Assembly (NCBI GenBank): GCA_014860355.1
Contig: JACZJV010000057.1
Coordinates: forward strand, 61,571 to 125,570
DNA from: Burkholderiales bacterium
GTDB lineage: Bacteria; Pseudomonadota; Gammaproteobacteria; Burkholderiales; SG8-39
Length of the DNA: 64,000 nucleotides
Direction: 5' to 3'
Part shown: positions 1-64,000 of the stretch, in pieces
Layout: every line of letters begins with the position of its first letter
Numbering within the stretch: position 1 is the first letter of the stretch
Program-made: the position numbers and the translations under genes
Notes under the pieces: model-generated
What the model saw: only the letters and a program-made list of their open reading frames with translations
What the model was told of the DNA's origin: nothing
Database searches by the model: none

Positions 1-35
1 GAGTATGAGGGGAGTCATCCCCTCATTTTGAAATG
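1..35 (+). repeat. Palindromic repeat, element A (copy 1)
   Basis: Stem-loop ATGAGGGG/CCCCTCAT (positions 5-12 and 19-26, 6-base loop) followed by TTTTGAAATG. The same sequence recurs at 3938-3975, 6246-6281 (inverted) and 40549-40584. It lies in the leader region of ctaD at the window edge, so any element B partner would be outside the window. Confidence 0.7.
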
Positions 36-83
36 AGCTCAAAGGGCGCCTGACGCAATCAAGGTCAGGGGCGAGATTTAGGG

Positions 84-118
84 GAGCACGACGGAGGATA
101 TCCCGTCGTTCCGCAAGA
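84..118 (+). repeat. Possible degenerate element A (copy 2)
   Basis: The core GGATATCCCGTCGT, framed by the stem ACGACGG/CCGTCGT, resembles the inverted element A copy before sco (GATATCCCGTCAT). By eye about 24 of 35 positions match. It lies between the first copy and the ctaD ribosome binding site, so it may instead be an unrelated leader hairpin. Confidence 0.35.
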
Positions 119-150
119 CGCTCTCAAGATTCGATTTACAGGAGAAACGC

Positions 151-1755
151 ATGAGCGCAGTCATCGATACCCACGGCCACGGTCACGCAGATCACGGCGG
201 CCACGAGCACCAACCTTCGGGGCTGATGCGCTGGGTGACCACCACCAACCACAAGGACATCGGCACGATGTACCTGTGGTTCTCGTTCACCATGTTGCTC
301 ATAGGCGGCGTCTTGGCGCTGACGCTGCGCCTGGAACTGTTTCAGCCCGGCATCCAGATCGTCAATCCGGAGTTCTTCAACCAGCTCACCACCATGCACG
401 GCCTGATCATGGTGTTCGGCGCGATCATGCCGGCCTTCGTGGGATTCGCCAACTGGCAGATACCGATGATGATAGGGGCGCCCGACATGGCGTTCGCGCG
501 CATGAACAACTGGAGTTTCTGGCTGCTGCCGGTGGCGGCGTCGCTGCTGGTGATTTCGTTCTTCGTTCCGGGCGGCGCGCCTGCGGCCGGCTGGACCATC
601 TACGCGCCGCTTTCGACTCAGATGGGGCCGGGCATGGACCTGGGCATTTTCGCCCTGCACATCATGGGCGCCTCCAGCATCATGGGCTCCATCAATATCG
701 TCACGACGATCCTCAATATGCGCGCCCCGGGCATGACGCTGATGAAAATGCCGATGTTCGTGTGGACCTGGTTGATCACCGCCTACCTGCTGATCGCGGT
801 GATGCCGGTGCTCGCCGGTGCGATCACCATGGTGCTCGCCGACCGCCATTTCGGTACCTCGTTCTTCAATGCCGCCGGCGGCGGCGACCCGGTGATGTTC
901 CAGCACATTTTCTGGTTCTTCGGCCATCCCGAGGTATACATCATGATCCTGCCGGCGTTCGGCATCATCAGCCAGGTGATCCCCGCGTTCGCGAGGAAAC
1001 CCCTGTTCGGCTACGCCTCTATGGTGTACGCAACCTCGTCGATCGCGATCCTTTCCTTCATCGTCTGGGCGCATCACATGTTTACCGTGGGCATGCCAAC
1101 TGCCGGACTACTGTTCTTCATGTACGCGACCATGCTGATCGCGGTGCCCACCGGGGTGAAGGTGTTCAATTGGCTTGCCACCATGTGGAAGGGCTCGATG
1201 ACCTTCGAAACGCCGATGCTGTTCGCGGTCGGCTTCATCTTCGTGTTTACGATGGGCGGCTTCACCGGACTGATGCTGGCGATCATGCCGGTGGACGTCC
1301 AGCTGCAGGACACCTATTATGTAGTGGCACACTTTCACTACGTGCTGGTGGCCGGGTCGCTGTACGCGATTTTTGCCGGCGCCTATTTCTGGATTCCCAA
1401 GTGGACCGGGCGCATGTATGACGAAACCCTGGGCAAGTGGCATTTCTGGCTGTCGCTGGTGTTCTTCAACATCACTTTCTTTCCGATGCATTTCCTCGGG
1501 CTCGCGGGCATGCCCCGTCGCATCCCGGACTACGCCAGCCAGTTCACCGAGTTCAACCAGATCGCCACCGTCGGCGCTTTCGGATTCGGCCTGAGCCAGC
1601 TGCTGTTCCTGTATATCGTGCTCAAAGTCAGCGTGTTTGCCCAGGGTGAGAAGGCGCCAGCCAAGCCCTGGGAGGGCGCGGACTCGTTGGAATGGACGCA
1701 TCTGCCGAGCCCCGCGCCGTATCACAGCTTCCATGAGGCGCCGGAAGTCAAATGA
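151..1755 (+). CDS. ctaD: Cytochrome c oxidase subunit I (aa3 type)
   Basis: Catalytic subunit of the inner-membrane haem-copper oxidase that reduces O2 to water with electrons from cytochrome c. The 534-residue protein has about 12 membrane spans. Expected metal ligands are visible: His83 (low-spin haem), HPEVY at 259-263 (CuB His and cross-linked Tyr), the His pair 308-309 (CuB) and HFH at 394-396 (haems). HPEVY marks an A-type enzyme. A His-rich stretch at residues 8-20 precedes the first span. Start chosen at ATG 151, with AGGAGA just upstream. Subunit II (ctaC) is not in the window and presumably lies upstream. The stop overlaps the next small ORF. Confidence 0.98.
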
Positions 1756-1877
1756 TGATGTCCGGAACCAGCATGCACCGGGAACAGCCGCACAACAGAA
1801 GAACCGCACTGGCCCTGGCTGCGGTCGCGCTCGCGTTCTTCCTGGCGATCGTGCTCAAGTACTGGATGGCGGAATGA
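1752..1877 (+). CDS. Small cytochrome-oxidase-associated membrane protein
   Basis: A 41-residue ORF whose ATG overlaps the ctaD stop (ATGA) and whose TGA overlaps the ctaG start. Such double coupling suggests real translation. A basic N-terminus (HNRR) is followed by one hydrophobic span (about residues 19-36) ending KYWMAE. Betaproteobacterial oxidase clusters often carry a protein of this size at this spot, annotated as a small oxidase assembly protein. That link rests on position, size and topology only. Its exact function is unknown. Confidence 0.75.
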
Positions 1878-2437
1878 GCGCCCTGGCTGCTGCTTCCGCG
1901 TCCAACCGGCGCATGCTGAAAAAGCTGCTGGTGGTGGCCCTGGGCATGTTCGGCTTCGGCTTCGCCCTGGTGCCGCTCTACAACAAGGTGTGCGAGGTCG
2001 CGGGCCTGCGCGAGCTGTGGCAGCCGGGACAGGCGGACGCAGCGGCTTCGAATACCCAGGTGGACCTGACGCGCACGCTGACCGTCGAGTTCGACTCCAA
2101 TATCCGCATGCTGCCGTGGACTTTCAAACCCATGGCGTCGAGCGTGGAAATCCACCCGGGCGAGCTGACGCAGATGGTGTACGAAGTAAGAAACACGCTC
2201 GACGTACCGGTCACCGGCCAGGCGGTGCCCAGCTACGGGCCCAGGCTCGCGGGGCAGTACTTCAGGAAGCTCGAGTGCTTCTGCTTTACCCAGCAGACGC
2301 TGGCGGCGGGCGAGGTGCGGCAGATGCCGGTGGTGTTCGTGATCGATCCGAAGCTGCCCAACGACGTCAACACCATCACGCTTTCGTACACCTTTTTCCG
2401 CGTTGAAGGCGCGAACGTGAAGGCGGGCAAGGGGTGA
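1874..2437 (+). CDS. ctaG: Cytochrome c oxidase copper chaperone Cox11/CtaG
   Basis: Membrane-anchored periplasmic protein that delivers copper to the CuB site of subunit I. The 187-residue protein has one N-terminal span (about residues 15-35), then the Cox11 beta domain with the copper-binding CFCF motif (Cys135 and Cys137). ATG 1874 is chosen because it overlaps the preceding stop and gives the usual family length. A longer in-frame extension to 1637 runs inside ctaD and is unlikely. The stop is followed at once by the DUF2970 gene. Confidence 0.96.
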   Translation: MSALAAASASNRRMLKKLLVVALGMFGFGFALVPLYNKVCEVAGLRELWQPGQADAAASNTQVDLTRTLTVEFDSNIRMLPWTFKPMASSVEIHPGELTQMVYEVRNTLDVPVTGQAVPSYGPRLAGQYFRKLECFCFTQQTLAAGEVRQMPVVFVIDPKLPNDVNTITLSYTFFRVEGANVKAGKG

Positions 2438-2439
2438 GC

Positions 2440-2649
2440 ATGGCCCAGTCATCGAAAAAGGCGTCGCCGCTGCAAGTGGCCAGGGCAGTGCTCTGGTCCT
2501 TCCTTGGCATACGCAAACGCCGCGATTACGAGGCGGACAGCGTGGAATTGAAGCCGCAGCAGGTAATCGTCGCAGGTCTTATCGGGGCAGCGTTGTTTGT
2601 CCTGGGTTTGATACTGCTGGTGCGTTTGGTCATCGGCAAGCTGGTATAA
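2440..2649 (+). CDS. DUF2970 family membrane protein
   Basis: Small protein of 69 residues. The N-terminal half is basic and includes AVLWSFLGIRKR; a single strong hydrophobic span fills the C-terminal third. It matches the DUF2970 family, which sits between ctaG and ctaE in many betaproteobacteria. ATG 2440 has AAGGGG about six bases upstream. GTG 2434 is an alternative start. It is co-transcribed with the oxidase genes and probably helps assembly or stability, but no biochemical role is established as far as I know. Confidence 0.85.
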   Translation: MAQSSKKASPLQVARAVLWSFLGIRKRRDYEADSVELKPQQVIVAGLIGAALFVLGLILLVRLVIGKLV

Positions 2650-2665
2650 ATCGAGGAGAGAGTAC

Positions 2666-3520
2666 ATGAGCGAGCATGCTCAGCATCATTATTTCGTACC
2701 GCAGCCGTCCCACTGGATGATCATCGGCTCGTTCGCGCTGCTGTTCATGACGGGGGGCGCGGTGTTGTGGTTCAACGGCGCGGGCATCGGACGCTATAGC
2801 GTGCTGCTCGGTTTTGTCCTGCTCGTGTTCATGATGTTCCGCTGGTTCGGCGACGTGGTGCGCGAATCCGAGAGCGGCAAGTACGGCAAGCAGGAGGATG
2901 TCTCGTTTCGCTGGGGCATGAGCTGGTTCATCTTTTCCGAAGTCATGTTCTTCGCAGCATTCTTCGGCGCGCTCTTCTATGCGCGGGTGCTGTCTGTTCC
3001 CGACCTGGGCAGCCTGACAAGCAGGGAACTGCTATGGCCGGATTTCAGCGGCCAGTGGCCCAGCGCCGGTCCGGGCTTCAAGGACCCGTACACGCCGATG
3101 GCGGCCTGGGGCGTGCCTGCGCTCAACACCCTGTTGCTGCTTACCTCCGGCGTGACGCTCACCATCGCCCATTTCGGCATGATCGAGGGCAACCGCTTCA
3201 AGCTGAAGCTGTGGCTGTTCCTGACGATTGCGCTGGGCGTGACCTTCCTCGGTTTCCAGATCTACGAATACTCGCACGCCTATTCCGAGCTGAACCTGAA
3301 ACTGAGCACCGGCATCTACGGCACAACCTTTTTCATGCTGACGGGCTTTCACGGGTTTCACGTGACCATAGGCGCGATCATGCTCACGACCATGCTGTTC
3401 CGCTCGTTCGCGGGGCACTTCAAGCCTGACCACCACTTTGCGTTCGAGGCTGTGGCCTGGTACTGGCACTTCGTCGACGTGGTCTGGCTGCTGCTATTCA
3501 TCTTCGTCTACTGGGTGTAG
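2666..3520 (+). CDS. ctaE: Cytochrome c oxidase subunit III
   Basis: Integral subunit III, 284 residues with about seven membrane spans, which stabilises the catalytic core and its proton uptake. Typical features are the WFGDVVRE segment after span 2, the FFAAFFGALFYAR helix, and the C-terminal run GFHGFHV...WYWHFVDVVWLLLF. A strong ribosome binding site (GAGGAGAG) precedes ATG 2666. The gene ends the first oxidase transcription unit: an intrinsic terminator follows about 80 bases downstream. Confidence 0.97.
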   Translation: MSEHAQHHYFVPQPSHWMIIGSFALLFMTGGAVLWFNGAGIGRYSVLLGFVLLVFMMFRWFGDVVRESESGKYGKQEDVSFRWGMSWFIFSEVMFFAAFFGALFYARVLSVPDLGSLTSRELLWPDFSGQWPSAGPGFKDPYTPMAAWGVPALNTLLLLTSGVTLTIAHFGMIEGNRFKLKLWLFLTIALGVTFLGFQIYEYSHAYSELNLKLSTGIYGTTFFMLTGFHGFHVTIGAIMLTTMLFRSFAGHFKPDHHFAFEAVAWYWHFVDVVWLLLFIFVYWV

Positions 3521-3598
3521 CGGCGACGAGGAGCTTACGCGCGAAGCAAGGGATCGAAGGCAACAAGGAGGAAGGAAGCACCTCCTAGGGGGCCATGC

Positions 3599-3628
3599 GA
3601 GCGCCGCACACCGTGCGGCGCTCTTTTT
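3599..3628 (+). terminator. Rho-independent terminator after ctaE
   Basis: Perfect 11-bp stem GAGCGCCGCAC/GTGCGGCGCTC with a 3-base loop, followed by five T residues. It lies between ctaE and the convergent DUF2909 gene. The T-tract favours plus-strand termination of the oxidase operon. Confidence 0.92.
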
Positions 3629-3671
3629 GGACCCGCCCAGATGCCCGGCTGCGGAACTGCGGAGACGACGT

Positions 3672-3869
3672 TCAGGACACTTTTCCCGGGATCAAGCCGA
3701 AATAGTAGCCCGCAATCAACAACAGGAACAGGGTCACCGACAGGCCGACGCGCAGGGCCAGCGCAGTGACCGTGCGTCTGGATTGGCCGCGGTCGGTGAC
3801 CAGGAAGTAGAGCGCCGAGCCGAGACTGGCGAGGATCAACAGCAGGAATATGATGACGATGATTTTCAT
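3672..3869 (-). CDS. DUF2909 twin-transmembrane protein
   Basis: Sixty-five-residue protein with two hydrophobic spans (about residues 3-25 and 41-58) joined by a short basic loop containing TDRGQSRR. This matches the DUF2909 / twin-transmembrane family that accompanies betaproteobacterial cytochrome oxidase clusters, usually on the opposite strand between ctaE and the SURF1 gene, as here. It is convergent with ctaE across the terminator. Function unknown; an oxidase assembly role is inferred from context alone. Confidence 0.85.
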   Translation of the reverse strand: MKIIVIIFLLLILASLGSALYFLVTDRGQSRRTVTALALRVGLSVTLFLLLIAGYYFGLIPGKVS

Positions 3870-3897
3870 TGCGGGCGCCGATGGAATATTGTCAGCA

Positions 3898-3975
3898 CCC
3901 GCTGCAACAATTCATTTTGCAGCGGGCCAGTCTGGAGGAGCATGAGGGGAGGGATCCCCGCATATTGAAGATGGG
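3898..3975 (+). repeat. Composite palindromic repeat (element B + element A)
   Basis: Element B is a perfect 10-bp stem, CCCGCTGCAA/TTGCAGCGGG (3898-3907 and 3917-3926), with loop CAATTCATT. Element A follows (3938-3975) with stem ATGAGGGGA/TCCCCGCAT containing one mismatch. The same B-spacer-A order is seen, inverted, at 6246-6316 and 6940-7015. The repeat fills the gap between the divergent DUF2909 and SURF1 genes, so it overlaps their promoter region. Confidence 0.75.
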
Positions 3976-4024
3976 TCCAAGTGTATCCCAGTCAAACCGG
4001 CGTTACTAGAATAGCCGCGCTTTC

Positions 4025-4732
4025 ATGCTAGGCGGCAGGAGCTTTCGCCCGGCTTTCCTGCCCGGCGTCGCCGCGCTCGCAGCGATCGCACTCACGCTGT
4101 CTCTCGGTAACTGGCAGACGCGCCGCGCGGAGGAAAAGCTGGCGCTCGGGCGTAACCTGGACGATGCCGCGCGCCGTGTGCAATTGTCACTGCCGCCCAG
4201 CCCGGTCAATGTGCGCGACTACGAGTTCGCCAGTGTCAGCGCGCGCGGCGAGTATTCGGCCCGGCACACTGTCCTGCTCGACAACAAGGTATTGCACGGC
4301 ATCGCCGGCTACCAGGTGCTGACCCCGCTGAAGATAGCCGGCGGCGACATGCATGTGCTGGTCAACCGCGGCTGGGTTGCAGCGGGCACTCGGCGCGACG
4401 CCTTGCCGCAGATCCGCACGCCGGCCGGAATCACTGCGGTAGAAGGGGTGGCCATCGTGCCCAGCAGCCACATTTTCGAACTGGACAAGAGGACCGAGGA
4501 AGGCATCGTGTGGCAGAATCTGGTGCTTGCGCGCTACGCAAAATGGTCCGGGCTCAAGCTGCAGCCGGTCGTGCTGCAGCAGACGAGCGCGGCCGCCGAT
4601 GGCCTGGAACGCGTCTGGGCCCGGCCGGACACCGGAGCGGACAAGCACCGCGGCTACGCCTTCCAGTGGTACGCGCTTGCAACGACGATCTTGATATCCT
4701 ATGTCGCATTCAGCTTCAAACACACTGCCTGA
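4025..4732 (+). CDS. SURF1 family cytochrome oxidase assembly protein
   Basis: Inner-membrane assembly factor thought to help haem A insertion into subunit I. The 235-residue protein has the family layout: an N-terminal span (about residues 10-27) ending in the signature GNWQTRRAEEK, a large periplasmic domain with LVNRGWV, and a second span at the C-terminus ending SFKH. Start at ATG 4025, just after the composite repeat. It overlaps the next gene by 32 bases, indicating translational coupling. Confidence 0.93.
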   Translation: MLGGRSFRPAFLPGVAALAAIALTLSLGNWQTRRAEEKLALGRNLDDAARRVQLSLPPSPVNVRDYEFASVSARGEYSARHTVLLDNKVLHGIAGYQVLTPLKIAGGDMHVLVNRGWVAAGTRRDALPQIRTPAGITAVEGVAIVPSSHIFELDKRTEEGIVWQNLVLARYAKWSGLKLQPVVLQQTSAAADGLERVWARPDTGADKHRGYAFQWYALATTILISYVAFSFKHTA

Positions 4733-5294
4733 TCCGCGCCCCGGGCGCAGGAAGATGCTCGCTATCGCGGCCTTGTGCCTCGCGCCCTTTATTGCCGCGT
4801 TGATCGCCTACTACTACTGGCAACCGCAGGGCGGCATGAACTACGGCGAGCTCATTCCGGCGCAGCCGCTGAGCGATCTGCCCCTGCGCCAACTGGATCA
4901 GCGTGCAGTCAGCTTGTCGGCGTTCAGGGGCAAGTGGATACTGCTGCAGCTGGATACGGCGGAGTGCGCTGCGCCCTGCCGCGCCAAGCTGTACAGCATG
5001 CGCCAGGTGCGCCTCGCGCAGGGACGCGAGATGGAGCGCGTCGAGCGCGTCTGGCTGATCCTGGATGAAGCGCCGCTGGAGACGCTGCTGATGCGCGAAT
5101 ACGACGGCACGCGCATGTTGCGCGCATCCGGCAGCCCTTTGATCGCCGAGTTTCCCCCGAAGGGCGGAGCGCGCGATCATATCTATCTGATCGACCCGCT
5201 CGGCAATCTCATGCTGCGCTTTCCCAAGGATGCCGACCCGCGCAGAATGCGCAAGGATCTGTCGCGCCTGCTGCGGGCTTCTCGCATCGGTTAG
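4701..5294 (+). CDS. Membrane-anchored thioredoxin-fold protein of the oxidase cluster
   Basis: A 197-residue protein with a basic N-terminus, one membrane span (about residues 22-40) and a periplasmic domain. The segment FRGKWILLQLDTAEC followed by AAPC places two Cys as CxxxC, as in SCO/thioredoxin-like proteins. A protein like this stands between the SURF1 and haem synthase genes in many betaproteobacteria, usually left as hypothetical. A thiol or copper role in oxidase assembly is inferred. The start overlaps the SURF1 gene. Confidence 0.75.
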   Translation: MSHSASNTLPDPRPGRRKMLAIAALCLAPFIAALIAYYYWQPQGGMNYGELIPAQPLSDLPLRQLDQRAVSLSAFRGKWILLQLDTAECAAPCRAKLYSMRQVRLAQGREMERVERVWLILDEAPLETLLMREYDGTRMLRASGSPLIAEFPPKGGARDHIYLIDPLGNLMLRFPKDADPRRMRKDLSRLLRASRIG

Positions 5295-5352
5295 GGGCGG
5301 CCGCCTATGAACCCCGTGATAGACTGCCTCGTCATTCTTCGGCGCTAAGCTC

Positions 5353-6240
5353 ATGGCCACGCAGTTCATTTTGCACGATACCGCGCAGCGAATGCGGCAG
5401 TTCTACGCCCTCACCAAGCCGCGTGTGACCATGCTGGCCGTGTTCTGCGCGGTGATCGGCATGTTCCTCGCCACACCTGGCATGGTGCCCTGGCGCGTGC
5501 TGTTCGCAGGAACAGCCGGCATAGCCTTGCTGGCGGGCGCGGCATTCGCCATCAACTGCCTGATCGAGCAGGAGATCGATGCAAAGATGGCGCGCACCCG
5601 GGCGCGCCCCTTGCCGCGCGGCGAGCTGACGTCCTTGCAGACTGTCGTTTTTGCCGGTGTGATCGGCGGCATGGGCATGTTCCTGCTTTACCGCTACGTC
5701 AACGCGCTCACCATGTGGCTCACCTTTGGCACCTTCGTCGGCTACGCGATCATCTACACTATCCTGTTGAAGCCGGTGACGCCGCAGAACATCGTCATCG
5801 GCGGACTGTCAGGGGCGATGCCGCCGCTGCTGGGCTGGGTTGCCGTCACCGGCGAAGTGGCGCCCGAGGCGCTGTTGCTGGTACTGATAATCTACGCCTG
5901 GACGCCGCCGCATTTCTGGGCGCTGGCGCTTTACCGGACCGAGGATTTCACCCGCGCCGGCTTGCCCATGCTGCCGGTTACCCACGGGCAGAAATTCACC
6001 CGCTTGCACGTGTTGCTCTACACCCTGGTTCTGATCGCGAGCACGCTGTTGCCCTTCGTCTACGGCATGAGCGGCTGGATTTACCTGGCTACGGCACTCG
6101 TCCTGGACGGCATGTTCCTCTACTACGCGGTCAGAATCTATACCGCGTACAGCGACCGGCTGGCGCAGCAGACCTTCCGCTTTTCCGTCGTCTACCTGGC
6201 CGTCCTGTTCACCGCGCTGCTGCTGGATCACTATGTTTAG
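5353..6240 (+). CDS. ctaB: Protohaem IX farnesyltransferase (haem O synthase)
   Basis: UbiA-family prenyltransferase that adds farnesyl to protohaem to give haem O, precursor of haem A. The 295-residue protein has about nine spans. The first Asp-rich motif reads [20 protein letters not shown], with the usual N-x3-D-x2-M-x-RT-x-RPL pattern; the second active loop contains [13 protein letters not shown]. Start at ATG 5353. In related clusters ctaA (haem A synthase) lies just upstream, but only 58 bases separate this gene from its neighbour here. Confidence 0.97.
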
Positions 6241-6245
6241 AATCT

Positions 6246-6316
6246 ATTCCAAATGACGGGATATCTCCTCACATACTCACCTACATCTGCCGTTGCAAGA
6301 TTCATTCTGCAACGGC
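6246..6316 (-). repeat. Composite palindromic repeat (A + B, inverted)
   Basis: Read on the minus strand, element B (stem GCCGTTGCA/TGCAACGGC at 6289-6297 and 6308-6316, loop containing ATTCAT) is followed by element A (GTGAGTATGTGAGG...TTTGGAATAG). The 40.5-kb copy shares the flanks GTGAGTATG and TTTGGAATAG. The repeat follows the ctaB stop directly and runs into the 5' end of the sco reading frame. Confidence 0.75.
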
Positions 6317-6906
6317 CTCTTAGTGTATTGCACGCGCTAGGCGCTTTACTCCTCGTGCTCACGCTTGCCGGCTGCGGCATGCCGCAGCCGGCGTTCAAGA
6401 ACACCGATGTCACCGGCACCGACTGCTGCAGGGATTTTCGCCTGACCGACCACAAGGGCAACACGCGCACGCTGGCGGATTTTCGCGGCAAGGCGGTGGT
6501 GATATTTTTCGGCTATACCCAGTGCCCCGACGTCTGTCCCACGACCATGGTCGAAATGAAGGCCGCGCTGGGGCAACTCGGGGCTGATGCGCAGCGCGTC
6601 CAGGTCCTGTTCGTGACCCTCGATCCGGAGCGCGACACGCGCGAGCTGCTGGCTAACTATGTTCCGGCGTTCGACCCTAGCTTCCTCGGTCTGTACGGCG
6701 ACCTGGAGACCACTGCGAGGACTGCCAGGGAATTTCGCGTGTTCTACCAGAAACACGCCGGCCCCACGCCCGGCAGCTATACGCTGGACCATACCGCAGG
6801 CAGCTATGTATTCGATCCCCGGGGGCGGGTGCGGCTGTTCGTGCGCCACGGCGACGGCGGCGCAAACCTCGTGGCCGATCTGCGCAGCCTGCTCAAAGAG
6901 GGCTAG
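6253..6906 (+). CDS. SCO1/SenC family copper chaperone lipoprotein
   Basis: Thioredoxin-fold periplasmic protein that delivers copper to the CuA site of oxidase subunit II. Copper ligands are visible: CPDVC (Cys91 and Cys95, numbering from ATG 6253) and His180 in TLDH. A hydrophobic segment ends in the lipobox LAGC (Cys41), so the mature protein is a lipoprotein. The start is uncertain. ATG 6253 lies inside the palindromic repeat and lacks a clear ribosome binding site; TTG 6328, after the repeat, would leave a short signal peptide with no basic residue. Confidence 0.9.
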   Translation: MTGYLLTYSPTSAVARFILQRPLSVLHALGALLLVLTLAGCGMPQPAFKNTDVTGTDCCRDFRLTDHKGNTRTLADFRGKAVVIFFGYTQCPDVCPTTMVEMKAALGQLGADAQRVQVLFVTLDPERDTRELLANYVPAFDPSFLGLYGDLETTARTAREFRVFYQKHAGPTPGSYTLDHTAGSYVFDPRGRVRLFVRHGDGGANLVADLRSLLKEG

Positions 6907-6939
6907 GTCGTTTCGGGCTCAGGGGAACCCGGTCTTTAA

Positions 6940-7015
6940 TCAAGAGGTTCCGCTCTACTTCGGCCCCCCCGTGCTCCTCTATTTGGGCCCGTCGCAAAAC
7001 TCATCTTGCGACGGG
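6940..7015 (-). repeat. Composite palindromic repeat (B + degenerate A, inverted)
   Basis: Element B is a perfect 10-bp stem CCCGTCGCAA/TTGCGACGGG (6988-6997 and 7006-7015) with loop AACTCATC. On the minus strand it is followed by GAGGAGCACGGGGGGG, a degenerate element A like GAGGAGCATGAGGGG in the 3.9-kb copy. It fills the gap between the convergent sco and rpoH genes and could act as a bidirectional terminator, although no T-tract follows. Confidence 0.6.
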
Positions 7016-7038
7016 TTCCGAGCGCCTAGGCGCGTGGT

Positions 7039-7887
7039 CTAGCCTGCCGAGAGCAGGTTTTTCATTTTCTGCATCGCCTTAACCTCGACCTGGCGGATGC
7101 GCTCGGCTGAAACCTTGAATTCGGCGGCGAGCTCGTGCAAGGTAGCCGGATCCTTCTCGCGCAGCCAGCGCGCTTCAATAATGCGCCGGCTGCGCTGGTC
7201 CAGGCTGGCTAGGGCTGTTTGCAGGCCTTGTACATCGCCGCGCTCGGTTTCGTCGGATTCAAGCAATTTCGAGGGCTCGTTGTCCGAATCCGACAGATAG
7301 GCAATCGGCGCGTAGCTGTCCTCGTCGTCATCATTGGCTTCCAGCGCGACGTCCTGGCCAGAGAGGCGCATTTCCATTTCCCGGACCTCTGCCGGCTTGA
7401 CGCGGAGTTGCTTGGCCATGTCTTCGATCGCGTCCTGCGACATCGGTCCCAGGCCCTCCTTCATGGAGCGCAGATTGAAAAACAGCTTTCTTTGCGCTTT
7501 GGTGGTGGCGATTTTGACCAAGCGCCAGTTCTTGAGGACGAACTCGTGTATTTCAGCTTTGATCCAGTGGATGGCAAAGGACACCAGTCTCACATTGCGC
7601 TCGGGGTCGAAGCGTTTCACCGCTTTCATCAGACCGATGTTGCCCTCCTGGATCAGATCGGCGTGCGGCAAACCGTAGCCCAGGTAGCCTCGCGCGATCG
7701 CGACAACCACCCGCAGATGCGAGACGACCAGAGCGCGCGCAGCGTCGATGTCGTTCTCGTCGCGCAACCTGCGTGCTAGACGCAACTCTTCTTCCGCCGA
7801 CAGCAGCGGAAAGCGGTTGACCGTCGCGACGTAAGTCTCCAGGCTTCCTACGAGGGAAGGCACAGGCAAGGTCATAACTTGATTCAT
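7039..7887 (-). CDS. rpoH: RNA polymerase sigma-32 factor (heat shock)
   Basis: Alternative sigma factor that directs transcription of chaperone and protease genes. At 282 residues it has the normal length. Region 2 (about residues 50-120, with HADLIQEGNIGLMKAV) is followed by the RpoH-specific box QRKLFFNLR (132-140), which separates it from other sigma-70 members. Region 4 lies at the C-terminus (LHELAAEFKVSAERIRQVE). The start has AAGGAG upstream. A CIRCE operator lies 88 bases upstream of the start codon, so HrcA probably represses the gene. It is downstream of ftsX. Confidence 0.97.
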   Translation of the reverse strand: MNQVMTLPVPSLVGSLETYVATVNRFPLLSAEEELRLARRLRDENDIDAARALVVSHLRVVVAIARGYLGYGLPHADLIQEGNIGLMKAVKRFDPERNVRLVSFAIHWIKAEIHEFVLKNWRLVKIATTKAQRKLFFNLRSMKEGLGPMSQDAIEDMAKQLRVKPAEVREMEMRLSGQDVALEANDDDEDSYAPIAYLSDSDNEPSKLLESDETERGDVQGLQTALASLDQRSRRIIEARWLREKDPATLHELAAEFKVSAERIRQVEVKAMQKMKNLLSAG

Positions 7888-7974
7888 GTTTAGACTCCTT
7901 CTAAGCTTGGCGCCCGGCAGCGTATTCTTGAAATGCTCCTCGCGCCAAGTTCCGCCCTGAAGCGTAAGCTAATT

Positions 7975-8001
7975 TTAGCACTCTCGGACTTCGAGTGCCA
8001 A
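7975..8001 (-). promoter_or_regulatory. CIRCE element (HrcA operator) upstream of rpoH
   Basis: TTAGCACTC-N9-GAGTGCCAA (read on the plus strand) matches the CIRCE consensus TTAGCACTC-N9-GAGTGCTAA at 17 of 18 arm positions with exact spacing. It lies between ftsX and rpoH, 88 bases before the rpoH start, where HrcA could block the rpoH promoter. CIRCE control of rpoH has been described for betaproteobacteria. Confidence 0.92.
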
Positions 8002-8061
8002 TAACCTGCGAAAGTTCCCCTGACTGCATCGGTTTGTGCGGAGCAGATCTAGGTGCAGCTC

Positions 8062-8970
8062 CTACCGGGGCTCTATTCCAGATAAGTGTCTGCTTACTGA
8101 CATATAGGCTCCTAGCCAGCCTAGAACGGCCGCGAAGGCGAGCAGGGCGAGGCAGTCGGGAAGCCCGAAGAAATTCAGCTTGAAATCCGATCCATACAAC
8201 TGCGCCAGTTGCCGGATGCTGTGATTGAGGACCTGCATACAGAGGTAGACGATGGCGAGCGCAGCCACCCCCCCCAATCCGCCCTGGATGAGACCCAGGT
8301 GGAAAAAAGGGCGGCGGATAAATGAATCGGTTGCGCCTATCAGCTTGCTCACCTCGATCTCGTCTTTTTGCGTCACGATCTGCAGCCGTATGGTATTGAA
8401 GGTCACCGCCACCAGCCCGCAGGCCAGCAGCGTGGCCAGAATCAGCACGGTCATCCGTCCGAGGGCCAGCAGGCTCTCCAGCCGCTTTACCCAGGTCGAG
8501 TCGAGTTGCACATGAGCGACTTTGGGCAAGGAGCGCAATTGCGCCTCCAGCCTTTCCACCTCGGCCGCGCCGGCGTCGGTCTCGAACACGAAAGCGTCGG
8601 GCAGGGGATTGGTGCGCAGCGCGGCGATGACGTCGGACAGGTTCTCCGACTGCCGCAGTCCCTCCAGGGCCTCGTCGCGTGAAATGAAGCGCGGCGCACG
8701 CACGCCGGGAATCTGCTTCAGGCGCGCCTCGAGTGCAGAAATATCATCCTTGTTCGCGTCGCGGGCGAGGAACAGGCTGGCCTGGGGATTACCGGTGGTC
8801 ACCTGATGTGCCACGCTGCCCAGGTTCTGCAGCAGCATATAGCCACCCAGGGGCAGCGCCAGGGCGACGCCGATCACCGTTACATTGAGCAGGGTGGCAA
8901 GAGGATTGCGCGCCAGTCGCTTTAGCGTCAGGCTTAAGGTCTGCCAGTGCTGGCGCAGCCAGGTGCTCAC
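8062..8970 (-). CDS. ftsX: Cell division protein FtsX
   Basis: Membrane partner of FtsE in the ABC-like complex that links septation to peptidoglycan hydrolase activation. The 302-residue protein has a cytoplasmic N-terminus, a first span at about residues 22-46, a periplasmic domain (about 50-165) and three further spans, the FtsX/MacB-like topology. Its start overlaps the ftsE stop by four bases (ATGA), so the two are translationally coupled. Gene order ftsY-ftsE-ftsX-rpoH is the conserved one. Confidence 0.95.
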   Translation of the reverse strand: MSTWLRQHWQTLSLTLKRLARNPLATLLNVTVIGVALALPLGGYMLLQNLGSVAHQVTTGNPQASLFLARDANKDDISALEARLKQIPGVRAPRFISRDEALEGLRQSENLSDVIAALRTNPLPDAFVFETDAGAAEVERLEAQLRSLPKVAHVQLDSTWVKRLESLLALGRMTVLILATLLACGLVAVTFNTIRLQIVTQKDEIEVSKLIGATDSFIRRPFFHLGLIQGGLGGVAALAIVYLCMQVLNHSIRQLAQLYGSDFKLNFFGLPDCLALLAFAAVLGWLGAYMSVSRHLSGIEPR

Positions 8971-9620
8971 GGCTCCAGCCTCCCTTGGCTGAGCGCCAGC
9001 ACCCGCGGATTGAGGCGCTGGACCAGGGCTTCGTCGTGGGTCGCGATCAGCACGGTCACCCCGACCTGGTTGAACGAGCGGAACATCTCCACGACTTCGG
9101 CGGCGGAAGTCGTGTCCAGGCTCGCGGTCGGCTCGTCGGCGAGCAGAATACCGGGGCGGTTAACCACGGCGCGGGCGATGCACAGCCGCTGCTGTTCCCC
9201 GCCCGAGAGCGTGATCGGGTTGGCTTTTTCCCGCGCCAGCAGGCCTACCTTGTCTAGGGCCGCCCGCGCGCGTCGCGCGGCGTCCTTATGCGCATGACCG
9301 GTGAAGGCGAGCGGGAGCATGACGTTGTCGAACACGCTCCGGTCATAGAGTAGCTTCTGGTCCTGAAAAATGAGTCCCAGATTGCGCCGCAGATAGGGGA
9401 TGGCGGCGCGGCGCATGCTGCCGATGTTCTGGCCATTCACCAGCACCGTTCCGCTCGTCGGGCGCTCGATCGCGGGGATGAGCTTGAGCAGGGTACTCTT
9501 GCCTGCGCCCGAGCGGCCGGTGATGAACACCATTTCGCCCGGTTCGACCGTGAACGAGAGTTCGCACAGTGCCTCATGGCCGCCGCGATAACTCTTGCGC
9601 ACCTGGTTGAAGCTGATCAT
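8967..9620 (-). CDS. ftsE: Cell division ATP-binding protein FtsE
   Basis: ATPase of the FtsEX complex, 217 residues. Motifs appear in order: Walker A GRSGAGKSTLLKLI (about residues 35-48), Q-loop FQDQKLL, signature LSGGEQQR, Walker B ILLADEP and the switch His in ATHDEAL. It lies between ftsY and ftsX on the same strand, overlaps ftsX by four bases and is separated from ftsY by 25 bases. Confidence 0.97.
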   Translation of the reverse strand: MISFNQVRKSYRGGHEALCELSFTVEPGEMVFITGRSGAGKSTLLKLIPAIERPTSGTVLVNGQNIGSMRRAAIPYLRRNLGLIFQDQKLLYDRSVFDNVMLPLAFTGHAHKDAARRARAALDKVGLLAREKANPITLSGGEQQRLCIARAVVNRPGILLADEPTASLDTTSAAEVVEMFRSFNQVGVTVLIATHDEALVQRLNPRVLALSQGRLEP

Positions 9621-9645
9621 CGAAAAGCAGGATACAAGCGCAGGA

Positions 9646-10611
9646 TCAATCCGTATCGACCAATGCCGTGGCGAAGGCCTGCGCCAGGAACGGACGCAGG
9701 TCGTCGATGCCCTCGCCTATGCCGATGAAGCGTATGGGCACCGGGCGCTCTCGAGCGATAGCCGCGATTACCCCGCCCTTGGCAGTGCCGTCGAGCTTGG
9801 TAAGGATGAGGCCGGTCAGTCCCAGCGCGTCGTCGAAGGCCTTTACCTGGCTGAGCGCGTTCTGGCCGGTATTGGCGTCGAGCACCAATAGCACCTCATG
9901 CGGTGCGCTCGCATCGGCCTTGGCGATGACCCGCTTGACCTTGCGTATCTCTTCCATCAGATGCAGCTGGGTCGGAAGCCGCCCGGCGGTATCGGCGAGC
10001 ACGATATCGATCTTGCGCGCGCGCGCCGCCTGCACTGCGTCGAAAATCACCGCTGCCGGGTCGCCGCCCTGCTGGGTGATGACCGCAACCTGATTGCGCT
10101 CGCCCCAGATCACGAGTTGTTCGCGTGCCGCGGCGCGAAACGTGTCTCCCGCGGCGAGCAGCACGCTTTTTCCCTGCGCCTGGAAAAATTTCGCCAGCTT
10201 GCCGATGGAGGTAGTCTTGCCTGCGCCGTTGACCCCGGCCAGCATGATGATGTAGGGACGGTGCCCTTCGGCCGTCAGCGGCCGCTCCAGCGCTGATAGC
10301 AGGGTCGCGAGCGCTTCCTGCAGTGCGGCTTTCAGCTCCCGGCGATCAGTCAGGCCTTTCTTGCGCACCTGCTGGCGCAGATTTTCCAGCAGGTACTTGG
10401 TGGCCGCGACGCCGGTGTCGGCGCACAGAAGCGCCATCTCCAGCTCTTCGTAGAGTGCGGCGTCGATCTTGCCGCCGCCGAATAGGCCGCCCACCTGCGC
10501 GCGCGTGCGCGCAAGTCCCGCCTTGAGTCGTTCACTCCAGGACGGAACCGGTGCTGCGTCGGCGGATTTCTTGAGGAAGCTTAACATGGAGGTTCGCGCG
10601 GCTGGCTGCAA
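9646..10611 (-). CDS. ftsY: Signal recognition particle receptor FtsY
   Basis: SRP-type GTPase that docks ribosome-SRP complexes at the inner membrane. It is 321 residues long, with a short N-terminal A region, the N domain helical bundle and the G domain: P-loop GVNGAGKTTSIGKLA, DTAGR and TKLDG. The short acidic A domain is usual in this group and much smaller than in E. coli. ATG 10611 is the first start of the operon. Two in-frame Met codons in the first ten residues make the exact start uncertain by a few codons. Confidence 0.96.
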   Translation of the reverse strand: MQPAARTSMLSFLKKSADAAPVPSWSERLKAGLARTRAQVGGLFGGGKIDAALYEELEMALLCADTGVAATKYLLENLRQQVRKKGLTDRRELKAALQEALATLLSALERPLTAEGHRPYIIMLAGVNGAGKTTSIGKLAKFFQAQGKSVLLAAGDTFRAAAREQLVIWGERNQVAVITQQGGDPAAVIFDAVQAARARKIDIVLADTAGRLPTQLHLMEEIRKVKRVIAKADASAPHEVLLVLDANTGQNALSQVKAFDDALGLTGLILTKLDGTAKGGVIAAIARERPVPIRFIGIGEGIDDLRPFLAQAFATALVDTD

Positions 10612-10643
10612 AAACCGCTAAGATAGGCTCCGCATTTTAACAG

Positions 10644-10682
10644 GGAAGCCCTGATTGAGTCGCTGACGCAATCGGGGCTTCC
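10644..10682. other. Strong stem-loop between ftsY and the M16 operon
   Basis: Fourteen-bp stem GGAAGCCCTGATTG/CAATCGGGGCTTCC with one G-T pair and an 11-base loop, in the 137-base divergent gap. No T-tract follows on the plus strand. It may be a leader structure of the protease operon or a protein-binding palindrome. A second short pairing (AGGGGA/TCCCCT) follows at about 10691-10719. Confidence 0.55.
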
Positions 10683-10748
10683 TCTGATTCAGGGGATCCA
10701 GGCCGGGAAGGAAGTCCCCTTGTTCCAGTAAAGCACAGAAGGACACGG

Positions 10749-12119
10749 ATGAGAAAGCGGATGTTTCGCTGCTTGTTTGCGCTCGCAGCGGCCGTGGCCG
10801 TGAGTACCGCCGGGGCGCAGAACGCAGTGCATGAGCGCAAGCTCGCCAACGGCTTGCGCGTGATCGTGAAGGAAGATCATCGCGCCCCTACTGCGGTGCA
10901 CATGGTCTGGTACGTCGCCGGCAGCATGGATGAAGTAAGCGGCACCAGCGGCGTGGCGCATGTGCTCGAGCACCTGATGTTCAAAGCCACCAAGACCGTC
11001 GGGAGCGGCGAGTTCTCGCGCCGCATCGCAGCTGCGGGCGGGCGCGAGAACGCTTTTACCAGCCGCGACTACACCGCCTACTTCCAGCAGGTGCCGAAGG
11101 CAGCCCTTGCGCCGATGCTGCGGCTGGAAGCCGATCGTATGTCCAATCTGCTGGTGACCGAGTCCGAGTTCTCGCGCGAGATCAAGGTGGTAATGGAGGA
11201 GCGGCGGCTGCGCACCGAGGACCGGCCGCGCGCCCTGGCGACCGAAGCCCTCAATGCGGAGGCCTTTCTCGCGCATCCCTACCGCCGCCCGGTCATAGGA
11301 TGGATGAACGATCTCGTCAACATGAACCATCTCGACGCGCGCGACTGGTACTCGCGCTGGTACGCACCCAACAACGCTTTCGTCGTCGTGGTCGGGGACG
11401 TCAAGGCGGACGAGGTGTTCGCTCTGGCGCAAAAGTACTATGGTCGGATCAAATCCAGGCCCGTGCCCGCACGCAAGCCCCAGCTCGAGCCCGAACAGCG
11501 CGGCGTGCGCCGCCTGGTGGTCAAGGCGCCGGCCGAGCTTCCGTATCTGCTGATGGGCTGGAAATGCCCGGTACTGCGCGATGCGGACAAGGACTGGCAG
11601 GCGTATGCGCTGGAGGTGCTGACCGGGGTGCTCGACGGCAACGAATCGGCGCGGCTGAATCAGTCGCTGGTGCGCGACAGTCGCGTGGCGAGCGAGGCAG
11701 GGGCGAGCTATGATTTGACCGCGCGCGGGCCGGGGATGTGTTTGCTCGAAGGGACCCCCAGCCAGGGCAGGACCGCGGCCGAACTGGAGACCGGCTTGCG
11801 TGCCGAGCTCGCGCGCCTGGTGCAGGAAGGCGTGACCGAGGACGAGCTTGCGCGCGTAAAGGCACAACAGGTGGCGAGCCAGGTATTCAAGCGCGATTCG
11901 ATTTTCGGCCAGGCGATGGAAATCGGGCGCTTCGAGACGGCGGGCCTGTCGTACCGGGACATCGACAAAGCGCTCGAGGGCATTAAAGCGGTAAGCGCCG
12001 AGCAGGTGCGCGCTGTGGCAAAGCGGTACTTCGTCGACGATCAGCTCACCGTGGTCGTGCTCGACCCGCAGCCGCTGGAGCAGGCGCATAAGCGGCCGCC
12101 ACCTGGCATGAGGCACTGA
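10749..12119 (+). CDS. Periplasmic M16 zinc protease, catalytic subunit
   Basis: Pitrilysin-type metalloprotease of 456 residues with an N-terminal Sec signal peptide (basic start, hydrophobic core, cut near AGA at about residue 23). The inverted zinc motif HxxEH is intact (HVLEH, residues 71-75), and further downstream Glu residues (in KVVMEERR) can supply the third ligand. It is one base from the next M16 gene, which lacks the zinc motif. Such pairs form heterodimers in which only one partner cleaves. The substrate is unknown. Confidence 0.93.
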   Translation: MRKRMFRCLFALAAAVAVSTAGAQNAVHERKLANGLRVIVKEDHRAPTAVHMVWYVAGSMDEVSGTSGVAHVLEHLMFKATKTVGSGEFSRRIAAAGGRENAFTSRDYTAYFQQVPKAALAPMLRLEADRMSNLLVTESEFSREIKVVMEERRLRTEDRPRALATEALNAEAFLAHPYRRPVIGWMNDLVNMNHLDARDWYSRWYAPNNAFVVVVGDVKADEVFALAQKYYGRIKSRPVPARKPQLEPEQRGVRRLVVKAPAELPYLLMGWKCPVLRDADKDWQAYALEVLTGVLDGNESARLNQSLVRDSRVASEAGASYDLTARGPGMCLLEGTPSQGRTAAELETGLRAELARLVQEGVTEDELARVKAQQVASQVFKRDSIFGQAMEIGRFETAGLSYRDIDKALEGIKAVSAEQVRAVAKRYFVDDQLTVVVLDPQPLEQAHKRPPPGMRH

Positions 12120-12120
12120 A

Positions 12121-13452
12121 ATGGTGAAGCGCATCGGCCGCGAAGCAGGAAAATGCCTATGCCTGGTAGCCGCGGCGACGTTGTCGCTGGCGGCGGCCAC
12201 GGCGCAAGCTACGCTGCCGATCCAGCACTGGACCTCTGCCTCCGGCGCTCGCGTCTATTTCGTGGAAAATCACGGCCTTCCGATGGTCGACGTCAATGTC
12301 GATTTCGACGCCGGCGGCCGGCGCGCGCCGTCCGCAAAGGCGGGGCTGGCCGGTCTTACCCATACGCTAGTCAAAGCCGGATCCGCCGCGCACTCCGAGG
12401 AGGAGATCAGCCGGCGCATCGCCGATGTCGGCGCGCAGCTGGGCGGCGACGCGGACCGCGATCGCGCCGGACTGTCGCTGCGGACCCTGTCGAGCGAAAA
12501 GGAGCGCACGCAGGCTATCGAGACCTTTGCGCAGATCCTGCAGACGCCGGTGTTTCCCGACGCGGCGTTTGCACGCGAGAAGGCGCGCCTGGTCGATGGC
12601 GTCAGGGAGGAAGAGACCAAGCCCGGCGCGATAGCGCAAAGGGCCTTCTACCGCTTGATGTACGCGGCGCATCCTTACGCGCTGGCGCCTACGCCGGAGG
12701 CCGTGCAGCGCATCACGCGCGAGGACGTGCAAGATTTCTATCGTGAGAACTACGTCGCCGGGCGCGCCGTGGTCACCATAATCGGCGATCTCGGCCGTGT
12801 GTACGCCGAGCGCATCGCCGAGCAACTCACCGCCGGGCTGCCGCGCGCCAGCGGCGCGCCGGCCCCGCTGCCGCCGGTGATGCAGCCGCCGGACCAGACC
12901 TTGCGCATCGCGCATCCGGCGTCGCAAAGCCACATCCTGCTTGGCCTGCCGGCGATTGCGCGCGGAGACCCGGATTATTTTCCGCTGCTGGTGGGCAACT
13001 ACGCCCTCGGCGGCGGGGGCTTTGTTTCGCGTCTGTACCTCGAGGTGCGCGAAAAGCGTGGCTACGCCTACAGCGTCTACAGCTATTTCCAGCCCTTGGC
13101 GCAGGAAGGCCCATTCCGCATCGGATTGCAGACCAAAAAGGAACAGGCCGAGGAAGCGCTGGCGCGCGTGCGCATCGTGCTCGACGAATTCCTCGCGCGC
13201 GGGCCGAGCGCCGCCGAGATGAAGGCTGCAAAACAGAACCTGGTCGGCGGCTTCGCGTTGCGCATAGACAGCAACCGCAAGCTGCTCGAGCATGTTGCAA
13301 CAATCGGCTTTTACCAACTGCCGCTCACCTGGCTGGACGATTTTCCCGCGCGCATCGAAAAAGTGAGCGCGGCCGACGTTCGCTCCGCTTTCGCCAGGCG
13401 CGTGCGCCCGGAGCATTTGGTAACCGTCGTCGTCGGCAGTGGCGAAAAGTAA
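12121..13452 (+). CDS. M16 peptidase-like protein, non-catalytic partner
   Basis: Second M16 family protein, 443 residues, with a signal peptide (cleavage near ATAQA). Where the catalytic partner has HVLEH this one reads LTHTLVKAG, so the zinc site is lost. It keeps the C-terminal substrate-binding signature seen as GGGGFVSRLYLEVREKRGYA (Arg/Tyr pair). This pattern fits the regulatory half of a two-gene M16 protease. The gene follows the catalytic one after a single base and overlaps rsmD by 14 bases. Confidence 0.92.
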   Translation: MVKRIGREAGKCLCLVAAATLSLAAATAQATLPIQHWTSASGARVYFVENHGLPMVDVNVDFDAGGRRAPSAKAGLAGLTHTLVKAGSAAHSEEEISRRIADVGAQLGGDADRDRAGLSLRTLSSEKERTQAIETFAQILQTPVFPDAAFAREKARLVDGVREEETKPGAIAQRAFYRLMYAAHPYALAPTPEAVQRITREDVQDFYRENYVAGRAVVTIIGDLGRVYAERIAEQLTAGLPRASGAPAPLPPVMQPPDQTLRIAHPASQSHILLGLPAIARGDPDYFPLLVGNYALGGGGFVSRLYLEVREKRGYAYSVYSYFQPLAQEGPFRIGLQTKKEQAEEALARVRIVLDEFLARGPSAAEMKAAKQNLVGGFALRIDSNRKLLEHVATIGFYQLPLTWLDDFPARIEKVSAADVRSAFARRVRPEHLVTVVVGSGEK

Positions 13453-13996
13453 CCAGGTTCGCATCATCGGCGGCGAATGGCGCAGCCGCCGCATCACATT
13501 TCCCGATCATGAAGGGCTGCGCCCGAGCGCCGACCGCGTGCGCGAGACCCTGTTCAACTGGCTGGGACAGGACCTCGGCGGCGAGCGCTGTCTCGATTTG
13601 TTCGCCGGCAGCGGCGCGCTCGGTTTCGAGGCGCTGTCGCGTGGCGCCGCTTGCGTGGTGATGGTGGAAAAGAGCCGCAGGGTATGCGAGGCACTGCGCC
13701 GCAATGCCGGCCTGCTTGCGGCCAAAAACCTGCAATTGCACTGTGCGGATGCGCTAGAATTCGCCACTGCCGCAGCGGCCGACGCGGCGGCGCGCTTCGA
13801 TGTCGTGTTTCTCGATCCGCCGTTCGGCTCGACCTTGCTGGTGCAGGCGCAGCAGCGGGTGGTGCCGCTGCTGCAGCCGGGGGCGAGGGTATACGTCGAG
13901 AGCGCTGCGGCATTCGCACCGTCGGGCGGCTGGCGGATACTCCGGCAGGGCCGCGCCGGACAGGTGCACTACTCATTGGTGACATATGGCGACTAG
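13439..13996 (+). CDS. rsmD: 16S rRNA (guanine966-N2)-methyltransferase
   Basis: SAM-dependent methyltransferase acting on G966 of 16S rRNA. It has 185 residues. Family signatures are [12 protein letters not shown] at the N-terminus, the SAM-binding [19 protein letters not shown] and the catalytic motif DPPF. The GTG start at 13439 lies inside the preceding M16 gene, and the stop overlaps coaD by 11 bases, so the whole run is likely one operon. rsmD-coaD is a widely conserved pair. Confidence 0.96.
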
Positions 13997-14480
13997 GGCA
14001 GTCTATCCGGGAACATTCGATCCTCTCACTCGGGGCCACGAGGATCTGGTGCGGCGCGCCGCCCTGGTGTTCGACGAACTGGTCGTCGGCGTCGCCGACA
14101 GCCGCGGCAAGCAGCCGTTTTTCACCCTGGACGAACGCGTGTCCATGGCGCGCGAGGTTCTGTCGGGATACGCCAACGTGCGCGTGGAAAGCTTTCGCGG
14201 CCTGCTGATGAATTTCATCCGCACCCAGAACGCGCGCGTGGTCCTGCGTGGATTGCGCGCGGTATCCGATTTCGAATACGAGTTCCAGCTGGCGGGCATG
14301 AACCGCAACCTTTATCCGGATGTCGAGACCCTGTTTCTCACTCCGGGCGAGCAGCATATGTTCGTGTCCGCCACCATGGTGCGCGAAATCGCGACCCTGG
14401 GTGGAGACGTGAGCAAATTTGTTCAGCCCGTGGTGGAAGGCTACATCAAGGAAAAGCTGCTGCAGATGGGCGGCGCGTAA
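13986..14480 (+). CDS. coaD: Phosphopantetheine adenylyltransferase
   Basis: Penultimate step of coenzyme A synthesis: transfer of AMP from ATP to 4'-phosphopantetheine. Length 164 residues, normal for the family. The nucleotidyltransferase motif TxGH region reads [14 protein letters not shown]. The conserved [12 protein letters not shown] and SATMVREIA blocks are present. The start codon lies inside the end of rsmD. Confidence 0.97.
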
Positions 14481-14503
14481 TGCCGAAACCTCACCGTGGA
14501 TAG

Positions 14504-14773
<270 letters not shown>

Positions 14774-14801
14774 AGCCATAGTCGCGGCTGTTACCGACGC
14801 A

Positions 14802-15626
14802 TTACTTCTGGCAGACAGGGCAATAGAAGGTGGAGCGCTGGCCCTGGCGCAAATGGCGGATGGCGGTGCCGCAGACGCGGCAGGCGAGCCCGGTACGGCC
14901 ATATACGTAGTACTGCTGCTGGAAATAGCCCGAACTGCCGTCGCTGTGGACAAAGTCGCGCAGCGTGCTGCCGCCCGCCGCCAGTGCTTTTTTCAGCGTC
15001 GACTTGACTGCTGCCGCGAGCGCGTCGTAGCGCGCCAGCGACAGCCGACCCGCGGGGGTGCGCGGATCGATGCGGGCGTGGAACAGGCTTTCGTTGGCGT
15101 AGATGTTGCCGACGCCCACGACGAGCTTCGCGTTCATCAGGACCAGCTTGACCGCGGCCTTGCGCGCGCGCGTCGCCGCGTGCAGAAGCTTGCCGCTGAA
15201 TGCATCGTCCAGCGGCTCAGCGCCCAGGCCGGCGATCAACGGATGGCGCGAAATATCGCTGCTCGCCCAGAGCACGGCGCCGAAACGGCGCGGATCGCGC
15301 AGGCGCAGCAACTTTTTGCCCAGCAGCAGGTCGAAGTGCTCATGCGGCTTGGGTTCGGTCCCGGCGTCCATGATGCGCAGGCTTCCCGACATGCCCAGGT
15401 GCAGAATCAGCCAGCCCTCGGATTCGTCCGCGCTGCAATCGATGAGGATGTATTTGCCGCGGCGCGAGACGCGAGCGATGCGCCGTCCGGTCACGCGCGC
15501 CGCAAGATTGACCGGTATCGGCCAGCGCAGCCGGTGTTCGCTCACGCGCACGCCGGTAATGATCTTGCCCGCCAAGCAGGGCTCGATGCCGCGACGCGTG
15601 ATTTCGACTTCGGGTAGTTCGGGCAT
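14802..15626 (-). CDS. mutM: Formamidopyrimidine-DNA glycosylase
   Basis: Base-excision repair enzyme that removes 8-oxoguanine and cuts the strand. The catalytic N-terminus PELPEVE (Pro2 nucleophile, Glu3) is intact, as is the C-terminal zinc finger CRVC...CPVCQK. Length is 274 residues. It is convergent with the ferredoxin gene (28-base gap) and divergent from the TPR gene. Confidence 0.97.
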
Positions 15627-15708
15627 GAGTTGTGCGGGGCGGTTTTTCTTGTACTGGCGAACAAATATACCTAATATGTAGCCCCCACGCTAAGCTATCC
15701 GCGCCACA

Positions 15709-17502
15709 ATGTCCTTTCCGCGTTTTTCCACCTTTCCCTTGCTTATTCGAATACTGTTTGCAGCTTCGGGTTTGACGCTTGCCGCCTGCGCACAGCAGCC
15801 GACACTGTCGGCTGCATCGGCTGACAAACCGGCGCTCAGTCAGAGCCAGGCCGAGGAGGCGGCGCACCAGAAGGCCGCCGCGTCGGCAGCCGAGCACGCG
15901 GCCGAGCAGAACCTGCCCAAGCAGGATCTGACCGAGGCGCTGCTGTATGAATATTTGCTCGCGGAAATTGCCGGACAGCGCGGCGCTGTCGGTTTGTCGG
16001 CGCAGGCCTACGCCGATCTGGCCAAACAAACCCGCGATCCGCGCATCGCCAAGCGCGCGGCCGAGGTCGCGTTGTACGCGCGCATGCCGGCCGCCGCCAT
16101 CGATGCCGCCAGGATTTGGTATGAAACCGAGCCGTCTTCGCTGCAGGCGCTGCAGGCGCTAACCAGCCTGCTTATCGGCGCCAAGCGTGAGCAGGAAGCG
16201 CTGCCCTACCTGCAGAAGCTGCTGCAATCCGACGATAGCGGCGCCGGTTTCCTGCAACTCGCGCGCCTGCTTGCCAATAACGAGGACAAGGCGCTGACGC
16301 TCAATCTGGTGCGGCAACTGGCTCAGCCCTACCCCGGGAGCGCGCAGGCGCATTTTGCCGTGGCCCAGGCCGCCGTGGGCGCCGGACAGAGCGAACTCGC
16401 TCTGTCCGAAGTGCGCGCGGCAGCCAAGCTCCAGCCCGACTGGGATCTGCCCGTGTTGCTGGAGGCGCAGTTGTTGCAGCGGCAGTCGAACACGCTGGCG
16501 CTCGAGCACCTGGCCGCGTTCCTCGCGCGCCATCCAATGGCGCGGGACGTACGCATGAGTTATGCGCGCGCTCTCGTGGCAGAAAAGAAATATACCGAGG
16601 CTCGCGCCGAATTCCAGACCCTGCTCAAGGATTTTCCCGACAACACCGATGTGGTCTTTGCCGTCGGCGTGCTGTCGCTGCAGCTGCAGGACTACGCGCT
16701 GGCACAAGCAAATTTCAACCGCCTGCTCGTGTTGCCCTACCGCGACAAGAACACGGTGCGCATGTACCTGGGCCAGATCGCCGAGGAACAAAAGGATTTT
16801 CCGGAGGCCTTGCGCCTGTATGACGAAGTCGTCGGCGGAGAATCGTATCTGCGCGCGCAGATACGCTATGCGCTGGTGCTGAGCAAGCAGGGCAACCTGG
16901 CCGCGGCGCGCGCTCACCTGCAGCAGATCGAGGTCGACAGTGAATCGGCGAAGGTGCAGCTGCTGCTGACCGAGGCGCAGATGCTGCGCGATGCCAAGCA
17001 GCCGCGCGTAGCCTTCGAATTGATCGGCAACGCGCTGCAGAGCATGCCCGAGCAGCCCGAGTTGCTCTACGACTACGCCATGCTGGCCGAGAAGCTCGAT
17101 CGCGTGGACGTGCTCGAGACCAGCCTGACGAAACTGATCAAGCTGAAGCCGGACCATGCGCATGCCTACAATGCGCTGGGTTATTCGCTTGCCGAGCGCA
17201 ACCTGCGCCTGCCCGAAGCGCAGGAGCTGATAGAAAAGGCCTTACAGCTTTCCCCCGAGGATCCGTTCATCATCGACAGCATGGGCTGGGTGCTGTATCG
17301 TGCGGGCAAGAGCGAGCAGGCGCTGGAGTATCTGCGCAAGGCCTACACGGTACGCCCCGACCCGGAGATTGCCGCGCACCTGGGCGAAGTGTTGTGGGTC
17401 GCGGGAGAGCGCAGCGAAGCCGAGAAGATCTGGCTCGACGCAAGCAAGAAAGCCCCGGATAACGACGCCCTCAACAGCACGATCAAGCGCTTCAGGCCTT
17501 AG
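15709..17502 (+). CDS. TPR-repeat outer-membrane lipoprotein
   Basis: A 597-residue protein with a lipoprotein signal (lipobox LAAC, Cys at about residue 26), an Ala/Gln-rich linker and many tetratricopeptide repeats, clearest at the C-terminus (AYNALGYSLAERNLRLPEA, FIIDSMGWVLYRAGKSEQAL). The family is found just before lolB-ispE in many betaproteobacteria. Its role is not known; an envelope scaffold linked to lipoprotein sorting is a guess from the neighbour lolB. ATG 15709 lies 82 bases from the divergent mutM start. Confidence 0.88.
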   Translation: MSFPRFSTFPLLIRILFAASGLTLAACAQQPTLSAASADKPALSQSQAEEAAHQKAAASAAEHAAEQNLPKQDLTEALLYEYLLAEIAGQRGAVGLSAQAYADLAKQTRDPRIAKRAAEVALYARMPAAAIDAARIWYETEPSSLQALQALTSLLIGAKREQEALPYLQKLLQSDDSGAGFLQLARLLANNEDKALTLNLVRQLAQPYPGSAQAHFAVAQAAVGAGQSELALSEVRAAAKLQPDWDLPVLLEAQLLQRQSNTLALEHLAAFLARHPMARDVRMSYARALVAEKKYTEARAEFQTLLKDFPDNTDVVFAVGVLSLQLQDYALAQANFNRLLVLPYRDKNTVRMYLGQIAEEQKDFPEALRLYDEVVGGESYLRAQIRYALVLSKQGNLAAARAHLQQIEVDSESAKVQLLLTEAQMLRDAKQPRVAFELIGNALQSMPEQPELLYDYAMLAEKLDRVDVLETSLTKLIKLKPDHAHAYNALGYSLAERNLRLPEAQELIEKALQLSPEDPFIIDSMGWVLYRAGKSEQALEYLRKAYTVRPDPEIAAHLGEVLWVAGERSEAEKIWLDASKKAPDNDALNSTIKRFRP

Positions 17503-17688
17503 CCTGTGCAAGGTCGAAGCGAACACCGTGTCTTCGATCGAGTACGATCCCAGGTCTGACGAACAAGGGCGGGATGCATCGCCCCCTTGCATATCCTCTG
17601 CGCGGACGCGATCGTGCCATGCGTATTCGCCGATTCCGTCGACATCTGGCATGAGCATAAGGACAGTCCGGGGACGGTAGCCTTCATC

Positions 17689-18237
17689 ATGCGATACGCA
17701 TTCTTCCTGAGCTGCCTCCTATTCGCCGGCTGCGCCGCGATCGAACCGCTGTCCGCGCCCACCGGACCGGGCGATAGCTTCGGACTTTCGGGACGGGTGG
17801 CGGTGAAATATGGCGAGGAGGCCGTCAGCGGCAAGATCAGCTGGCAGCATGAGCCCGCCAGCGATGACCTGCTCCTTTCGACGCCGCTGGGTCAGGGCGT
17901 GGCGCATATCGTGCGGCGCGATGCGATGGTGAGCCTCACTACTTCGGATCAAAAGGTGTACCAGGCAAGCGACGTAGAGGGCCTGACCGAACAGGTGCTG
18001 GGATGGCGCTTGCCGCTCGCGGGCCTGCATGACTGGGTGCGCGGCCGGGCGGCTGCCGGAGCGCCGGCGCAAATACGCGCGGACGGCTCGCAGCACCTCT
18101 CCGAGTTGAGGCAATCGGGATGGCTGGTGGAGTTCCAGGATTACGACGCTGCCAGCGGCTTGCCGGTGCGCCTGCGCCTGTCGCGCGAAGAAGTGGAAAT
18201 CCGGCTGGTGATCGACAATTGGCGGAGCGAACCGTGA
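17689..18237 (+). CDS. lolB: Outer-membrane lipoprotein receptor LolB
   Basis: Accepts lipoproteins from LolA and inserts them into the outer membrane. The 182-residue protein starts at ATG 17689 with signal MRYAFFLSCLLFAGC, giving a lipidated Cys at residue 15. The LolB fold follows (FGLSGRVAVKYGEEAVSGKI and a C-terminal RLRLSREEVEIRLVIDNW). An upstream in-frame extension to 17587 would bury the signal peptide and is rejected. The stop overlaps the ispE start. The 186 bases between the TPR gene and this start show no clear gene. Confidence 0.93.
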   Translation: MRYAFFLSCLLFAGCAAIEPLSAPTGPGDSFGLSGRVAVKYGEEAVSGKISWQHEPASDDLLLSTPLGQGVAHIVRRDAMVSLTTSDQKVYQASDVEGLTEQVLGWRLPLAGLHDWVRGRAAAGAPAQIRADGSQHLSELRQSGWLVEFQDYDAASGLPVRLRLSREEVEIRLVIDNWRSEP

Positions 18238-19088
18238 ACCGCTGGCAGGAGCCCTGGCCGGCTCCGGCAAAACTCAATTTGTTTCTGCACGTTACCGGGC
18301 GGCGCGCCGACGGCTATCATAGCCTGCAGACCGCGTTCCGCTTTATCGACCTGGCAGATACCCTGCACTTCGAGCCGCGCGCCGACGGCAGGGTCACGCT
18401 GCGGCGAATGCTCGCCGGGGTGCCTGCCGAACGCGATCTGTGCCTGCGCGCGGCGACCCTGCTCAGGCAGGCGACCGGGCATCAGGGCGGCGTTGAGATC
18501 GATCTGGTCAAGCGTATTCCCATGGGCGGGGGGCTGGGCGGAGGCAGTTCGGACGCGGCCACCACCCTGGTCGCGCTCAATCACCTGTGGGGCCTGGGCC
18601 TGAAACGCGCGCAATTGCAGCGCCTGGCGCTCAAACTCGGCGCCGATGTGCCGGTGTTCGTATTCGGCGAGAATGCTTTTGCCGAGGGCGTAGGCGAAGA
18701 ACTGACGCCTCTGGCGCTTCCGCCGGCCTGGTATCTGGTGCTGGTGCCCCCGGTAGAGGTTCCGACGGTTGCGGTTTTCGCCGCTCCAGAATTGACACGG
18801 ATGACAAAAACCATCAAAATTACGGCCTTTTTCGACGGGCTGAAACAACGCACCTTGCGTAACGACCTCGAGCCCGTGGTGTGCAAACGCTATCCTGAAG
18901 TGGCGCGCCATCTGGCTTGGCTGAAACAGCATGGCGAGGCGCGCATGAGCGGTTCCGGCGCCTGCGTGTATGCCGAATTTTCCACCGAATCAGCGGCGTA
19001 CGCGGCGCATGCGCATCTGCCGCCGGCCATGCGAGGCTACGTGGCGCGCGGATTGGAGCTACACCCGCTGTACGAGTTGACCGAGTAA
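18234..19088 (+). CDS. ispE: 4-diphosphocytidyl-2-C-methyl-D-erythritol kinase
   Basis: GHMP kinase of the MEP isoprenoid pathway. It has 284 residues from GTG 18234, which overlaps the lolB stop. The N-terminal substrate motif PAPAKLNLFLHVTGRRADGYH and the ATP-binding loop PMGGGLGGGSSDAATTL are present, as is the C-terminal RMSGSGACVYAEF. tRNA-Gln lies five bases after the stop, then prs, the order common in this class. Confidence 0.97.
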   Translation: MNRWQEPWPAPAKLNLFLHVTGRRADGYHSLQTAFRFIDLADTLHFEPRADGRVTLRRMLAGVPAERDLCLRAATLLRQATGHQGGVEIDLVKRIPMGGGLGGGSSDAATTLVALNHLWGLGLKRAQLQRLALKLGADVPVFVFGENAFAEGVGEELTPLALPPAWYLVLVPPVEVPTVAVFAAPELTRMTKTIKITAFFDGLKQRTLRNDLEPVVCKRYPEVARHLAWLKQHGEARMSGSGACVYAEFSTESAAYAAHAHLPPAMRGYVARGLELHPLYELTE

Positions 19089-19093
19089 AGTTT

Positions 19094-19168
19094 TGGGGAG
19101 TCGCCAAGTGGTAAGGCACCGGATTTTGATTCCGGCATTCGTAGGTTCGATCCCTACCTCCCCAGCCA
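19094..19168 (+). tRNA. tRNA-Gln (anticodon TTG)
   Basis: Cloverleaf visible: acceptor TGGGGAG/CTCCCCA, D arm with AAGTGGTAAGGC, anticodon stem CCGGA/TCCGG around the TTG anticodon, T arm GTAGG-TTCGATC-CCTAC, and 3' GCCA encoded. It begins five bases after ispE, so it is probably co-transcribed with lolB-ispE and processed out. Confidence 0.96.
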
Positions 19169-19170
19169 GT

Positions 19171-19195
19171 CTAGTTGCCAGAGACTGGTGACTAG
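19171..19195 (+). terminator. Stem-loop after tRNA-Gln
   Basis: CTAGT-tg-CCAG-aga-CTGG-tg-ACTAG forms an interrupted hairpin two bases after the tRNA. No T-tract follows, so it is either a weak terminator or a processing signal. Confidence 0.4.
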
Positions 19196-19290
19196 CGCGA
19201 GCAAGACAGCATGGGCCGCACCGGCGGCTGGAAGGACCTGACCACAACGACGGGAGCGCCGGACTCTAGTTTCTAGTTTCCAGCATCTGG

Positions 19291-20241
19291 ATGGCTTACG
19301 AACACTTGATGATTTTTGCCGGCAGCGCCAACCCGCAATTGGCAGCCGCGGTGGCGAAACGCCTGAACATTCCTCTGGGCGGGGTCAGCGTCGGGCGCTT
19401 CTCCGACGGCGAGGTGATGATCGAATTGATGGAGAACGTGCGCGGCCGCGACTGCTTCGTGCTGCAGTCCACCTGCACGCCCACCAACGACAATCTGATG
19501 GAAGTGCTGATCATGATCGATGCGCTCAAGCGCGCATCGGCCGCCCGCGTCACCGCCGCGCTCCCCTATTTCGGCTACGCGCGCCAGGATCGCCGGCCAC
19601 GCTCGGCGCGGGTTTCGATCAGCGCCAAGGTGGTCGCCAATATGCTCGAAGCCGCGGGCGTGGACCGGGTCCTCACCATGGACCTGCACGCGGACCAGAT
19701 ACAGGGCTTTTTCGATGTGCCCGTGGACAACATCTACGCCGCGCCCATCCTGCTGGGCGACCTGTGGAAACACGGCCACGAGGACCTGCTGGTAGTCTCC
19801 CCCGACGTCGGCGGCGTGGTACGCGCGCGCGCGCTGGCCAAGCGCCTCGAATCTGACCTGGCCATCATCGACAAACGCCGACCCAAGGCGAACGATGCCG
19901 AGGTGATGAACATCATCGGCGACGTCAAGGGCCGCACCTGCGTCATCATGGACGACATGGTCGATACGGCGGGCACGCTGGCCAAGGCCGCGCAGGCCCT
20001 CAAGAACGAGGGTGCGATCCAGGTCCTCGCCTACTGCACCCACCCGGTGCTATCGGGCGGGGCAGTGGAGCGCATCGCCAATTCGGCGCTGGACGAAGTG
20101 GTCGTTACCGACTCCATTCCGCTGCGCGAGGATGCGAAGAGCTGCAGCAAGATACGCGTGCTTTCCGTGGTCGACCTGCTGGCGGAGACGATATTGCGCA
20201 TCAGCAACGAGGACTCAGTCAGTTCCTTGTTCAGCGAGTAG
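19291..20241 (+). CDS. prs: Ribose-phosphate pyrophosphokinase
   Basis: Makes PRPP from ribose 5-phosphate and ATP for nucleotide, His, Trp and NAD synthesis. The 316-residue protein has the class I signatures: [16 protein letters not shown], the catalytic loop [18 protein letters not shown] (Ser and Ser where many homologues have Pro and Thr), [11 protein letters not shown] and the PRPP-binding [13 protein letters not shown]. It is followed by rplY and pth, the classic order. Confidence 0.98.
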
Positions 20242-20322
20242 TAAATGGATAACAGTTTCCGAGTTTGAATTTTTTGAAACGGTGGTACCTGGTCGCGGGA
20301 CCGCCATAACCTGGAGTGCAAC

Positions 20323-21033
20323 ATGCAAATCGAAGTCAACGCGCAAAAGCGCATCAAGCAGGGCACCGGAGCGAGCCGCCGCCTGCGCCGTGAAGGCAAG
20401 ACCCCCGGGATCGTCTACGGGGGAAAACAACCTGCGGTCGTCATCGAGCTCGATCACAACGCGCTGTACCACCAGTTGCGCCAGGAGGCTTTTCACGCCT
20501 CCGTGCTGACGCTCAATCTCGACGGCGCGAAGGAGCAGGTGCTGTTGCGTTCGGTCAACATGCACCCGTTCAGGGTGGAGGTCCAGCACATCGATTTCCA
20601 GCGCGTCCAGGCCGATGTGAAGATTCAGATGAAAGTGCCGCTGCACTTTATCAACGCCGAGCAGTCGCCCGGGGTAAAGCAGTCAGGCGGTCTCGTCAGC
20701 CATGTCATGAGCGAACTCCTGATCCGCTGCCTGCCGGCGGCTCTGCCCGAATTCATCGAGGTGGACCTGAAGGATATGGAGATAGGCAATACCGTGCACG
20801 TCAGGGATCTGAAGCTCCCGAACGGCGTGGAGGCAGTTCTGCACGGCAGCGACAACCCGTCGGTGGCCGTGGTGCAGATACCGCGCGCACTGGTGGCGGA
20901 CGAGGCGGCCGATGCTGCTGCGGCCGAAGCCACACTGGCGGCTTCCGAGGTGCCCACCAGCAAGCAGGCGGCCGAGCCGGCAGCCGCCGAAAAAGGTGGC
21001 GAGAAGAAGCCAGAGAAATCGGACAAGAAGTAA
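20323..21033 (+). CDS. rplY: 50S ribosomal protein L25 (Ctc form)
   Basis: Binds 5S rRNA in the large subunit. At 236 residues it is the long Ctc type: L25 domain (about residues 1-90), TL5/Ctc C-terminal beta domain (about 95-190), then a low-complexity Ala/Glu/Lys tail ending [10 protein letters not shown] ribosome binding site (GGAGTG) precedes ATG 20323. It follows prs after an 81-base gap. Confidence 0.97.
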
Positions 21034-21105
21034 GCGTTCATTTCGATGCGGGGCGGTATCCGGGGGGACTAACTTCGGGGCGCCTCCCCCTCGCGCCCTC
21101 AACCC

Positions 21106-21138
21106 AGTGACCGTTTCGGCTATCCCGAAACGGTCACT
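21106..21138 (+). terminator. Perfect 14-bp palindrome between rplY and pth
   Basis: AGTGACCGTTTCGG and CCGAAACGGTCACT flank a 5-base loop. It may be an attenuating or terminating hairpin behind the ribosomal protein gene, but there is no T-tract, so a protein-binding site or RNA stability element is also possible. It lies 70 bases before pth. Confidence 0.55.
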
Positions 21139-21207
21139 AAACCGTTCGTCCGCTACGAAAGCGGGCAGAGGCCGGAGCTTCTGCCTGTTTTTTGGAGCGG
21201 CGCCAAG

Positions 21208-21822
21208 ATGCCGATCAAACTCATCGTTGGCCTGGGCAATCCGGGCAAGAAGTACGAGAGCACGCGCCACAACGCCGGTTTCTGGTTGGTCGAGCGGCTG
21301 GCTGCGCAGCACCGGCTCAGCCTGAGAAAGGAACCCAAGTTCCGGGCATTGGTGGCCAGGCTGGACACCGCGACCGGGTACGCCTGGCTGCTGCTGCCGC
21401 AGACCTGGATGAACGAATCGGGCGCCGCAGTGGGCGCGCTGGCGCAGTTTCACAAAATCGCGGCAGACGAGATTCTGGTGGTGCACGACGAGCTCGACCT
21501 GCCGCCCGGGGGCGTAAAAATCAAGCAGGGCGGAGGCCATGCGGGCCACAACGGGCTGAGGGATATCATCGCCAGGCTGGGTACCCCGGATTTTTGGCGC
21601 CTGCGCATAGGCATCGGCCATCCACGCGACGTTGCTGTGACCGAACAGGAGGTGGCTGATTTCGTGCTTCACCCGCCGCGCAAGGAAGAAAGGGCCCTGA
21701 TCGAAGCGGTGATAGACCGCGGCCTTGCCGTGTTCGATCTGATACTGGCGGACAACATGGCAGTGGCCATGCACAGACTGCATACCAAACCAAAACCTCA
21801 AACTCCCGAGATTGCAACGTAA
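21208..21822 (+). CDS. pth: Peptidyl-tRNA hydrolase
   Basis: Releases tRNA from prematurely terminated peptidyl-tRNA. It has 204 residues. Signatures are [18 protein letters not shown] (catalytic His20 region), MNESG and [11 protein letters not shown], then [13 protein letters not shown]. It follows rplY and precedes ychF, a conserved block. Confidence 0.97.
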
Positions 21823-21890
21823 GCAGGGTGAAATAAACGAGGGAACTGCGTCCTCGTGTATATCCCCCAAGTCGGAATAAGGTCACACTC

Positions 21891-22982
21891 ATGTCCCTGA
21901 AATGCGGAATTGTCGGACTGCCGAACGTCGGCAAGTCAACTTTGTTCAATGCGCTCACCAAGGCCGCCATCGCCGCGGAGAATTATCCCTTCTGCACCAT
22001 TGAGCCCAATGTAGGCATCGTCGAGGTGCCCGATGCGCGCCTCGCGCAGCTGGTATCTATCGCCAAGCCGCAAAAAACCATCCCTGCGGTGGTGGAGTTC
22101 GTCGACATCGCCGGCCTGGTCGCGGGTGCTTCCAAGGGCGAAGGGTTGGGAAACAAGTTTCTGGCCAATATCCGCGAAACCGACGCCATCGCGCATGTGG
22201 TGCGTTGTTTCGTCGACGACAACGTCGTGCACGTGTCTGGAAAGATAGATCCGCTGGACGACATCGAAACGATCAACACGGAACTCGCGCTGGCCGATCT
22301 TGCGACCGTGGAAAAAACCATGGCCCGCTATACCAAAGTAGCGAGGTCGGGCGACAAGGAGGCGCAGCGCATCATGGCGGTGCTGGAAAAGGTGCTGCCG
22401 GTGCTCAATCAGGCCCGGCCGGCGCGCAGCCTGGAACTCTCGCGCGAGGAGCAACAGGTGCTGCTACCGCTGTGCCTGATGACGGCCAAGCCGGCCATGT
22501 ATGTCGCCAACGTTGATGAAAACGGTTTCAGCAATAACCCCTTGCTCAAGCGGGTAGAGGAATACGCCAAGGCGGAGGGAGCGCCGGTGGTCGCCATCTG
22601 CGCAGCAATCGAGGCGCAGATGGCGGACCTCGCGGACGAGGAAAAACAGATTTTTCTCGCCGACATGGGCCTGGAAGAGCCCGGCCTGGACCGTCTGATC
22701 CGGGCTGGCTACAAGCTGCTCGGCCTGCAGACCTATTTTACCGCCGGTCCCAAAGAGGTGCGCGCCTGGACGGTGCAGATCGGTGCTACCGCGCCGCAGG
22801 CCGCCGGGGTCATACACACTGACTTCGAGCACGGCTTCATCCGTGCCGAAGTGATTTCATTCGAAGAGTTCATCGCCTGCAAGGGAGAGCAAGGCGCCAA
22901 GGAAGCCGGCAAGATGCGCCTGGAGGGCAAGGAATACGTAGTGCGTGACGGCGACGTGATGCATTTTCGCTTTAACGTCTGA
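21891..22982 (+). CDS. ychF: Redox-regulated ATPase YchF/OLA1
   Basis: Obg-related P-loop ATPase bound to ribosomes. At 363 residues it is full length: G1 [12 protein letters not shown], the switch region, a coiled-coil insert (about 130-200) and the C-terminal TGS domain ([27 protein letters not shown]). The last residues FRFNV and the following hairpin recur in degraded form at 25172-25231, suggesting the 3' end served as an integration site; the gene itself is intact. Confidence 0.97.
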
Positions 22983-23020
22983 GTAATTTTCCGGACTTCC
23001 CAGGCATTGTCCGGAAGCCG
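22961..23020 (+). repeat. ychF 3'-end direct repeat, proximal copy (attL-like)
   Basis: Sixty bases covering the last codons of ychF, its stop and the hairpin behind it. Aligned without gaps to 25172-25231 it matches at about 46 of 60 positions, including AACGTCTGAG and CAGGCAT-GTCCGGAA. The two copies bound 2.15 kb of toxin-antitoxin and integrase-remnant DNA. This is the arrangement expected after site-specific insertion at a gene 3' end. Confidence 0.65.
22989..23016 (+). terminator. Hairpin after ychF
   Basis: TTCCGGAC/GTCCGGAA, an 8-bp perfect stem with a 12-base loop, seven bases after the stop. A plausible transcription end for prs-rplY-pth-ychF, though without a T-tract. Confidence 0.5.
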
Positions 23021-23147
23021 CTGGAAACATAACTGCGGGTAAATAAAGCAGGAGTAGCAAAGGCAGCAAGGGGTGCTAGAGCAGAAACAACTGCACCACA
23101 CGTGTCCCCCGCACGGTCGCGCCGAGGGACATCCAGCGCGTGCTTCG

Positions 23148-23543
23148 TCAGATCGCGATCACCGGCGGAGCCGTCGAATCATCACGGCGCGCGCGCCGTG
23201 ACAGCGTGGTGTCGAAGGTGGCGAAATCATCGCAGCCGGCCGCAAGCGCGTGGTGCAGCGCGTCAGCGAAGTCCCAGCCGTGCCGCAATTTCGTGGCTGC
23301 CGCGACAACGGCCGCCTGCTCGCCGACGACGGCATTTTCCAGTATCGCGAGCTTTTCCATCGCGGCCGCGATCGCTTTCGGTGAATAGCGGTATCGCGAG
23401 CGAAGCACCCACTCCAGTTCAAGGATGACCGTTACCGGAATATACACCGGCTGAGCGCTCAGGCAGGTCTGCGCGCGCCGGCCCTGTGCCGCGTCATCCT
23501 GCACCAGGGCGCGCACCAGCACGTTGGTATCCAGGGCGCGCAC
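23148..23543 (-). CDS. PIN-domain toxin (VapC-like)
   Basis: Likely RNase toxin of 131 residues. PIN acidic residues are visible: Asp in ALDTNVLVRAL, Glu in VILELEWVLRS, and Asp residues in WDFADALHHALAAGCDDFATFD. The GTG start lies four bases after the stop of the AbrB-type antitoxin gene, the normal order for a vapBC operon. Nothing suggests inactivation. It is the first gene inside the island behind ychF, convergent with ychF. Confidence 0.88.
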   Translation of the reverse strand: MRALDTNVLVRALVQDDAAQGRRAQTCLSAQPVYIPVTVILELEWVLRSRYRYSPKAIAAAMEKLAILENAVVGEQAAVVAAATKLRHGWDFADALHHALAAGCDDFATFDTTLSRRARRDDSTAPPVIAI

Positions 23544-23547
23544 GCCG

Positions 23548-23787
23548 TCAGTCCTTGTAGTCCGTGACCCGCATATCCTTCACGGCCACCCGTGGGCCGG
23601 AATACTTGAGGATGGCCTGGATCTCGGCAAGCTTCGCCGTATGCTTGACCGGCGCCGGCGTGATGCGCGCGCCTTTGCCTTCGACACGGATTTCGACACG
23701 CATTCCGGGCTTCAACCCGAGTGCCTTGCGCACTGCGGCGGGGAGGACGATCTGCCCCTTGGTGGACACAAGCACGGCGCTCATCAT
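23548..23787 (-). CDS. AbrB/MazE-type antitoxin (VapB-like)
   Basis: Seventy-nine-residue protein with an N-terminal SpoVT/AbrB swapped-hairpin domain: VSTKGQIVLPAAVRKALGLKPG. The C-terminal part would wrap the PIN toxin encoded just downstream. Two Met codons open the frame (23787 or 23784). Upstream lies an imperfect palindrome that resembles the one before the second antitoxin gene at 24.2 kb, so autorepression is likely. Confidence 0.88.
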   Translation of the reverse strand: MMSAVLVSTKGQIVLPAAVRKALGLKPGMRVEIRVEGKGARITPAPVKHTAKLAEIQAILKYSGPRVAVKDMRVTDYKD

Positions 23788-23789
23788 TC

Positions 23790-23813
23790 GTTCCAGAAGT
23801 TTTACCAGGTAGG
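23790..23813 (-). promoter_or_regulatory. Candidate antitoxin operator (module 1)
   Basis: On the minus strand the bases before the antitoxin start read CCTACCTGGTAAAACTTCTGG. They resemble the perfect palindrome before module 2 (CCTTACCAG...CTGGTAAGG), which supports shared autoregulation by AbrB-type antitoxins. The match is imperfect. Confidence 0.4.
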
Positions 23814-23913
23814 TATTCTACACCCGCCGACCTTCCGGGTGGCGCTGCTCCGGCCGGAGCCACGAAAAGCGGGTACGAAAGCGGGTATGGCGACGGTGCC
23901 GGAGACCCGCTGT

Positions 23914-24057
23914 ATGCTGACCGATGCCTAGTGCCCTAGCGCCTGGCCTCGTCCGGAGCCCTACAAGCTGCCGGACGGCAAGGGGCTGTACTTTGGGGTC
24001 AAACCCAACGGCGTCAAAGCCTGGCGTAACCGCTTCAAGCTCGCCCGACAGGGCGCG
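23914..24057 (+). pseudogene. Remnant of a P4-type phage integrase (DUF4102 N-terminus)
   Basis: Read from ATG 23914, the frame starts MLTDA, hits an in-frame TAG (23929-23931), then continues EPYKLPDGKGLYFGVKPNG followed by KAWRNRFK. This is the arm-binding N-terminal domain of tyrosine integrases of islands and P4-like phages (typical start PLTD..., then KPYKLADGGGLYL). No catalytic domain follows; homology stops at about codon 48. It is therefore a nonsense-mutated and truncated integrase gene inside the ychF-bounded island. Confidence 0.75.
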
Positions 24058-24162
24058 ATCAGGGAACGCATGTTCGCAATTACCTGCTCCACCTGGAGGG
24101 CATTCCGGCCGGCGGCGCTGCATGGCTTCCTGGCAGTCTGCCTGGCAGGCTTGACGCAATCG

Positions 24163-24189
24163 CCTTACCAGTATAAAGTTCTGGTAAGG
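24163..24189 (+). promoter_or_regulatory. Palindromic operator before antitoxin gene 2
   Basis: Perfect 9-bp inverted repeat CCTTACCAG/CTGGTAAGG around TATAAAGTT, which could serve as the -10 region. It ends 23 bases before the antitoxin ATG. Placement and symmetry fit autorepression by the AbrB-type antitoxin. Confidence 0.65.
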
Positions 24190-24212
24190 TACAGCAAAAG
24201 GATACCGTCGCC

Positions 24213-24455
24213 ATGTTCGTCAAGATCACTGCCAAGCGCCAGGTTACGTTCCCCGCGCGGGTCCTGGAGGCGCTGGGCGTGAAACCCGGTGACCGGATCG
24301 AACTCGAGGAAGGCCCCGGGGGTTTTGTGCTGCGCGCGCGGCATATCGACCGGGCGCGCCTCGCGCCGCTGCGCGACAAGCTGCGCCGTGGCAAGGGCAG
24401 CTTCGATCTTGAAGCCTTCCGCAACACGCCCCATGACCGCGCGCTTCGGGATTGA
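24213..24455 (+). CDS. AbrB/MazE-type antitoxin, second module
   Basis: Eighty-residue protein with an N-terminal AbrB domain (ITAKRQVTFPARVLEALGVKPG) and a charged C-terminal tail (DKLRRGKGSFDLEAFRN) for toxin binding. An AAAAGGAT ribosome binding site precedes ATG 24213. It overlaps the start of the PIN toxin gene by 23 bases, indicating tight coupling. It differs clearly in sequence from the first antitoxin, so the two modules are not recent duplicates. Confidence 0.88.
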   Translation: MFVKITAKRQVTFPARVLEALGVKPGDRIELEEGPGGFVLRARHIDRARLAPLRDKLRRGKGSFDLEAFRNTPHDRALRD

Positions 24456-24831
24456 TACCTCGATCCTCGTCCGGCTGGCAACCGGCGATCCCGAGGACGG
24501 CTTCGAGCAATGTGTGCGCAAGCTCACCGCACTCATCGAGCGCGACGATGCCGAGGTGTTCGCGTCGAATCAGGTGATCGGCGAGGCCTATATCGCCGTG
24601 CAGCATCACTACGGCGTATCCAAACCTGACGCGCGCGCCGCGCTTGCCAGCGTGCTCAGGAGCGGTCTGGTGGTGCCGTTGAACGGGGCGGGCGTATTCG
24701 CGGCCCTGGAGGCGGACGCGGGATGTGGCCTGCTCGACCGCCTGATTGCCGACGACTATCGCCGCGCAGAACTCACGACGCTTACGCTCGACCGCAAGAT
24801 GGCCGCCCTCCCGCAAGCACGCCGCCTGTAG
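24433..24831 (+). CDS. PIN-domain toxin, second module
   Basis: PIN RNase-like toxin of 132 residues. ATG 24433 lies inside the antitoxin gene; acidic residues appear in GIDTSILVRLATGD (first Asp), GEAYIAVQHHYG (Glu), and LLDRLIADDYRRAELTTLTLD (C-terminal Asp residues). Length is normal and the frame is open throughout. Longer in-frame extensions upstream run into the antitoxin gene and are unlikely. Confidence 0.85.
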   Translation: MTARFGIDTSILVRLATGDPEDGFEQCVRKLTALIERDDAEVFASNQVIGEAYIAVQHHYGVSKPDARAALASVLRSGLVVPLNGAGVFAALEADAGCGLLDRLIADDYRRAELTTLTLDRKMAALPQARRL

Positions 24832-24904
24832 ACCTTCCGGAATGGCTTGCCGCGCCCACGCGCTGGCGACTGGCTGGCCGAGCGGCGGGGTACTCTCGGC
24901 CTAG

Positions 24905-25128
24905 TCAGGCGCAGGGAGATCGTATTGGTCGAAGGTTTCAGGTTCGGCAGCACGACGCGCCGAGTCTTCGCCCATTCCAGATATTCCGTCGAGTCGCTGC
25001 CCTTGGCGACCCGGAAGGCGCGCTCGTCAGTCTCGGCCTTGAATTTCGGCAGTTGCTCAGCTTGCGTGATCATAGAAGGTCCCTTCCTTCTGGTGCATGT
25101 CCCGCGCCGAGATCACGCGAAACAGCGC
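24905..25128 (-). pseudogene. Remnant of a BrnT-BrnA toxin-antitoxin pair
   Basis: From ATG 25073 the minus strand encodes PKFKAETDERAF, then STEYLEWAK and PNLKPSTNTISLRL, the conserved N-terminus of BrnA/CopG-type antitoxins; after position ~24905 the similarity ends. Just upstream and overlapping by a few bases, 25128-25057 encodes LFRVISARDMHQKEGTFYD and a stop, the C-terminus of a BrnT toxin. A stop codon lies directly before that segment, so the toxin is truncated. Order toxin-antitoxin is that of brnTA. Confidence 0.65.
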
Positions 25129-25171
25129 GCCGCCGCGGCACCATCATGAGCAGCGGCGCGGGGTTAGGGGC

Positions 25172-25231
25172 GCAATTGCTGTTCAACGTCTGAGAAGAAT
25201 TCAGGACGTCGCAGGCATAGTCCGGAACCCG
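25172..25231 (+). repeat. ychF 3'-end direct repeat, distal copy (attR-like)
   Basis: Degraded copy of 22961-23020 (about 77% identity by eye). It still encodes FNV-stop in the matching frame and keeps CAGGCATAGTCCGGAA from the hairpin behind ychF. Relaxed divergence is what one expects of the displaced gene end after island insertion. Confidence 0.65.
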
Positions 25232-25240
25232 ATCCAATCA

Positions 25241-25579
25241 TTAGGCTGCCGTAGTACATTCCATCAGGGCCGGTGGCCGCAATACTCTCTGGGCCTGAGC
25301 GTTCAGGCGCAAACATGGTTTGCACATTGCGAGCGGCTGTTTCTCGGCTTTCGGAATTCGCAGCGTATGGCCGCTCCAAATTTCAACCAATGTGGCGTCA
25401 GGGATGGTGTAGTCGAGGCCCGACGCTTCGATGATGGCAGCAGACTTGCGATAGCATTGCGCCATCACGGCGAACAGGTTTCAAGCGGCATGTGCCAATC
25501 GATGATTGCGTCGGGCGGCCGGCCAATGAGAAAGCCGGCGAAGCGACGGGCGAGCAGATGGTATTTGGACGAACTCGAC
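25241..25579 (-). pseudogene. Gene-fragment zone between the island and the GNAT gene
   Basis: No intact gene is seen. On the minus strand, YRKSAAIIEASGLDYTI (starting near 25465) recalls NAD(P)-binding SDR-like proteins (KSAxxIExSGLDYTI). In another frame, ERSGPESIAATGPDGMYYGS (about 25300) recalls SMP-30/gluconolactonase-type repeats. Frames change every 100-200 bases and stop codons are frequent. These assignments are from memory of the families and are weak; the stretch may hold decayed pieces of two genes. Confidence 0.25.
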
Positions 25580-26245
25580 TCAAGCCTGGACTCCTAACGT
25601 CATGTTGGTGACGGTGGCGTCGCGAGGATCGGCGGCGATGCTAAAACCCAGCTTGCGCCCCAAGGCAATCATTCCGGCGTTAGTCGAAAACGTCACACCG
25701 CTGAGACGGCCTACACCAAAGTCCCTCGCGGCTGCAAGTAGGCTTCCAAGAAGCTTCGCCCCGAGCCCGCGCCCTTGCCAATCATCGCGCAGCACCATTG
25801 CGAACTCGGCGTCGCCGGTCTGCGAATCAAGGACAAAACGCGCTACGCCAATTTGTCGTTCCGAGCCTTGAACTGTCGTCAGGGCAATGAGCGCCAGCTC
25901 ACGTTGGGGATCAATCCGGGTAAACTGTCTTAGCTCCTCCAGTGACGGCTTTCTTGACGACATGAGCCGCTGGTAGCCGGTAGTGGCCGAGAGGCTGTTC
26001 ACAAACGCTTCTTCAAGGTCCAGGTCTGTAGGACGGATTGGTCGAATAGTAACCGCACAGCCGTCGGGCGCGGTCCAACCAACGGCCGCAGGTTCTTGCC
26101 GGACGCCCGGCGTTGTGACCTTTGCCGGACCGCGCGAGGCAGCGTAGAGCTTGTTTGCGCCGGCGGCGGGCAGCGCCTTGGCGTACGCGGGCCCGCGGCC
26201 TCGATCGGCGCCCGTAACCGGCGCGATGGAACTCTCGATTTTCAT
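25580..26245 (-). CDS. GNAT acetyltransferase with a short SDR-like N-terminal fusion
   Basis: The 221-residue frame starts at ATG 26245 with AAGGAG upstream. Residues 1-45 (IAPVTGADRGRGPAYAKAL, then YAASRGPAKVTTPGV) look like the first beta-alpha-beta unit of a short-chain dehydrogenase, with a damaged TGxxxGxG loop. From about residue 50 (GWTAPDGCAVTIRPIRPTDL) to the end it is a complete GNAT domain with the acetyl-CoA loop RDDWQGRGLGAKLLG. The fusion probably arose by deletion of the rest of the SDR gene. GNAT substrate unknown. Confidence 0.75.
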   Translation of the reverse strand: MKIESSIAPVTGADRGRGPAYAKALPAAGANKLYAASRGPAKVTTPGVRQEPAAVGWTAPDGCAVTIRPIRPTDLDLEEAFVNSLSATTGYQRLMSSRKPSLEELRQFTRIDPQRELALIALTTVQGSERQIGVARFVLDSQTGDAEFAMVLRDDWQGRGLGAKLLGSLLAAARDFGVGRLSGVTFSTNAGMIALGRKLGFSIAADPRDATVTNMTLGVQA

Positions 26246-27114
26246 TGGGATACTCCTTGGCCAAAAACGTTGCTGTGGGCCTGTGTGCACACCTGGCCCG
26301 AAAACGGTTGTGGTTCGTCAGTGCGCACGAATGCGGTCACTGCATGCACCACCTCTGGCGCCTGCAGGACGCGCCGATGCCCGAGGTTTTCGACTTGCAT
26401 AAACCGCGCGCCCGGCCAGGCCCCCGAATTCTCGCGGCCGTCATTGATGGACACGACCCGGTCGTCGGCGGAATGCACGAACAATGCGGGCTGGCGCATT
26501 TGCCGCGCTCGCGAAGGCGTCTGCACTGCCCGAACATCGACGCGCATGTCCTTGAGAGCAGCTATCATCTGCTCGGCTTGCGCATGTTCGAGACCCGCCT
26601 GCGCCGCATAGGCGTATACGTAGTCGACATAACGCGCCGGTGCCGAGATCAACGCCACCCTGCCGACCTGCATGCCTGCGGCCATGGCTTCGACCACTAC
26701 CGCAGTACCGACCGAATGGGCGATGGCGGCATGCAGCGGGCCGAGGGCCTGCTGCACCCGGAGCAGTGCGTCGGCTGACTGCGGAATCGACGTCCTCTTT
26801 GCCTCCGACCGGCCGTGCGCTGGCAGGTCGATGGCGACGACGCGGTAGCCGGCGTCGAGCAACGGCGGCGCAAACGCTGCCAGATCGCTGGCGCGGCCTT
26901 CCCAGCCGTGAACCAGCAGGACGGCGGGACCCGCGCCTGCATGCCGCGCTGCCACTTTGCCTTCCGGGGTATCGATCGAAAAATGCGTGGCGCCTGACAG
27001 GAACTCCGGCTCCGCCGCGCTAGATTGGCGCGAAGGCGTGAGGAAGGCTCGGGCCAGTTGTTCCGGGGTCGGCGCTGTCTGAATTGCGGAGTTCATCGAA
27101 GCAATCCCTTGCAA
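26242..27114 (-). CDS. Alpha/beta hydrolase
   Basis: A 290-residue protein. The oxyanion region VLLVHGWEGRASDLAAF, nucleophile elbow AHSVGT (Ser in a degenerate GxSxG), acid SADDRVV and a C-terminal catalytic His in NLGHRRVL are all visible, so it should be active. The stop overlaps the start of the SDR-GNAT gene by four bases. The substrate cannot be told from sequence. Confidence 0.88.
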   Translation of the reverse strand: MQGIASMNSAIQTAPTPEQLARAFLTPSRQSSAAEPEFLSGATHFSIDTPEGKVAARHAGAGPAVLLVHGWEGRASDLAAFAPPLLDAGYRVVAIDLPAHGRSEAKRTSIPQSADALLRVQQALGPLHAAIAHSVGTAVVVEAMAAGMQVGRVALISAPARYVDYVYAYAAQAGLEHAQAEQMIAALKDMRVDVRAVQTPSRARQMRQPALFVHSADDRVVSINDGRENSGAWPGARFMQVENLGHRRVLQAPEVVHAVTAFVRTDEPQPFSGQVCTQAHSNVFGQGVSQ

Positions 27115-27282
27115 GTGTCCAGTGAATAGGCCGGCTCAATCGCGGTGCGAACCAGGCGCCCTTCGCGACAGATTTGGCGTTGATCAGGCCGCAGGCGACA
27201 AGTGCCAGGCTCAGCGCGATAAGCCCGCTCTGCGTAAATGCGGGGCTGTTTCATCGAGGCCAGCATCAAGGTCGCCTGCGCC

Positions 27283-27603
27283 TCAAGCGCCGATTGCACC
27301 GCGCGCAAGCCCGGCGCCCAGGTGGGGAGGATTGAGCAAACCGCTCAGTCGCGTTCTGCGAGTCAGTCCTTCGGCTTGCAGGATGCTGACCGCGCCCGGT
27401 TCGAACGCCTGCAGCAGCGCCGGCCCGTTGCGGTCAAACGTGAAAGTCTCGCCCGCGAGCAAAACGACGTCGCGCCTGTCGCGGTCCTGTGTCACCCAGA
27501 CGCTGCCGCTGTGGCAAACGAGGGTGTGGCCGACGGCGCCATGCAATTTCACCACCTTGTTCCGCTCGAGGCAGAGTCCGTTCTGGTTGAGTTCGATTCT
27601 CAT
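27283..27603 (-). CDS. DUF2917 domain protein
   Basis: A 106-residue protein from ATG 27603 (MRIELNQNGLCLERNKVVKL). The cupin-like core GHTLVCHSGSVWVTQDRDRRDVVL then AGETFTFDRNGPALLQAF is the DUF2917 pattern. It is divergent from the LysR gene, a pairing seen in other betaproteobacteria, so the regulator may control it. A longer frame to 27738 exists but would extend through the regulator's promoter region. The stretch 27115-27282 shows no clear gene. Confidence 0.75.
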   Translation of the reverse strand: MRIELNQNGLCLERNKVVKLHGAVGHTLVCHSGSVWVTQDRDRRDVVLLAGETFTFDRNGPALLQAFEPGAVSILQAEGLTRRTRLSGLLNPPHLGAGLARGAIGA

Positions 27604-27730
27604 GGGAAGGTCCTTGAAATATGCACAAAAATCATGCGAGAATGTCCTGGTGCTGCCGCGTCCACTGCTTGTAAGCACTCGTTGCATGGGGCGCTGAGAC
27701 GGATTATGCGTAAAGCTGCGATTCCGCTCA

Positions 27731-27750
27731 AACGACATTTGAGTATCGTT
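27731..27750. promoter_or_regulatory. Candidate LysR-type operator
   Basis: AACGA-N10-TCGTT inverted repeat, 17 bases before the LysR gene start, in the divergent region shared with the DUF2917 gene. It fits a LysR autoregulatory site but is short and could be chance. Confidence 0.35.
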
Positions 27751-27766
27751 CGCATGAGTTTAATGA

Positions 27767-28720
27767 ATGCAAGAACACCGCCGTAGCCTGCCATCCCTGG
27801 ACCTGTTGCGCGGGTTCGAGGCGGCCGCGCGCAACCTGAGCTTCACCAAAGCGGCGGCTGAGCTGTTCGTCACCCAGTCCGCAGTCAGCCGCCAGGTGAA
27901 GACCATCGAAGAGCACCTGGGCGTGGCGCTATTCGCACGCAGCCACCGGGCGCTACGGCTGACCGAGGCCGGACACGAGCTGTATCGCGCCACGGCGCAG
28001 GCGCTGCGCGAACTATCCGATGCCGCAAGCCGGATCAGGCAGCGCGGCGCGAGCCGCGCGCTGACCGTCACGGCGACCATCGGCTTCTCCTCGCTCTGGC
28101 TGATTCCGCGGCTGACCGATTTCCGTAGCCAGCGCCCCGAGGCCGACATCCGCATCTCCGCGAACAACACGATGCTCGACCTTGAGCGCGAAGGCATAGA
28201 AGTGGCGATACGCTATTGCGAGGCGAAGGCGGCACCGGATGGGGCGATAAAGCTGTTCGGCGAAGTGGTGCTGCCCGTGTGCAGCCCGAATCTGGTCACG
28301 CGCACAGCGCCGCTAGCCAAGCCCGAGGATCTGCGCAAGCACGTGCTGCTGCACTACGAACGGCCGGAAGGCATCACGCCCTGGCTCAGTTGGACGGTGT
28401 GGCTCGAAACGATACAACTGGGAGGACTGAAGCCTGCCGGATCGCTGCGCTTCAGCCAGTACGACCAAACGATCCGGGCAGCGATCGACGGCCAGGGAGT
28501 GGCGCTCGGCACCAGTCCGCTGGTACGGCAAATGATCAAGCAAGGCAGGCTGATCGCCCCTTTGGCGAAGAAATTTGAGTCGGCACGAGCGTATTACCTG
28601 GTCATTTCCGCGCAAGCGGCGAGGCGGCCGGATGTGCAGGAGTTTGCCGACTGGCTGACGCGCCAGGCGAAGGAGGAATCACGCAACCGCGGCGGCATTC
28701 CGCGCCGGCTGAAATCATAG
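27767..28720 (+). CDS. LysR-family transcriptional regulator (GcvA-like)
   Basis: A 317-residue regulator. The N-terminal winged helix-turn-helix (SLDLLRGFEAAARNLSFTKA, then AAELFVTQSAVSRQVKTIE) is followed by a periplasmic-binding-like effector domain (SLWLIPRLTDFRSQRPEADI, EREGIEVAIRYCEA). The pattern is closest to the GcvA group. The likely target is the divergent DUF2917 gene or itself; the effector is unknown. Confidence 0.93.
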   Translation: MQEHRRSLPSLDLLRGFEAAARNLSFTKAAAELFVTQSAVSRQVKTIEEHLGVALFARSHRALRLTEAGHELYRATAQALRELSDAASRIRQRGASRALTVTATIGFSSLWLIPRLTDFRSQRPEADIRISANNTMLDLEREGIEVAIRYCEAKAAPDGAIKLFGEVVLPVCSPNLVTRTAPLAKPEDLRKHVLLHYERPEGITPWLSWTVWLETIQLGGLKPAGSLRFSQYDQTIRAAIDGQGVALGTSPLVRQMIKQGRLIAPLAKKFESARAYYLVISAQAARRPDVQEFADWLTRQAKEESRNRGGIPRRLKS

Positions 28721-28829
28721 CCGGGCATGCGCTGGCGCCGGTACTGCCTGATTCCGCTCTGCGCGCCGATCAGATGCCGGAATCTGCCGCATCAGCCGCC
28801 GGGTTCTTCGACGACGCCAGCGCCGGCAA

Positions 28830-29609
28830 TCAATAGGTGCCCGGGTAGGAACCGCCGTCTATGAGGAAATTCTGCCCGGTGACATAGCTCGCTTGCGCGC
28901 TGCACAGGTAGGCGCAGGCGTCGCCGAACTCCGCCGGGTCGCCGAAGCGGCCGGCCGGGCATTGCGCCATGCGTTCCTTGCGTATCACTTCGACGTCGAC
29001 GCCGCGGTTCTTGGCCTGGGCGGCCAGAGTGGTGCGGATGCGGTCGGTATCGAAAGAACCCGGCAGCAGGTTGTTGATGGTGACGTTGTGCGCCACGGTC
29101 TTGCGCGCGATGCCGGCGACGAAGCCGGTGAGGCCGGAGCGCGCGCCGTTCGATAGGCCGAGCACCTCGATCGGCGCCTTCACCGAGCTGGAGGTGATGT
29201 TGACGATGCGGCCGAATTTGCGCGCGATCATGCCGTCCACCGTGGCCTTGATCAATTCGATCGGCGTGAGCATGTTGGCATCCAGCGCCGCGATCCAGGT
29301 GTCGCGGTTCCAGTTGCGAAAATCCCCCGGCGGCGGCCCGCCGGCGTTGTTGACCAGAATGTCCGGATCGGGGCAGGCGGCGAGCGTAAGCTTGCGGCCT
29401 GCTTCGGTGGTGATATCGCAGGCGACCGCCGTCACTTTCACACCGGTGGCGGCGCGGATCTCCGCCGCGGTCTTCTCCAGCGCCTCCTTGCCGCGGGCGG
29501 TAATCACCAGGTTCACGCCTTCGCGCGCGAGCGAAAAGGCGCAGCCGCGTCCCAGGCCCTTGCTCGAGGCGCATACGATTGCCGTCTTGCCTTTGATGCC
29601 GAAATCCAT
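28830..29609 (-). CDS. Short-chain dehydrogenase/reductase family protein, atypical active site
   Basis: A 259-residue Rossmann-fold protein from ATG 29609 with a GAGGAG ribosome binding site. The cofactor loop ASSKGLGRG and the NNAGG motif are present, as is the catalytic-like Ser in NITSSS. However, the YxxxK position reads LSNGARSGLTG: the catalytic Tyr and Lys are absent. The same substitution occurs in a known SDR subgroup often annotated as 3-oxoacyl-ACP reductase-like. It may bind NAD(P) without classical catalysis. Substrate unknown. Confidence 0.88.
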   Translation of the reverse strand: MDFGIKGKTAIVCASSKGLGRGCAFSLAREGVNLVITARGKEALEKTAAEIRAATGVKVTAVACDITTEAGRKLTLAACPDPDILVNNAGGPPPGDFRNWNRDTWIAALDANMLTPIELIKATVDGMIARKFGRIVNITSSSVKAPIEVLGLSNGARSGLTGFVAGIARKTVAHNVTINNLLPGSFDTDRIRTTLAAQAKNRGVDVEVIRKERMAQCPAGRFGDPAEFGDACAYLCSAQASYVTGQNFLIDGGSYPGTY

Positions 29610-29663
29610 GTTTGTCTCCTCATGGCGAATTGCAGATTGAGCGGGTGTATTCCACTGGAGTCG

Positions 29664-29685
29664 GCTGCAACCCAATTGTTGCAGC
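29664..29685 (-). repeat. Element B repeat (isolated copy)
   Basis: Stem GCTGCAA/TTGCAGC. On the minus strand it reads CCGCTGCAACAATT, identical over 14 bases to the element B copy at 3.9 kb. It lies between the SDR and the DMT genes, about 35 kb from the main cluster of repeats. No clear element A follows. Confidence 0.5.
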
Positions 29686-29739
29686 GGCACGATTCATCGC
29701 GGCACGCGGCGGTGCAATCCCGCATGCCCAAACCGGTCC

Positions 29740-30645
29740 TCAGGCTCTGGGCTTTATTGTAACCAGCATTACGCCGCCTAGCACCAATACTGCGCCGACG
29801 ATCTGCAGCGCCGTCATGTGCTCTTCCAGTCCAAGCCAGCCGAGAAAGATGGTGGTCACGGGCCCGGCGGCACCGATGATCGCGACATGGTTCGCGCCGA
29901 TGCGCTTGAGCGCTTCGGAGGTCATGAACACGGGCAGCACCGTACACAGTACGCCCATAGCCGCGGCCAGGCCGTACACCTGCGGCGGCAGGTCCAGTGC
30001 CGACAGCGGTCGCAGCAGCAGGAACTGGGCGATACACAGCACGCTGGCGACGCTGGTCGCGTACGCGGTGAATCGCATTGAGCCGATGCGGCGCACCACC
30101 TGGCTGCTGGTGACCAGATACACGGCATAACTGACCGCGCTGCCGAACACCAGCAGAGCGCCGAGCAGCAGGTTGCGATTGTCGCCGCCAAACGCGCGCG
30201 ACAGCACCAGCGCGAGCCCGGCGTAGGAGACGACCAGCGCGACCACCTCGCGCGCGCTTACGCGCTTGCCCAGGAACAGCGCCGAGAGCAGCACGGTGAT
30301 GGTCGGATAGAGGAACAGCATCAACCGTCCCACGCCTGCGCTGATGTACTGCAGGCCGAGAAAGTCGAGGAAGCTTGCGAGGTAATAGCCGAGAAAGCCG
30401 AGAAACAGCACGGTCCAAAGGTCGCGGCGGCTGAGCGGCGCGGGCTTGACTGCGCTGTCGCGCCGCAGCCACAGCGCAGCGGCGACGAAAAACGGGAGCG
30501 AGAACACCATGCGCAAAGCGAGCAGCGTGACCGGATCGGTGACGTAGGCATAGGCGAGCTTGATCAGGATCGGCCGGAAGGAGAATGACACCACGCCGGC
30601 GAGCGCCAGGGCGATGCCCCAGGCGCGATAGGAGGTGGCAGTCAC
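29740..30645 (-). CDS. EamA/DMT-family transporter
   Basis: A 301-residue membrane protein with ten predicted spans in two EamA repeats, the layout of drug/metabolite exporters of the RhaT/YdcZ type. The first repeat starts WGIALALAGVVSFSFRPIL; the second starts near YAVYLVTSSQVV and ends EHMTALQIVGAVLVLGGVML. The substrate cannot be predicted. It lies 52 bases after the DUF853 gene on the same strand. Confidence 0.92.
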   Translation of the reverse strand: MTATSYRAWGIALALAGVVSFSFRPILIKLAYAYVTDPVTLLALRMVFSLPFFVAAALWLRRDSAVKPAPLSRRDLWTVLFLGFLGYYLASFLDFLGLQYISAGVGRLMLFLYPTITVLLSALFLGKRVSAREVVALVVSYAGLALVLSRAFGGDNRNLLLGALLVFGSAVSYAVYLVTSSQVVRRIGSMRFTAYATSVASVLCIAQFLLLRPLSALDLPPQVYGLAAAMGVLCTVLPVFMTSEALKRIGANHVAIIGAAGPVTTIFLGWLGLEEHMTALQIVGAVLVLGGVMLVTIKPRA

Positions 30646-30697
30646 CGAGCGCGGTTCGCGTGCCGGGCGCCGGCCGCGCCGGCGCGCCGCGGGCTGC

Positions 30698-32221
30698 TCA
30701 TCGGCGTTTGCTGCCGCCGAACATGGAGCCCATGATGCCGCGCACTATCTGGCGTCCGAGCTGCGAGCCAATGGCGCGCGCCGCGCTTTTTGCCGCCGAT
30801 TCCAGCGCGCCCTCGCGGCGGCCGCCGCGGGGGCCCGTGGTTCCCCCGAGGATGTCGCCCAGCGCATCCATGATTCCGCCTCCTGCAGCCGGTGGAGGTT
30901 CGGCGGCGCCCTGCCGGGCGTCGGCGGGCGCGCCCTGCAGGGCCTGCGCCCGTCCCCTGAGTTTCTCGTAGGCCGATTCGCGGTCCACGGTCTGTTCGTA
31001 GTGGCCGAAGACGACCGAACTCTGGATGACCGCCCTGCGCTCATCGGCGCTGATCGGTCCGATTCTGCTCGCCGGCGGCACGATGAGCGCGCGCTCGACC
31101 ACGCACGGGCGGCCCTTCTCGTCGAGGAAGGAGACCAGGGCCTCGCCCACGCCGAGCTCGGTGATGACGGTCTCGACCTCGAGTTTCGGATTGGCGCGCA
31201 TGGTTCCGGCGGCGGCCTTCACCGCCTTTTGGTCGCGCGGCGTGTAGGCGCGCAGCGCATGCTGCACGCGATTGCCCAGCTGTCCGAGCACCGTGTCCGG
31301 GATGTCGAGCGGGTTCTGCGTGGCGAAATACACGCCCACGCCCTTGCTGCGGATCAGGCGCACCATCTGCTCGATTTTCTCCAGCAAGGCCCTGGGCGCC
31401 TCGTTGAACAGCAGATGCGCCTCGTCAAAGAAGTATACGAGCTTGGGTTTGTCCGGGTCGCCCACTTCGGGCAGCTGCTCGAACAGTTCGGACAGCATCC
31501 ACAAGAGGAAGGTCGAGTACAACCTGGGCGAACCCATCAGGCTCTCGGCAGCGAGGATGTTGACCATGCCGCGCCCTTTTTCGTCGGTCTGCATCAGGTC
31601 GGCGATGTTGAGCGCGGGCTCGCCGAAGAAACGGTCCGCCCCCTGCTGCTCGAGTTGCATCAGGGCGCGCTGGATGGCGCCGATCGACGCCGCCGAAATA
31701 TTGCCGTATTCGGTGGTGAATTCGCGCGCGCTGTCGCCCACGTGCTGCAGCATGGCGCGCAGGTCCTTCAGGTCGAGCAGCAACAGGCCGTTGTCGTCGG
31801 CAATCTTGAAGGCAAGTGCAAGTACGCCCTCCTGCGTTTCGTTGAGGTTCAGCATGCGCGCGAGGAGCAGCGGTCCCATGTCGGACACGGTCGCGCGCAC
31901 CGGATGCCCGGCCTTGCCGAAGAGGTCCCAGAAAGTCACCGGGCAGGCGGCGAAGGCAAAGTCCCTGATCGCGAGCGCGTCGAATCGCTCCTTCAGCCTG
32001 GGCGACATGGCGCCGGGCTGCGCCAGTCCGGACAGGTCGCCTTTGACGTCGGCCATGAACACCGGCACGCCGATCGACGAGAAACCCTGTGCCAGGGTCT
32101 GCAGCGTCACCGTCTTGCCGGTGCCGGTGGCGCCGGCGATGAGGCCGTGACGGTTGGCCAGACGCGGCAGGAGGGCAAGCCCGGTCTTGCCTGATTTGGC
32201 GACAATAAGTGCATCCGGCAT
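30698..32221 (-). CDS. DUF853 HerA-like ATPase (YjgR family)
   Basis: A 507-residue P-loop ATPase of the HerA/FtsK superfamily. Walker A is [16 protein letters not shown] (about residues 28-43); a Walker B-like segment is [13 protein letters not shown], and [12 protein letters not shown] lies in the sensor region. The C-terminus is basic and Gly-rich ([17 protein letters not shown]). The family is widespread and its cellular role is not established. The gene is divergent from yebC. Confidence 0.9.
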
Positions 32222-32303
32222 GAAGAATCTCGCTTATAGAGGGCAGTCGAGGCGGGGGCGATGATAAAATTATAATCTTTCAGCGGCGATCGAGGCGGCA
32301 ATC

Positions 32304-33029
32304 ATGGCGGGACATTCCAAGTGGGCCAACATCAAGCACAAGAAGGCGGTTACCGACGCCAAGAGGGGCAAGGTGTTCACCCGCCTGATCCGGGAGATCA
32401 CCGTCGCTGCGCGCATGGGAGGTGCCGATCCCAACATGAATCCGCGACTGCGCCTGGCCGCGGAAAAGGCGCGCGACGTGAACATGTCCAAGGACAACAT
32501 CGAGAATGCGATCAAGCGCGGCGCGGGCGCGCTCGACGGGGCCAACTACGAGGAGGTGCGCTATGAGGGCTACGGCATCGCCGGCGCGGCGGTCATGGTG
32601 GACTGCCTTACCGACAACCGCACCCGCACCGTGGCCGATGTGCGCCACGCCCTCACCAAGCACGGCGGCAACCTCGGCACCGACGGATCGGTCGGTTTCA
32701 TGTTCAAGCATTGCGGGCAGTTCATATTTGCCCCGGGGACGAGCGAGGACAAGGTGATGGAGGCGGCGCTGGAGGCCGGCGCCGAGGACGTGCTCACCAA
32801 CGAAGACGGCTCGGTCGAGGTGATTTGCGCTTTCGGCGATTTTTCCGCGGTGAAACAGGGCCTGGAGAAGGCAGGACTGAAACCCGAACTGGCCGAGGTC
32901 ACGATGAAACCGCTCAGCGAAACCGTGATCGGCGGGGACGACGCGGCGCGCATGCAGAAGCTGCTCGACGCGCTGGAGGCGCTCGACGACGTGCAGGAAG
33001 TCTATACCACGGCGATGATCGACGAGTAG
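32304..33029 (+). CDS. yebC: YebC/PmpR family protein
   Basis: A 241-residue protein with the hallmark N-terminus [20 protein letters not shown] and the three-domain family length. Family members are described as transcriptional regulators and, more recently, as translation factors at proline stretches. A TATAAT-like -10 (32271-32276) lies 28 bases before the start. It precedes ruvC, the usual order. Confidence 0.96.
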
Positions 33030-33057
33030 GCCGCCTGCGCAAGCCTATAATCGGCCG

Positions 33058-33591
33058 ATGGCGCAATCGAGCATCACCATACTCGGCATCGATCCCGGCC
33101 TGCGCGTCACCGGATTCGGCATCATCCGCAAAGCCGGCGGCAAGCTCGCCTACGTAACCAGCGGCTGCATCAAGGCGCCGGAGGCGGATCTGCCCGGGCG
33201 GCTCAAGACCATACTCGAAGGCCTGCGTGAAGTGATCCAGCAGCATCGGCCGCAACAGGTCGCAGTCGAAAAGGTATTCGTGAACGTCAATCCGCAATCC
33301 ACGCTGTTGCTCGGCCAGGCGCGCGGCACCGCCATATGTGCCGCCGTGCTGGAGAGCCTGCCGGTGGCCGAATATACCGCGTTGCAGGTGAAGCAGGCGG
33401 TGGTGGGAAACGGGCATGCGAAAAAGGATCAGGTGCAGGAGATGGTGAAGCGCCTGCTCGGCCTGCCCGGCTACCCGGGTGCGGATGCGGCCGATGCGCT
33501 CGCCTGCGCCATCTGCCATGCGCACGGCGGGCAGGGCCTGGGCTCGATTGCCACGGCGGGTTATCGCGTGAAAAGGGGGCGGCTCATATGA
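33058..33591 (+). CDS. ruvC: Holliday junction resolvase RuvC
   Basis: Endonuclease that resolves four-way junctions, 177 residues. The first catalytic Asp lies in [16 protein letters not shown]; further acidic residues lie in VEKVFVN and [16 protein letters not shown]. The stop overlaps the ruvA start (ATGA). Confidence 0.97.
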
Positions 33592-34169
33592 TAGGACGCT
33601 TGAGCGGCGTGCTGCTGGAGAAAGCGCCTCCCCGACTGATGCTGGAGGTGCAGGGCGTGGGCTACGAGATCGACGTGCCCATGAGCACTTTCTACAACCT
33701 GCCCGATGTGGGCGAGCGCTTGACGCTGTACACCCACCTGGTCGTGCGCGAAGACGCGCACCTGCTCTACGGTTTCGCCAGCGAGTCCGAGCGCAGGGCG
33801 TTTCGCCAGCTGCTGAAAATCAGCGGCGTCGGCGCGCGCATTGCGCTATCTTTGCTCTCGGGCATGAGCGTCGCCGACCTGGCGCAGGCAGTGGCCATGC
33901 AGGAATCCGGCCGGCTGACCAAGGTCCCGGGCATAGGCAAGAAGACCGCCGAGCGGCTGCTGCTCGAGTTGAAGGACAAGCTCGGCGCCGAGTTCGCCTC
34001 CGGCGTGGCAGTCAACCGCGCTGCCCCTGCGTCCAGCGACGTGCTCAATGCGCTGCTCGCGCTCGGGTACAGCGAAAAGGAAGCGGGCTATGCGCTGAAG
34101 CAGCTGCCCGAAGGCTTGAGCGTGTCCGAGGGCATACGCCACGCGCTGAAGTCGCTGGCCAGGGGTTGA
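33588..34169 (+). CDS. ruvA: Holliday junction branch-migration protein RuvA
   Basis: DNA-binding tetramer that loads RuvB on junctions; 193 residues from ATG 33588. The N-terminal OB fold starts [15 protein letters not shown]; helix-hairpin-helix motifs read [15 protein letters not shown] and [19 protein letters not shown]; a C-terminal RuvB-binding domain follows. An in-frame extension upstream runs inside ruvC and is not used. ruvB does not follow directly: a PAS protein gene intervenes. Confidence 0.96.
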
Positions 34170-34280
34170 GCCGATTGCGCCGCGTCAGCGTCGGCGAAAT
34201 CAGCTTGCTCCTCATGCTGCGCGCCGGCAGCGAAAGTGCGGGCCCCGTTCCCTGATAGACTTTGACCGTTTCTCTTGCAG

Positions 34281-35585
34281 GTGACCGAGATCGAACTGAC
34301 AGCTACAGGCGTTCCCAGGAAATACCACCGTTTCGTCCGCATCTTTTACCAGATTCGGGCCACGTCATTCGCCGTACTGTTCGTCGCCCTGGGCGTTCAA
34401 ATGTGGGGTCGGGGCTACGGTGGGATCGCGTGGGTGCTGCTGGCGCTGCAGTTCCTCGCCTATCCGCATTTGCTGTTCTGGCGTGCGCGCAGGGCCCGGG
34501 ACTCGCTCAACGCCGAGCACGCCAATCTGCTGCTCGACTGCCTGTTGCTCGGGATCTGGGTAGCGGCGCTGCAGTATCCCACCTGGATTGCGTTTCCGAT
34601 TTTCCTCGGGACCTCGCTCAACAACGCGGTTAATCGCGGCTGGCGCGGGGCCGCTGGCGCGCTGCTTGCCTTCGCCTGCGGCGCGCTTGCCTGGGGGTTC
34701 CTCGCCGGGTTCGAGATATCGCCGCATACCAATCTTGCGTCCGCTCTGATCTGCCTGATAGGCCTGTCGGTCTACGTGGTCGGCCTGGGCACCATCGTGT
34801 TCGCACAGAGCCGAAAATTGCGCGACACGCGCGAAGCGCTGCGCCAGCGCGAGGAGCACTACCGCATCATCACCGAGAATGCGGGAGACCTGATCGCCAT
34901 GCTCGACGCCGAGGGGCGCTGGGTCTATGCCAATCCGGCGTACCGGCGCCTGCTGGACGAGACGGTCTTGCAGACCGGCGCCGACGCCTACGCTTGCGTG
35001 CACCCGGAGGACCGGGACGCGACCCGGGCGCTGCTCGAAAAGGCGGTCCGCAGCGGCGAAGCGCAGGAGTTTCTCTACCGCCTGATCGGGACGCAGGGCA
35101 GCGAGCGCGAGTTCCGGGCCAAGGCAAAATCCTTTTTGCACGCAGGCACCCCGAGGATCGTGGTGGTCTCGACTGACGTAACCGAGTTGCGCCAGCGGGA
35201 CAAAAAGCTTGCCGTCCAGGCGGACGTTTTCGAGAACATGACCGAAGCCATGATGATCGTCGCGGCTGACGGAACCGTCCTGTCGGTAAACCGGGCGTAC
35301 ACGGCGGTCACGGGCTACAGCGCAGAGGAGGTATGCGGGAAATCCGAAAGCGGGTTTCGCACCGCCTTGCAGCCGGCGGAATTCTATGACCAGATAGAGC
35401 AGGCGCTGGAGCGTCAGGGGCACTGGTCCGGTACCTTCTGGTGCCGGCGCAAGGACGCCAGCATCTACCGCGAGTGGCGCAACATTTCGGCGATCCGCGA
35501 TGCGGCCGGGCGCGTCACTCACACGGTCGTCTTTTTTGCCGACGTGTCGCAGTCCGCTCATGCGGACCGCGCGATCGCGCATTGA
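34281..35585 (+). CDS. MASE2-PAS-PAS membrane sensor without output domain
   Basis: About 434 residues. The N-terminal part (residues ~10-175) has six hydrophobic spans and the MASE2 pattern (FYQIRATSFAVLF, YPHLLFWRARRARD, AEHANLLLDCLLLGIW). A short coiled stretch (RKLRDTREALRQREEHYRI) leads to two PAS domains (about 195-310 and 315-425). The protein ends at DVSQSAHADRAIAH, exactly where related proteins continue into GGDEF or kinase domains, so it may be a truncated diguanylate cyclase-type sensor. GTG 34281 is chosen; TTG 34275 is possible. It sits between ruvA and ruvB. Confidence 0.8.
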   Translation: MTEIELTATGVPRKYHRFVRIFYQIRATSFAVLFVALGVQMWGRGYGGIAWVLLALQFLAYPHLLFWRARRARDSLNAEHANLLLDCLLLGIWVAALQYPTWIAFPIFLGTSLNNAVNRGWRGAAGALLAFACGALAWGFLAGFEISPHTNLASALICLIGLSVYVVGLGTIVFAQSRKLRDTREALRQREEHYRIITENAGDLIAMLDAEGRWVYANPAYRRLLDETVLQTGADAYACVHPEDRDATRALLEKAVRSGEAQEFLYRLIGTQGSEREFRAKAKSFLHAGTPRIVVVSTDVTELRQRDKKLAVQADVFENMTEAMMIVAADGTVLSVNRAYTAVTGYSAEEVCGKSESGFRTALQPAEFYDQIEQALERQGHWSGTFWCRRKDASIYREWRNISAIRDAAGRVTHTVVFFADVSQSAHADRAIAH

Positions 35586-35648
35586 AGCGAAATGAGGGAC
35601 ATCGTCGGGATCGCGGAAACGCGGCCGCGCCGGCGGGTAAAATAGCGC

Positions 35649-36701
35649 ATGGCCATTGAAACCGACCGCCTGATCGCCGCCGACCCCGCCTCGCCGCAGG
35701 AGGAGGCGCTCGAGCGCGCGCTGCGGCCCAAGGCCCTGTCCGAGTACGTCGGGCAGGAGAAGATCCGCGGCCAGCTGTCGATATTCATCGAAGCGGCGCG
35801 CCAGCGCCAGGAGTCGCTCGATCATGTCCTGCTGTTCGGTCCGCCGGGTCTGGGCAAGACCACGCTTGCGCACATCATCGCGCGCGAGATGGGGGTCAAC
35901 CTGCGCCACACCTCGGGGCCGGTACTGGAGCGCCCGGGCGACCTTGCCGCCCTGCTCACCAATCTCGAGCCGAACGACGTATTGTTCATAGATGAAATCC
36001 ACCGCCTGTCGCCGGTGGTCGAAGAAATACTGTATCCGGCGCTGGAGGATTTCCAGCTCGACATCATGATCGGAGAGGGTCCGGCGGCGCGTTCGGTCAA
36101 GCTCGATCTGCCGCCCTTTACGCTCGTTGGCGCCACTACCCGCGCCGGCATGCTCACCAACCCCTTGCGCGACCGCTTCGGCATAGTCGCGCGCCTGGAG
36201 TTCTACTCCGCGCTGGAATTGCAGCAGATCGTGAGCCGTTCGGCCGGGCTGCTCAAGGTCGAGGTCGCCGCCGAAGGCTCGCTCGAGATCGCGCGGCGCT
36301 CGCGCGGTACGCCGCGCATCGCCAACCGGCTGCTGCGGCGGGTGCGCGATTATGCCGAGGTCAGGACGAGAAGCGGCGTGAGCCGCGAAGTCGCCGACGC
36401 GGCGCTGCAGATGCTCGACGTGGATGTGCTGGGCCTGGACCTGATGGACAGGAAGCTGTTGATGGCCGTGATCGAAAAGTTCGCGGGCGGCCCGGTCGGG
36501 GTGGACAATCTTGCCCACGCGATCGGCGAGGAGCGCGATACCATCGAGGACGTGATCGAGCCTTTTCTGATCATGCAGGGATATCTGCAGCGCACGCCGC
36601 GCGGGCGCGTTGCCACCGCGTCGGCTTATCGCCATTTCGGCCTGGCGCTGCCGAAGGCCAACGCGAACGGCGATCTGTGGAACGGCCCGGGCGAATCCTG
36701 A
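35649..36701 (+). CDS. ruvB: Holliday junction helicase RuvB
   Basis: AAA+ motor for branch migration, 350 residues. Walker [19 protein letters not shown], Walker [11 protein letters not shown], sensor 1 [11 protein letters not shown], arginine finger region PLRDRFG, then the winged-helix domain with [10 protein letters not shown]. It lies 63 bases after the PAS gene and 10 bases before ybgC. Confidence 0.98.
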
Positions 36702-36711
36702 GGCGCGGACG

Positions 36712-37104
36712 ATGAATCGTTTTTCCTGGCCGGCGCGCGTGTACTACGAGGATACCGACGCGGGCGGCGTCGTTTATTACGCCAACTATCTGAAGTTCTT
36801 CGAGCGCGCACGCACCGAATGGCTGCGCAGTTTCGGCCTGAATCAGGATAAACTGGCGCAGGACTCGGGTTTGATCTTCGTGGTGCGGCGGGCGCTGCTG
36901 GATTTCCTGCGCCCGGCGCGGCTGGACGACATGCTCGAAGTCACGGTTGAACCACTGAAGCTCGCGCGTGTCTATGTGGACCTGGCGCAGGAGGCGCGCT
37001 GTGGTGCGCAAACGCTCGCGCGCGCCGAGATCCGGGTGGCCTGCGTGAACCAGCGAAGTTTGAAACCCGTAGCCATACCGCAATTCCTGAGGGATAACAT
37101 TTGA
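36712..37104 (+). CDS. ybgC: Tol-Pal system acyl-CoA thioesterase YbgC
   Basis: Hot-dog-fold thioesterase of 130 residues. The catalytic motif YYEDTDAGGVVYYANYLKFFERAR is present. ATG 36712 gives the usual length; the longer frame overlaps ruvB. It starts the ybgC-tolQRAB-pal-cpoB block. A hairpin (TCCGGAG/CTCCGGA, 37105-37144, 26-base loop) follows its stop. Confidence 0.95.
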   Translation: MNRFSWPARVYYEDTDAGGVVYYANYLKFFERARTEWLRSFGLNQDKLAQDSGLIFVVRRALLDFLRPARLDDMLEVTVEPLKLARVYVDLAQEARCGAQTLARAEIRVACVNQRSLKPVAIPQFLRDNI

Positions 37105-37168
37105 TCCGGAGATCCGCAAGAGGTCGCGCCCCCATTTCTCCGGACAGCTACGCGAGTCAATACGAAAA

Positions 37169-37855
37169 ATGAACGTAACCCAAGACCTGTCGATACTTTC
37201 CCTCATTACCAATGCCAGCGTGCCGGTGCAGCTGGTGATGGCGCTGCTGCTGTCGGTCTCGTTCATGAGCTGGCTGTTCATTTTCCGCAAGCTGTTCGCG
37301 ATCCGCCAGGCGGGGATACAGACGGAAAAGTTCGAGCGTGCCTTTTGGAGCGGCAGCGACATGAACGGCCTGTACCAGAGCGCGGTCAACGATCGCCACC
37401 GCGCCGGCGCGCTCGAGCGCATATTCGAGGCCGGTTTTCGCGAATTCTCGAAACTGCGCGCGCAGCGCGGCGCCGATCCGAGCATTCCGGTGGAGGGCGC
37501 GCGCCGCGCCATGCGCGCCACGTTTCAGCGGGAGATGGACAACCTGGAACGGCATCTCTCGTTTCTCGCCTCGGTCGGCTCGGTCAGCCCCTACGTCGGC
37601 CTGTTCGGTACGGTGTGGGGCATCATGAATTCGTTTCGCGGCCTCGCAAACGTCAACTCGGCGACGCTGGCGCACGTCGCGCCGGGTATCGCCGAGGCCT
37701 TGATCGCCACCGCCATCGGCCTGTTCGCCGCGATCCCGGCGGTGGTCGCCTATAACCGCTATGCGCACGACATCGACCGCCTCGCGATCCGCTTCGAGAG
37801 CTTCATCGAGGAGTTCCTGAACATCCTGCAGCGCCAGTCCGGCGTGGGCAAATAG
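37169..37855 (+). CDS. tolQ: Tol-Pal system protein TolQ
   Basis: Inner-membrane proton-channel subunit that powers the Tol-Pal complex during cell constriction. The 228-residue protein has three spans; the TolQ/ExbB signature GLFGTVWGIMNSFRGLA lies before span 2-3 and the conserved Thr/Glu region GIAEALIATAIGLFAAIPAVVAYNR follows. tolR starts 11 bases after the stop. Confidence 0.96.
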   Translation: MNVTQDLSILSLITNASVPVQLVMALLLSVSFMSWLFIFRKLFAIRQAGIQTEKFERAFWSGSDMNGLYQSAVNDRHRAGALERIFEAGFREFSKLRAQRGADPSIPVEGARRAMRATFQREMDNLERHLSFLASVGSVSPYVGLFGTVWGIMNSFRGLANVNSATLAHVAPGIAEALIATAIGLFAAIPAVVAYNRYAHDIDRLAIRFESFIEEFLNILQRQSGVGK

Positions 37856-37866
37856 GGAAGACGGCG

Positions 37867-38283
37867 ATGCAGCGTTCGCGCCGTGCCATGAGCGAGATCA
37901 ACGTCGTGCCCTACATCGACGTGATGCTGGTGCTGCTGGTGATATTCATGATCACCGCGCCGCTGGTGAATCCGGGGGTGATCGAGCTGCCCACGGTGGG
38001 CAAGTCGTCGCTGCCGCCGGAGCTGCCGCTGGAAGTGGTGATCAAGGCCGACGCGTCGCTGGTGCTGCGCGAACGAAGCAAGAGCGCTTCGAGCGAGCGC
38101 AGGGTGTCCTCCGCGGAACTGGTTGCGGCGTTGCAGGAAAAACAGAAGACCCATCCGGATCAGGCGGTGGTGATCGCCGCCGACAAGGATGTGCGCTACG
38201 AAGAGGTGCTCAAGGTGATGGACGAGCTGCAAAAGCAGCAGGTGCGCAAAGTCGGGCTGCTGGTGAAGCCCGCGGCGCGCTGA
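37867..38283 (+). CDS. tolR: Tol-Pal system protein TolR
   Basis: ExbD-family partner of TolQ with 138 residues. It has a short cytoplasmic N-terminus (RSRRAMSEINVVPYIDVMLV), the single span holding the essential proton-carrying Asp (IDVMLVLLVIF), and a periplasmic domain ending VGLLVKPA. The gap to tolA is two bases. Confidence 0.96.
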   Translation: MQRSRRAMSEINVVPYIDVMLVLLVIFMITAPLVNPGVIELPTVGKSSLPPELPLEVVIKADASLVLRERSKSASSERRVSSAELVAALQEKQKTHPDQAVVIAADKDVRYEEVLKVMDELQKQQVRKVGLLVKPAAR

Positions 38284-38285
38284 GC

Positions 38286-39176
38286 GTGGCAGCCGGGACG
38301 CTCCAGTACCAGGAACCGGGCAAGGTCCCTGCCGTCGTTCTTGCGCTGCTGGTACACGTGCTGCTGGCGGTGTTCCTGTTTTTCGGCGTGCACTGGCAGA
38401 GCCGGCAACCCGAGGCGGTAATGGTGGAGCTGTGGAGCAGCCTGCCCGCGCCCGTGGCGCCGAAGGTCCAAGCCAAGCCGGAAATCCGACCCGCGCCTGT
38501 ACCCGAGCCCAAGCTCGAGCCCAAGCCTGAACCCAAACCGGAACCCAAACCGGAACCCAAACCGGAACCCAAACCCGAGCCCAAACCGGAGCCCAAAGTC
38601 GAGAAAGCGATCGAACCGCCCAAACCCGACATCGTGCAGGAGAAGAAGAAAGAAATCGTAAAGGAAACTGCGAAAGCGGCGGAGCCCCCGCCGAAGAAGC
38701 CCGAGCCGGCGCCGAAGAAACCGGAACCCGCGCCGAAAAAGCCCGAGCCGGCGCCGAAGAAGCCCGAACCCGAGCTGAAATTCGACCGCAGCAAGGACAT
38801 ACGCGCGCAGGCCGATCGTGAGATGACCGATGTGAGAACGAATCTGGAAAAGGAAAGAATCCTGGACCAGATGCGGCGCGAAGAGGCGGCATTCGCCGCG
38901 AGAGCCGACGCGGCGTATATCGGCAAGCTCAAAGGCAAGATCAAGAGCAACATCGTGCTGCCCGCGGGTATCCTGGGCAACCCGGAGGCGATTTTCGACG
39001 TGGTGCAGCTCCCGACCGGCGAAGTCATGTCGGTCAAGCTGCGCCAGTCCAGCGGTCACAAGGCTTACGACGCGGCAGTGGAGCGGGCAATACTCAAATC
39101 ATCTCCGCTGCCCAGACCGGACAGGCCGGAGCAGTTCCAGCGCAATCTCGAGATCAAATTCCGGCCGCTGGACTGA
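38286..39176 (+). CDS. tolA: Tol-Pal system protein TolA
   Basis: Trans-periplasmic rod linking TolQR to Pal; 296 residues from GTG 38286. An N-terminal anchor span (about residues 14-35) is followed by domain II, here rich in KPEP repeats (38512-38600) and PAPKKPEP repeats (38690-38775) rather than the Ala-Lys helix of enterics, then a charged coil and the globular C-terminal TolA/TonB-like domain (GEVMSVKLRQSSGHKAYDAAVERAI). The repeat DNA is prone to length change. Confidence 0.94.
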   Translation: MAAGTLQYQEPGKVPAVVLALLVHVLLAVFLFFGVHWQSRQPEAVMVELWSSLPAPVAPKVQAKPEIRPAPVPEPKLEPKPEPKPEPKPEPKPEPKPEPKPEPKVEKAIEPPKPDIVQEKKKEIVKETAKAAEPPPKKPEPAPKKPEPAPKKPEPAPKKPEPELKFDRSKDIRAQADREMTDVRTNLEKERILDQMRREEAAFAARADAAYIGKLKGKIKSNIVLPAGILGNPEAIFDVVQLPTGEVMSVKLRQSSGHKAYDAAVERAILKSSPLPRPDRPEQFQRNLEIKFRPLD

Positions 39177-39206
39177 ATCTGGTGTCCGCACTACGGGTAT
39201 AATTGA

Positions 39207-40508
39207 ATGAGAATTTCTTCGGGATTTCGCATGCAATTCGTCTGTCGCACTGTTTTGCTTCTGTTTGCACTGGTTTGCTCCAGCGCGCAGGCGCAGCTGT
39301 CGATTGAAATTACCGGCGGCGGCGCCAACCAGATCCCTATCGGGGTGCTGCGTTTTGCCGGCGAGCAGGTATTGGCGCAAAGCATCAGCGATATCGTCGA
39401 GGCCGACCTGCGGCGCAGCGGGCGCTTCCGCATGCTGTTCGCCGGCAGCGTCAATCCGCTGCCGACCGAGATGTCGCAGGTCGATTTTGCCGACTGGAAA
39501 AGCCGCAACGCCGACGCCATGGTCATAGGCAGCGTGGTGCGCCTGGCCGACGGCCGCTTCGAGGCGAGCTTCCGGCTGCTGGACGTGCCCAGGCAGACGC
39601 AGATCGGCGGTGTGGCTTTTACCTTGAATGCACAGCAGGTGCGCACGACCGCGCACCGCATCGCGGACTTGGTCTATGAAAAGCTGACCGGCGACCGCGG
39701 CGTGTTTTCCACGCGTATCGCCTACGTCGTCAAGCAGGGCAGCCGCTACGAACTGCAGATCGCGGATGCCGACGGGGTCGGCGCACAGACCGCGCTCGCT
39801 TCGCGCGAACCGATCATTTCCCCGGCCTGGTCGCCCGACGGTACGCGCCTTGCCTATGTCTCGTTCGAGAACAAAAAGCCGGTGGTCTACGTGCATTCGC
39901 TGGTCTCGGGACAACGCCAGGCGGTGGCAAATTTCAAAGGGTCGAACAGTGCACCCGCCTGGTCTTCCGACGGCAGGCGGCTCGCCGTGGTGCTGTCCAA
40001 GGACGGCGGTTCACAGATCTATCTCATCGGCGCAGACGGCAGCAATCCGCGCCGCATCACCGACTCCGGTTCGATCGACACGGAACCATTTTTCACGCCC
40101 GACGGCCAGTCGATATACTTTACATCCGATCGCGGCGGCAGCCCGCAGATCTACCGCATGAGCCTGAGCGGGGGCGAGGTTACGCGCGTGACCTTCGATG
40201 GCAGCTACAATGTGTCGCCGCGCATCTCGAACGACGGCAAGACCCTCGTTTATATTGCGCGCGACGGCGGACGTTTTCAGCTTAGATCGCTGGATCTGGC
40301 GAGCCGGCAGGGGCAGGCGCTTACCGACGGGCTGCGCGACGAATCGCCCAGTTTCGCGCCCAACGGCAAAATGATTCTATACGCGACCCAGGTCAACAAC
40401 CGCGGCTCGCTGGCAGCGGTTTCCAGCGACGGCAGGGTGAAGCAGCGCCTGTCGGTGCAGGCAGCGGATGTGCGCGAACCCGCATGGGGTCCGTTTTTCA
40501 ATAACTGA
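39207..40508 (+). CDS. tolB: Tol-Pal system beta-propeller protein TolB
   Basis: Periplasmic protein that binds Pal. It has 433 residues with a Sec signal peptide cut near SSAQA, an N-terminal alpha/beta domain and a six-bladed propeller with repeated [19 protein letters not shown] motifs. ATG 39207 is used; ATG 39231 would give a more typical signal peptide. A TATAAT (39198-39203) lies just upstream and could give extra transcription. Confidence 0.96.
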
Positions 40509-40548
40509 GAGGCCGTTCCGGCAATATCGGGTAGGCTCCGGCTCAGGT

Positions 40549-40584
40549 GAGTATGAGGGGTGGTATCCCCTCACTTTGGAATAG
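40549..40584 (+). repeat. Palindromic repeat, element A, between tolB and pal
   Basis: GAGTATGAGGGG-tggtat-CCCCTCA then CTTTGGAATAG, a perfect 7-bp stem, closely matching the copy at position 1 and, on its flanks, the inverted copy at 6.2 kb. It splits the otherwise tight tolB-pal junction, 28 bases before the pal start, so it would be part of the tol-pal transcript. Confidence 0.75.
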
Positions 40585-40611
40585 ACACTGAAAAATATAA
40601 AGGAGATGGGA

Positions 40612-41154
40612 ATGAGGAAATTGCTTGCTTTGGCGGCGGCGGCTCTTCTTGTCGGCTGCGCCGATACGCCCAAGTTGGAAAATAGTGCCGGGGTCGAGGA
40701 TCGCACGCCGACGGGCGCCGCTGCGGGCGAGCAGCCGGGCGCCGGTTCGGAAGTCAGGCCGGTCGCGCCCGGTGAGGGGCAACAGGGCAATCCGCTCAAG
40801 GATCCTGCCAATATCCTGTCCAAGCGCAGCATTTTCTACGACTATGACAAATACGACGTCAAGGACGAATACAAGCCGCTGCTGCAGGCGCACGCCCGGT
40901 ATCTCTCGCAGAACCCCAGCGCCAAGACGCTGATCCAGGGCAATGCCGACGAGCGCGGCAGCCGCGAATACAACATTGCACTGGGGCAGAAGCGCGCCGA
41001 CGGCGTGAAGAAAATGCTGCAGCTGATGGGGGTGGCGGAAAGCCAGATGGAATCGGTGAGCCTGGGCGAGGAAAAGCCCCGCTGCACCGAAGCCACCGAG
41101 GAGTGCTATGCGCAGAACCGGCGCAGCGACCTGCTCTACCGCGGCGAGTACTGA
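40612..41154 (+). CDS. pal: Peptidoglycan-associated lipoprotein Pal
   Basis: Outer-membrane lipoprotein that anchors peptidoglycan and pairs with TolB. 180 residues from ATG 40612 (MRKLLALAAAALLVGC, lipobox LVGC). ATG 40606 is directly adjacent to the ribosome binding site AAGGAG and too close, so the second ATG is chosen. The OmpA-like domain has the peptidoglycan-binding motif IQGNADERGSREYNIALGQ followed by KRA. Confidence 0.96.
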   Translation: MRKLLALAAAALLVGCADTPKLENSAGVEDRTPTGAAAGEQPGAGSEVRPVAPGEGQQGNPLKDPANILSKRSIFYDYDKYDVKDEYKPLLQAHARYLSQNPSAKTLIQGNADERGSREYNIALGQKRADGVKKMLQLMGVAESQMESVSLGEEKPRCTEATEECYAQNRRSDLLYRGEY

Positions 41155-41157
41155 TAG

Positions 41158-41904
41158 ATGAAACTGCAGGCAACACTGCTGCTGGGGCTTTGCCTCGCGG
41201 CCGGCACCTCCAGCGCCGCCCTGTTCGACGACGAGGAGGCGAGGAATGCGATCTCCGCATTGCGGGTCCGGGTCGAGGCCAACCAGAAAGCGGCCGAAGA
41301 GCGGCTCGCCCGGATAGAAACCATGGCGCAGGACCGCTCGATCGATCTCGCCCGGCAGATCGACGAGCTTAAACAGGAACTGGCGCGCATGCGCGGCCAG
41401 ATCGAAGTGCAGGCGCACCAGCTCGAAACCCTGGACCGGCGGCAAAAGGACCTCTACGTCGATCTGGATGCGCGCCTGCGCAAGCTCGAAGCGAGCACGC
41501 AGGAGAAGCAGGCCGTCGCGCCCGATCCTGTCGCCGAGGGCAAGGCCTACGAAGCGGCGTTGAACCAGTTCAAACTCGGCAACTATCAGGCGTCCATCGC
41601 GGCGTTCCAGAGTTTTCTCGCCGCCTTTCCAGACAGCCAGCAGGTGTCGAGCGCGCAGTACTGGATAGGCAATGCCTACTACGCGCTGCGCGATTACAAG
41701 ACCGCGATCGCCGCGCAGCAAAAGGTGCTGGCATCGTGGCCCGACAGCGCGAAGGCGCCCGATGCCATGCTCAACATCGCCAGTTGCCAGGCGGAGATGG
41801 GCCAGACGCGGATGGCGCGTGAAACCCTGCAGGCGCTGCAGAAGAAATATCCAGGCACGCCGGCGGCGGAACAAGCCAAGCAGCGCCTCGCCGGCAAGCG
41901 CTAG
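41158..41904 (+). CDS. cpoB: Cell division coordinator CpoB (YbgF)
   Basis: Periplasmic protein that links Tol-Pal to peptidoglycan synthesis. The 248-residue protein has a signal peptide (cut near SSAA, residues 18-21), a coiled-coil trimerisation region (about 25-110) and three TPR units at the C-terminus starting [21 protein letters not shown]. It starts three bases after pal. Confidence 0.94.
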
Positions 41905-41916
41905 CGAAATGGTTGT

Positions 41917-41993
41917 GGGAGCGCGCTTGTGCCCCGAAGGAAATCCCCTTGGGGGACTCGCGAATCATGGAATTCGCGAGAAAGCGCGCTCCC
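41917..41993. repeat. REP/REPIN-like branched inverted repeat
   Basis: Outer arms GGGAGCGCGCTT (41917-41928) and AAGCGCGCTCCC (41982-41993) pair perfectly over 12 bp. Inside lie two further hairpins, CCCC-gaaggaaat-CCCCTTGGGG and CTCGCGAATCATGGAATTCGCGAG, so the RNA or single strand would form a three-way junction. The 5' arm TGTGGGAGCGCGCTTG recalls Pseudomonas REP sequences. It lies between cpoB and queC, after the cpoB stop. Confidence 0.65.
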
Positions 41994-42032
41994 GCGCTTT
42001 GGACTAGAACGCGCTCCGGCAAGGTTCATCCC

Positions 42033-42719
42033 ATGCGCAAAGCCGTCGTACTTCTTTCCGGTGGACTCGATTCCGCCACCGTGCTCGCGCTGGCGCTACG
42101 CCAGGGCTACAGCTGCCATGCCTTGTCAGTCGATTACGGCCAGCGCCACCGGGTCGAACTCGAAGCCGCGGCGCGCGTGGCACGCGCGCTGGGCGCGGCG
42201 GAGCAAAGGACCGTGAAGATCGATCTCGCCGCGTTCGGAGGCTCTGCGCTGACCGACAGCAGCATCGCGGTGCCGACCGGGGGCGTGCAAAAAGACGGTA
42301 TCCCCGTCACCTACGTGCCGGCGCGCAATACCATCATGCTTTCGCTGGCCCTCGCCTGGGCCGAGGTCCTGCAGGCGCAGCACCTGTTCTTCGGCGCCAA
42401 CGCAGTCGACTACTCCGGCTATCCGGACTGCCGGCCCGAATACATGCGCGCCTTCGAGCGCATGGCCAATCTCGCCACCAAGGCCGCGGTGGAAGGCCAT
42501 GGGCTCACCGTGCACACGCCGATCATTGCCATGAGCAAGGCGCAGATCATCGAACAGGGGATGAAGCTGGGCGTGGACTACGGCCTGACCGTGTCCTGCT
42601 ACCAGGCCGATGGCGAAGGCCGCGCTTGCGGCGTATGCGATTCCTGCCGGCTACGTCGCGCCGGATTCGAGTCCGCCGGTGTGGCTGATCCGACGCGCTA
42701 TTGCCCGAACGGTGCCTGA
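42033..42719 (+). CDS. queC: 7-cyano-7-deazaguanine synthase
   Basis: ATP-dependent step of queuosine precursor synthesis (CDG to preQ0). 228 residues from ATG 42033. The PP-loop SGGLDS (residues 9-14) and the C-terminal zinc-binding Cys set ([21 protein letters not shown]) are present. In many betaproteobacteria queE lies between cpoB and queC; here the gap holds only the palindromic repeat. An in-frame upstream extension crosses that repeat and is rejected. Confidence 0.96.
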
Positions 42720-42856
42720 ACCGGGCCGCGAGGCGCGGCGCGCAACGGCGACGTAGGACGGCGCATAGGCGCAGGTTATCCGCGAGCTAAAAGATTTTGC
42801 TTGCGCCGCGCCGAGTCCAGACTAGAATCGCCCGACAAAAAAGGCAGGGGAGGCCC

Positions 42857-43975
42857 ATGAACGAAGTCAATCCGGCGGTAGTTGCGACCACCGTGGCCTG
42901 GGCCAGTTTTGCCCTTGCTTTTGTTTTCGGTGCGATTGCCAACAAAACCAATTTCTGCACCATGGGTGCGGTCTCCGACATGGTCAACATGGGCGATTGG
43001 GGGCGCATGCGCATGTGGCTGCTGTCCATTGCCGTCGCGGTCCTCGGCGCCAGCGCGCTGCAGCTTGGCGGCCTGGTCGAATTGTCCAAGTCGATATACA
43101 TGGGCGCGAATTTTCCCTGGCTGTCCTATCTGGTCGGCGGGCTGGTCTTCGGCATCGGCATGACCCTGGGCTCGGGCTGCGGCAGCAAGACCCTGATACG
43201 CATCGGCGGGGGCAGCCTCAAGTCGCTGGTGGTGTTCGTGTTCCTTGGCATCTCCGCCTACGTCACGTTGAGGGGCCTGTTCGGCGCCTTGCGCGTGAGC
43301 GTGCTCGATCCGGTGTCGCTCAAGCTCGCCAGCGGGCAGGACCTGCCTTCGCTGCTGGCCCATGCCTTCGGCGCGGACAAGAGAACGATGCTCATGCTGA
43401 CGAGCGCGATAGTAGCGGGCCTGCTGCTGCTGTTCGTGTTCAAGGACCGCGAATTCCGCCGCAACTTCGACGGCATCCTCGGCGGCGTGGGCGTGGGGCT
43501 GGTGGTGGTCGGCGGCTGGTATGTGAGCGGCAAACTGGGTTATCTGGTCGAAGACCCGAACACCCTGCAGGAGGCCTTCGTCGCCACCAACAGCGGGCGC
43601 CTGGAATCGCTGTCCTTCGTAGCGCCGCAGGCCTACACGCTGGAACTGCTGATGTTCTGGACCGACACCAGTAAGATCGTCACCTTCGGCATTGCTGCGG
43701 CCATCGGCGTGGTCGCAGGCTCCGCAGCATATGCGCTGGCGAGCGGGAATTTCCGCTGGGAGAGTTTTCGTGACGCCAAGGATACCGGCAGCCACATGAT
43801 AGGCGGTGTGCTCATGGGTTTCGGCGGCGTGACTGCCATGGGTTGCACGGTGGGGCAGGGTATCACCGGCTTTTCCACGCTGGCGACTGGTTCCATGCTG
43901 ACCCTGTTATCCATCATCGCCGGCTCGGCCTTGACCATGAAATGGCAATACGCGCGCATGATGCGGGAAGCATGA
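42857..43975 (+). CDS. YeeE/YedE family transporter (thiosulfate/sulfur type)
   Basis: A 372-residue membrane protein with about nine spans from ATG 42857 (CAGGGGAGG upstream). The three conserved Cys motifs known from the thiosulfate importer TsuA are intact: NFCTMG (Cys34), GSGCGSK (Cys108) and MGCTVGQG (Cys330). It carries no fused TusA domain. Import of thiosulfate or another reduced sulfur species is likely; selenium-linked relatives exist, so the substrate is open. Confidence 0.9.
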   Translation: MNEVNPAVVATTVAWASFALAFVFGAIANKTNFCTMGAVSDMVNMGDWGRMRMWLLSIAVAVLGASALQLGGLVELSKSIYMGANFPWLSYLVGGLVFGIGMTLGSGCGSKTLIRIGGGSLKSLVVFVFLGISAYVTLRGLFGALRVSVLDPVSLKLASGQDLPSLLAHAFGADKRTMLMLTSAIVAGLLLLFVFKDREFRRNFDGILGGVGVGLVVVGGWYVSGKLGYLVEDPNTLQEAFVATNSGRLESLSFVAPQAYTLELLMFWTDTSKIVTFGIAAAIGVVAGSAAYALASGNFRWESFRDAKDTGSHMIGGVLMGFGGVTAMGCTVGQGITGFSTLATGSMLTLLSIIAGSALTMKWQYARMMREA

Positions 43976-44047
43976 GGTTTTTTCGCTGGAAGCAGTGATA
44001 CGCCGCAGAAATCAGAGCGAATCCGCGCGCAGCAAGCCCGGATTTCG

Positions 44048-44077
44048 TTGACACAAGTACCCCCGACAAACTAAAAT
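44048..44077 (+). promoter_or_regulatory. Sigma-70 promoter for tRNA-Lys
   Basis: TTGACA (44048-44053), 18-base spacer, TAAAAT (44072-44077), 13 bases before the tRNA. Both hexamers are near consensus. Confidence 0.8.
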
Positions 44078-44090
44078 CTCGCCTCTTTTC

Positions 44091-44166
44091 GGGTCGTTAG
44101 CTCAGCCGGTAGAGCAGCGGACTTTTAATCCGTTGGTCGCCAGTTCGAATCTGGCACGGCCTACCA
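44091..44166 (+). tRNA. tRNA-Lys (anticodon TTT)
   Basis: Full cloverleaf: acceptor GGGTCGT/ACGGCCT (first pair G-T), D arm GCTC-AGCCGGTAGA-GAGC type, anticodon stem GGACT/ (A)ATCC around CTTTTAA with anticodon TTT, T arm CCAG-TTCGAAT-CTGG and encoded CCA. Confidence 0.96.
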
Positions 44167-44171
44167 ATATC

Positions 44172-44201
44172 AATGCGGCTCACAGCAATGTGGGCCGCAT
44201 T
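44172..44201 (+). terminator. Hairpin terminator after tRNA-Lys
   Basis: AATGCGGC-t-CACA-gcaa-TGTG-g-GCCGCATT, a long stem beginning six bases after the tRNA end. The T-tract is weak (CGTTTCC). Confidence 0.6.
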
Positions 44202-44292
44202 CGTTTCCGATTCACACCGAAGCCGCGCTGCGCTCCTTTTCGCCTGCCTGTTGCGCCAAATCAAGCTCATTTTTCCCTGCTTGTCCCGGTGT

Positions 44293-44334
44293 TTGATCTA
44301 GGTCAAAACATGCCTGGACCTGCGGGAAGATACT
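44293..44334 (+). promoter_or_regulatory. FNR/Anr-type promoter of the Kor-Nfn operon
   Basis: TTGATCTAGGTCAA (44293-44306) matches the FNR consensus TTGAT-N4-ATCAA with one mismatch. A -10-like GATACT lies at 44329-44334; if transcription starts near 44341 the box is centred at -41.5, the class II position. The first gene starts at 44566, leaving a leader of about 225 bases. The rest of 44202-44565 shows nothing else I can support. Confidence 0.65.
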
Positions 44335-44565
44335 TGCCCCGTCCCGTTGGTGGAATACGAGTTGAATGGCACTGGTTTGAATCATCAGCCCAAGGTATCG
44401 GCAGATTTTCTCGCGCTCGGCGCGGGCCCCGACAGCCGCCACAGGTTGAACTCGTCGAGCCGAAGGCAAGCCAAGTCCGGCAAATCAACTGCGCAAGACG
44501 ACGGTCCGGCGGATGCCACCAATTTCCCAGCTACCCGATAAATGAGCCGATCAAGGCGGTCCCAT

Positions 44566-45528
44566 ATGAACGCGAATGCAATGTCCAATTTCGAAATCGT
44601 GGCGCGGGAGGACTTCTCCGACGTCACTTATCTGCTCGAAGTGCGCCATCCGCTGATGTCCAAGGCGGCAAAGCCGGGGCAGTTCGTGATCGTCATGCTG
44701 AACGAGCAGGGCGAGCGCATTCCGCTCACCATCGCCGATTTCGACCGCAAGAAAGGAACGATCACGCTGGTGATCCAGGCGGTCGGCAAAACTACCAAAC
44801 AGATGCAGCAGGAATGCAAAGTCGGCACGGTGCTCTACGGCATGGTCGGCCCGATGGGCATACCCAGCCCGATCAGCCATGCGAAGAAGGTGGTGTGCGT
44901 GGGCGGCGGCCTGGGCGTGGCGCCGATCTTTCCCCAGGCACGCGGCTTCAAGGAAGCCGGCGCGTACGTGATCGCGGTCCTCGGATTCCGCAACAAGGAC
45001 CTGGTGTTCTGGGAAGAAAAGTTCAAGGGCTGCTGCGACGAACTCATCCTGTGCACCAACGACGGCTCCGCGGGGATGAAAGGCATGATCACCGACGGTA
45101 TCAAGGTCGCCATGGCCGGCCACTCCGACATCGACGAGGTGGTCGCGATCGGCCCGCCGGTGATGATGAAAGCCTGCGCCGACGCGACGCGCGCGGCCAA
45201 GATCAAGACCATGGTGAGCGTCAACCCCATCATGGTCGACGGCACCGGCATGTGCGGCGGCTGCCGCGTGAAGGTCGGAGACCAGGTGAAATTTGCCTGT
45301 GTCGATGGACCGGACTTCGACGGCCATCTGGTCGATTTCGACGACCTGATGCTGCGCCTGTCGCGCTATACGAAGGTGGAAAAGGAAGCTCACGAGCGCT
45401 GGTCGGAGAGCTGCCGCATGGCCAAGCAGGTCGGGGCACACGCGCTCGATGCGCTCGCGCGCGGCCGCGCGGGGCAGGCCGAATTGCTCGAGCTGCCCGA
45501 TCCGTTCGAGGATGCGCCCGGAGGTTAG
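44566..45528 (+). CDS. NfnA/SudB-like FAD and [2Fe-2S] NAD(P)H:ferredoxin oxidoreductase subunit
   Basis: A 320-residue ferredoxin-NADP reductase fold: FAD-binding barrel with ERIPLTIADFD, an NAD(P)-binding domain (VVCVGGGLGVAPIFPQA) and the C-terminal iron-sulfur motif DGTGMCGGCRV...FACVDGP, with the Asp and three Cys known as [2Fe-2S] ligands in Nfn small subunits. ATG 44566 is preceded by AAGGCGG; 44542 and 44581 are alternatives. The next gene encodes its usual partner, so the two likely form an NADP(H)-ferredoxin flavoprotein complex. Confidence 0.9.
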   Translation: MNANAMSNFEIVAREDFSDVTYLLEVRHPLMSKAAKPGQFVIVMLNEQGERIPLTIADFDRKKGTITLVIQAVGKTTKQMQQECKVGTVLYGMVGPMGIPSPISHAKKVVCVGGGLGVAPIFPQARGFKEAGAYVIAVLGFRNKDLVFWEEKFKGCCDELILCTNDGSAGMKGMITDGIKVAMAGHSDIDEVVAIGPPVMMKACADATRAAKIKTMVSVNPIMVDGTGMCGGCRVKVGDQVKFACVDGPDFDGHLVDFDDLMLRLSRYTKVEKEAHERWSESCRMAKQVGAHALDALARGRAGQAELLELPDPFEDAPGG

Positions 45529-45595
45529 CCGGTGGCAGCCACTTTTCGCGGCGCCGCGACGCGGCGCCGCAATTATCGCTAGAGGACAGATAGAG

Positions 45596-47095
45596 ATGGC
45601 GAAGAAGAAGACGATACGCACCATACCGCAGGAACGCACGCCGATGCGGGAGCAGGATCCGCAGGCGCGCGCGAAGAACTTCGAAGAGGTCGCCTGCGGC
45701 TATTCTCCCGAAGATGCGCAGCGCGAATCCGAGCGCTGCCTGATGTGCCCGGACGAGCCCTGCATTTCCGGCTGTCCGGTGGGCATTGACATCCCCGGGT
45801 TCATCCAGAAGATCAACGAGAAGAATTTGCGCGGGGCTTACGACATATTGACCGACACCAACCTGCTGCCGTCCATTTGCGGCCGCGTGTGTCCGCAGGA
45901 GAACCAATGCGAAGGCGTGTGCACGGTAGGCGATTCACTCGAAGCAGTCGCGATTGGGCGCCTGGAGCGCTTTGTCGGCGATACCGCCATCAAAGAAGGC
46001 TGGGTCAACATTCCTTTTATCGAACCCAACCGGTTCAAGGTCGGGATCGTCGGCTCCGGTCCGGCGGGCATGGCCTGCGCAGCGGACATGGCCAAGGCAG
46101 GCTGCGACGTCACGGTCTATGAGGCATTTCACCAGGCGGGCGGGGTGCTCAAGTACGGCATCCCCGATTTTCGCCTGCCGAACGAGGTAATCGACGCCGA
46201 GATCAACAATCTGAAAAAATTCGGTGTCAAGTTCGAATGCAACACCCTGGTCGGACGCCTGTTCACCATCGAGCAGATGATCGACGAGATGGGTTTTCAC
46301 GCGGTGTTCGTCGGCGTCGGCGCCGGCTACCCGACCATGCTCAACATTCCCGGGGACTCGCTGAACGGCGTGCTCTCGGCGAATGAGCTGCTGACCCGCT
46401 GCAACCTCATGCGCGCCAGGGATTTTCCGAACTTCGACACCCCGCTGCCCATCGGCCGCAGGGTCGCCGTGGTAGGCGCGGGCAATACTGCAATGGACGC
46501 AACGCGGGTGTCGATACGCCTGGGCGCCGAAAAAGTGTACTGCGTCTACCGCCGCTCGCGCACGGAAGCGCCGGCGCGGGCGGAGGAAGTCCACCATGCC
46601 GAACAGGAGGGCGTGGAATTCCACTGGCTCACCGCTCCGGTGGCGGTCCTGGACGACGGCAAGGGCAGCGTGCGCGGCATGCGCTGCGTGCGCATGGAAC
46701 TGGGCGAGCCGGACGATTCGGGCCGGCGCCGTCCGGTCCCGGTCGCAGGCAGCGAATTCGATTTCGAGGCCGATCTGATCGTGTACGCGATCGGCACCAA
46801 TGCGAACCCGATCATGGGCCAGACGTCCAAGCTGAAGCTGAACAAATGGGGCTATATCGGCGCCGACGAGAACCTGGCGACTTCGGTGGCGGGCGTGTTT
46901 GCCGGCGGCGACATCGTCACCGGCGCGGCGACGGTGATCGAGGCCATGGGCGCGGGGCGCAAAGCCGCGCGCAGCATGAAGGCCTATCTCGGCATCCGCG
47001 ATTCCGCACTCGCGTACAGCCAGGCAGACGGGGCCGGCACACTTTTCGGGATCGACACGCGGGAGCGTAATTTTGCCCGCGTGCGCATCGCCTAG
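45596..47095 (+). CDS. NfnB/GltD-like FAD and iron-sulfur oxidoreductase subunit
   Basis: A 499-residue flavoprotein of the glutamate synthase beta-subunit family. The N-terminal Cys motifs for two [4Fe-4S] clusters read CLMCPDEPCISGCP and CGRVCPQENQCEGVC; two Rossmann motifs follow, VGIVGSGPAGMACA for FAD and VAVVGAGNTAMDA for NAD(P). The C-terminal FAD segment is GVFAGGDIVTGAATVIEAMG. With the preceding gene it matches the two-subunit Nfn/sulfide dehydrogenase arrangement, not a glutamate synthase: no large GltB subunit is nearby. Start ATG 45596; a longer frame reads into the previous gene. Confidence 0.92.
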   Translation: MAKKKTIRTIPQERTPMREQDPQARAKNFEEVACGYSPEDAQRESERCLMCPDEPCISGCPVGIDIPGFIQKINEKNLRGAYDILTDTNLLPSICGRVCPQENQCEGVCTVGDSLEAVAIGRLERFVGDTAIKEGWVNIPFIEPNRFKVGIVGSGPAGMACAADMAKAGCDVTVYEAFHQAGGVLKYGIPDFRLPNEVIDAEINNLKKFGVKFECNTLVGRLFTIEQMIDEMGFHAVFVGVGAGYPTMLNIPGDSLNGVLSANELLTRCNLMRARDFPNFDTPLPIGRRVAVVGAGNTAMDATRVSIRLGAEKVYCVYRRSRTEAPARAEEVHHAEQEGVEFHWLTAPVAVLDDGKGSVRGMRCVRMELGEPDDSGRRRPVPVAGSEFDFEADLIVYAIGTNANPIMGQTSKLKLNKWGYIGADENLATSVAGVFAGGDIVTGAATVIEAMGAGRKAARSMKAYLGIRDSALAYSQADGAGTLFGIDTRERNFARVRIA

Positions 47096-47168
47096 GCTGG
47101 CGCATTTGCATACATCAACGGCAGCGAAACCTGCTCAATAGCGGCACAACAGCAGCAACGGAAGAAAA

Positions 47169-49079
47169 ATGAACCAATTGACCAAGCAGAAACCGGCCAG
47201 GAAGGCCGCTGACAGAATCCAGGCGGCGCCGGGACGCAAAGCGCCGCTGACGCTGAAAGAGCATATCGTCGAAATCATCAGCGATTCCGGCGAGGGCGCG
47301 CAAAAATGCGGCCAGTCGCTGGGCGCGATCGCGGCGCAGATGGGCAACGGCATCTGGACCACGGAAATCATCCCGGCCGAAATCCGCCCGCCGGCGCGCA
47401 GCGTCGCCGGCGCGAGCGGCAATCGCATCCGCATCGGCTCGGGCTACATCACCAACGGCGGCGACGAGACCGGCCTGGTGGTGGCGTTCAACGAACAGGT
47501 GCTGCTGGGCAGGGTCCGCGCAAAAGAGCTCAAACCCGGCTGCATCATCCTGCTGGAGGACATGTGGCGTACGCACGCGGACGCGAAAATCGTGGCGTCC
47601 TACATCGAGACCCATGGCAAGCTGGTGGCCGCGGGCTACAAGGTGTACGAGATTCCGATGGAGCGCGAGTGCCGCACCATGGTCGCCGATCCGCGCCGCG
47701 GCAAGAACATGTATGCCCTCGGGATGCTGTGCTACATCTACAGCCTGGAGCTGAAGCTGGCGGTCGACCAGATCGTCCTCGCCTTCGGCAAGAAGGACCA
47801 GAGCGTGGTCGATTCGAACATCATGCTGCTCGAGGCCGGGCACAAATGGGCGGCGGCCAATCTCGATTTCTGCTACCGCATCCCGGCGACGCGCTCGACC
47901 GAGCCGCAGCTCGTGGTCAACGGCAACACCGCGCTGGCGTTGGGCGTGCTCGCCTCGGGCATGGAGATCTGCGCCATGTACCCGATCACGCCCGCGACTT
48001 CGGCTTCGCACTATCTGTCCGAAGTGTTCGAGAAGGTGGGCGGCATGGTGCACCAGGCCGAGGATGAAATTGCCGCCTGCGCGTTTGCCATCGGCGCCTC
48101 GTACGCGGGCAAATGCACGATCACCATCACTTCCGGTCCCGGATACTCGCTCAAGCAGGAGGCCATCGGGCTGGCGGTCATGGGGGAGATACCGCTGGTC
48201 GTGGTGAACGTACAGCGCGGCGGACCGAGCACGGGGCAGCCGACCAAGATGGAGCAGGGTGATCTCATGACCGCCATATTCGGCAGCCATGGCGATGCGC
48301 CCAAGGTGGTGATGGCGCCTGGTACCATCGAAGAGTGCTTTTATTCGATCATTACCGCACGCAAGATCGCCGAAACCTTCAATATGGTGGTGGTGGTGCT
48401 GACCGACGCGGCCCTCGCCACTTCACAACAGCCGTTTGCGCGGCCGCAATTCAGCGAAACCTGGATGGCGCCGCCGGTCGATCAGAGCCCGGTTCCCGAG
48501 GGGGCCAAACCCTACGACTGGGACGAAAATACCGGCCTTGCGCGCCGCTTCATTCCCGGCCAGCCGGGCGGCATGCATACGCTTACCGGACTCGCGCACG
48601 ACCGCGACAGCCACGTCGCCTACGACGCAGAAATCAACGAACAGACCCTGCGCTTTCGCAGCCTGAAGCTGGCCGCGCTGCAAAAGACGCTGAAGCCGCC
48701 CAAGGTATTCGGCGAACCCAAGGGCGACCTGCTGGTCGTAGGCTGGGGCAGCACCAAGGGTGCCATCGAGGAAGCAGTCGAAATGTTGCGCGCCGAAGGC
48801 AAGAAAGTGTCCTCGCTGCACCTGCAGTTCCTGCAGCCGATGGCGCCGGGAATCAAGGAAATCATGCAGGGCTTCAAGAAAGTCATGACCATAGAGAGCA
48901 ACTGGAGCGACCGTCCGGAAGACAAGATCATCGATGAATCCAATCGCCGCTATTCGTCCATGGCCATACTGCTGCGCTCGCGTTTCCTCATCGACATCGA
49001 TTGCTTCAGCGAGGTGAAGGGCCAGCCGATCAAGCCCGGCACCATCCGCCGCGTGATGCTGGAAAAACTGAAAAAGTAG
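47169..49079 (+). CDS. korA: 2-oxoacid:ferredoxin oxidoreductase, fused gamma-alpha subunit
   Basis: A 636-residue protein. Residues ~30-215 are the gamma (CoA-site) domain (ISDSGEGAQKCGQSLGAIAA); residues ~230-600 are the alpha domain with AMYPITPATSASHYLSEVF and GGPSTGQPTKMEQGD. Together with the beta subunit encoded next it oxidises a 2-oxoacid with CoA and reduces ferredoxin. The fused form and sequence fit 2-oxoglutarate-type enzymes (KorAB), but pyruvate or other 2-oxoacids cannot be excluded. The intergenic gap to the NfnB-like gene is 73 bases. Confidence 0.92.
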   Translation: MNQLTKQKPARKAADRIQAAPGRKAPLTLKEHIVEIISDSGEGAQKCGQSLGAIAAQMGNGIWTTEIIPAEIRPPARSVAGASGNRIRIGSGYITNGGDETGLVVAFNEQVLLGRVRAKELKPGCIILLEDMWRTHADAKIVASYIETHGKLVAAGYKVYEIPMERECRTMVADPRRGKNMYALGMLCYIYSLELKLAVDQIVLAFGKKDQSVVDSNIMLLEAGHKWAAANLDFCYRIPATRSTEPQLVVNGNTALALGVLASGMEICAMYPITPATSASHYLSEVFEKVGGMVHQAEDEIAACAFAIGASYAGKCTITITSGPGYSLKQEAIGLAVMGEIPLVVVNVQRGGPSTGQPTKMEQGDLMTAIFGSHGDAPKVVMAPGTIEECFYSIITARKIAETFNMVVVVLTDAALATSQQPFARPQFSETWMAPPVDQSPVPEGAKPYDWDENTGLARRFIPGQPGGMHTLTGLAHDRDSHVAYDAEINEQTLRFRSLKLAALQKTLKPPKVFGEPKGDLLVVGWGSTKGAIEEAVEMLRAEGKKVSSLHLQFLQPMAPGIKEIMQGFKKVMTIESNWSDRPEDKIIDESNRRYSSMAILLRSRFLIDIDCFSEVKGQPIKPGTIRRVMLEKLKK

Positions 49080-49108
49080 AAGTAAAAGCAAAGAAAGGTG
49101 AAATAACC

Positions 49109-50107
49109 ATGAACATGATGTCCGACATGAAGTCCGCCACCTCCTGCCTGCTGGAAATGTGCGACGAGCACTTCGAGCTCGAAGACTATCAGAGCGGCGT
49201 TCCGCGCTGGTGCACGGGCTGCGGCGACAACGCCATTCTCGCGGCGGTGCAGCGGCTGTGCCGCGACGAAGCGCTGCGACCGGAAAAGACGGTGTTCGTT
49301 TCCGGCATCGGCTGCTCCAGCCGCTTTCCGCACTACATGAAGACCTACGGCTTCCACGGCATACACGGGCGTGCGCTGCCGGTGGCCGAAGGCGTCAAAA
49401 TGGCGCGCCCCGACCTGACCGTGTTCGTGAATACCGGCGACGGCGACTGTACCAGCATAGGCGCGGCGCACTGGATCCACGCCATACGCTACAACATGAA
49501 CCTCACGGTGTTCCTGCACGACAACCAGATCTACGGACTGACCAAGAAGCAGGCCTCGCCCACCTCGCCCATCGGAACCAAGAGCAATACCACCCCGCGC
49601 GGCAGTTATCTTGAGGCTTTGAATCCGCTGACTGTCACGCTGGGTGTGCAAAACGTATCCTTCGTGGCGCAGGCGGCCGACTGGATTCCGGAGGTGCTGT
49701 TCGACATCGTCAAGGCGGCCTATCACCACAAGGGACTGTCGTTCGTGCGCATCATTCAGCGCTGCCCCGAGTGGCTGCCGAAGGCGCTCGATCCGTGGAT
49801 GCACGACCCCAACAAGGTGCTGTTGCTCAATCACGCGAACGGCCTGCAGGCTAGCGCCGGCCTGTCCCGGGTCTACAAGAATCAGATCGAGCACGACCCG
49901 CTCAACATCGACCGCGCGCGCGAAATCGCCTCCAACACCGACATCATCCCGGTCGGGATTCTGTACAACAATCCGAAGGTTCCATGCTATGAGGACCTGC
50001 GGCACTTGGACAAGCTGCGCACCCCCGATCTGACCCGCGCTGGGCTCAATGCGGAGCTGGACAAGTACACCGTGTGGCCGCAGGGCGCGGAACAAAAAGT
50101 AGCCTGA
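49109..50107 (+). CDS. korB: 2-oxoacid:ferredoxin oxidoreductase beta subunit
   Basis: A 332-residue TPP and [4Fe-4S] subunit. Cluster Cys are in WCTGCGDNAIL and further on GIGCSSR; TPP-Mg binding is in NTGDGDCTSIG and HDNQIYGLTKKQASPTSP. ATG 49109 with AAAGGTG upstream is used; the longer frame overlaps korA. It pairs with KorA. There is no separate delta (ferredoxin) gene, but the next gene carries a C-terminal ferredoxin module. Confidence 0.94.
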   Translation: MNMMSDMKSATSCLLEMCDEHFELEDYQSGVPRWCTGCGDNAILAAVQRLCRDEALRPEKTVFVSGIGCSSRFPHYMKTYGFHGIHGRALPVAEGVKMARPDLTVFVNTGDGDCTSIGAAHWIHAIRYNMNLTVFLHDNQIYGLTKKQASPTSPIGTKSNTTPRGSYLEALNPLTVTLGVQNVSFVAQAADWIPEVLFDIVKAAYHHKGLSFVRIIQRCPEWLPKALDPWMHDPNKVLLLNHANGLQASAGLSRVYKNQIEHDPLNIDRAREIASNTDIIPVGILYNNPKVPCYEDLRHLDKLRTPDLTRAGLNAELDKYTVWPQGAEQKVA

Positions 50108-50202
50108 CACGGACAGCGCAACACGCCGGCGCGCGCCATCGACTTTACGACGGGCGCCTTAACCGATCACAGGGAAATAACCAGCAAGGCAGGTTGAATA
50201 AA

Positions 50203-52422
50203 ATGGAAGCGGATACCCAGGCACACGTTGCTTTTTTCCTCACCGGCAGGCGGCCGAGCGAGCATCTGGACGCAGTCGATGAACTGAAGCTGCGTCCGGC
50301 GCTATTCGCCGGCTACCGCGAGCTCACCCAGCTGCGCTACGACTTTCCGCTGGTGCTGCTCGCCCAGCCAACCGATAGCCTGTACGTGCAGTCGCTGTCG
50401 GGTCTGTTCGACACCGCTCTGGCAGCGGCTGCGCGCGGAAGCGACGCCGAGCGCATCCGCAAACACGCCCTGCGGCTGGAGCAGGAGATCCGCGTCCTGA
50501 TCGCCGCCGGCGCAGGCGGACCCCTGTCCGCGCTGTGGGAAAAAGCGGCAGGCCGCCTGGCAAAGGCCGGGGACAAATCGGACGCCGGCAGCTCGCTCGC
50601 CGACAGCCTGCGACGCACGCGTGCGGCAATCAAATTGGATGGCGAACTGGCCGACTGCGACGCGGCCTTGCCCGCGCGCCTGCTGCAACATGCCTGGAGC
50701 GCGGTGCAAAAGCGCAAGTCGCTGGCGTTCCGCAAGGATCTTGACCGGCTGGTGCTCAAACTCTCGGACATACTCAAGGCGGATTTCGAGCGTTCCGAAG
50801 CCGGGCGCAGCGCAAAACACCTCAAGGCGTCCGTAGGGTCCGGATTCGGCGACGCGTTCGACTTCGACGCGATGTCGCGCATGCTCGCCAAGGCGCTGCC
50901 GAAGGACGAGTTTCCGGAGAGCCGGCGCAAGCGCATACGCGAGCTGCTTGCGGTGCTCGGCGCGCAGCAATTCTATCCATCGGCTGGCGCGCCCGCGAAG
51001 AAGTCCGCGGCGGCCAGGCCCTATTCCTTCCTTTTCGACAGCTGCGCCGACGCGCTTGCGGCGTTCCGCGAGCGCATGCCCAGGCTGATCGAACTGGCCA
51101 AGGCGATCGCCGTCGCCGAACTCGAAATCGACGGGCAATACAGCGAAGCCAAGCACGACGCCTTGTTCGAGCAGTTCGGGGCGAACGGACTCGATCCGCA
51201 GGACCTGGCTCCGTTTCCCGACTATCTGGTTTGCGTCAACGCCGAAAAAATGCTGGCGGAAGAGCATGCGCAGCTGATGGAAATCCTCTCCTCGGGTTTG
51301 CCGATCAAGGTTCTGCTGCAGATCGACGACATTCTCGAAGACTCGCCCGACGGCGGAGGAGGGCTTTCCTCTGGCATGCGCAGCCGGCAGATCGCCAACA
51401 TGGCCATCGGCCTGAACGAAGTGTACGTGCTGCAGTCTTCCAGTTCGAATCTCTACCGCTTCCGCGAGCGCATGCTGCGCGGGCTGAGTTATCGCGGGCC
51501 CGCCTTGTTCAGCGTGTATTCCGGCGCGAACGCCGCGGCTTCCGATTTGCCGCCCTATCTGATGTCGGCTGCAGCGATGGAATCGCGCGCCTTTCCCGCC
51601 TTCACCTATGATCCGTCTGCGGGGCCGAACTGGGCGGCGCGTTTCTACCTCGAAGCCAATTCACAAGTCGATCTGGACTGGCCGGTTCAGGGCTTCGCCT
51701 ACGAGAACGAGGAGCACCAGAGGGTGTCGGAGGACCTCGCCTTCACTCTGGTCGATTTCGTCGCCAGCGACCGCCGCTACGCCCGCCATCTCGCGCGCGT
51801 GCCGCGGGAGAAGTGGAACGGCAGCATGATTCCGGTGGATGAGTCCCTCACGCGCGAGCGCAAGGGACTGCCGGACAAGGTTCCCAGCCTGCTGATGGTC
51901 GACGCGGACAACGTGCTGCAGCGCGTGATCGTCGATGAGCGCCTGATCCGCGAAGCGCGGCGCTGCCGCGATATGTGGCACAGCCTGCAGGAACTGGGCG
52001 GGGTGCACAATTCGCACGCGGAAAAACTGCTCGCGCGCGAGAAGAAGGCCTGGGAAGAGCGCATGCAGCAGGAGGCGGAAACCCACGCCGCAACTGCGCC
52101 GGTGGCGGCGACGGGCGCGGCCGCGGCGCCCGAGGTCGCGAGCGCTGCAGTCGAGGAAGAGCCGGAACGCTCGCCCGACGTAGCCTATATCGAGACCCCG
52201 CGCTGCTCGACCTGCAACGAGTGCACCACGATCAACGCCAAGATGTTCGCCTACGACAACAACAAGCAGGCCTACATCGCCGACATCAACGCCGGCACCT
52301 ACGCGCAGCTGGTGGAGGCCGCCGAGAGCTGCCAGGTGTCCATCATCCACCCGGGCAAGCCGCGCAATCCGAACGAGCCCGGCCTGGCCGAACTGCTCAA
52401 GCGCGCCGAGGCGTTTCAGTAG
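50203..52422 (+). CDS. Large protein: degenerate PFOR-type TPP domain plus C-terminal [4Fe-4S] ferredoxin
   Basis: A 739-residue protein in the Kor operon, 95 bases after korB. Residues 1-340 are helical and Ala/Leu-rich with no domain I recognise. Residues ~340-475 (PDYLVCVNAEKML, LPIKVLLQIDDILED, RSRQIANMAIGLNEVYVLQS, RGPALFSVYSG, ESRAFPAFTYDP) align in order with the last third of the TPP domain of NifJ-type pyruvate:ferredoxin oxidoreductase, but the DTEVYSNTGGQ Mg-TPP loop is replaced by QIDDILEDSPDGGGG. An Ala/Glu linker leads to a single-cluster ferredoxin motif, CSTCNEC (Cys668, 671, 674) plus Cys710. ATG 50203 chosen. Probably an electron-transfer or scaffold subunit. Confidence 0.8.
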   Translation: MEADTQAHVAFFLTGRRPSEHLDAVDELKLRPALFAGYRELTQLRYDFPLVLLAQPTDSLYVQSLSGLFDTALAAAARGSDAERIRKHALRLEQEIRVLIAAGAGGPLSALWEKAAGRLAKAGDKSDAGSSLADSLRRTRAAIKLDGELADCDAALPARLLQHAWSAVQKRKSLAFRKDLDRLVLKLSDILKADFERSEAGRSAKHLKASVGSGFGDAFDFDAMSRMLAKALPKDEFPESRRKRIRELLAVLGAQQFYPSAGAPAKKSAAARPYSFLFDSCADALAAFRERMPRLIELAKAIAVAELEIDGQYSEAKHDALFEQFGANGLDPQDLAPFPDYLVCVNAEKMLAEEHAQLMEILSSGLPIKVLLQIDDILEDSPDGGGGLSSGMRSRQIANMAIGLNEVYVLQSSSSNLYRFRERMLRGLSYRGPALFSVYSGANAAASDLPPYLMSAAAMESRAFPAFTYDPSAGPNWAARFYLEANSQVDLDWPVQGFAYENEEHQRVSEDLAFTLVDFVASDRRYARHLARVPREKWNGSMIPVDESLTRERKGLPDKVPSLLMVDADNVLQRVIVDERLIREARRCRDMWHSLQELGGVHNSHAEKLLAREKKAWEERMQQEAETHAATAPVAATGAAAAPEVASAAVEEEPERSPDVAYIETPRCSTCNECTTINAKMFAYDNNKQAYIADINAGTYAQLVEAAESCQVSIIHPGKPRNPNEPGLAELLKRAEAFQ

Positions 52423-52465
52423 TCGGCGCGGGGCATGCGCGGCGCCCCCCGGGCTTGCGCAGGCC

Positions 52466-53554
52466 TCAGGACCCGATACCAGCGACGGCCTGGTCGAAGA
52501 ACACCCGCGACTGCGCGAGCACGGCGTCGCGCCAGTGCGGCTCGCTCGGATAGAAGGCTTCCACATAGTCGGCGCGCACCTTGCGCGCGAGTTCGGGCTT
52601 GCGCGCTTCGCAGCGGCGCAGCCAGGGCAGCGAAATGGTGGCGCGCTGCATCTCGGCGCGCGTGCGCGTGCCGAATTCGACGACTACCGCCGTGGTTTGG
52701 GCTTGCGGCAGTTCCGCCTGGAAGGCGTCGACCAGTAGTCCGCTGTAATGCGCCAGCGCCTTGTGCGTCGAACCCTGGCGGTTGACCGCGCGTTCGCCCC
52801 ACCAGGCTCGCGCCCTCTCGTAGGCGGGTGAGCCCGGCTCGTGAAAGCACAGGAACACGTGATCGAGAAATGACCCGATGCCTGTATGCAGATCGATAAT
52901 ACCTGCGCGCCGCGCGTGGCCTGCGTGTGTGCGCACCGCATTGCGAAATGCCGTGTTCGCCCATTGGGCGCGATGCCCGCCGAAGAACAGCCCGTCCGGA
53001 TGCGAATATTGTCCGCCGTTGAAGGCGTCGGAAAACGCCTGTTCACCGCGGCTGTTGCGGAACGCATCGAGCGCGGCGAAAACACCGCGGATCGATGCTT
53101 CATCCCAGTCTTCGGGTGACAGTCCCGCATGCAGTTCGTCGTAGCCCGGGTTCGCCGGATAGGGCTTTGTGTGGTCTACAAAATTGCGGTTGAGGTCGAC
53201 GTTCTCCTCGGTGACGCGCTGCCCGTGGGCGAAGCCCCAGGGATTGTGGGCGTGCAGCAGCACCAGCGCGGTACCGGCGGGGATGCGCTTTGCGCCGCCA
53301 TCCAACATCCAGGCGCTTTGCGCTGCCGAGCCGGCGTATCCTTCGATGCCATGCGTGCCGCAACCGATCACCATGACGCTGGCTGCGCCCGGATCGCCGA
53401 GCGTGGCCACGTCCAGATAAAGCGCTTCGCCCTGCGGGCCGCGTTCGCCTGCCTGAGGGTAATGGGCAAGTTGCGCGCCGCTTGCGCGTGCCGCAGCCAG
53501 GAATCTGCCGCGCGCCTCGCTGTAGCTTGCCGCGAAGATTGATCGATCGCTCAT
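52466..53554 (-). CDS. DUF2817 family M14-like peptidase
   Basis: A 362-residue protein. GCGTHGIEGYAG (His and Glu spaced like the M14 zinc motif HxxE), NPWGFAHGQRVTEENVDLNR followed by NF, and IIDLHTGIGSF supply candidate zinc ligands and the substrate Arg, as in the DUF2817 clade of carboxypeptidase-like enzymes. No signal peptide, so it acts in the cytoplasm. It is the first gene after the converging Kor operon and lies 23 bases after the peptide ABC transporter genes, so it may trim imported peptides or N-acyl amino acids. Confidence 0.85.
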   Translation of the reverse strand: MSDRSIFAASYSEARGRFLAAARASGAQLAHYPQAGERGPQGEALYLDVATLGDPGAASVMVIGCGTHGIEGYAGSAAQSAWMLDGGAKRIPAGTALVLLHAHNPWGFAHGQRVTEENVDLNRNFVDHTKPYPANPGYDELHAGLSPEDWDEASIRGVFAALDAFRNSRGEQAFSDAFNGGQYSHPDGLFFGGHRAQWANTAFRNAVRTHAGHARRAGIIDLHTGIGSFLDHVFLCFHEPGSPAYERARAWWGERAVNRQGSTHKALAHYSGLLVDAFQAELPQAQTTAVVVEFGTRTRAEMQRATISLPWLRRCEARKPELARKVRADYVEAFYPSEPHWRDAVLAQSRVFFDQAVAGIGS

Positions 53555-53577
53555 GTTCTCTCCAAAGTAAGCAGTGG

Positions 53578-55179
53578 TTAAGGCGCCGGCCGGCGCCGTT
53601 GCGGGATCGCCTCGATCAGGGCCTGGGTGTAGGCGTGGCTCGGTACGCTGAACACCTCCGCTGCGGGCCCTTCCTCGACCACGCGGCCGTCTTTCATCAC
53701 CGCGACCCGGTCGCAGATCTGCGCGGCGACGCGCAAGTCGTGAGTGATGAATACCATGGACAGGCCGAGCCGGGCGCGCAGTTGCGCCAGCAGTTCCAGC
53801 ACCTGCGCCTGCACCGAGACATCGAGCGAAGAGACGGGCTCATCGGCGACCAGGATCTGCGGCTCGAGCGCCAGCGCGCGCGCGAGGCCAATGCGCTGGC
53901 GTTGCCCCCCGGAGAATTCGTGCGGAAAACGCTCGGTCGCCGTCGGATCCAGGCCGACCAGCGCGAACAGTTCCTGCGCGCGGGCGTGCGCTTGCGCAGG
54001 CTGAACGCCATGCGCAATCGGGCCCTGGGCGACGAGGTCTCCGGCCCGCCGGCGCGGATTGAGCGAGCCGTAGGGGTCCTGAAACACCATCTGAATGCGC
54101 CCCGTCGCGTGCTTGGCTTCGCGGCGCGAGAGATGGGCGATGTCGACATCGCCCATGCGTATGGCGCCCGCGTCCGGCGCGACCAGCCGCACCAGACACT
54201 TCGCCAGCGTCGATTTTCCGGAGCCGCTTTCGCCCACGATGCCCAGTGTCGAGCCTTTGGGCAGCGAGAGCGTCACCTGGTCCAGCGCCAGGGTGCTGCG
54301 TTTGCGCAGACCCGAGCCCCGTGTCAGATAGGTCTTGGAAACCCGGTCTATGCTCAGCACCGTCTCGGCGGAGACCGGCCTTGCGCCAGGCGCGCTGAGC
54401 GGGGGTACGGCAGCGAGCAACATCCGCGTATAGGAGTGCTTCGGCCGGTCGAGCACATCCGCGGTGTAGCCTTCCTCCACCAATTGGCCGTTCTGCATCA
54501 CCGCCACCCGGTCGGCGATTTCGCCTACGACGCCGAAGTCGTGCGTAATGAACAGCACGGCAGTGCCTTTCTTGCGCTGCAGGTCGCGGATCAGGCGCAG
54601 GATCTGCGCCTGCGTCGTCACATCGAGCGCGGTCGTCGGTTCGTCTGCGATCAGGACCGTGGGTTCGAGCGCAAGCGCCATGGCGATCATCGCGCGCTGG
54701 CGCTGTCCTCCGGAGAGTTCGTGCGCAAAGGCGCGGGCGACTGTGCGCGGATCGGGGAGGCGAACCTCGTCCAGCAGTCCGAGGATGCGTGCATCGATCT
54801 CGGCCCGGCCGAAGCCGGTGTGGGTGCGGAACATCTCGCCAATCTGGTCGCCGATCGAGCGCAGCGGATTGAGCGCGGTCATCGGTTCCTGGAACACCAT
54901 GGCGATGCGCCGGCCGCGCAGATGTCGCATTTCAGCCTCAGGCAGGGAAAGAATGTCGCGACCCTCGAATCGGATCGCGCCGCCGGAGACCGCCACGCCT
55001 ATGGGCAGCAGCCGCATGATGGCATTCGCCGTCATCGATTTGCCCGAACCGCTTTCGCCGACGACGCAGAGTATTTCCCCCTCGCGCAAGGCGAGCGAGA
55101 CGCCGCCAAGGGCGTGCGCCCGGTCGGCACCTCGAGGAAGCGCGACGGACAGATTTTCGATCGCGAGGGTGGTGCTCAT
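53578..55179 (-). CDS. Peptide ABC transporter, fused double ATPase (DppDF/YejF type)
   Basis: A 533-residue protein with two complete ABC modules. Module 1: Walker A VVGESGSGKSMTANAI, signature LSGGQRQR, Walker B VLIADEP. Module 2 (from about residue 275): IVGESGSGKSTLAKCL, FSGGQRQR, ILVADEP. Each ends with an oligopeptide/dipeptide extension. One gene does the work of DppD and DppF. It overlaps the upstream permease gene by four bases. Confidence 0.95.
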   Translation of the reverse strand: MSTTLAIENLSVALPRGADRAHALGGVSLALREGEILCVVGESGSGKSMTANAIMRLLPIGVAVSGGAIRFEGRDILSLPEAEMRHLRGRRIAMVFQEPMTALNPLRSIGDQIGEMFRTHTGFGRAEIDARILGLLDEVRLPDPRTVARAFAHELSGGQRQRAMIAMALALEPTVLIADEPTTALDVTTQAQILRLIRDLQRKKGTAVLFITHDFGVVGEIADRVAVMQNGQLVEEGYTADVLDRPKHSYTRMLLAAVPPLSAPGARPVSAETVLSIDRVSKTYLTRGSGLRKRSTLALDQVTLSLPKGSTLGIVGESGSGKSTLAKCLVRLVAPDAGAIRMGDVDIAHLSRREAKHATGRIQMVFQDPYGSLNPRRRAGDLVAQGPIAHGVQPAQAHARAQELFALVGLDPTATERFPHEFSGGQRQRIGLARALALEPQILVADEPVSSLDVSVQAQVLELLAQLRARLGLSMVFITHDLRVAAQICDRVAVMKDGRVVEEGPAAEVFSVPSHAYTQALIEAIPQRRRPAP

Positions 55180-56042
55180 CTACCGCGCAGTCTCGGGTTC
55201 AGGGCGTCGTTCAAACCCTGGCCGACCAGCGAGACGGCGAGCACGGTGATGAGGATCGCGACTCCCGGAATGGCGGAGACGTACCACTCGGAGCGCAGCA
55301 CGCCGCGGCCCAGGCCGATGAGGTTTCCCCACGAGGCCACGTTGGGATCGGAGAGGTTGAGGAAGGCGAGCGCGCTCTCGAGCAGGATGGCGACGGCCAT
55401 CACGACGCTGGCATATACGATGACCGGCGGCAGCGCGTTGGGCAGGATTTCGCGGAAAATGAGCGTCGCGTCGCCTAGTCCTATGGTACGGCCGGCTTGA
55501 ACGAACTCGCGCGTACGCAGCGACAGGAATTCGGCCCGCGTAAGCCGGGCGGGCGCCTGCCAGGAGACGAGACCGATGGCGATGGTCACCGTAGTCAGCG
55601 TAGACCCGAAGACGGCGACTAGCATCAGCAGGAGCAGAAAATTGGGCAAGGTCTGAAACGCTTCGGTAATGCGCATGAGTACGTCGTCTGCGAGCCCGCC
55701 GTAGAAACCGGCCAGCGCGCCCAGGACGACGCCGATCGAGATCGCCAGCGTCATCGCGGCGAGCCCGATCAACAGCGAGATGCGCGCACCATGGAAGATC
55801 TGCGCGGCGATGTCGCGCCCGGAGTTGTCCGTGCCCAGTGGAAAGCGCGCGTCCCGGAACGGCCAGATCAGCGGGGACCCGGCAAGCCCCAGCGGATCCT
55901 TGGGGAACAGTATGCCGGCGCTCAGGGCCATGGCGATGACCAGAATCAGCAGCACCAGGCCGACCAGTGCAGCCGGGCTGCGCGCATATAGTCGCCAGAA
56001 TGCCGTGACAGCCCCCCCGATTCGGTTGCGGTCGCGCCTCAG
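55176..56042 (-). CDS. Peptide ABC transporter permease (DppC-like)
   Basis: BPD-type permease with the EAA-loop region RTREFVQAGRTIGLGDATLI and the family sequence FPLGTDNSGRDIAAQIFHGARISL near the N-terminus. Between the stop of the previous gene and GTG 55955 there is no in-frame ATG, GTG or TTG, yet the translated stretch (RNRIGG...FWRLYARSPAALVGLVLL) is a typical DppC N-terminus with complete span 1. I therefore propose CTG 56042, overlapping the upstream stop, giving 288 residues; GTG 55955 gives 259 residues with a clipped span. Confidence 0.85.
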   Translation of the reverse strand: MRRDRNRIGGAVTAFWRLYARSPAALVGLVLLILVIAMALSAGILFPKDPLGLAGSPLIWPFRDARFPLGTDNSGRDIAAQIFHGARISLLIGLAAMTLAISIGVVLGALAGFYGGLADDVLMRITEAFQTLPNFLLLLMLVAVFGSTLTTVTIAIGLVSWQAPARLTRAEFLSLRTREFVQAGRTIGLGDATLIFREILPNALPPVIVYASVVMAVAILLESALAFLNLSDPNVASWGNLIGLGRGVLRSEWYVSAIPGVAILITVLAVSLVGQGLNDALNPRLRGR

Positions 56043-57007
56043 CTGATGCGCGGATCCAGCCGCGCATAGATGAGATCGACCATGAAGTTTACGCTGATCA
56101 CGAGCAGAGCCGAGACGAACACGATGCCGAGCAGCGTATTGAGGTCGCGCTGTACCACGCTCTCGTAGGCGAGACGGCCCAGGCCGGGCAAGGCAAACAC
56201 GCTCTCGACCACAACCGAACCGCCGAGCATGGTGCCCGCCTGCAATCCGATCAGCGTCACCACCGGCAGCAGCGCATTGCGCAGCACGTGGCGCACGATG
56301 ACGGCCTGTTCGGCAACCCCTTTGGCGCGCGCCGTGCGCACGAAATCGAGGGTGAGCACCTCCAGCATGGAGGCGCGCATGATGCGCAGGTAGATCGCCA
56401 GAAAGATCAGCGCCAGCGTCAGCGTAGGCAGAACCAGGTAGCGCGCGATGTCGAGTACGCGCATGAGCCCTGTGTAGCCGGCACCCACGGTCTCGAATCC
56501 CCCGGAGGGCAGCCAGGCGAGCCTGATCGCGAATACGACGATCCCCATCAGGCCGAACCAGAACGAGGGCGTCGCGTAGAAAACCAGGCCCAGCGTGGAG
56601 ATCAGCGTATCAGGCCATTTATTGACCCTGCGTGCGGCGATGATCCCCAGCGCGATACCGGCAAAGAACGCGAACGAGAGCGCCGAACCCATCAGCAGCA
56701 GCGTCGCGGGCAGGCGCTCCAGAATCACGTTCACGACCGGCTTGCCGTAGATCGCCGAGTAGCCCAGGTCGAGCTGCACCAGGCGCCATATGTAGCGCCC
56801 GAGCTGCACGGCGACCGGCGCGTCCAGTCCATAGAAGCGGCGCAGCTCCTCCACCATCTTCTGGTCGCCGCCCCCCATTTGCGCAACCAGGGCGTCGACC
56901 GTATCGCCGGGCGCGAGTTGCAGCAGGAGAAACAGCCCGACGAGGATGATGAGCAATGTCGGTATGCTCGACAGCAGCCGACGCCCTGCCAGCGCCAGGA
57001 CGCGCAT
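56039..57007 (-). CDS. Peptide ABC transporter permease (DppB-like)
   Basis: A 322-residue inner-membrane permease with six spans. The N-terminus LLSSIPTLLIILVGLFLLLQ then LAPGD and the EAA loop TLDFVRTARAKGVAEQAVIV are typical of DppB/OppB. It starts four bases after the substrate-binding protein gene. Confidence 0.95.
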   Translation of the reverse strand: MRVLALAGRRLLSSIPTLLIILVGLFLLLQLAPGDTVDALVAQMGGGDQKMVEELRRFYGLDAPVAVQLGRYIWRLVQLDLGYSAIYGKPVVNVILERLPATLLLMGSALSFAFFAGIALGIIAARRVNKWPDTLISTLGLVFYATPSFWFGLMGIVVFAIRLAWLPSGGFETVGAGYTGLMRVLDIARYLVLPTLTLALIFLAIYLRIMRASMLEVLTLDFVRTARAKGVAEQAVIVRHVLRNALLPVVTLIGLQAGTMLGGSVVVESVFALPGLGRLAYESVVQRDLNTLLGIVFVSALLVISVNFMVDLIYARLDPRIS

Positions 57008-57010
57008 CGA

Positions 57011-58624
57011 TCACCTCTCGATCCACAGGTCCGCCCAGTGGCTGGAGGGCCAGCGCGTGGTGTTCGAATGGTTGTGCAGCGACTTGTTGACCACCGTGAC
57101 GAACTGGCGTTCGATCGCCATCCAGATCGGCACCTCGGTGTTCACCGCCTTGACGAATTCCGCATAGAGCGCTCTGCGCTTCTTCGGATCGAGTTCGCTG
57201 GCGGCGTCGTCGATGATCTTGTCGATCGCGGCCGATTCCCAGCCCCACTGGTTGGTCCAGGGCGAGCCCTTGGCGCTGCCCGAGCGGTACCAGACCGTGG
57301 TGGACACCGCCGGATCGTTGCGGTACTGATGCCAGCCGGTCGCGATGTCGAAATTCCAGTCCTTGTAGGTGTTGGTGAGATATCCGGCGGCGTCGTAGCG
57401 CACGATCTCCACGTCGATGCCGACTCCGCCCAGCGATTGCTGCACGAACGTGGCCCAGAGGCTGATGTCTTCGCCCCAGGGCGCAGGCAGCAGTCGCACC
57501 GAGAAGCGCTTGCCGTCGGCGCCGCGCTTGTAGCCGGCGGCATCGAGGAGGGCTTCGGCTTTGGCCTTGTCAAACGGATATTGCGGCATGCCCTGCGGAT
57601 AAAACTCCGGCGACGAAGTCGGGATCGGTCCGGTACCGCGTTTGCCGAAGCCGTAGAGGAAGTTCTTGCAGAAGAAATCGATATCGAGCGCGTGCACGAT
57701 CGCGCGGCGCACGCGGATGTCCGCCAGTTCCTTGCGGCGGTGATTGAATTCGAGCGTGTTGGTGACGCCGTTGCCCTCGTTACCGCGCGTGGTCACCTCG
57801 AAGCGCGCGTCCTTCTTCAGGCGGTCGAGATCGGCGAGCGGCAGCGAGGAGTAGGGGGCGATGTGCAGCTGTCCGGATTCGATACCCGCGCTCGCAGCCG
57901 ACTTGTCGGTGATGATGCGCCAGACGATGCGGTCGAGATAGGGGAAGCCCTTTCTCCAGTAGTTGGGGTTGCGTTCGGCGATGATAAATTGTCCGCGCTC
58001 GTACTGAACGAATTTGAACGGACCCGTGCCGATAGGCGCCGTATTCGCCGGATTCTTCTGGATGTCTGTGCCCTCGAACACATGGCGCGGCGCGATATAT
58101 CCCAGGTCCGGCAGTGCGCGCAGCAGCAGGTCGAGCGGCATCGGGCGGGAGTAGCGGAACACCGCCGTATGCGCATCGGGCGTATCTACCGCCTCGAGAT
58201 GGCGTTGCAGGGTCGAACCGTAGTTGAGATATTTCTTCCACATTTCCATCGCCGTGAACTGCACATCGGCAGAGGTAAATGGCTTGCCGTCGTGCCAGGT
58301 CACGCCCTGTCTCAGCTTGAATGTGATTGTCTTGCCGTCGGGGGTCGTCGACCAGCTGGTTGCGAGCATCGGCTGGGGCGTGCCGTTTGCATCCAGGTCG
58401 ACCAGCGGCTCCATGATCTTGGAGGTGATGAGATAGACGCCGGTCGAGGCGCGCAGCGCGGGATTGAGGATGCGCTGTTCCGAACTCATCAGCACGTTGA
58501 CCACGCCGCCGCGCTGCGGCTCGGCAGCGACTAGTGCGCCCGACAGGCTGGCAAAGAGCGCGAGTGCGCTGAAGCTTCGGCGGATCAGGCGGCGGGTGAT
58601 GTTAGGGCGGGCAATGGAATTCAT
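57011..58624 (-). CDS. Family 5 peptide/solute-binding protein
   Basis: Periplasmic binding protein of 537 residues for the neighbouring ABC transporter. The Sec signal peptide (RRLIRRSFSALALFASLSGA) is cut near LVAAEP. Family 5 features: KIMEPLVDLDANGTPQPMLA, LRQGVTWHDGKPFTSADV and GTGPFKFVQYERGQF. A GAGG ribosome binding site precedes ATG 58624. The ligand may be a peptide or another amine-containing compound. Confidence 0.95.
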   Translation of the reverse strand: MNSIARPNITRRLIRRSFSALALFASLSGALVAAEPQRGGVVNVLMSSEQRILNPALRASTGVYLITSKIMEPLVDLDANGTPQPMLATSWSTTPDGKTITFKLRQGVTWHDGKPFTSADVQFTAMEMWKKYLNYGSTLQRHLEAVDTPDAHTAVFRYSRPMPLDLLLRALPDLGYIAPRHVFEGTDIQKNPANTAPIGTGPFKFVQYERGQFIIAERNPNYWRKGFPYLDRIVWRIITDKSAASAGIESGQLHIAPYSSLPLADLDRLKKDARFEVTTRGNEGNGVTNTLEFNHRRKELADIRVRRAIVHALDIDFFCKNFLYGFGKRGTGPIPTSSPEFYPQGMPQYPFDKAKAEALLDAAGYKRGADGKRFSVRLLPAPWGEDISLWATFVQQSLGGVGIDVEIVRYDAAGYLTNTYKDWNFDIATGWHQYRNDPAVSTTVWYRSGSAKGSPWTNQWGWESAAIDKIIDDAASELDPKKRRALYAEFVKAVNTEVPIWMAIERQFVTVVNKSLHNHSNTTRWPSSHWADLWIER

Positions 58625-58693
58625 GGGAACACCTCACGAATTGTGGGGAAAGTCGAACTCAGGCGGCTAGGCGATAAGGCCGACGGCGGTACA

Positions 58694-59548
58694 TCATGTT
58701 GCGTCGAAGCTAATCATAACGCCGGTCGCAGCCGACGCCGGAACGGTCACGCTGCGCTCGCCGACGACGGCCGCGGAACCGACGGCCTTTGCTGCGGCGG
58801 CCGCATCGGCAACGCCGATGCGCAGGCCGACGGCGCCCTCTGCGGGCAGGCCGGCGAGAGAGACGCCGGGATGTCGTTTTGCCAGCGTGGCCAGATCGAG
58901 AAAAATGAAGTCCGCGCGGTTTCCGCCCGAGCGGACGCGCACCGCACCGTCGGCCAGCACCTCAGCCGGCTGATCGATCAGGCGCGTCATCTGCGCCCCC
59001 GCTGCTTTCGGATCCGTAGTCAGCATTTCAATCTGCATCAGCCGGTGCGCGGTGTTTGCGTGGTTCTGCAGCGACTTGATCCAGACGGCTTCGCGCGTCA
59101 GGTGCTGGCAGGCGAATATGCGCAGCCCACCCGGTCTTTCGTCGACCGGCCAGTGCATGACGCGAAACCGGGCTTCCGACTTGCCGCCATCGGGCAGATC
59201 GACCGGCCGGCCGAAGTCGACCGGGCCCACTGCGTCTATGCCGCGGGCCTTGAGCTCGGCTACGCCGGCCGCCGAGTCCAGCGCCGTAAATGCGACGCGC
59301 TCGACGCCCTCGCGCTGGGCGAGAAAAGCACGCGTAGGGGCGTTGTGCGGCGTCTCGGCCAGAACGCCAAGTAGCTCGATGTAATCGACGTCGAACACGA
59401 TCGTATAGTTGCCGGAGCCGAGGTGCGGGCTATGGGTGCCGCGCGGCGAGATGGTAAAGCCGAGCGCACGCCAGCGCCCGGCGGCGGCATCGAGATCGCG
59501 CACGGCGACAACGGCGTGATCGGCACCAATTACCTGGTTCAGTGACAA
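58694..59548 (-). CDS. Glyoxalase-like VOC family protein
   Basis: About 284 residues. The first half has the VOC pattern GADHAVVAVRDLDAAAGRWR then ALGF with a candidate metal His; the second half is a diverged repeat (LQNHANTAHRLMQIEMLTTD). Fits the glyoxalase-like domain family of PF13468 type. TTG 59548 is chosen because GGGAGG lies 8 bases upstream; a longer frame starts at TTG 59578. Divergent from the FAD oxidase gene across a 224-base region with no clear extra gene. Confidence 0.75.
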   Translation of the reverse strand: MSLNQVIGADHAVVAVRDLDAAAGRWRALGFTISPRGTHSPHLGSGNYTIVFDVDYIELLGVLAETPHNAPTRAFLAQREGVERVAFTALDSAAGVAELKARGIDAVGPVDFGRPVDLPDGGKSEARFRVMHWPVDERPGGLRIFACQHLTREAVWIKSLQNHANTAHRLMQIEMLTTDPKAAGAQMTRLIDQPAEVLADGAVRVRSGGNRADFIFLDLATLAKRHPGVSLAGLPAEGAVGLRIGVADAAAAAKAVGSAAVVGERSVTVPASAATGVMISFDAT

Positions 59549-59772
59549 ACGGATTCCTCCCAGATGATCGTTTGACAAAACGCGCGATAGACAGGCAGCG
59601 ACGCTAGTATGGCCGATAGCATTTGCCCTGACAAGAAAAAAGGCCGCAGGTCCGAGCGCAATGCGCTGGCCGGCGGAAAGGATTGCCCTTGAACCTGGGT
59701 CTGGCTAACATGGCGTGCCGTTCCGCTCAAACGCAGTCGTGACGACATGAAACTCAAGGCAGGAGCGTACTT

Positions 59773-61080
59773 ATGAACACCGAGAAGATTGCGTGGCCGC
59801 GCTCGCTTTGGGCCGCCGTCACGCCCTCGGGCCCGGCGCTGACCAGCGTGCAGGGGACGCTGACGGCGGATGTGGTTGTGATCGGCGCCGGATTTACCGG
59901 TCTGTCAACGGCCTTGCATTTGCGCAAGGCTGGAGTAGACGTCGCCGTGGTCGAGGCAATGGAGCCTGGATGGGGGGCGTCGGGCAGCAACAATGGCCAG
60001 GTGATACCGACCCTGTCGCGCGTCGATCCGGATGAATTGATCAGGCGTTACGGGGCGGCCGGTGAGCGCTTCGCCGGGCTGATCCGCGACAGCGCGGGGC
60101 TGTTGTTCGACACGGTGCGCGAGCACGCCATCGCGGCCGAAGCCGAACAGACCGGCTGGATCCAACCCGTGCACACGCCCGGACGCATGAAGATCGCCGA
60201 GCGCCGCGTGGCGCAGTGGTCGCGACTGGGTGCGCCGGCGGAGCTGCTTTCCGCGCAAAGGATGCGCCAGCTGCTCGGCTCGGATGCCTGGCACGGCGGC
60301 TGGTGGAATCCCACGGGCGGGCACATTAACCCCTTGGCGCTGGCACGCGGCCTGGCGCAGGTGGTGATCACGAATGGCGGGCGCATTTATGCGCGCTCGC
60401 CCGCCTTGCGCTACGCGCGCGAAGGCGGGCGCTGGGTGGTGTATACGCCTACGGGTGTGGTATCTGCGAGCTCGCTGGTGCTCGCGACCGGCGCCTATAC
60501 GGGAGAGTTCTCGAGGACGCTTGCTCCGGCGGTTGCGCACGAGTTCATGCCGGTGTTCTCCTGGCAGATGGCGACGCAGCCCCTCCCGCAAGAGGTGCGC
60601 CGCAGCGTCCTGCCCGGCCGGCAGGCGATGTCCGACACGCACGGTGAATTGCATTTTTGCCGCTACGATGCGCGCCACCGCCTGGTGACCGGCGGTGCCC
60701 TGATTGCCCCGTTCGACAAGGCGCGGCGCACCAAGGCGATGGTCGCGAAGCGTATCGAAAGGCTTTTTCCGCAAATCGGCAGCGTAAGCTTTGATTACAT
60801 CTGGAACGGCTACATCGGCATGACGCCGGACTATACGCCTCGCTTCCATCGGCTCGGGGCCGACGCCTATGCGTGGGCGGGGTGCAACGGCCGCGGGGTT
60901 GCGCTGGCGCTCTCGGCAGGGCGCGAGCTAGCCAAAGCCGTACGCGGCGTGGCGGACGGCGAGCTAGCCTTGTTGCCGTTCACGCAACCTACGCCGATTC
61001 CCTTGCACGGCATTTTGCGCGTATTCTCGCCCTTGATGATGCTGCTCTATCGCTACCGCGACCGGCGCGAGGTCGGCTAG
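59773..61080 (+). CDS. FAD-dependent amine/amino-acid oxidase (DAO family, PuuB-like)
   Basis: A 435-residue flavoprotein. The dinucleotide motif VVVIGAGFTGLSTALHLRKA starts at about residue 35; ASGSNNGQVIPTLSR is the second FAD segment, resembling gamma-glutamylputrescine oxidase; the C-terminal FAD part reads YAWAGCNGRGVALALSAGRE. AGGAG precedes ATG 59773. Next to a peptide transporter and a class V aminotransferase-like gene it may oxidise an imported amine, but this is inference. Confidence 0.88.
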   Translation: MNTEKIAWPRSLWAAVTPSGPALTSVQGTLTADVVVIGAGFTGLSTALHLRKAGVDVAVVEAMEPGWGASGSNNGQVIPTLSRVDPDELIRRYGAAGERFAGLIRDSAGLLFDTVREHAIAAEAEQTGWIQPVHTPGRMKIAERRVAQWSRLGAPAELLSAQRMRQLLGSDAWHGGWWNPTGGHINPLALARGLAQVVITNGGRIYARSPALRYAREGGRWVVYTPTGVVSASSLVLATGAYTGEFSRTLAPAVAHEFMPVFSWQMATQPLPQEVRRSVLPGRQAMSDTHGELHFCRYDARHRLVTGGALIAPFDKARRTKAMVAKRIERLFPQIGSVSFDYIWNGYIGMTPDYTPRFHRLGADAYAWAGCNGRGVALALSAGRELAKAVRGVADGELALLPFTQPTPIPLHGILRVFSPLMMLLYRYRDRREVG

Positions 61081-61178
61081 GCTTTCGAAGCAAACTTCCT
61101 TGCGCCGCGGACCGGTCTAGGCGTGCGCGCGGGAAATCATCCGCTCATGTTGTGACAGACGCTAAGGCGTATACCTGC

Positions 61179-62597
61179 ATGGACTCATTTCGCGAAGCCG
61201 AACGTTCGTTCAACGACGAGTACCCGGGCTACCGGAACACGACATCTCTGGACGAGTTGCGGCATGCGCAGTACGAGCGACTGGACCGGTTGGAGCATCG
61301 TTACCTGGATTACACCGGGGCCGGCCTGTACGCCAGCACGCAGATTGAAGCGCACACGCGTTTGCTGCTTGCGGATGTATTCGGGAACCCGCACTCCTCC
61401 AGTCCTGCGTCCGCACTGGCCACGCGGCTGATAGAGCGCGCGCGCGGCGCAGTGCATGAATTTTTCAAGGCGTCGGCGGACGAATACATCGTCGTTTTCA
61501 CGCGCAACGCGACCGGGGCGCTCAAACTGGTGGGCGAATCGTATCCATTCGACCCTGCCAGCCGATTCCTGCTGACCCTGGACAATCACAATTCTGTCAA
61601 CGGAATTCGCGAGTTCGCGCGTGCCTCCGGGTCTGCGCTCAGCTATTGCCCGCTGCTCCTGCCCGAGATGCGCATAGACCCGGAGCGTCTCGCGGCGCAT
61701 CTGAGCGCATCCGGCGAAACGACGCACAAGTTGTTCGCCTACCCCGCGCAATCCAATTTTTCCGGTGTGCAGCACTCCCTCGATTGGATCGAGTTCGCGC
61801 ATGCGCGCGGATGGGACGTGCTGCTGGACGCGGCGGCCTATGTGCCCGCCAATGCGCTGGACCTGGGACGGGTAAAACCGGACTTCGTTTGCGTTTCGTT
61901 CTACAAGATGTTCGGCTACCCGACGGGGGCGGGCTGTCTGATTGCACGCAAAGCCGTGGTGTCGAAGCTGCACCGACCCTGGTTTTCCGGAGGGACGATC
62001 ACGGTGGCGTCGGTCAAGGGCGACCGACACTACCTGCACAGCGGGCCCGAAGCCTTCGAAGACGGGACGCCGGACTATCTGTGCGCGCCCGCGATCGAGA
62101 TCGGATTGAATCACCTGGCCGGCATCGGCTACGAAATGATCCACGCCCGCGTTGCAGCCCTGACCGGCTGGATGCTCGGGCAGCTGGGGGCCTTGCGCCA
62201 CGGCAACGGGCTCGGGCTGGTGCGAATCTACGGACCGCTTGCGCTGGACGCGCGCGGTGGCACGATCGCATTCAATATTTTCGACAAGGACGGCCGGTTC
62301 ATCGACCATCGAATCGTGGAGGACAGGGCAAACACCATGAAGATCTCCCTGCGCACCGGCTGTTTCTGCAACCCGGGCGGCGGCGAAGTGGCGCTGGGAA
62401 TATCCGAGGAGGAACTCGACGCATGCTTCTCCCGGACCCCGAGCGGCATGACGCTGGACGATTTTCGCGAGTGCATCGACGACAAGAGCAGCGGGGCGGT
62501 GCGGATCTCCTTCGGGCTGGTGAGCAATTTCGAAGACGCCTACCATTTTCTGCAATTCGCCACGCGCTTCGTCGACAAACGCGCCATCGAAATCTAG
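61179..62597 (+). CDS. Class V aminotransferase / cysteine desulfurase-like protein
   Basis: A 472-residue PLP enzyme from ATG 61179. The sequence YLDYTGAGLYASTQIEAHTR and FGNPHSSSPAS resembles the N-terminal domain of molybdenum cofactor sulfurases; the PLP Lys is in VSFYKMFGYPTGAGCLI, and a conserved Cys lies in SLRTGCFCNPGGGE, matching the persulfide-carrying Cys of sulfurases. It lacks a MOSC domain. It may mobilise sulfur for a cofactor or act on an unknown amino substrate. The longer frame to 60873 overlaps the FAD oxidase gene. Confidence 0.82.
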   Translation: MDSFREAERSFNDEYPGYRNTTSLDELRHAQYERLDRLEHRYLDYTGAGLYASTQIEAHTRLLLADVFGNPHSSSPASALATRLIERARGAVHEFFKASADEYIVVFTRNATGALKLVGESYPFDPASRFLLTLDNHNSVNGIREFARASGSALSYCPLLLPEMRIDPERLAAHLSASGETTHKLFAYPAQSNFSGVQHSLDWIEFAHARGWDVLLDAAAYVPANALDLGRVKPDFVCVSFYKMFGYPTGAGCLIARKAVVSKLHRPWFSGGTITVASVKGDRHYLHSGPEAFEDGTPDYLCAPAIEIGLNHLAGIGYEMIHARVAALTGWMLGQLGALRHGNGLGLVRIYGPLALDARGGTIAFNIFDKDGRFIDHRIVEDRANTMKISLRTGCFCNPGGGEVALGISEEELDACFSRTPSGMTLDDFRECIDDKSSGAVRISFGLVSNFEDAYHFLQFATRFVDKRAIEI

Positions 62598-62618
62598 TTT
62601 GGCGCGCGGGCCCACCAG

Positions 62619-63701
62619 GTGATTGCAGATGTGCGCCGCATCATCCACGTCGACATGGACGCGTTCTACGCGTCGGTGGAACAACGCGACGACCCGAAGC
62701 TGCGCGGCAAGCCGGTGGCCGTGGGCGGCCAGCCCGGATCGCGCGGCGTAGTGGCGGCATCGAGTTACGAGGCGCGCGCGTACGGCGTGCGCTCGGCCAT
62801 GCCCATGGCGCGGGCGGTGCGCCTGTGTCCGCAACTGCTCATCGTCCGGCCCGATTTTCCGCGTTACCGCGCCGCCTCGCAGCAGATACTCGAAATCTTC
62901 CGCTCTTGCACGCCCCTGGTGGAGCCGCTGTCGCTGGATGAGGCCTACCTCGACGTCAGCGTTAATCATTGGGGCGAGCCCTTGGCGACGCAGGTGGCGA
63001 AGCGGCTGAAGCAGCGCATTCGCGAGGAAATTCGGCTGACGGCCTCCGCCGGCGTGGCACCCAATAAATTCCTCGCCAAAATCGCCTCCGGATGGCACAA
63101 ACCCGACGGGCTGACGGTGATTTCGCCGGACCGGGTCGAGGCCTTTCTGCAGCAACTTCCGGTGGACGCCTTGTGGGGCGTGGGACCGGTGACCGCGGGG
63201 AAACTGCGCAAGATCGGTATCCAACGCCTGGTCGAGGTGCGCAGTGCAGACCCGGAACTGCTGCAGCGCACGGTCGGCGGCCTCGCGGACGCCTTGCGCC
63301 GGCTGGCACTGGGCGAGGATACGCGGCCGGTGGTGCCGGACCGGCCGCACAAATCCTCGAGCAGTGAAAATACCTACGATCAGGACCTGCTCGCGCTGGA
63401 CACGATACGCGCGGAGATCGAGCGCATGGCGCGCCAGACGGCACAATGGCTGACGCGCAAGCGCCTGCTCGCGCGCACCGTGACCATCAAGGTGCGCTAC
63501 GCCGATTTCAGCACGGTCACGCGCAGCCACACCGCAACGCCCACGCGCGATCCCGAAGAGATCGTCGCGCGCGCGCTGGCGCTGCTGCTGCGCACCGAAG
63601 CCGGGCGCCGGCCGATACGCCTGCTGGGTGCGGGCGTGCATGGCCTCGCCGCAGATGACGCGGCAAGCGGCTGTCCGGGCGTGCTGAAATTCGAAGACTA
63701 G
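62619..63701 (+). CDS. dinB: DNA polymerase IV (DinB)
   Basis: Y-family translesion polymerase of 360 residues. Catalytic motifs: IIHVDMDAFYASVE (first Asp) and LSLDEAYLDVS (Asp-Glu pair); helix-hairpin-helix LWGVGPVTAGKLRKIG; little-finger domain to the end. The C-terminus (SGCPGVLKFED) does not show the usual beta-clamp peptide QLxLF, so clamp binding may differ. GTG 62619 starts 22 bases after the class V gene; GTG 62631 is an alternative. Confidence 0.93.
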   Translation: MIADVRRIIHVDMDAFYASVEQRDDPKLRGKPVAVGGQPGSRGVVAASSYEARAYGVRSAMPMARAVRLCPQLLIVRPDFPRYRAASQQILEIFRSCTPLVEPLSLDEAYLDVSVNHWGEPLATQVAKRLKQRIREEIRLTASAGVAPNKFLAKIASGWHKPDGLTVISPDRVEAFLQQLPVDALWGVGPVTAGKLRKIGIQRLVEVRSADPELLQRTVGGLADALRRLALGEDTRPVVPDRPHKSSSSENTYDQDLLALDTIRAEIERMARQTAQWLTRKRLLARTVTIKVRYADFSTVTRSHTATPTRDPEEIVARALALLLRTEAGRRPIRLLGAGVHGLAADDAASGCPGVLKFED

Positions 63702-63769
63702 TCCTCCGGCGCAAGCGCGCTACCCTGTTTTGCTTTCACCGCGAATAGGCCGATAATTTGGCATCGCTC

Positions 63770-64000
63770 ATGTCCAACTTGCTGCTCGATCTGAGTTTTG
63801 GCGTCAAACGGCCCGATGGCTACGTGTCCGATATCTGGCATGCGTCGACCACCCGCCTGGGCAATTTTCACCTCGCCACGAGCTCGATAGGCGGAGTAGA
63901 GGAATACAGCTTCAACAAATCGGGCCTGTGCCACAGCGCGCATAGCGGGACGCAGGGCGCCCCCGAGGCCCTGCGCGACCGCGCCGGCTTCAGGTGGTGG
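63770..64000 (+). CDS. Partial unrecognised gene, truncated by the window end
   Basis: An open plus-strand frame from ATG 63770 (or TTG 63758) to the last base, 77 codons: MSNLLLDLSFGVKRPDGYVS, then DIWHASTTRLGNFHLATS... It follows dinB by 69 bases. I do not recognise the family. The opposite-strand frame 63698-63943 is probably its shadow. Confidence 0.5.
   Translation, partial: MSNLLLDLSFGVKRPDGYVSDIWHASTTRLGNFHLATSSIGGVEEYSFNKSGLCHSAHSGTQGAPEALRDRAGFRWW

Follow-up and report, generated by a model that had tools for sequence, protein, structure and literature searches.

Gene layout and control region of the locus

We analysed a 64-kb stretch of DNA (the window) in which nfnA, nfnB, korA, korB and orf5 lie in this order on the plus strand at 44566-52422 (Table 1). 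An earlier note on this DNA had described genes of Nfn and Kor types and one for an iron-sulfur protein running in one direction; this is confirmed, and the cofactor motifs of NfnAB and KorAB are intact. An alternative in-frame ATG for nfnA is possible at 44542.

Table 1. Features of the five-gene locus, numbered from the first letter of the window
Feature	Position	Strand	Description
FNR/ANR-like box TTGATCTAGGTCAA	44293-44306	+	9/10 consensus positions; predicted low-oxygen control
nfnA	44566-45528	+	320 aa; FAD and [2Fe-2S] subunit, Nfn type
nfnB	45596-47095	+	499 aa; GltD-type FAD, two [4Fe-4S], NADP(H) subunit
korA	47169-49079	+	636 aa; 2-oxoacid oxidoreductase alpha/gamma subunit
korB	49109-50107	+	332 aa; thiamine and [4Fe-4S] beta subunit
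orf5	50203-52422	+	739 aa counted from its ATG; gutted PFOR C-terminal half plus ferredoxin
orf5 residues 45-600	50335-52002	+	PFOR-like body without thiamine motif or inner clusters
orf5 C152	50656-50658	+	last cysteine remaining at the PFOR proximal-cluster motif
orf5 linker, about residues 605-655	52015-52167	+	Ala/Pro-rich
orf5 residues 658-720	52174-52362	+	single [4Fe-4S] ferredoxin domain

The note had also placed a single promoter-like region before the genes. An FNR/ANR-like box lies at 44293, the start coordinate given in the note; the sole sigma-70-like match (44048-44077) is upstream of tRNA-Lys (44091). Boxes of equal quality occur at 26 of 51 loci (window counted), compared with 0.6% of the 932 windows used as controls and 0.4% of shuffled sequences; these loci are not independent, one box being common to L055, L057, L058 and L066. 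The enrichment supports the predicted low-oxygen control of the five genes, in agreement with the low-oxygen link proposed earlier. The aa3-type oxidase ascribed to the same organism is encoded in the window (COX1, 151-1755; COX3, 2666-3520).

NfnAB and KorAB retain their cofactor motifs

For each gene, motif conservation was counted over 51-80 sequences with a completeness of 85% or more. NfnA matched PRK06222 (370.5 bits; cut-off, 220) and aligned to 5jca_S over its full length. It carries the motifs VDGTGMCGGC and FACVDGP, in which D225, C230, C233 and C245 do not vary among 51 sequences; NfnA thus has the Asp(Cys)3 [2Fe-2S] motif, a ligation described for Nfn (PMC8097209). NfnB scored 584.2 bits with TIGR01316 gltA (cut-off, 471.75) and matched 4ylf_B end to end (E 9.5e-169). 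Eight N-terminal cysteines (C48, C51, C56, C60, C95, C99, C105 and C109) are invariant in 56 sequences, and so are E102 and R319-R320. These motifs allow a predicted bifurcation with NADH, NADPH and ferredoxin. Characterised Nfn enzymes bifurcate starting from NADPH, and NfnII of P. furiosus is an Nfn homolog without bifurcation (PMC8097209).

KorA reached 501.5 bits with TIGR03710 OAFO_sf (cut-off, 482.75); YPITP and the arginine of QRGGPSTG are invariant in 59 sequences. KorB exceeded the cut-offs of Pfam TPP_enzyme_C and PFO_beta_C and stayed below that of TIGR02177 PorB_KorB (243.4 vs 261.9). Its GDG motif and cluster cysteines C34, C37, C68 and C218 (numbered from codon 49112) are invariant in 64 sequences. 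The specificity position of KorB is Arg, as in the Magnetococcus and Helicobacter 2-oxoglutarate enzymes, and the predicted substrate of KorAB is probably 2-oxoglutarate. Against this stands the Lys-to-Arg exchange at the same position in S. tokodaii OFOR, which favoured pyruvate (PMC5020499).

orf5 is a gutted PFOR half with a ferredoxin tail

No NCBIfam family was assigned to orf5 by profile search, and its relatives, if named, are called 'hypothetical protein' or 'ferredoxin' (best 120 of 3993 matches, E 0.001). In PDB sequence searches, orf5 and its profile each matched ferredoxin I and a single further chain by chance; sequence-only PDB searches thus miss the PFOR relation. Performing a class-wide search, we recovered the orf5 body in PFOR-type chains of about 1650 aa, and the fold search agrees, so the description as a large ferredoxin with an unknown body was dropped. 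L026, a PFOR-type chain of 1647 aa that ends in a ferredoxin, aligns in its C-terminal half with the orf5 sequence, and PFOR matches orf5 in fold. The VIA-align match spans several domains at an rmsd of 7.4, and Foldseek TM-scores are low (0.22-0.23); the structure alignment comprised the window and 53 of 80 loci. The PFOR fold of the C-terminal half is present in orf5.

Unlike PFOR and the L026 chain, orf5 has no thiamine motif, inner clusters or N-terminal half. The thiamine-binding GDG motif is absent from four aligned orf5 proteins, and the corresponding region varies among the 80 sequences compared (the window plus 79 of the 80 loci). In the four aligned proteins, the inner and proximal [4Fe-4S] cysteines are replaced or deleted, with the exception of C152, which lines up with GSCLGCGE in the PFOR-type chain and is invariant in 80/80 sequences. 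orf5 is a PFOR C-terminal half that has been gutted and keeps one ferredoxin domain. The earlier note had described it simply as a large iron-sulfur subunit, a reading that is corrected here.

The 40 residues preceding the ferredoxin are 54% Ala and Pro, compared with 18% in the body (one of the 80 orf5 sequences was missed in this count), and residues 631-654 have pLDDT values below 50 in the predicted structure. The linker is likely flexible. The ferredoxin cysteines C668, C671, C674 and C710 are invariant in 80/80 sequences. The window protein scored 23.3 with Pfam Fer4_13, just under the cut-off of 24.5, while relatives were over it (32.7 and 53.5). Over 49 loci, the mean distance is 0.415 for orf5 and 0.19-0.23 for its partners, a roughly twofold faster divergence. 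We count the invariance of the ferredoxin cysteines in this fast-evolving protein in favour of the ferredoxin arm proposed below.

In one species (L028), orf5 carries three ferredoxins. This was dropped as a general trait, since a single CxxCxxC motif follows residue 500 in 80/80 aligned sequences and 120/120 fetched proteins. None of the 120 listed proteins that match the triple-ferredoxin version reaches its length, the longest being 760 aa.

The five genes form a conserved unit

Of 207 confirmed relatives, the best 80 made up the locus sample. All five genes, in the same order, are found at 50/50 loci whose sequence extends 5.7 kb or more upstream of orf5, and korB precedes orf5 at 25/25 loci where the upstream sequence is shorter than this but exceeds 150 bp; the other five, where the sequence begins within 137 bp of orf5, are uninformative on gene order. 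The fifth gene, whose linkage to korAB elsewhere the note had treated as decisive, is therefore regularly linked. The genes flanking the set differ between loci, the commonest neighbour family being the GltD-like part of another 2-oxoacid oxidoreductase cluster (10 loci). A fixed aromatic-gene neighbourhood was looked for at these loci and not found. The gene order is beyond chance, and the set is a conserved unit.

The set is common to many uncultured genomes, mostly proteobacterial. Several carriers are incomplete or contaminated MAGs, and records titled Acidobacteria, Vicinamibacteria and Spirochaetia are possibly misbinned.

In the class-wide search, orf5 lies downstream of 12/12 close KorAs. 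In 10 of these 12 genomes, Nfn is replaced: RnfB-like and PFOR-like genes come after the KorAB-orf5 trio. Nfn is therefore a replaceable exit that is non-obligatory for KorAB-orf5; this arrangement fits the expectation for an adaptor. The class searches scored at most two or three candidates per genome and therefore show presence, not absence. The earlier note had named an Nfn pair acting independently with other partners as a refutation; this was borne out in part and in a different form, namely through the replacement of Nfn in 10/12.

Co-occurrence with benzoyl-CoA reductase

Within the family, 26 genomes have both orf5 and a bcr-type benzoyl-CoA reductase, 8 have orf5 only, 12 the reductase only and 52 neither. 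The corresponding counts are 14/0/4/23 in 41 high-quality genomes, 16/4/12/52 outside the own genus and 12/0/3/11 by genus (n=26); the genomes are related to one another. Among the eight orf5-only genomes, G006, G008, G011 and G411 have partial reductase hits, and G435 has one below the cut-off. This co-occurrence supports a link of the five-gene set to aromatic degradation; the note had mentioned related korAB genes in anaerobic aromatic degraders. In the own genome, a KorA-type gene adjoins the benzoyl-CoA reductase cluster.

Genome G252 has the five-gene set and nifH over the cut-off, with no benzoyl-CoA reductase over the cut-off. Nitrogenase was dropped as a general partner, since nifH was over the cut-off in just 1 of 18 carriers. 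We also dropped the idea that the set replaces a missing 2-oxoglutarate dehydrogenase, as its E1 component is encoded in the own genome and passes the cut-off in 16 of 18 carriers.

Comparison with known systems

The present Nfn resembles NfnAB/NfnI of Thermotoga maritima (4ylf) and Pyrococcus furiosus (5jca) in both subunits, end to end, with cluster and flavin motifs kept. Unlike these, it is encoded in one operon together with KorAB and orf5, and the latter would supply its own ferredoxin as a partner. The 2-oxoglutarate:NADP+ oxidoreductase of Azoarcus evansii is reportedly oxygen-sensitive, reduces NADP+ and serves aromatic ring reduction; its subunit set is reportedly smaller than the present five. 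Free ferredoxin is the acceptor of Thauera aromatica KorAB. That enzyme, a 2-oxoglutarate:ferredoxin oxidoreductase, is likewise a Kor type in anaerobic aromatic degraders (PMC9973337). AadN of Rhodopseudomonas palustris, a fused (pattern B) Nfn, is tied to anaerobic aromatic degradation like the present one, but the strains tabulated in the paper on it carry aadN or korAB, never both (PMC9973337), whereas here both types share one operon with orf5.

In tubeworm symbionts, KorABCD occurs with Hdr-Flx, and Kor is proposed to work with an electron-bifurcating module (PMC6315080 and PMC11636981). Unlike the present set, that system combines a four-subunit Kor with Hdr-Flx and operates reductively in the TCA cycle. 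Possible Rnf-type relatives of the set studied here are korAB(3) and the 'PFOR-like' gene of PMC11636981. No description of a Kor-Nfn-PFOR-half operon was found among the titles and abstract openings listed by searches of open-licence full texts.

Proposed mechanism and alternatives

We propose, with a probability of about 0.45, that the five proteins assemble into one soluble complex. KorAB would oxidise a 2-oxoacid, probably 2-oxoglutarate; the tethered ferredoxin of orf5 would hand the electrons to NfnAB, and NfnAB would merge them with electrons from NADH to form NADPH, so that electrons flow from 2-oxoacid to NADP+. In pyruvate dehydrogenase, lipoyl domains act as swinging carriers, and the orf5 ferredoxin may swing comparably between the KorB and NfnB clusters. 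The job of such a complex could be to save low-potential electrons as NADPH while the TCA cycle burns acetyl-CoA from aromatic rings at low oxygen. The conserved gene order, the intact Nfn and KorAB motifs, the PFOR relation and cofactor losses of orf5, its linker and the FNR-like box speak for this proposal. Against it stand the pyruvate preference of the S. tokodaii Lys-to-Arg variant, the shortfall of KorB at the PorB_KorB cut-off, the high rmsd and low TM-scores of the fold matches, G252, where no benzoyl-CoA reductase is over the cut-off, and the ordinary 2-oxoglutarate dehydrogenase E1 of 16/18 carriers.

The module might instead supply reduced ferredoxin, with orf5 as the hub through which KorAB (from 2-oxoglutarate) and bifurcating NfnAB (from NADPH) feed benzoyl-CoA reductase or, in some species, nitrogenase. 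The co-occurrence with the reductase fits this at least as well as NADPH formation; AadN is needed for anaerobic aromatic degradation and likely feeds the reductase (PMC9973337), and G252 combines nifH with the lack of a reductase over the cut-off. Against it speak the attachment of the ferredoxin to a large protein, the separate KorA-type gene adjoining the reductase cluster of the own genome and the rarity of nifH among carriers, and we consider it rather unlikely. That the genes are co-regulated without forming one complex, NfnAB drawing on the general ferredoxin pool and orf5 serving KorAB as a separate electron carrier, would agree with the exchange of Nfn for RnfB-like and PFOR-like genes; an order kept at 50/50 loci amid varying flanks argues against this, which we hold to be distinctly unlikely. 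Ferredoxin-linked Kor enzymes are reversible. The whole set could thus run backwards, NfnAB making low-potential electrons from NADPH, as the characterised enzymes do (PMC8097209), and KorAB reductively carboxylating succinyl-CoA or acetyl-CoA. This we hold to be very unlikely; the only recurrent neighbours belong to another 2-oxoacid oxidoreductase cluster (10 loci), which argues weakly against it.

Returning to the five-protein complex, orf5 could be viewed, tentatively and at somewhat less than even odds, as a cofactor-stripped PFOR turned scaffold, whose ferredoxin on a flexible Ala/Pro arm would connect the KorAB engine to interchangeable exits, Nfn or an Rnf ion pump. Such a scaffold may, with the same reserve, amount to a novel architecture for oxidising 2-oxoacids, with an iron-sulfur domain in the role that the swinging lipoyl arms have in pyruvate dehydrogenase. 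If true, a gutted catalytic enzyme would have found a second use as an arm that channels electrons, and facultative anaerobes able to degrade aromatic rings would possess a direct route from 2-oxoacid to NADPH. The orf5 family would gain a testable role, and the energetics of benzoyl-CoA reductase would be tied to flavin-based bifurcation.

The five genes are kept together across loci

Scanning one genome per species, we confirmed 207 sequences related to orf5, the 739-aa fifth protein of the set, and analyzed the best 80 of these. Where the sequence before orf5 reached 5.7 kb or more, all five genes kept the same order and strand (50/50 loci). Among the shorter loci, korB preceded orf5 in 25/25 that had over 150 bp of upstream sequence; five loci start too near orf5 for upstream genes to be judged. 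Intergenic gaps had medians of 12-58.5 bp (54 loci). Because this order is kept while the genes around the set differ between loci, the set moves between genomes as one block; the refuting condition of the earlier note, a fifth gene rarely linked to korAB, did not come about. Most source records are MAGs of Betaproteobacteria, and some are Alpha- or Gammaproteobacteria; those few whose titles read Acidobacteria, Vicinamibacteria or Spirochaetia may be misbinned. Among the matches listed, the closest named orf5 relatives come from Burkholderiales, Betaproteobacteria and Sulfuritalea MAGs.

Searching up to 320 bp upstream of nfnA and requiring 9 or 10 of 10 positions, we found an FNR/ANR-like box in 26/51 loci; the background rate was 0.6% in 932 control windows and 0.4% in shuffles.

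In L048, L050, L051, L055, L057, L062, L065, L087, L089 and L090, another 2-oxoacid oxidoreductase cluster adjoins the operon; its GltD-like, KorA-like and KorB-like proteins are 26-36% identical to the window's counterparts.

Features of the window and of related loci
Feature	Location	Strand	Remark
YeeE/YedE-type sulphur transport gene	window 42797-43975		upstream of tRNA-Lys; retained beside operon in L021, L023, L025
tRNA-Lys gene	window 44091-44166		upstream of five-gene set
FNR/ANR-like box	window 44293-44306		predicted control element
nfnA-nfnB-korA-korB-orf5 operon	window 44566-52422	+	NfnA homolog, NfnB homolog, KorA, KorB, 739-aa protein
DUF2817 gene	window 52466-53554	-	convergent; 43 bp past the set's end
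PFOR-type chain with terminal ferredoxin	L026 4497-9437
orf5 relative, 972 aa	L028 10152-13070		three tandem ferredoxin domains on Ala/Pro-rich linkers

Orf5 stays with KorAB while the electron exit changes

KorA at 54% identity or more occurred in 12/369 class genomes, the remaining listed matches reaching at most 41%. In 12/12, orf5 lies about 3 kb from this KorA on the same strand, one genome (G073) having korA broken into pieces. The Nfn type is found in two, the window's own genome and G252 (outside its family); the other ten carry RnfB-like and PFOR-like genes downstream of orf5. Orf5 thus belongs with KorAB, and the electron exit is exchanged. The Nfn-Kor gene set of the earlier note was kept at the 50/50 orf5 loci described above, but in these ten Nfn is replaced.

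KorA-KorB-orf5 followed by RnfB-like and ~1500-aa PFOR-like genes was seen in the class-genome loci L027, L029, L031, L033, L034 and L151-L155. In L029 the two genes that come next are assigned to rnfC and rnfD (NCBIfam, both above cut-off). This arrangement looks like a Kor enzyme plugged directly into the Rnf pump.

Orf5 is itself PFOR-derived, with motif losses. The PFOR-like chain in L029 and L027 kept the inner-cluster cysteines and lost the proximal cluster, thiamine motif and terminal ferredoxin. The 1647-aa chain of L026, located after an RnfB-like gene, has the thiamine motif; its ~1650-aa relatives in L030 and L032 have a terminal ferredoxin and also follow an RnfB-like gene, with an RnfC-like gene behind. 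Descent may have run from an Rnf-linked PFOR with terminal ferredoxin, through a KorAB-driven pair of gutted PFORs, to orf5 alone with Nfn in place of Rnf.

Nfn and Kor enzymes look intact

NfnA and NfnB align almost full-length with solved Nfn subunits. The [2Fe-2S] Asp/Cys motif of NfnA is kept (51 sequences), as are the eight N-terminal cysteines, second-cluster-motif glutamate and NADP(H) motif of NfnB (56 sequences), the thiamine motif and four cluster cysteines of KorB (64 sequences), and YPITP and the arginine of QRGGPSTG in KorA (59 sequences). Judged by these motifs, both enzymes look intact.

One position steers substrate choice in the S. tokodaii OFOR (PMC5020499). KorB has Arg there, a residue it shares with the 2-oxoglutarate enzymes of Magnetococcus and Helicobacter. 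This points towards 2-oxoglutarate but is not decisive, as in S. tokodaii the change from Lys to Arg favoured pyruvate.

Kor enzymes need not be oxygen-labile: the M. tuberculosis enzyme is described as air-tolerant (PMC2773412). The aa3-type oxidase genes mentioned in the earlier note lie within the window. The own genome also has an ordinary 2-oxoglutarate dehydrogenase E1. Seven POR_N-type places occur there (contigs C48, C103, C14, C100, C150), six above the Pfam cut-off and one being the window's korA.

Possible roles

In the main rival reading, the set would supply reduced ferredoxin to benzoyl-CoA reductase, as has been suggested for AadN of R. palustris (PMC9973337). Counting bcr-type B subunits above cut-off in 98 family genomes, we found orf5 with the reductase in 26, orf5 only in 8 and reductase only in 12, while 52 had neither (p 4e-8); 41 high-quality genomes gave 14, 0, 4 and 23, respectively. 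A strict link is weakened by the 12 genomes with reductase only and by G252, which has orf5 and nifH and no benzoyl-CoA reductase above cut-off. In the own genome, the reductase genes lie on a different contig with a KorA-type neighbour of their own.

We propose instead that KorAB would oxidise a 2-oxoacid, likely 2-oxoglutarate, and thereby gain two low-potential electrons. The ferredoxin of orf5 would move to the KorB cluster, pick up these electrons singly and deliver them to the NfnB clusters. Gene conservation, motifs, the PFOR ancestry and losses of orf5, the FNR-like box and the co-occurrence are observed; assembly of the proteins, the swinging ferredoxin arm, the substrate, the direction and the physiological role are inferred. 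The bifurcating Nfn flavin would then confurcate the ferredoxin electrons with those of NADH to form NADPH; the characterised Nfn reaction (PMC8097209) runs from NADPH towards NAD+ and ferredoxin. By such confurcation, a facultative aerobe would store as NADPH the energy that the ordinary dehydrogenase yields as NADH.
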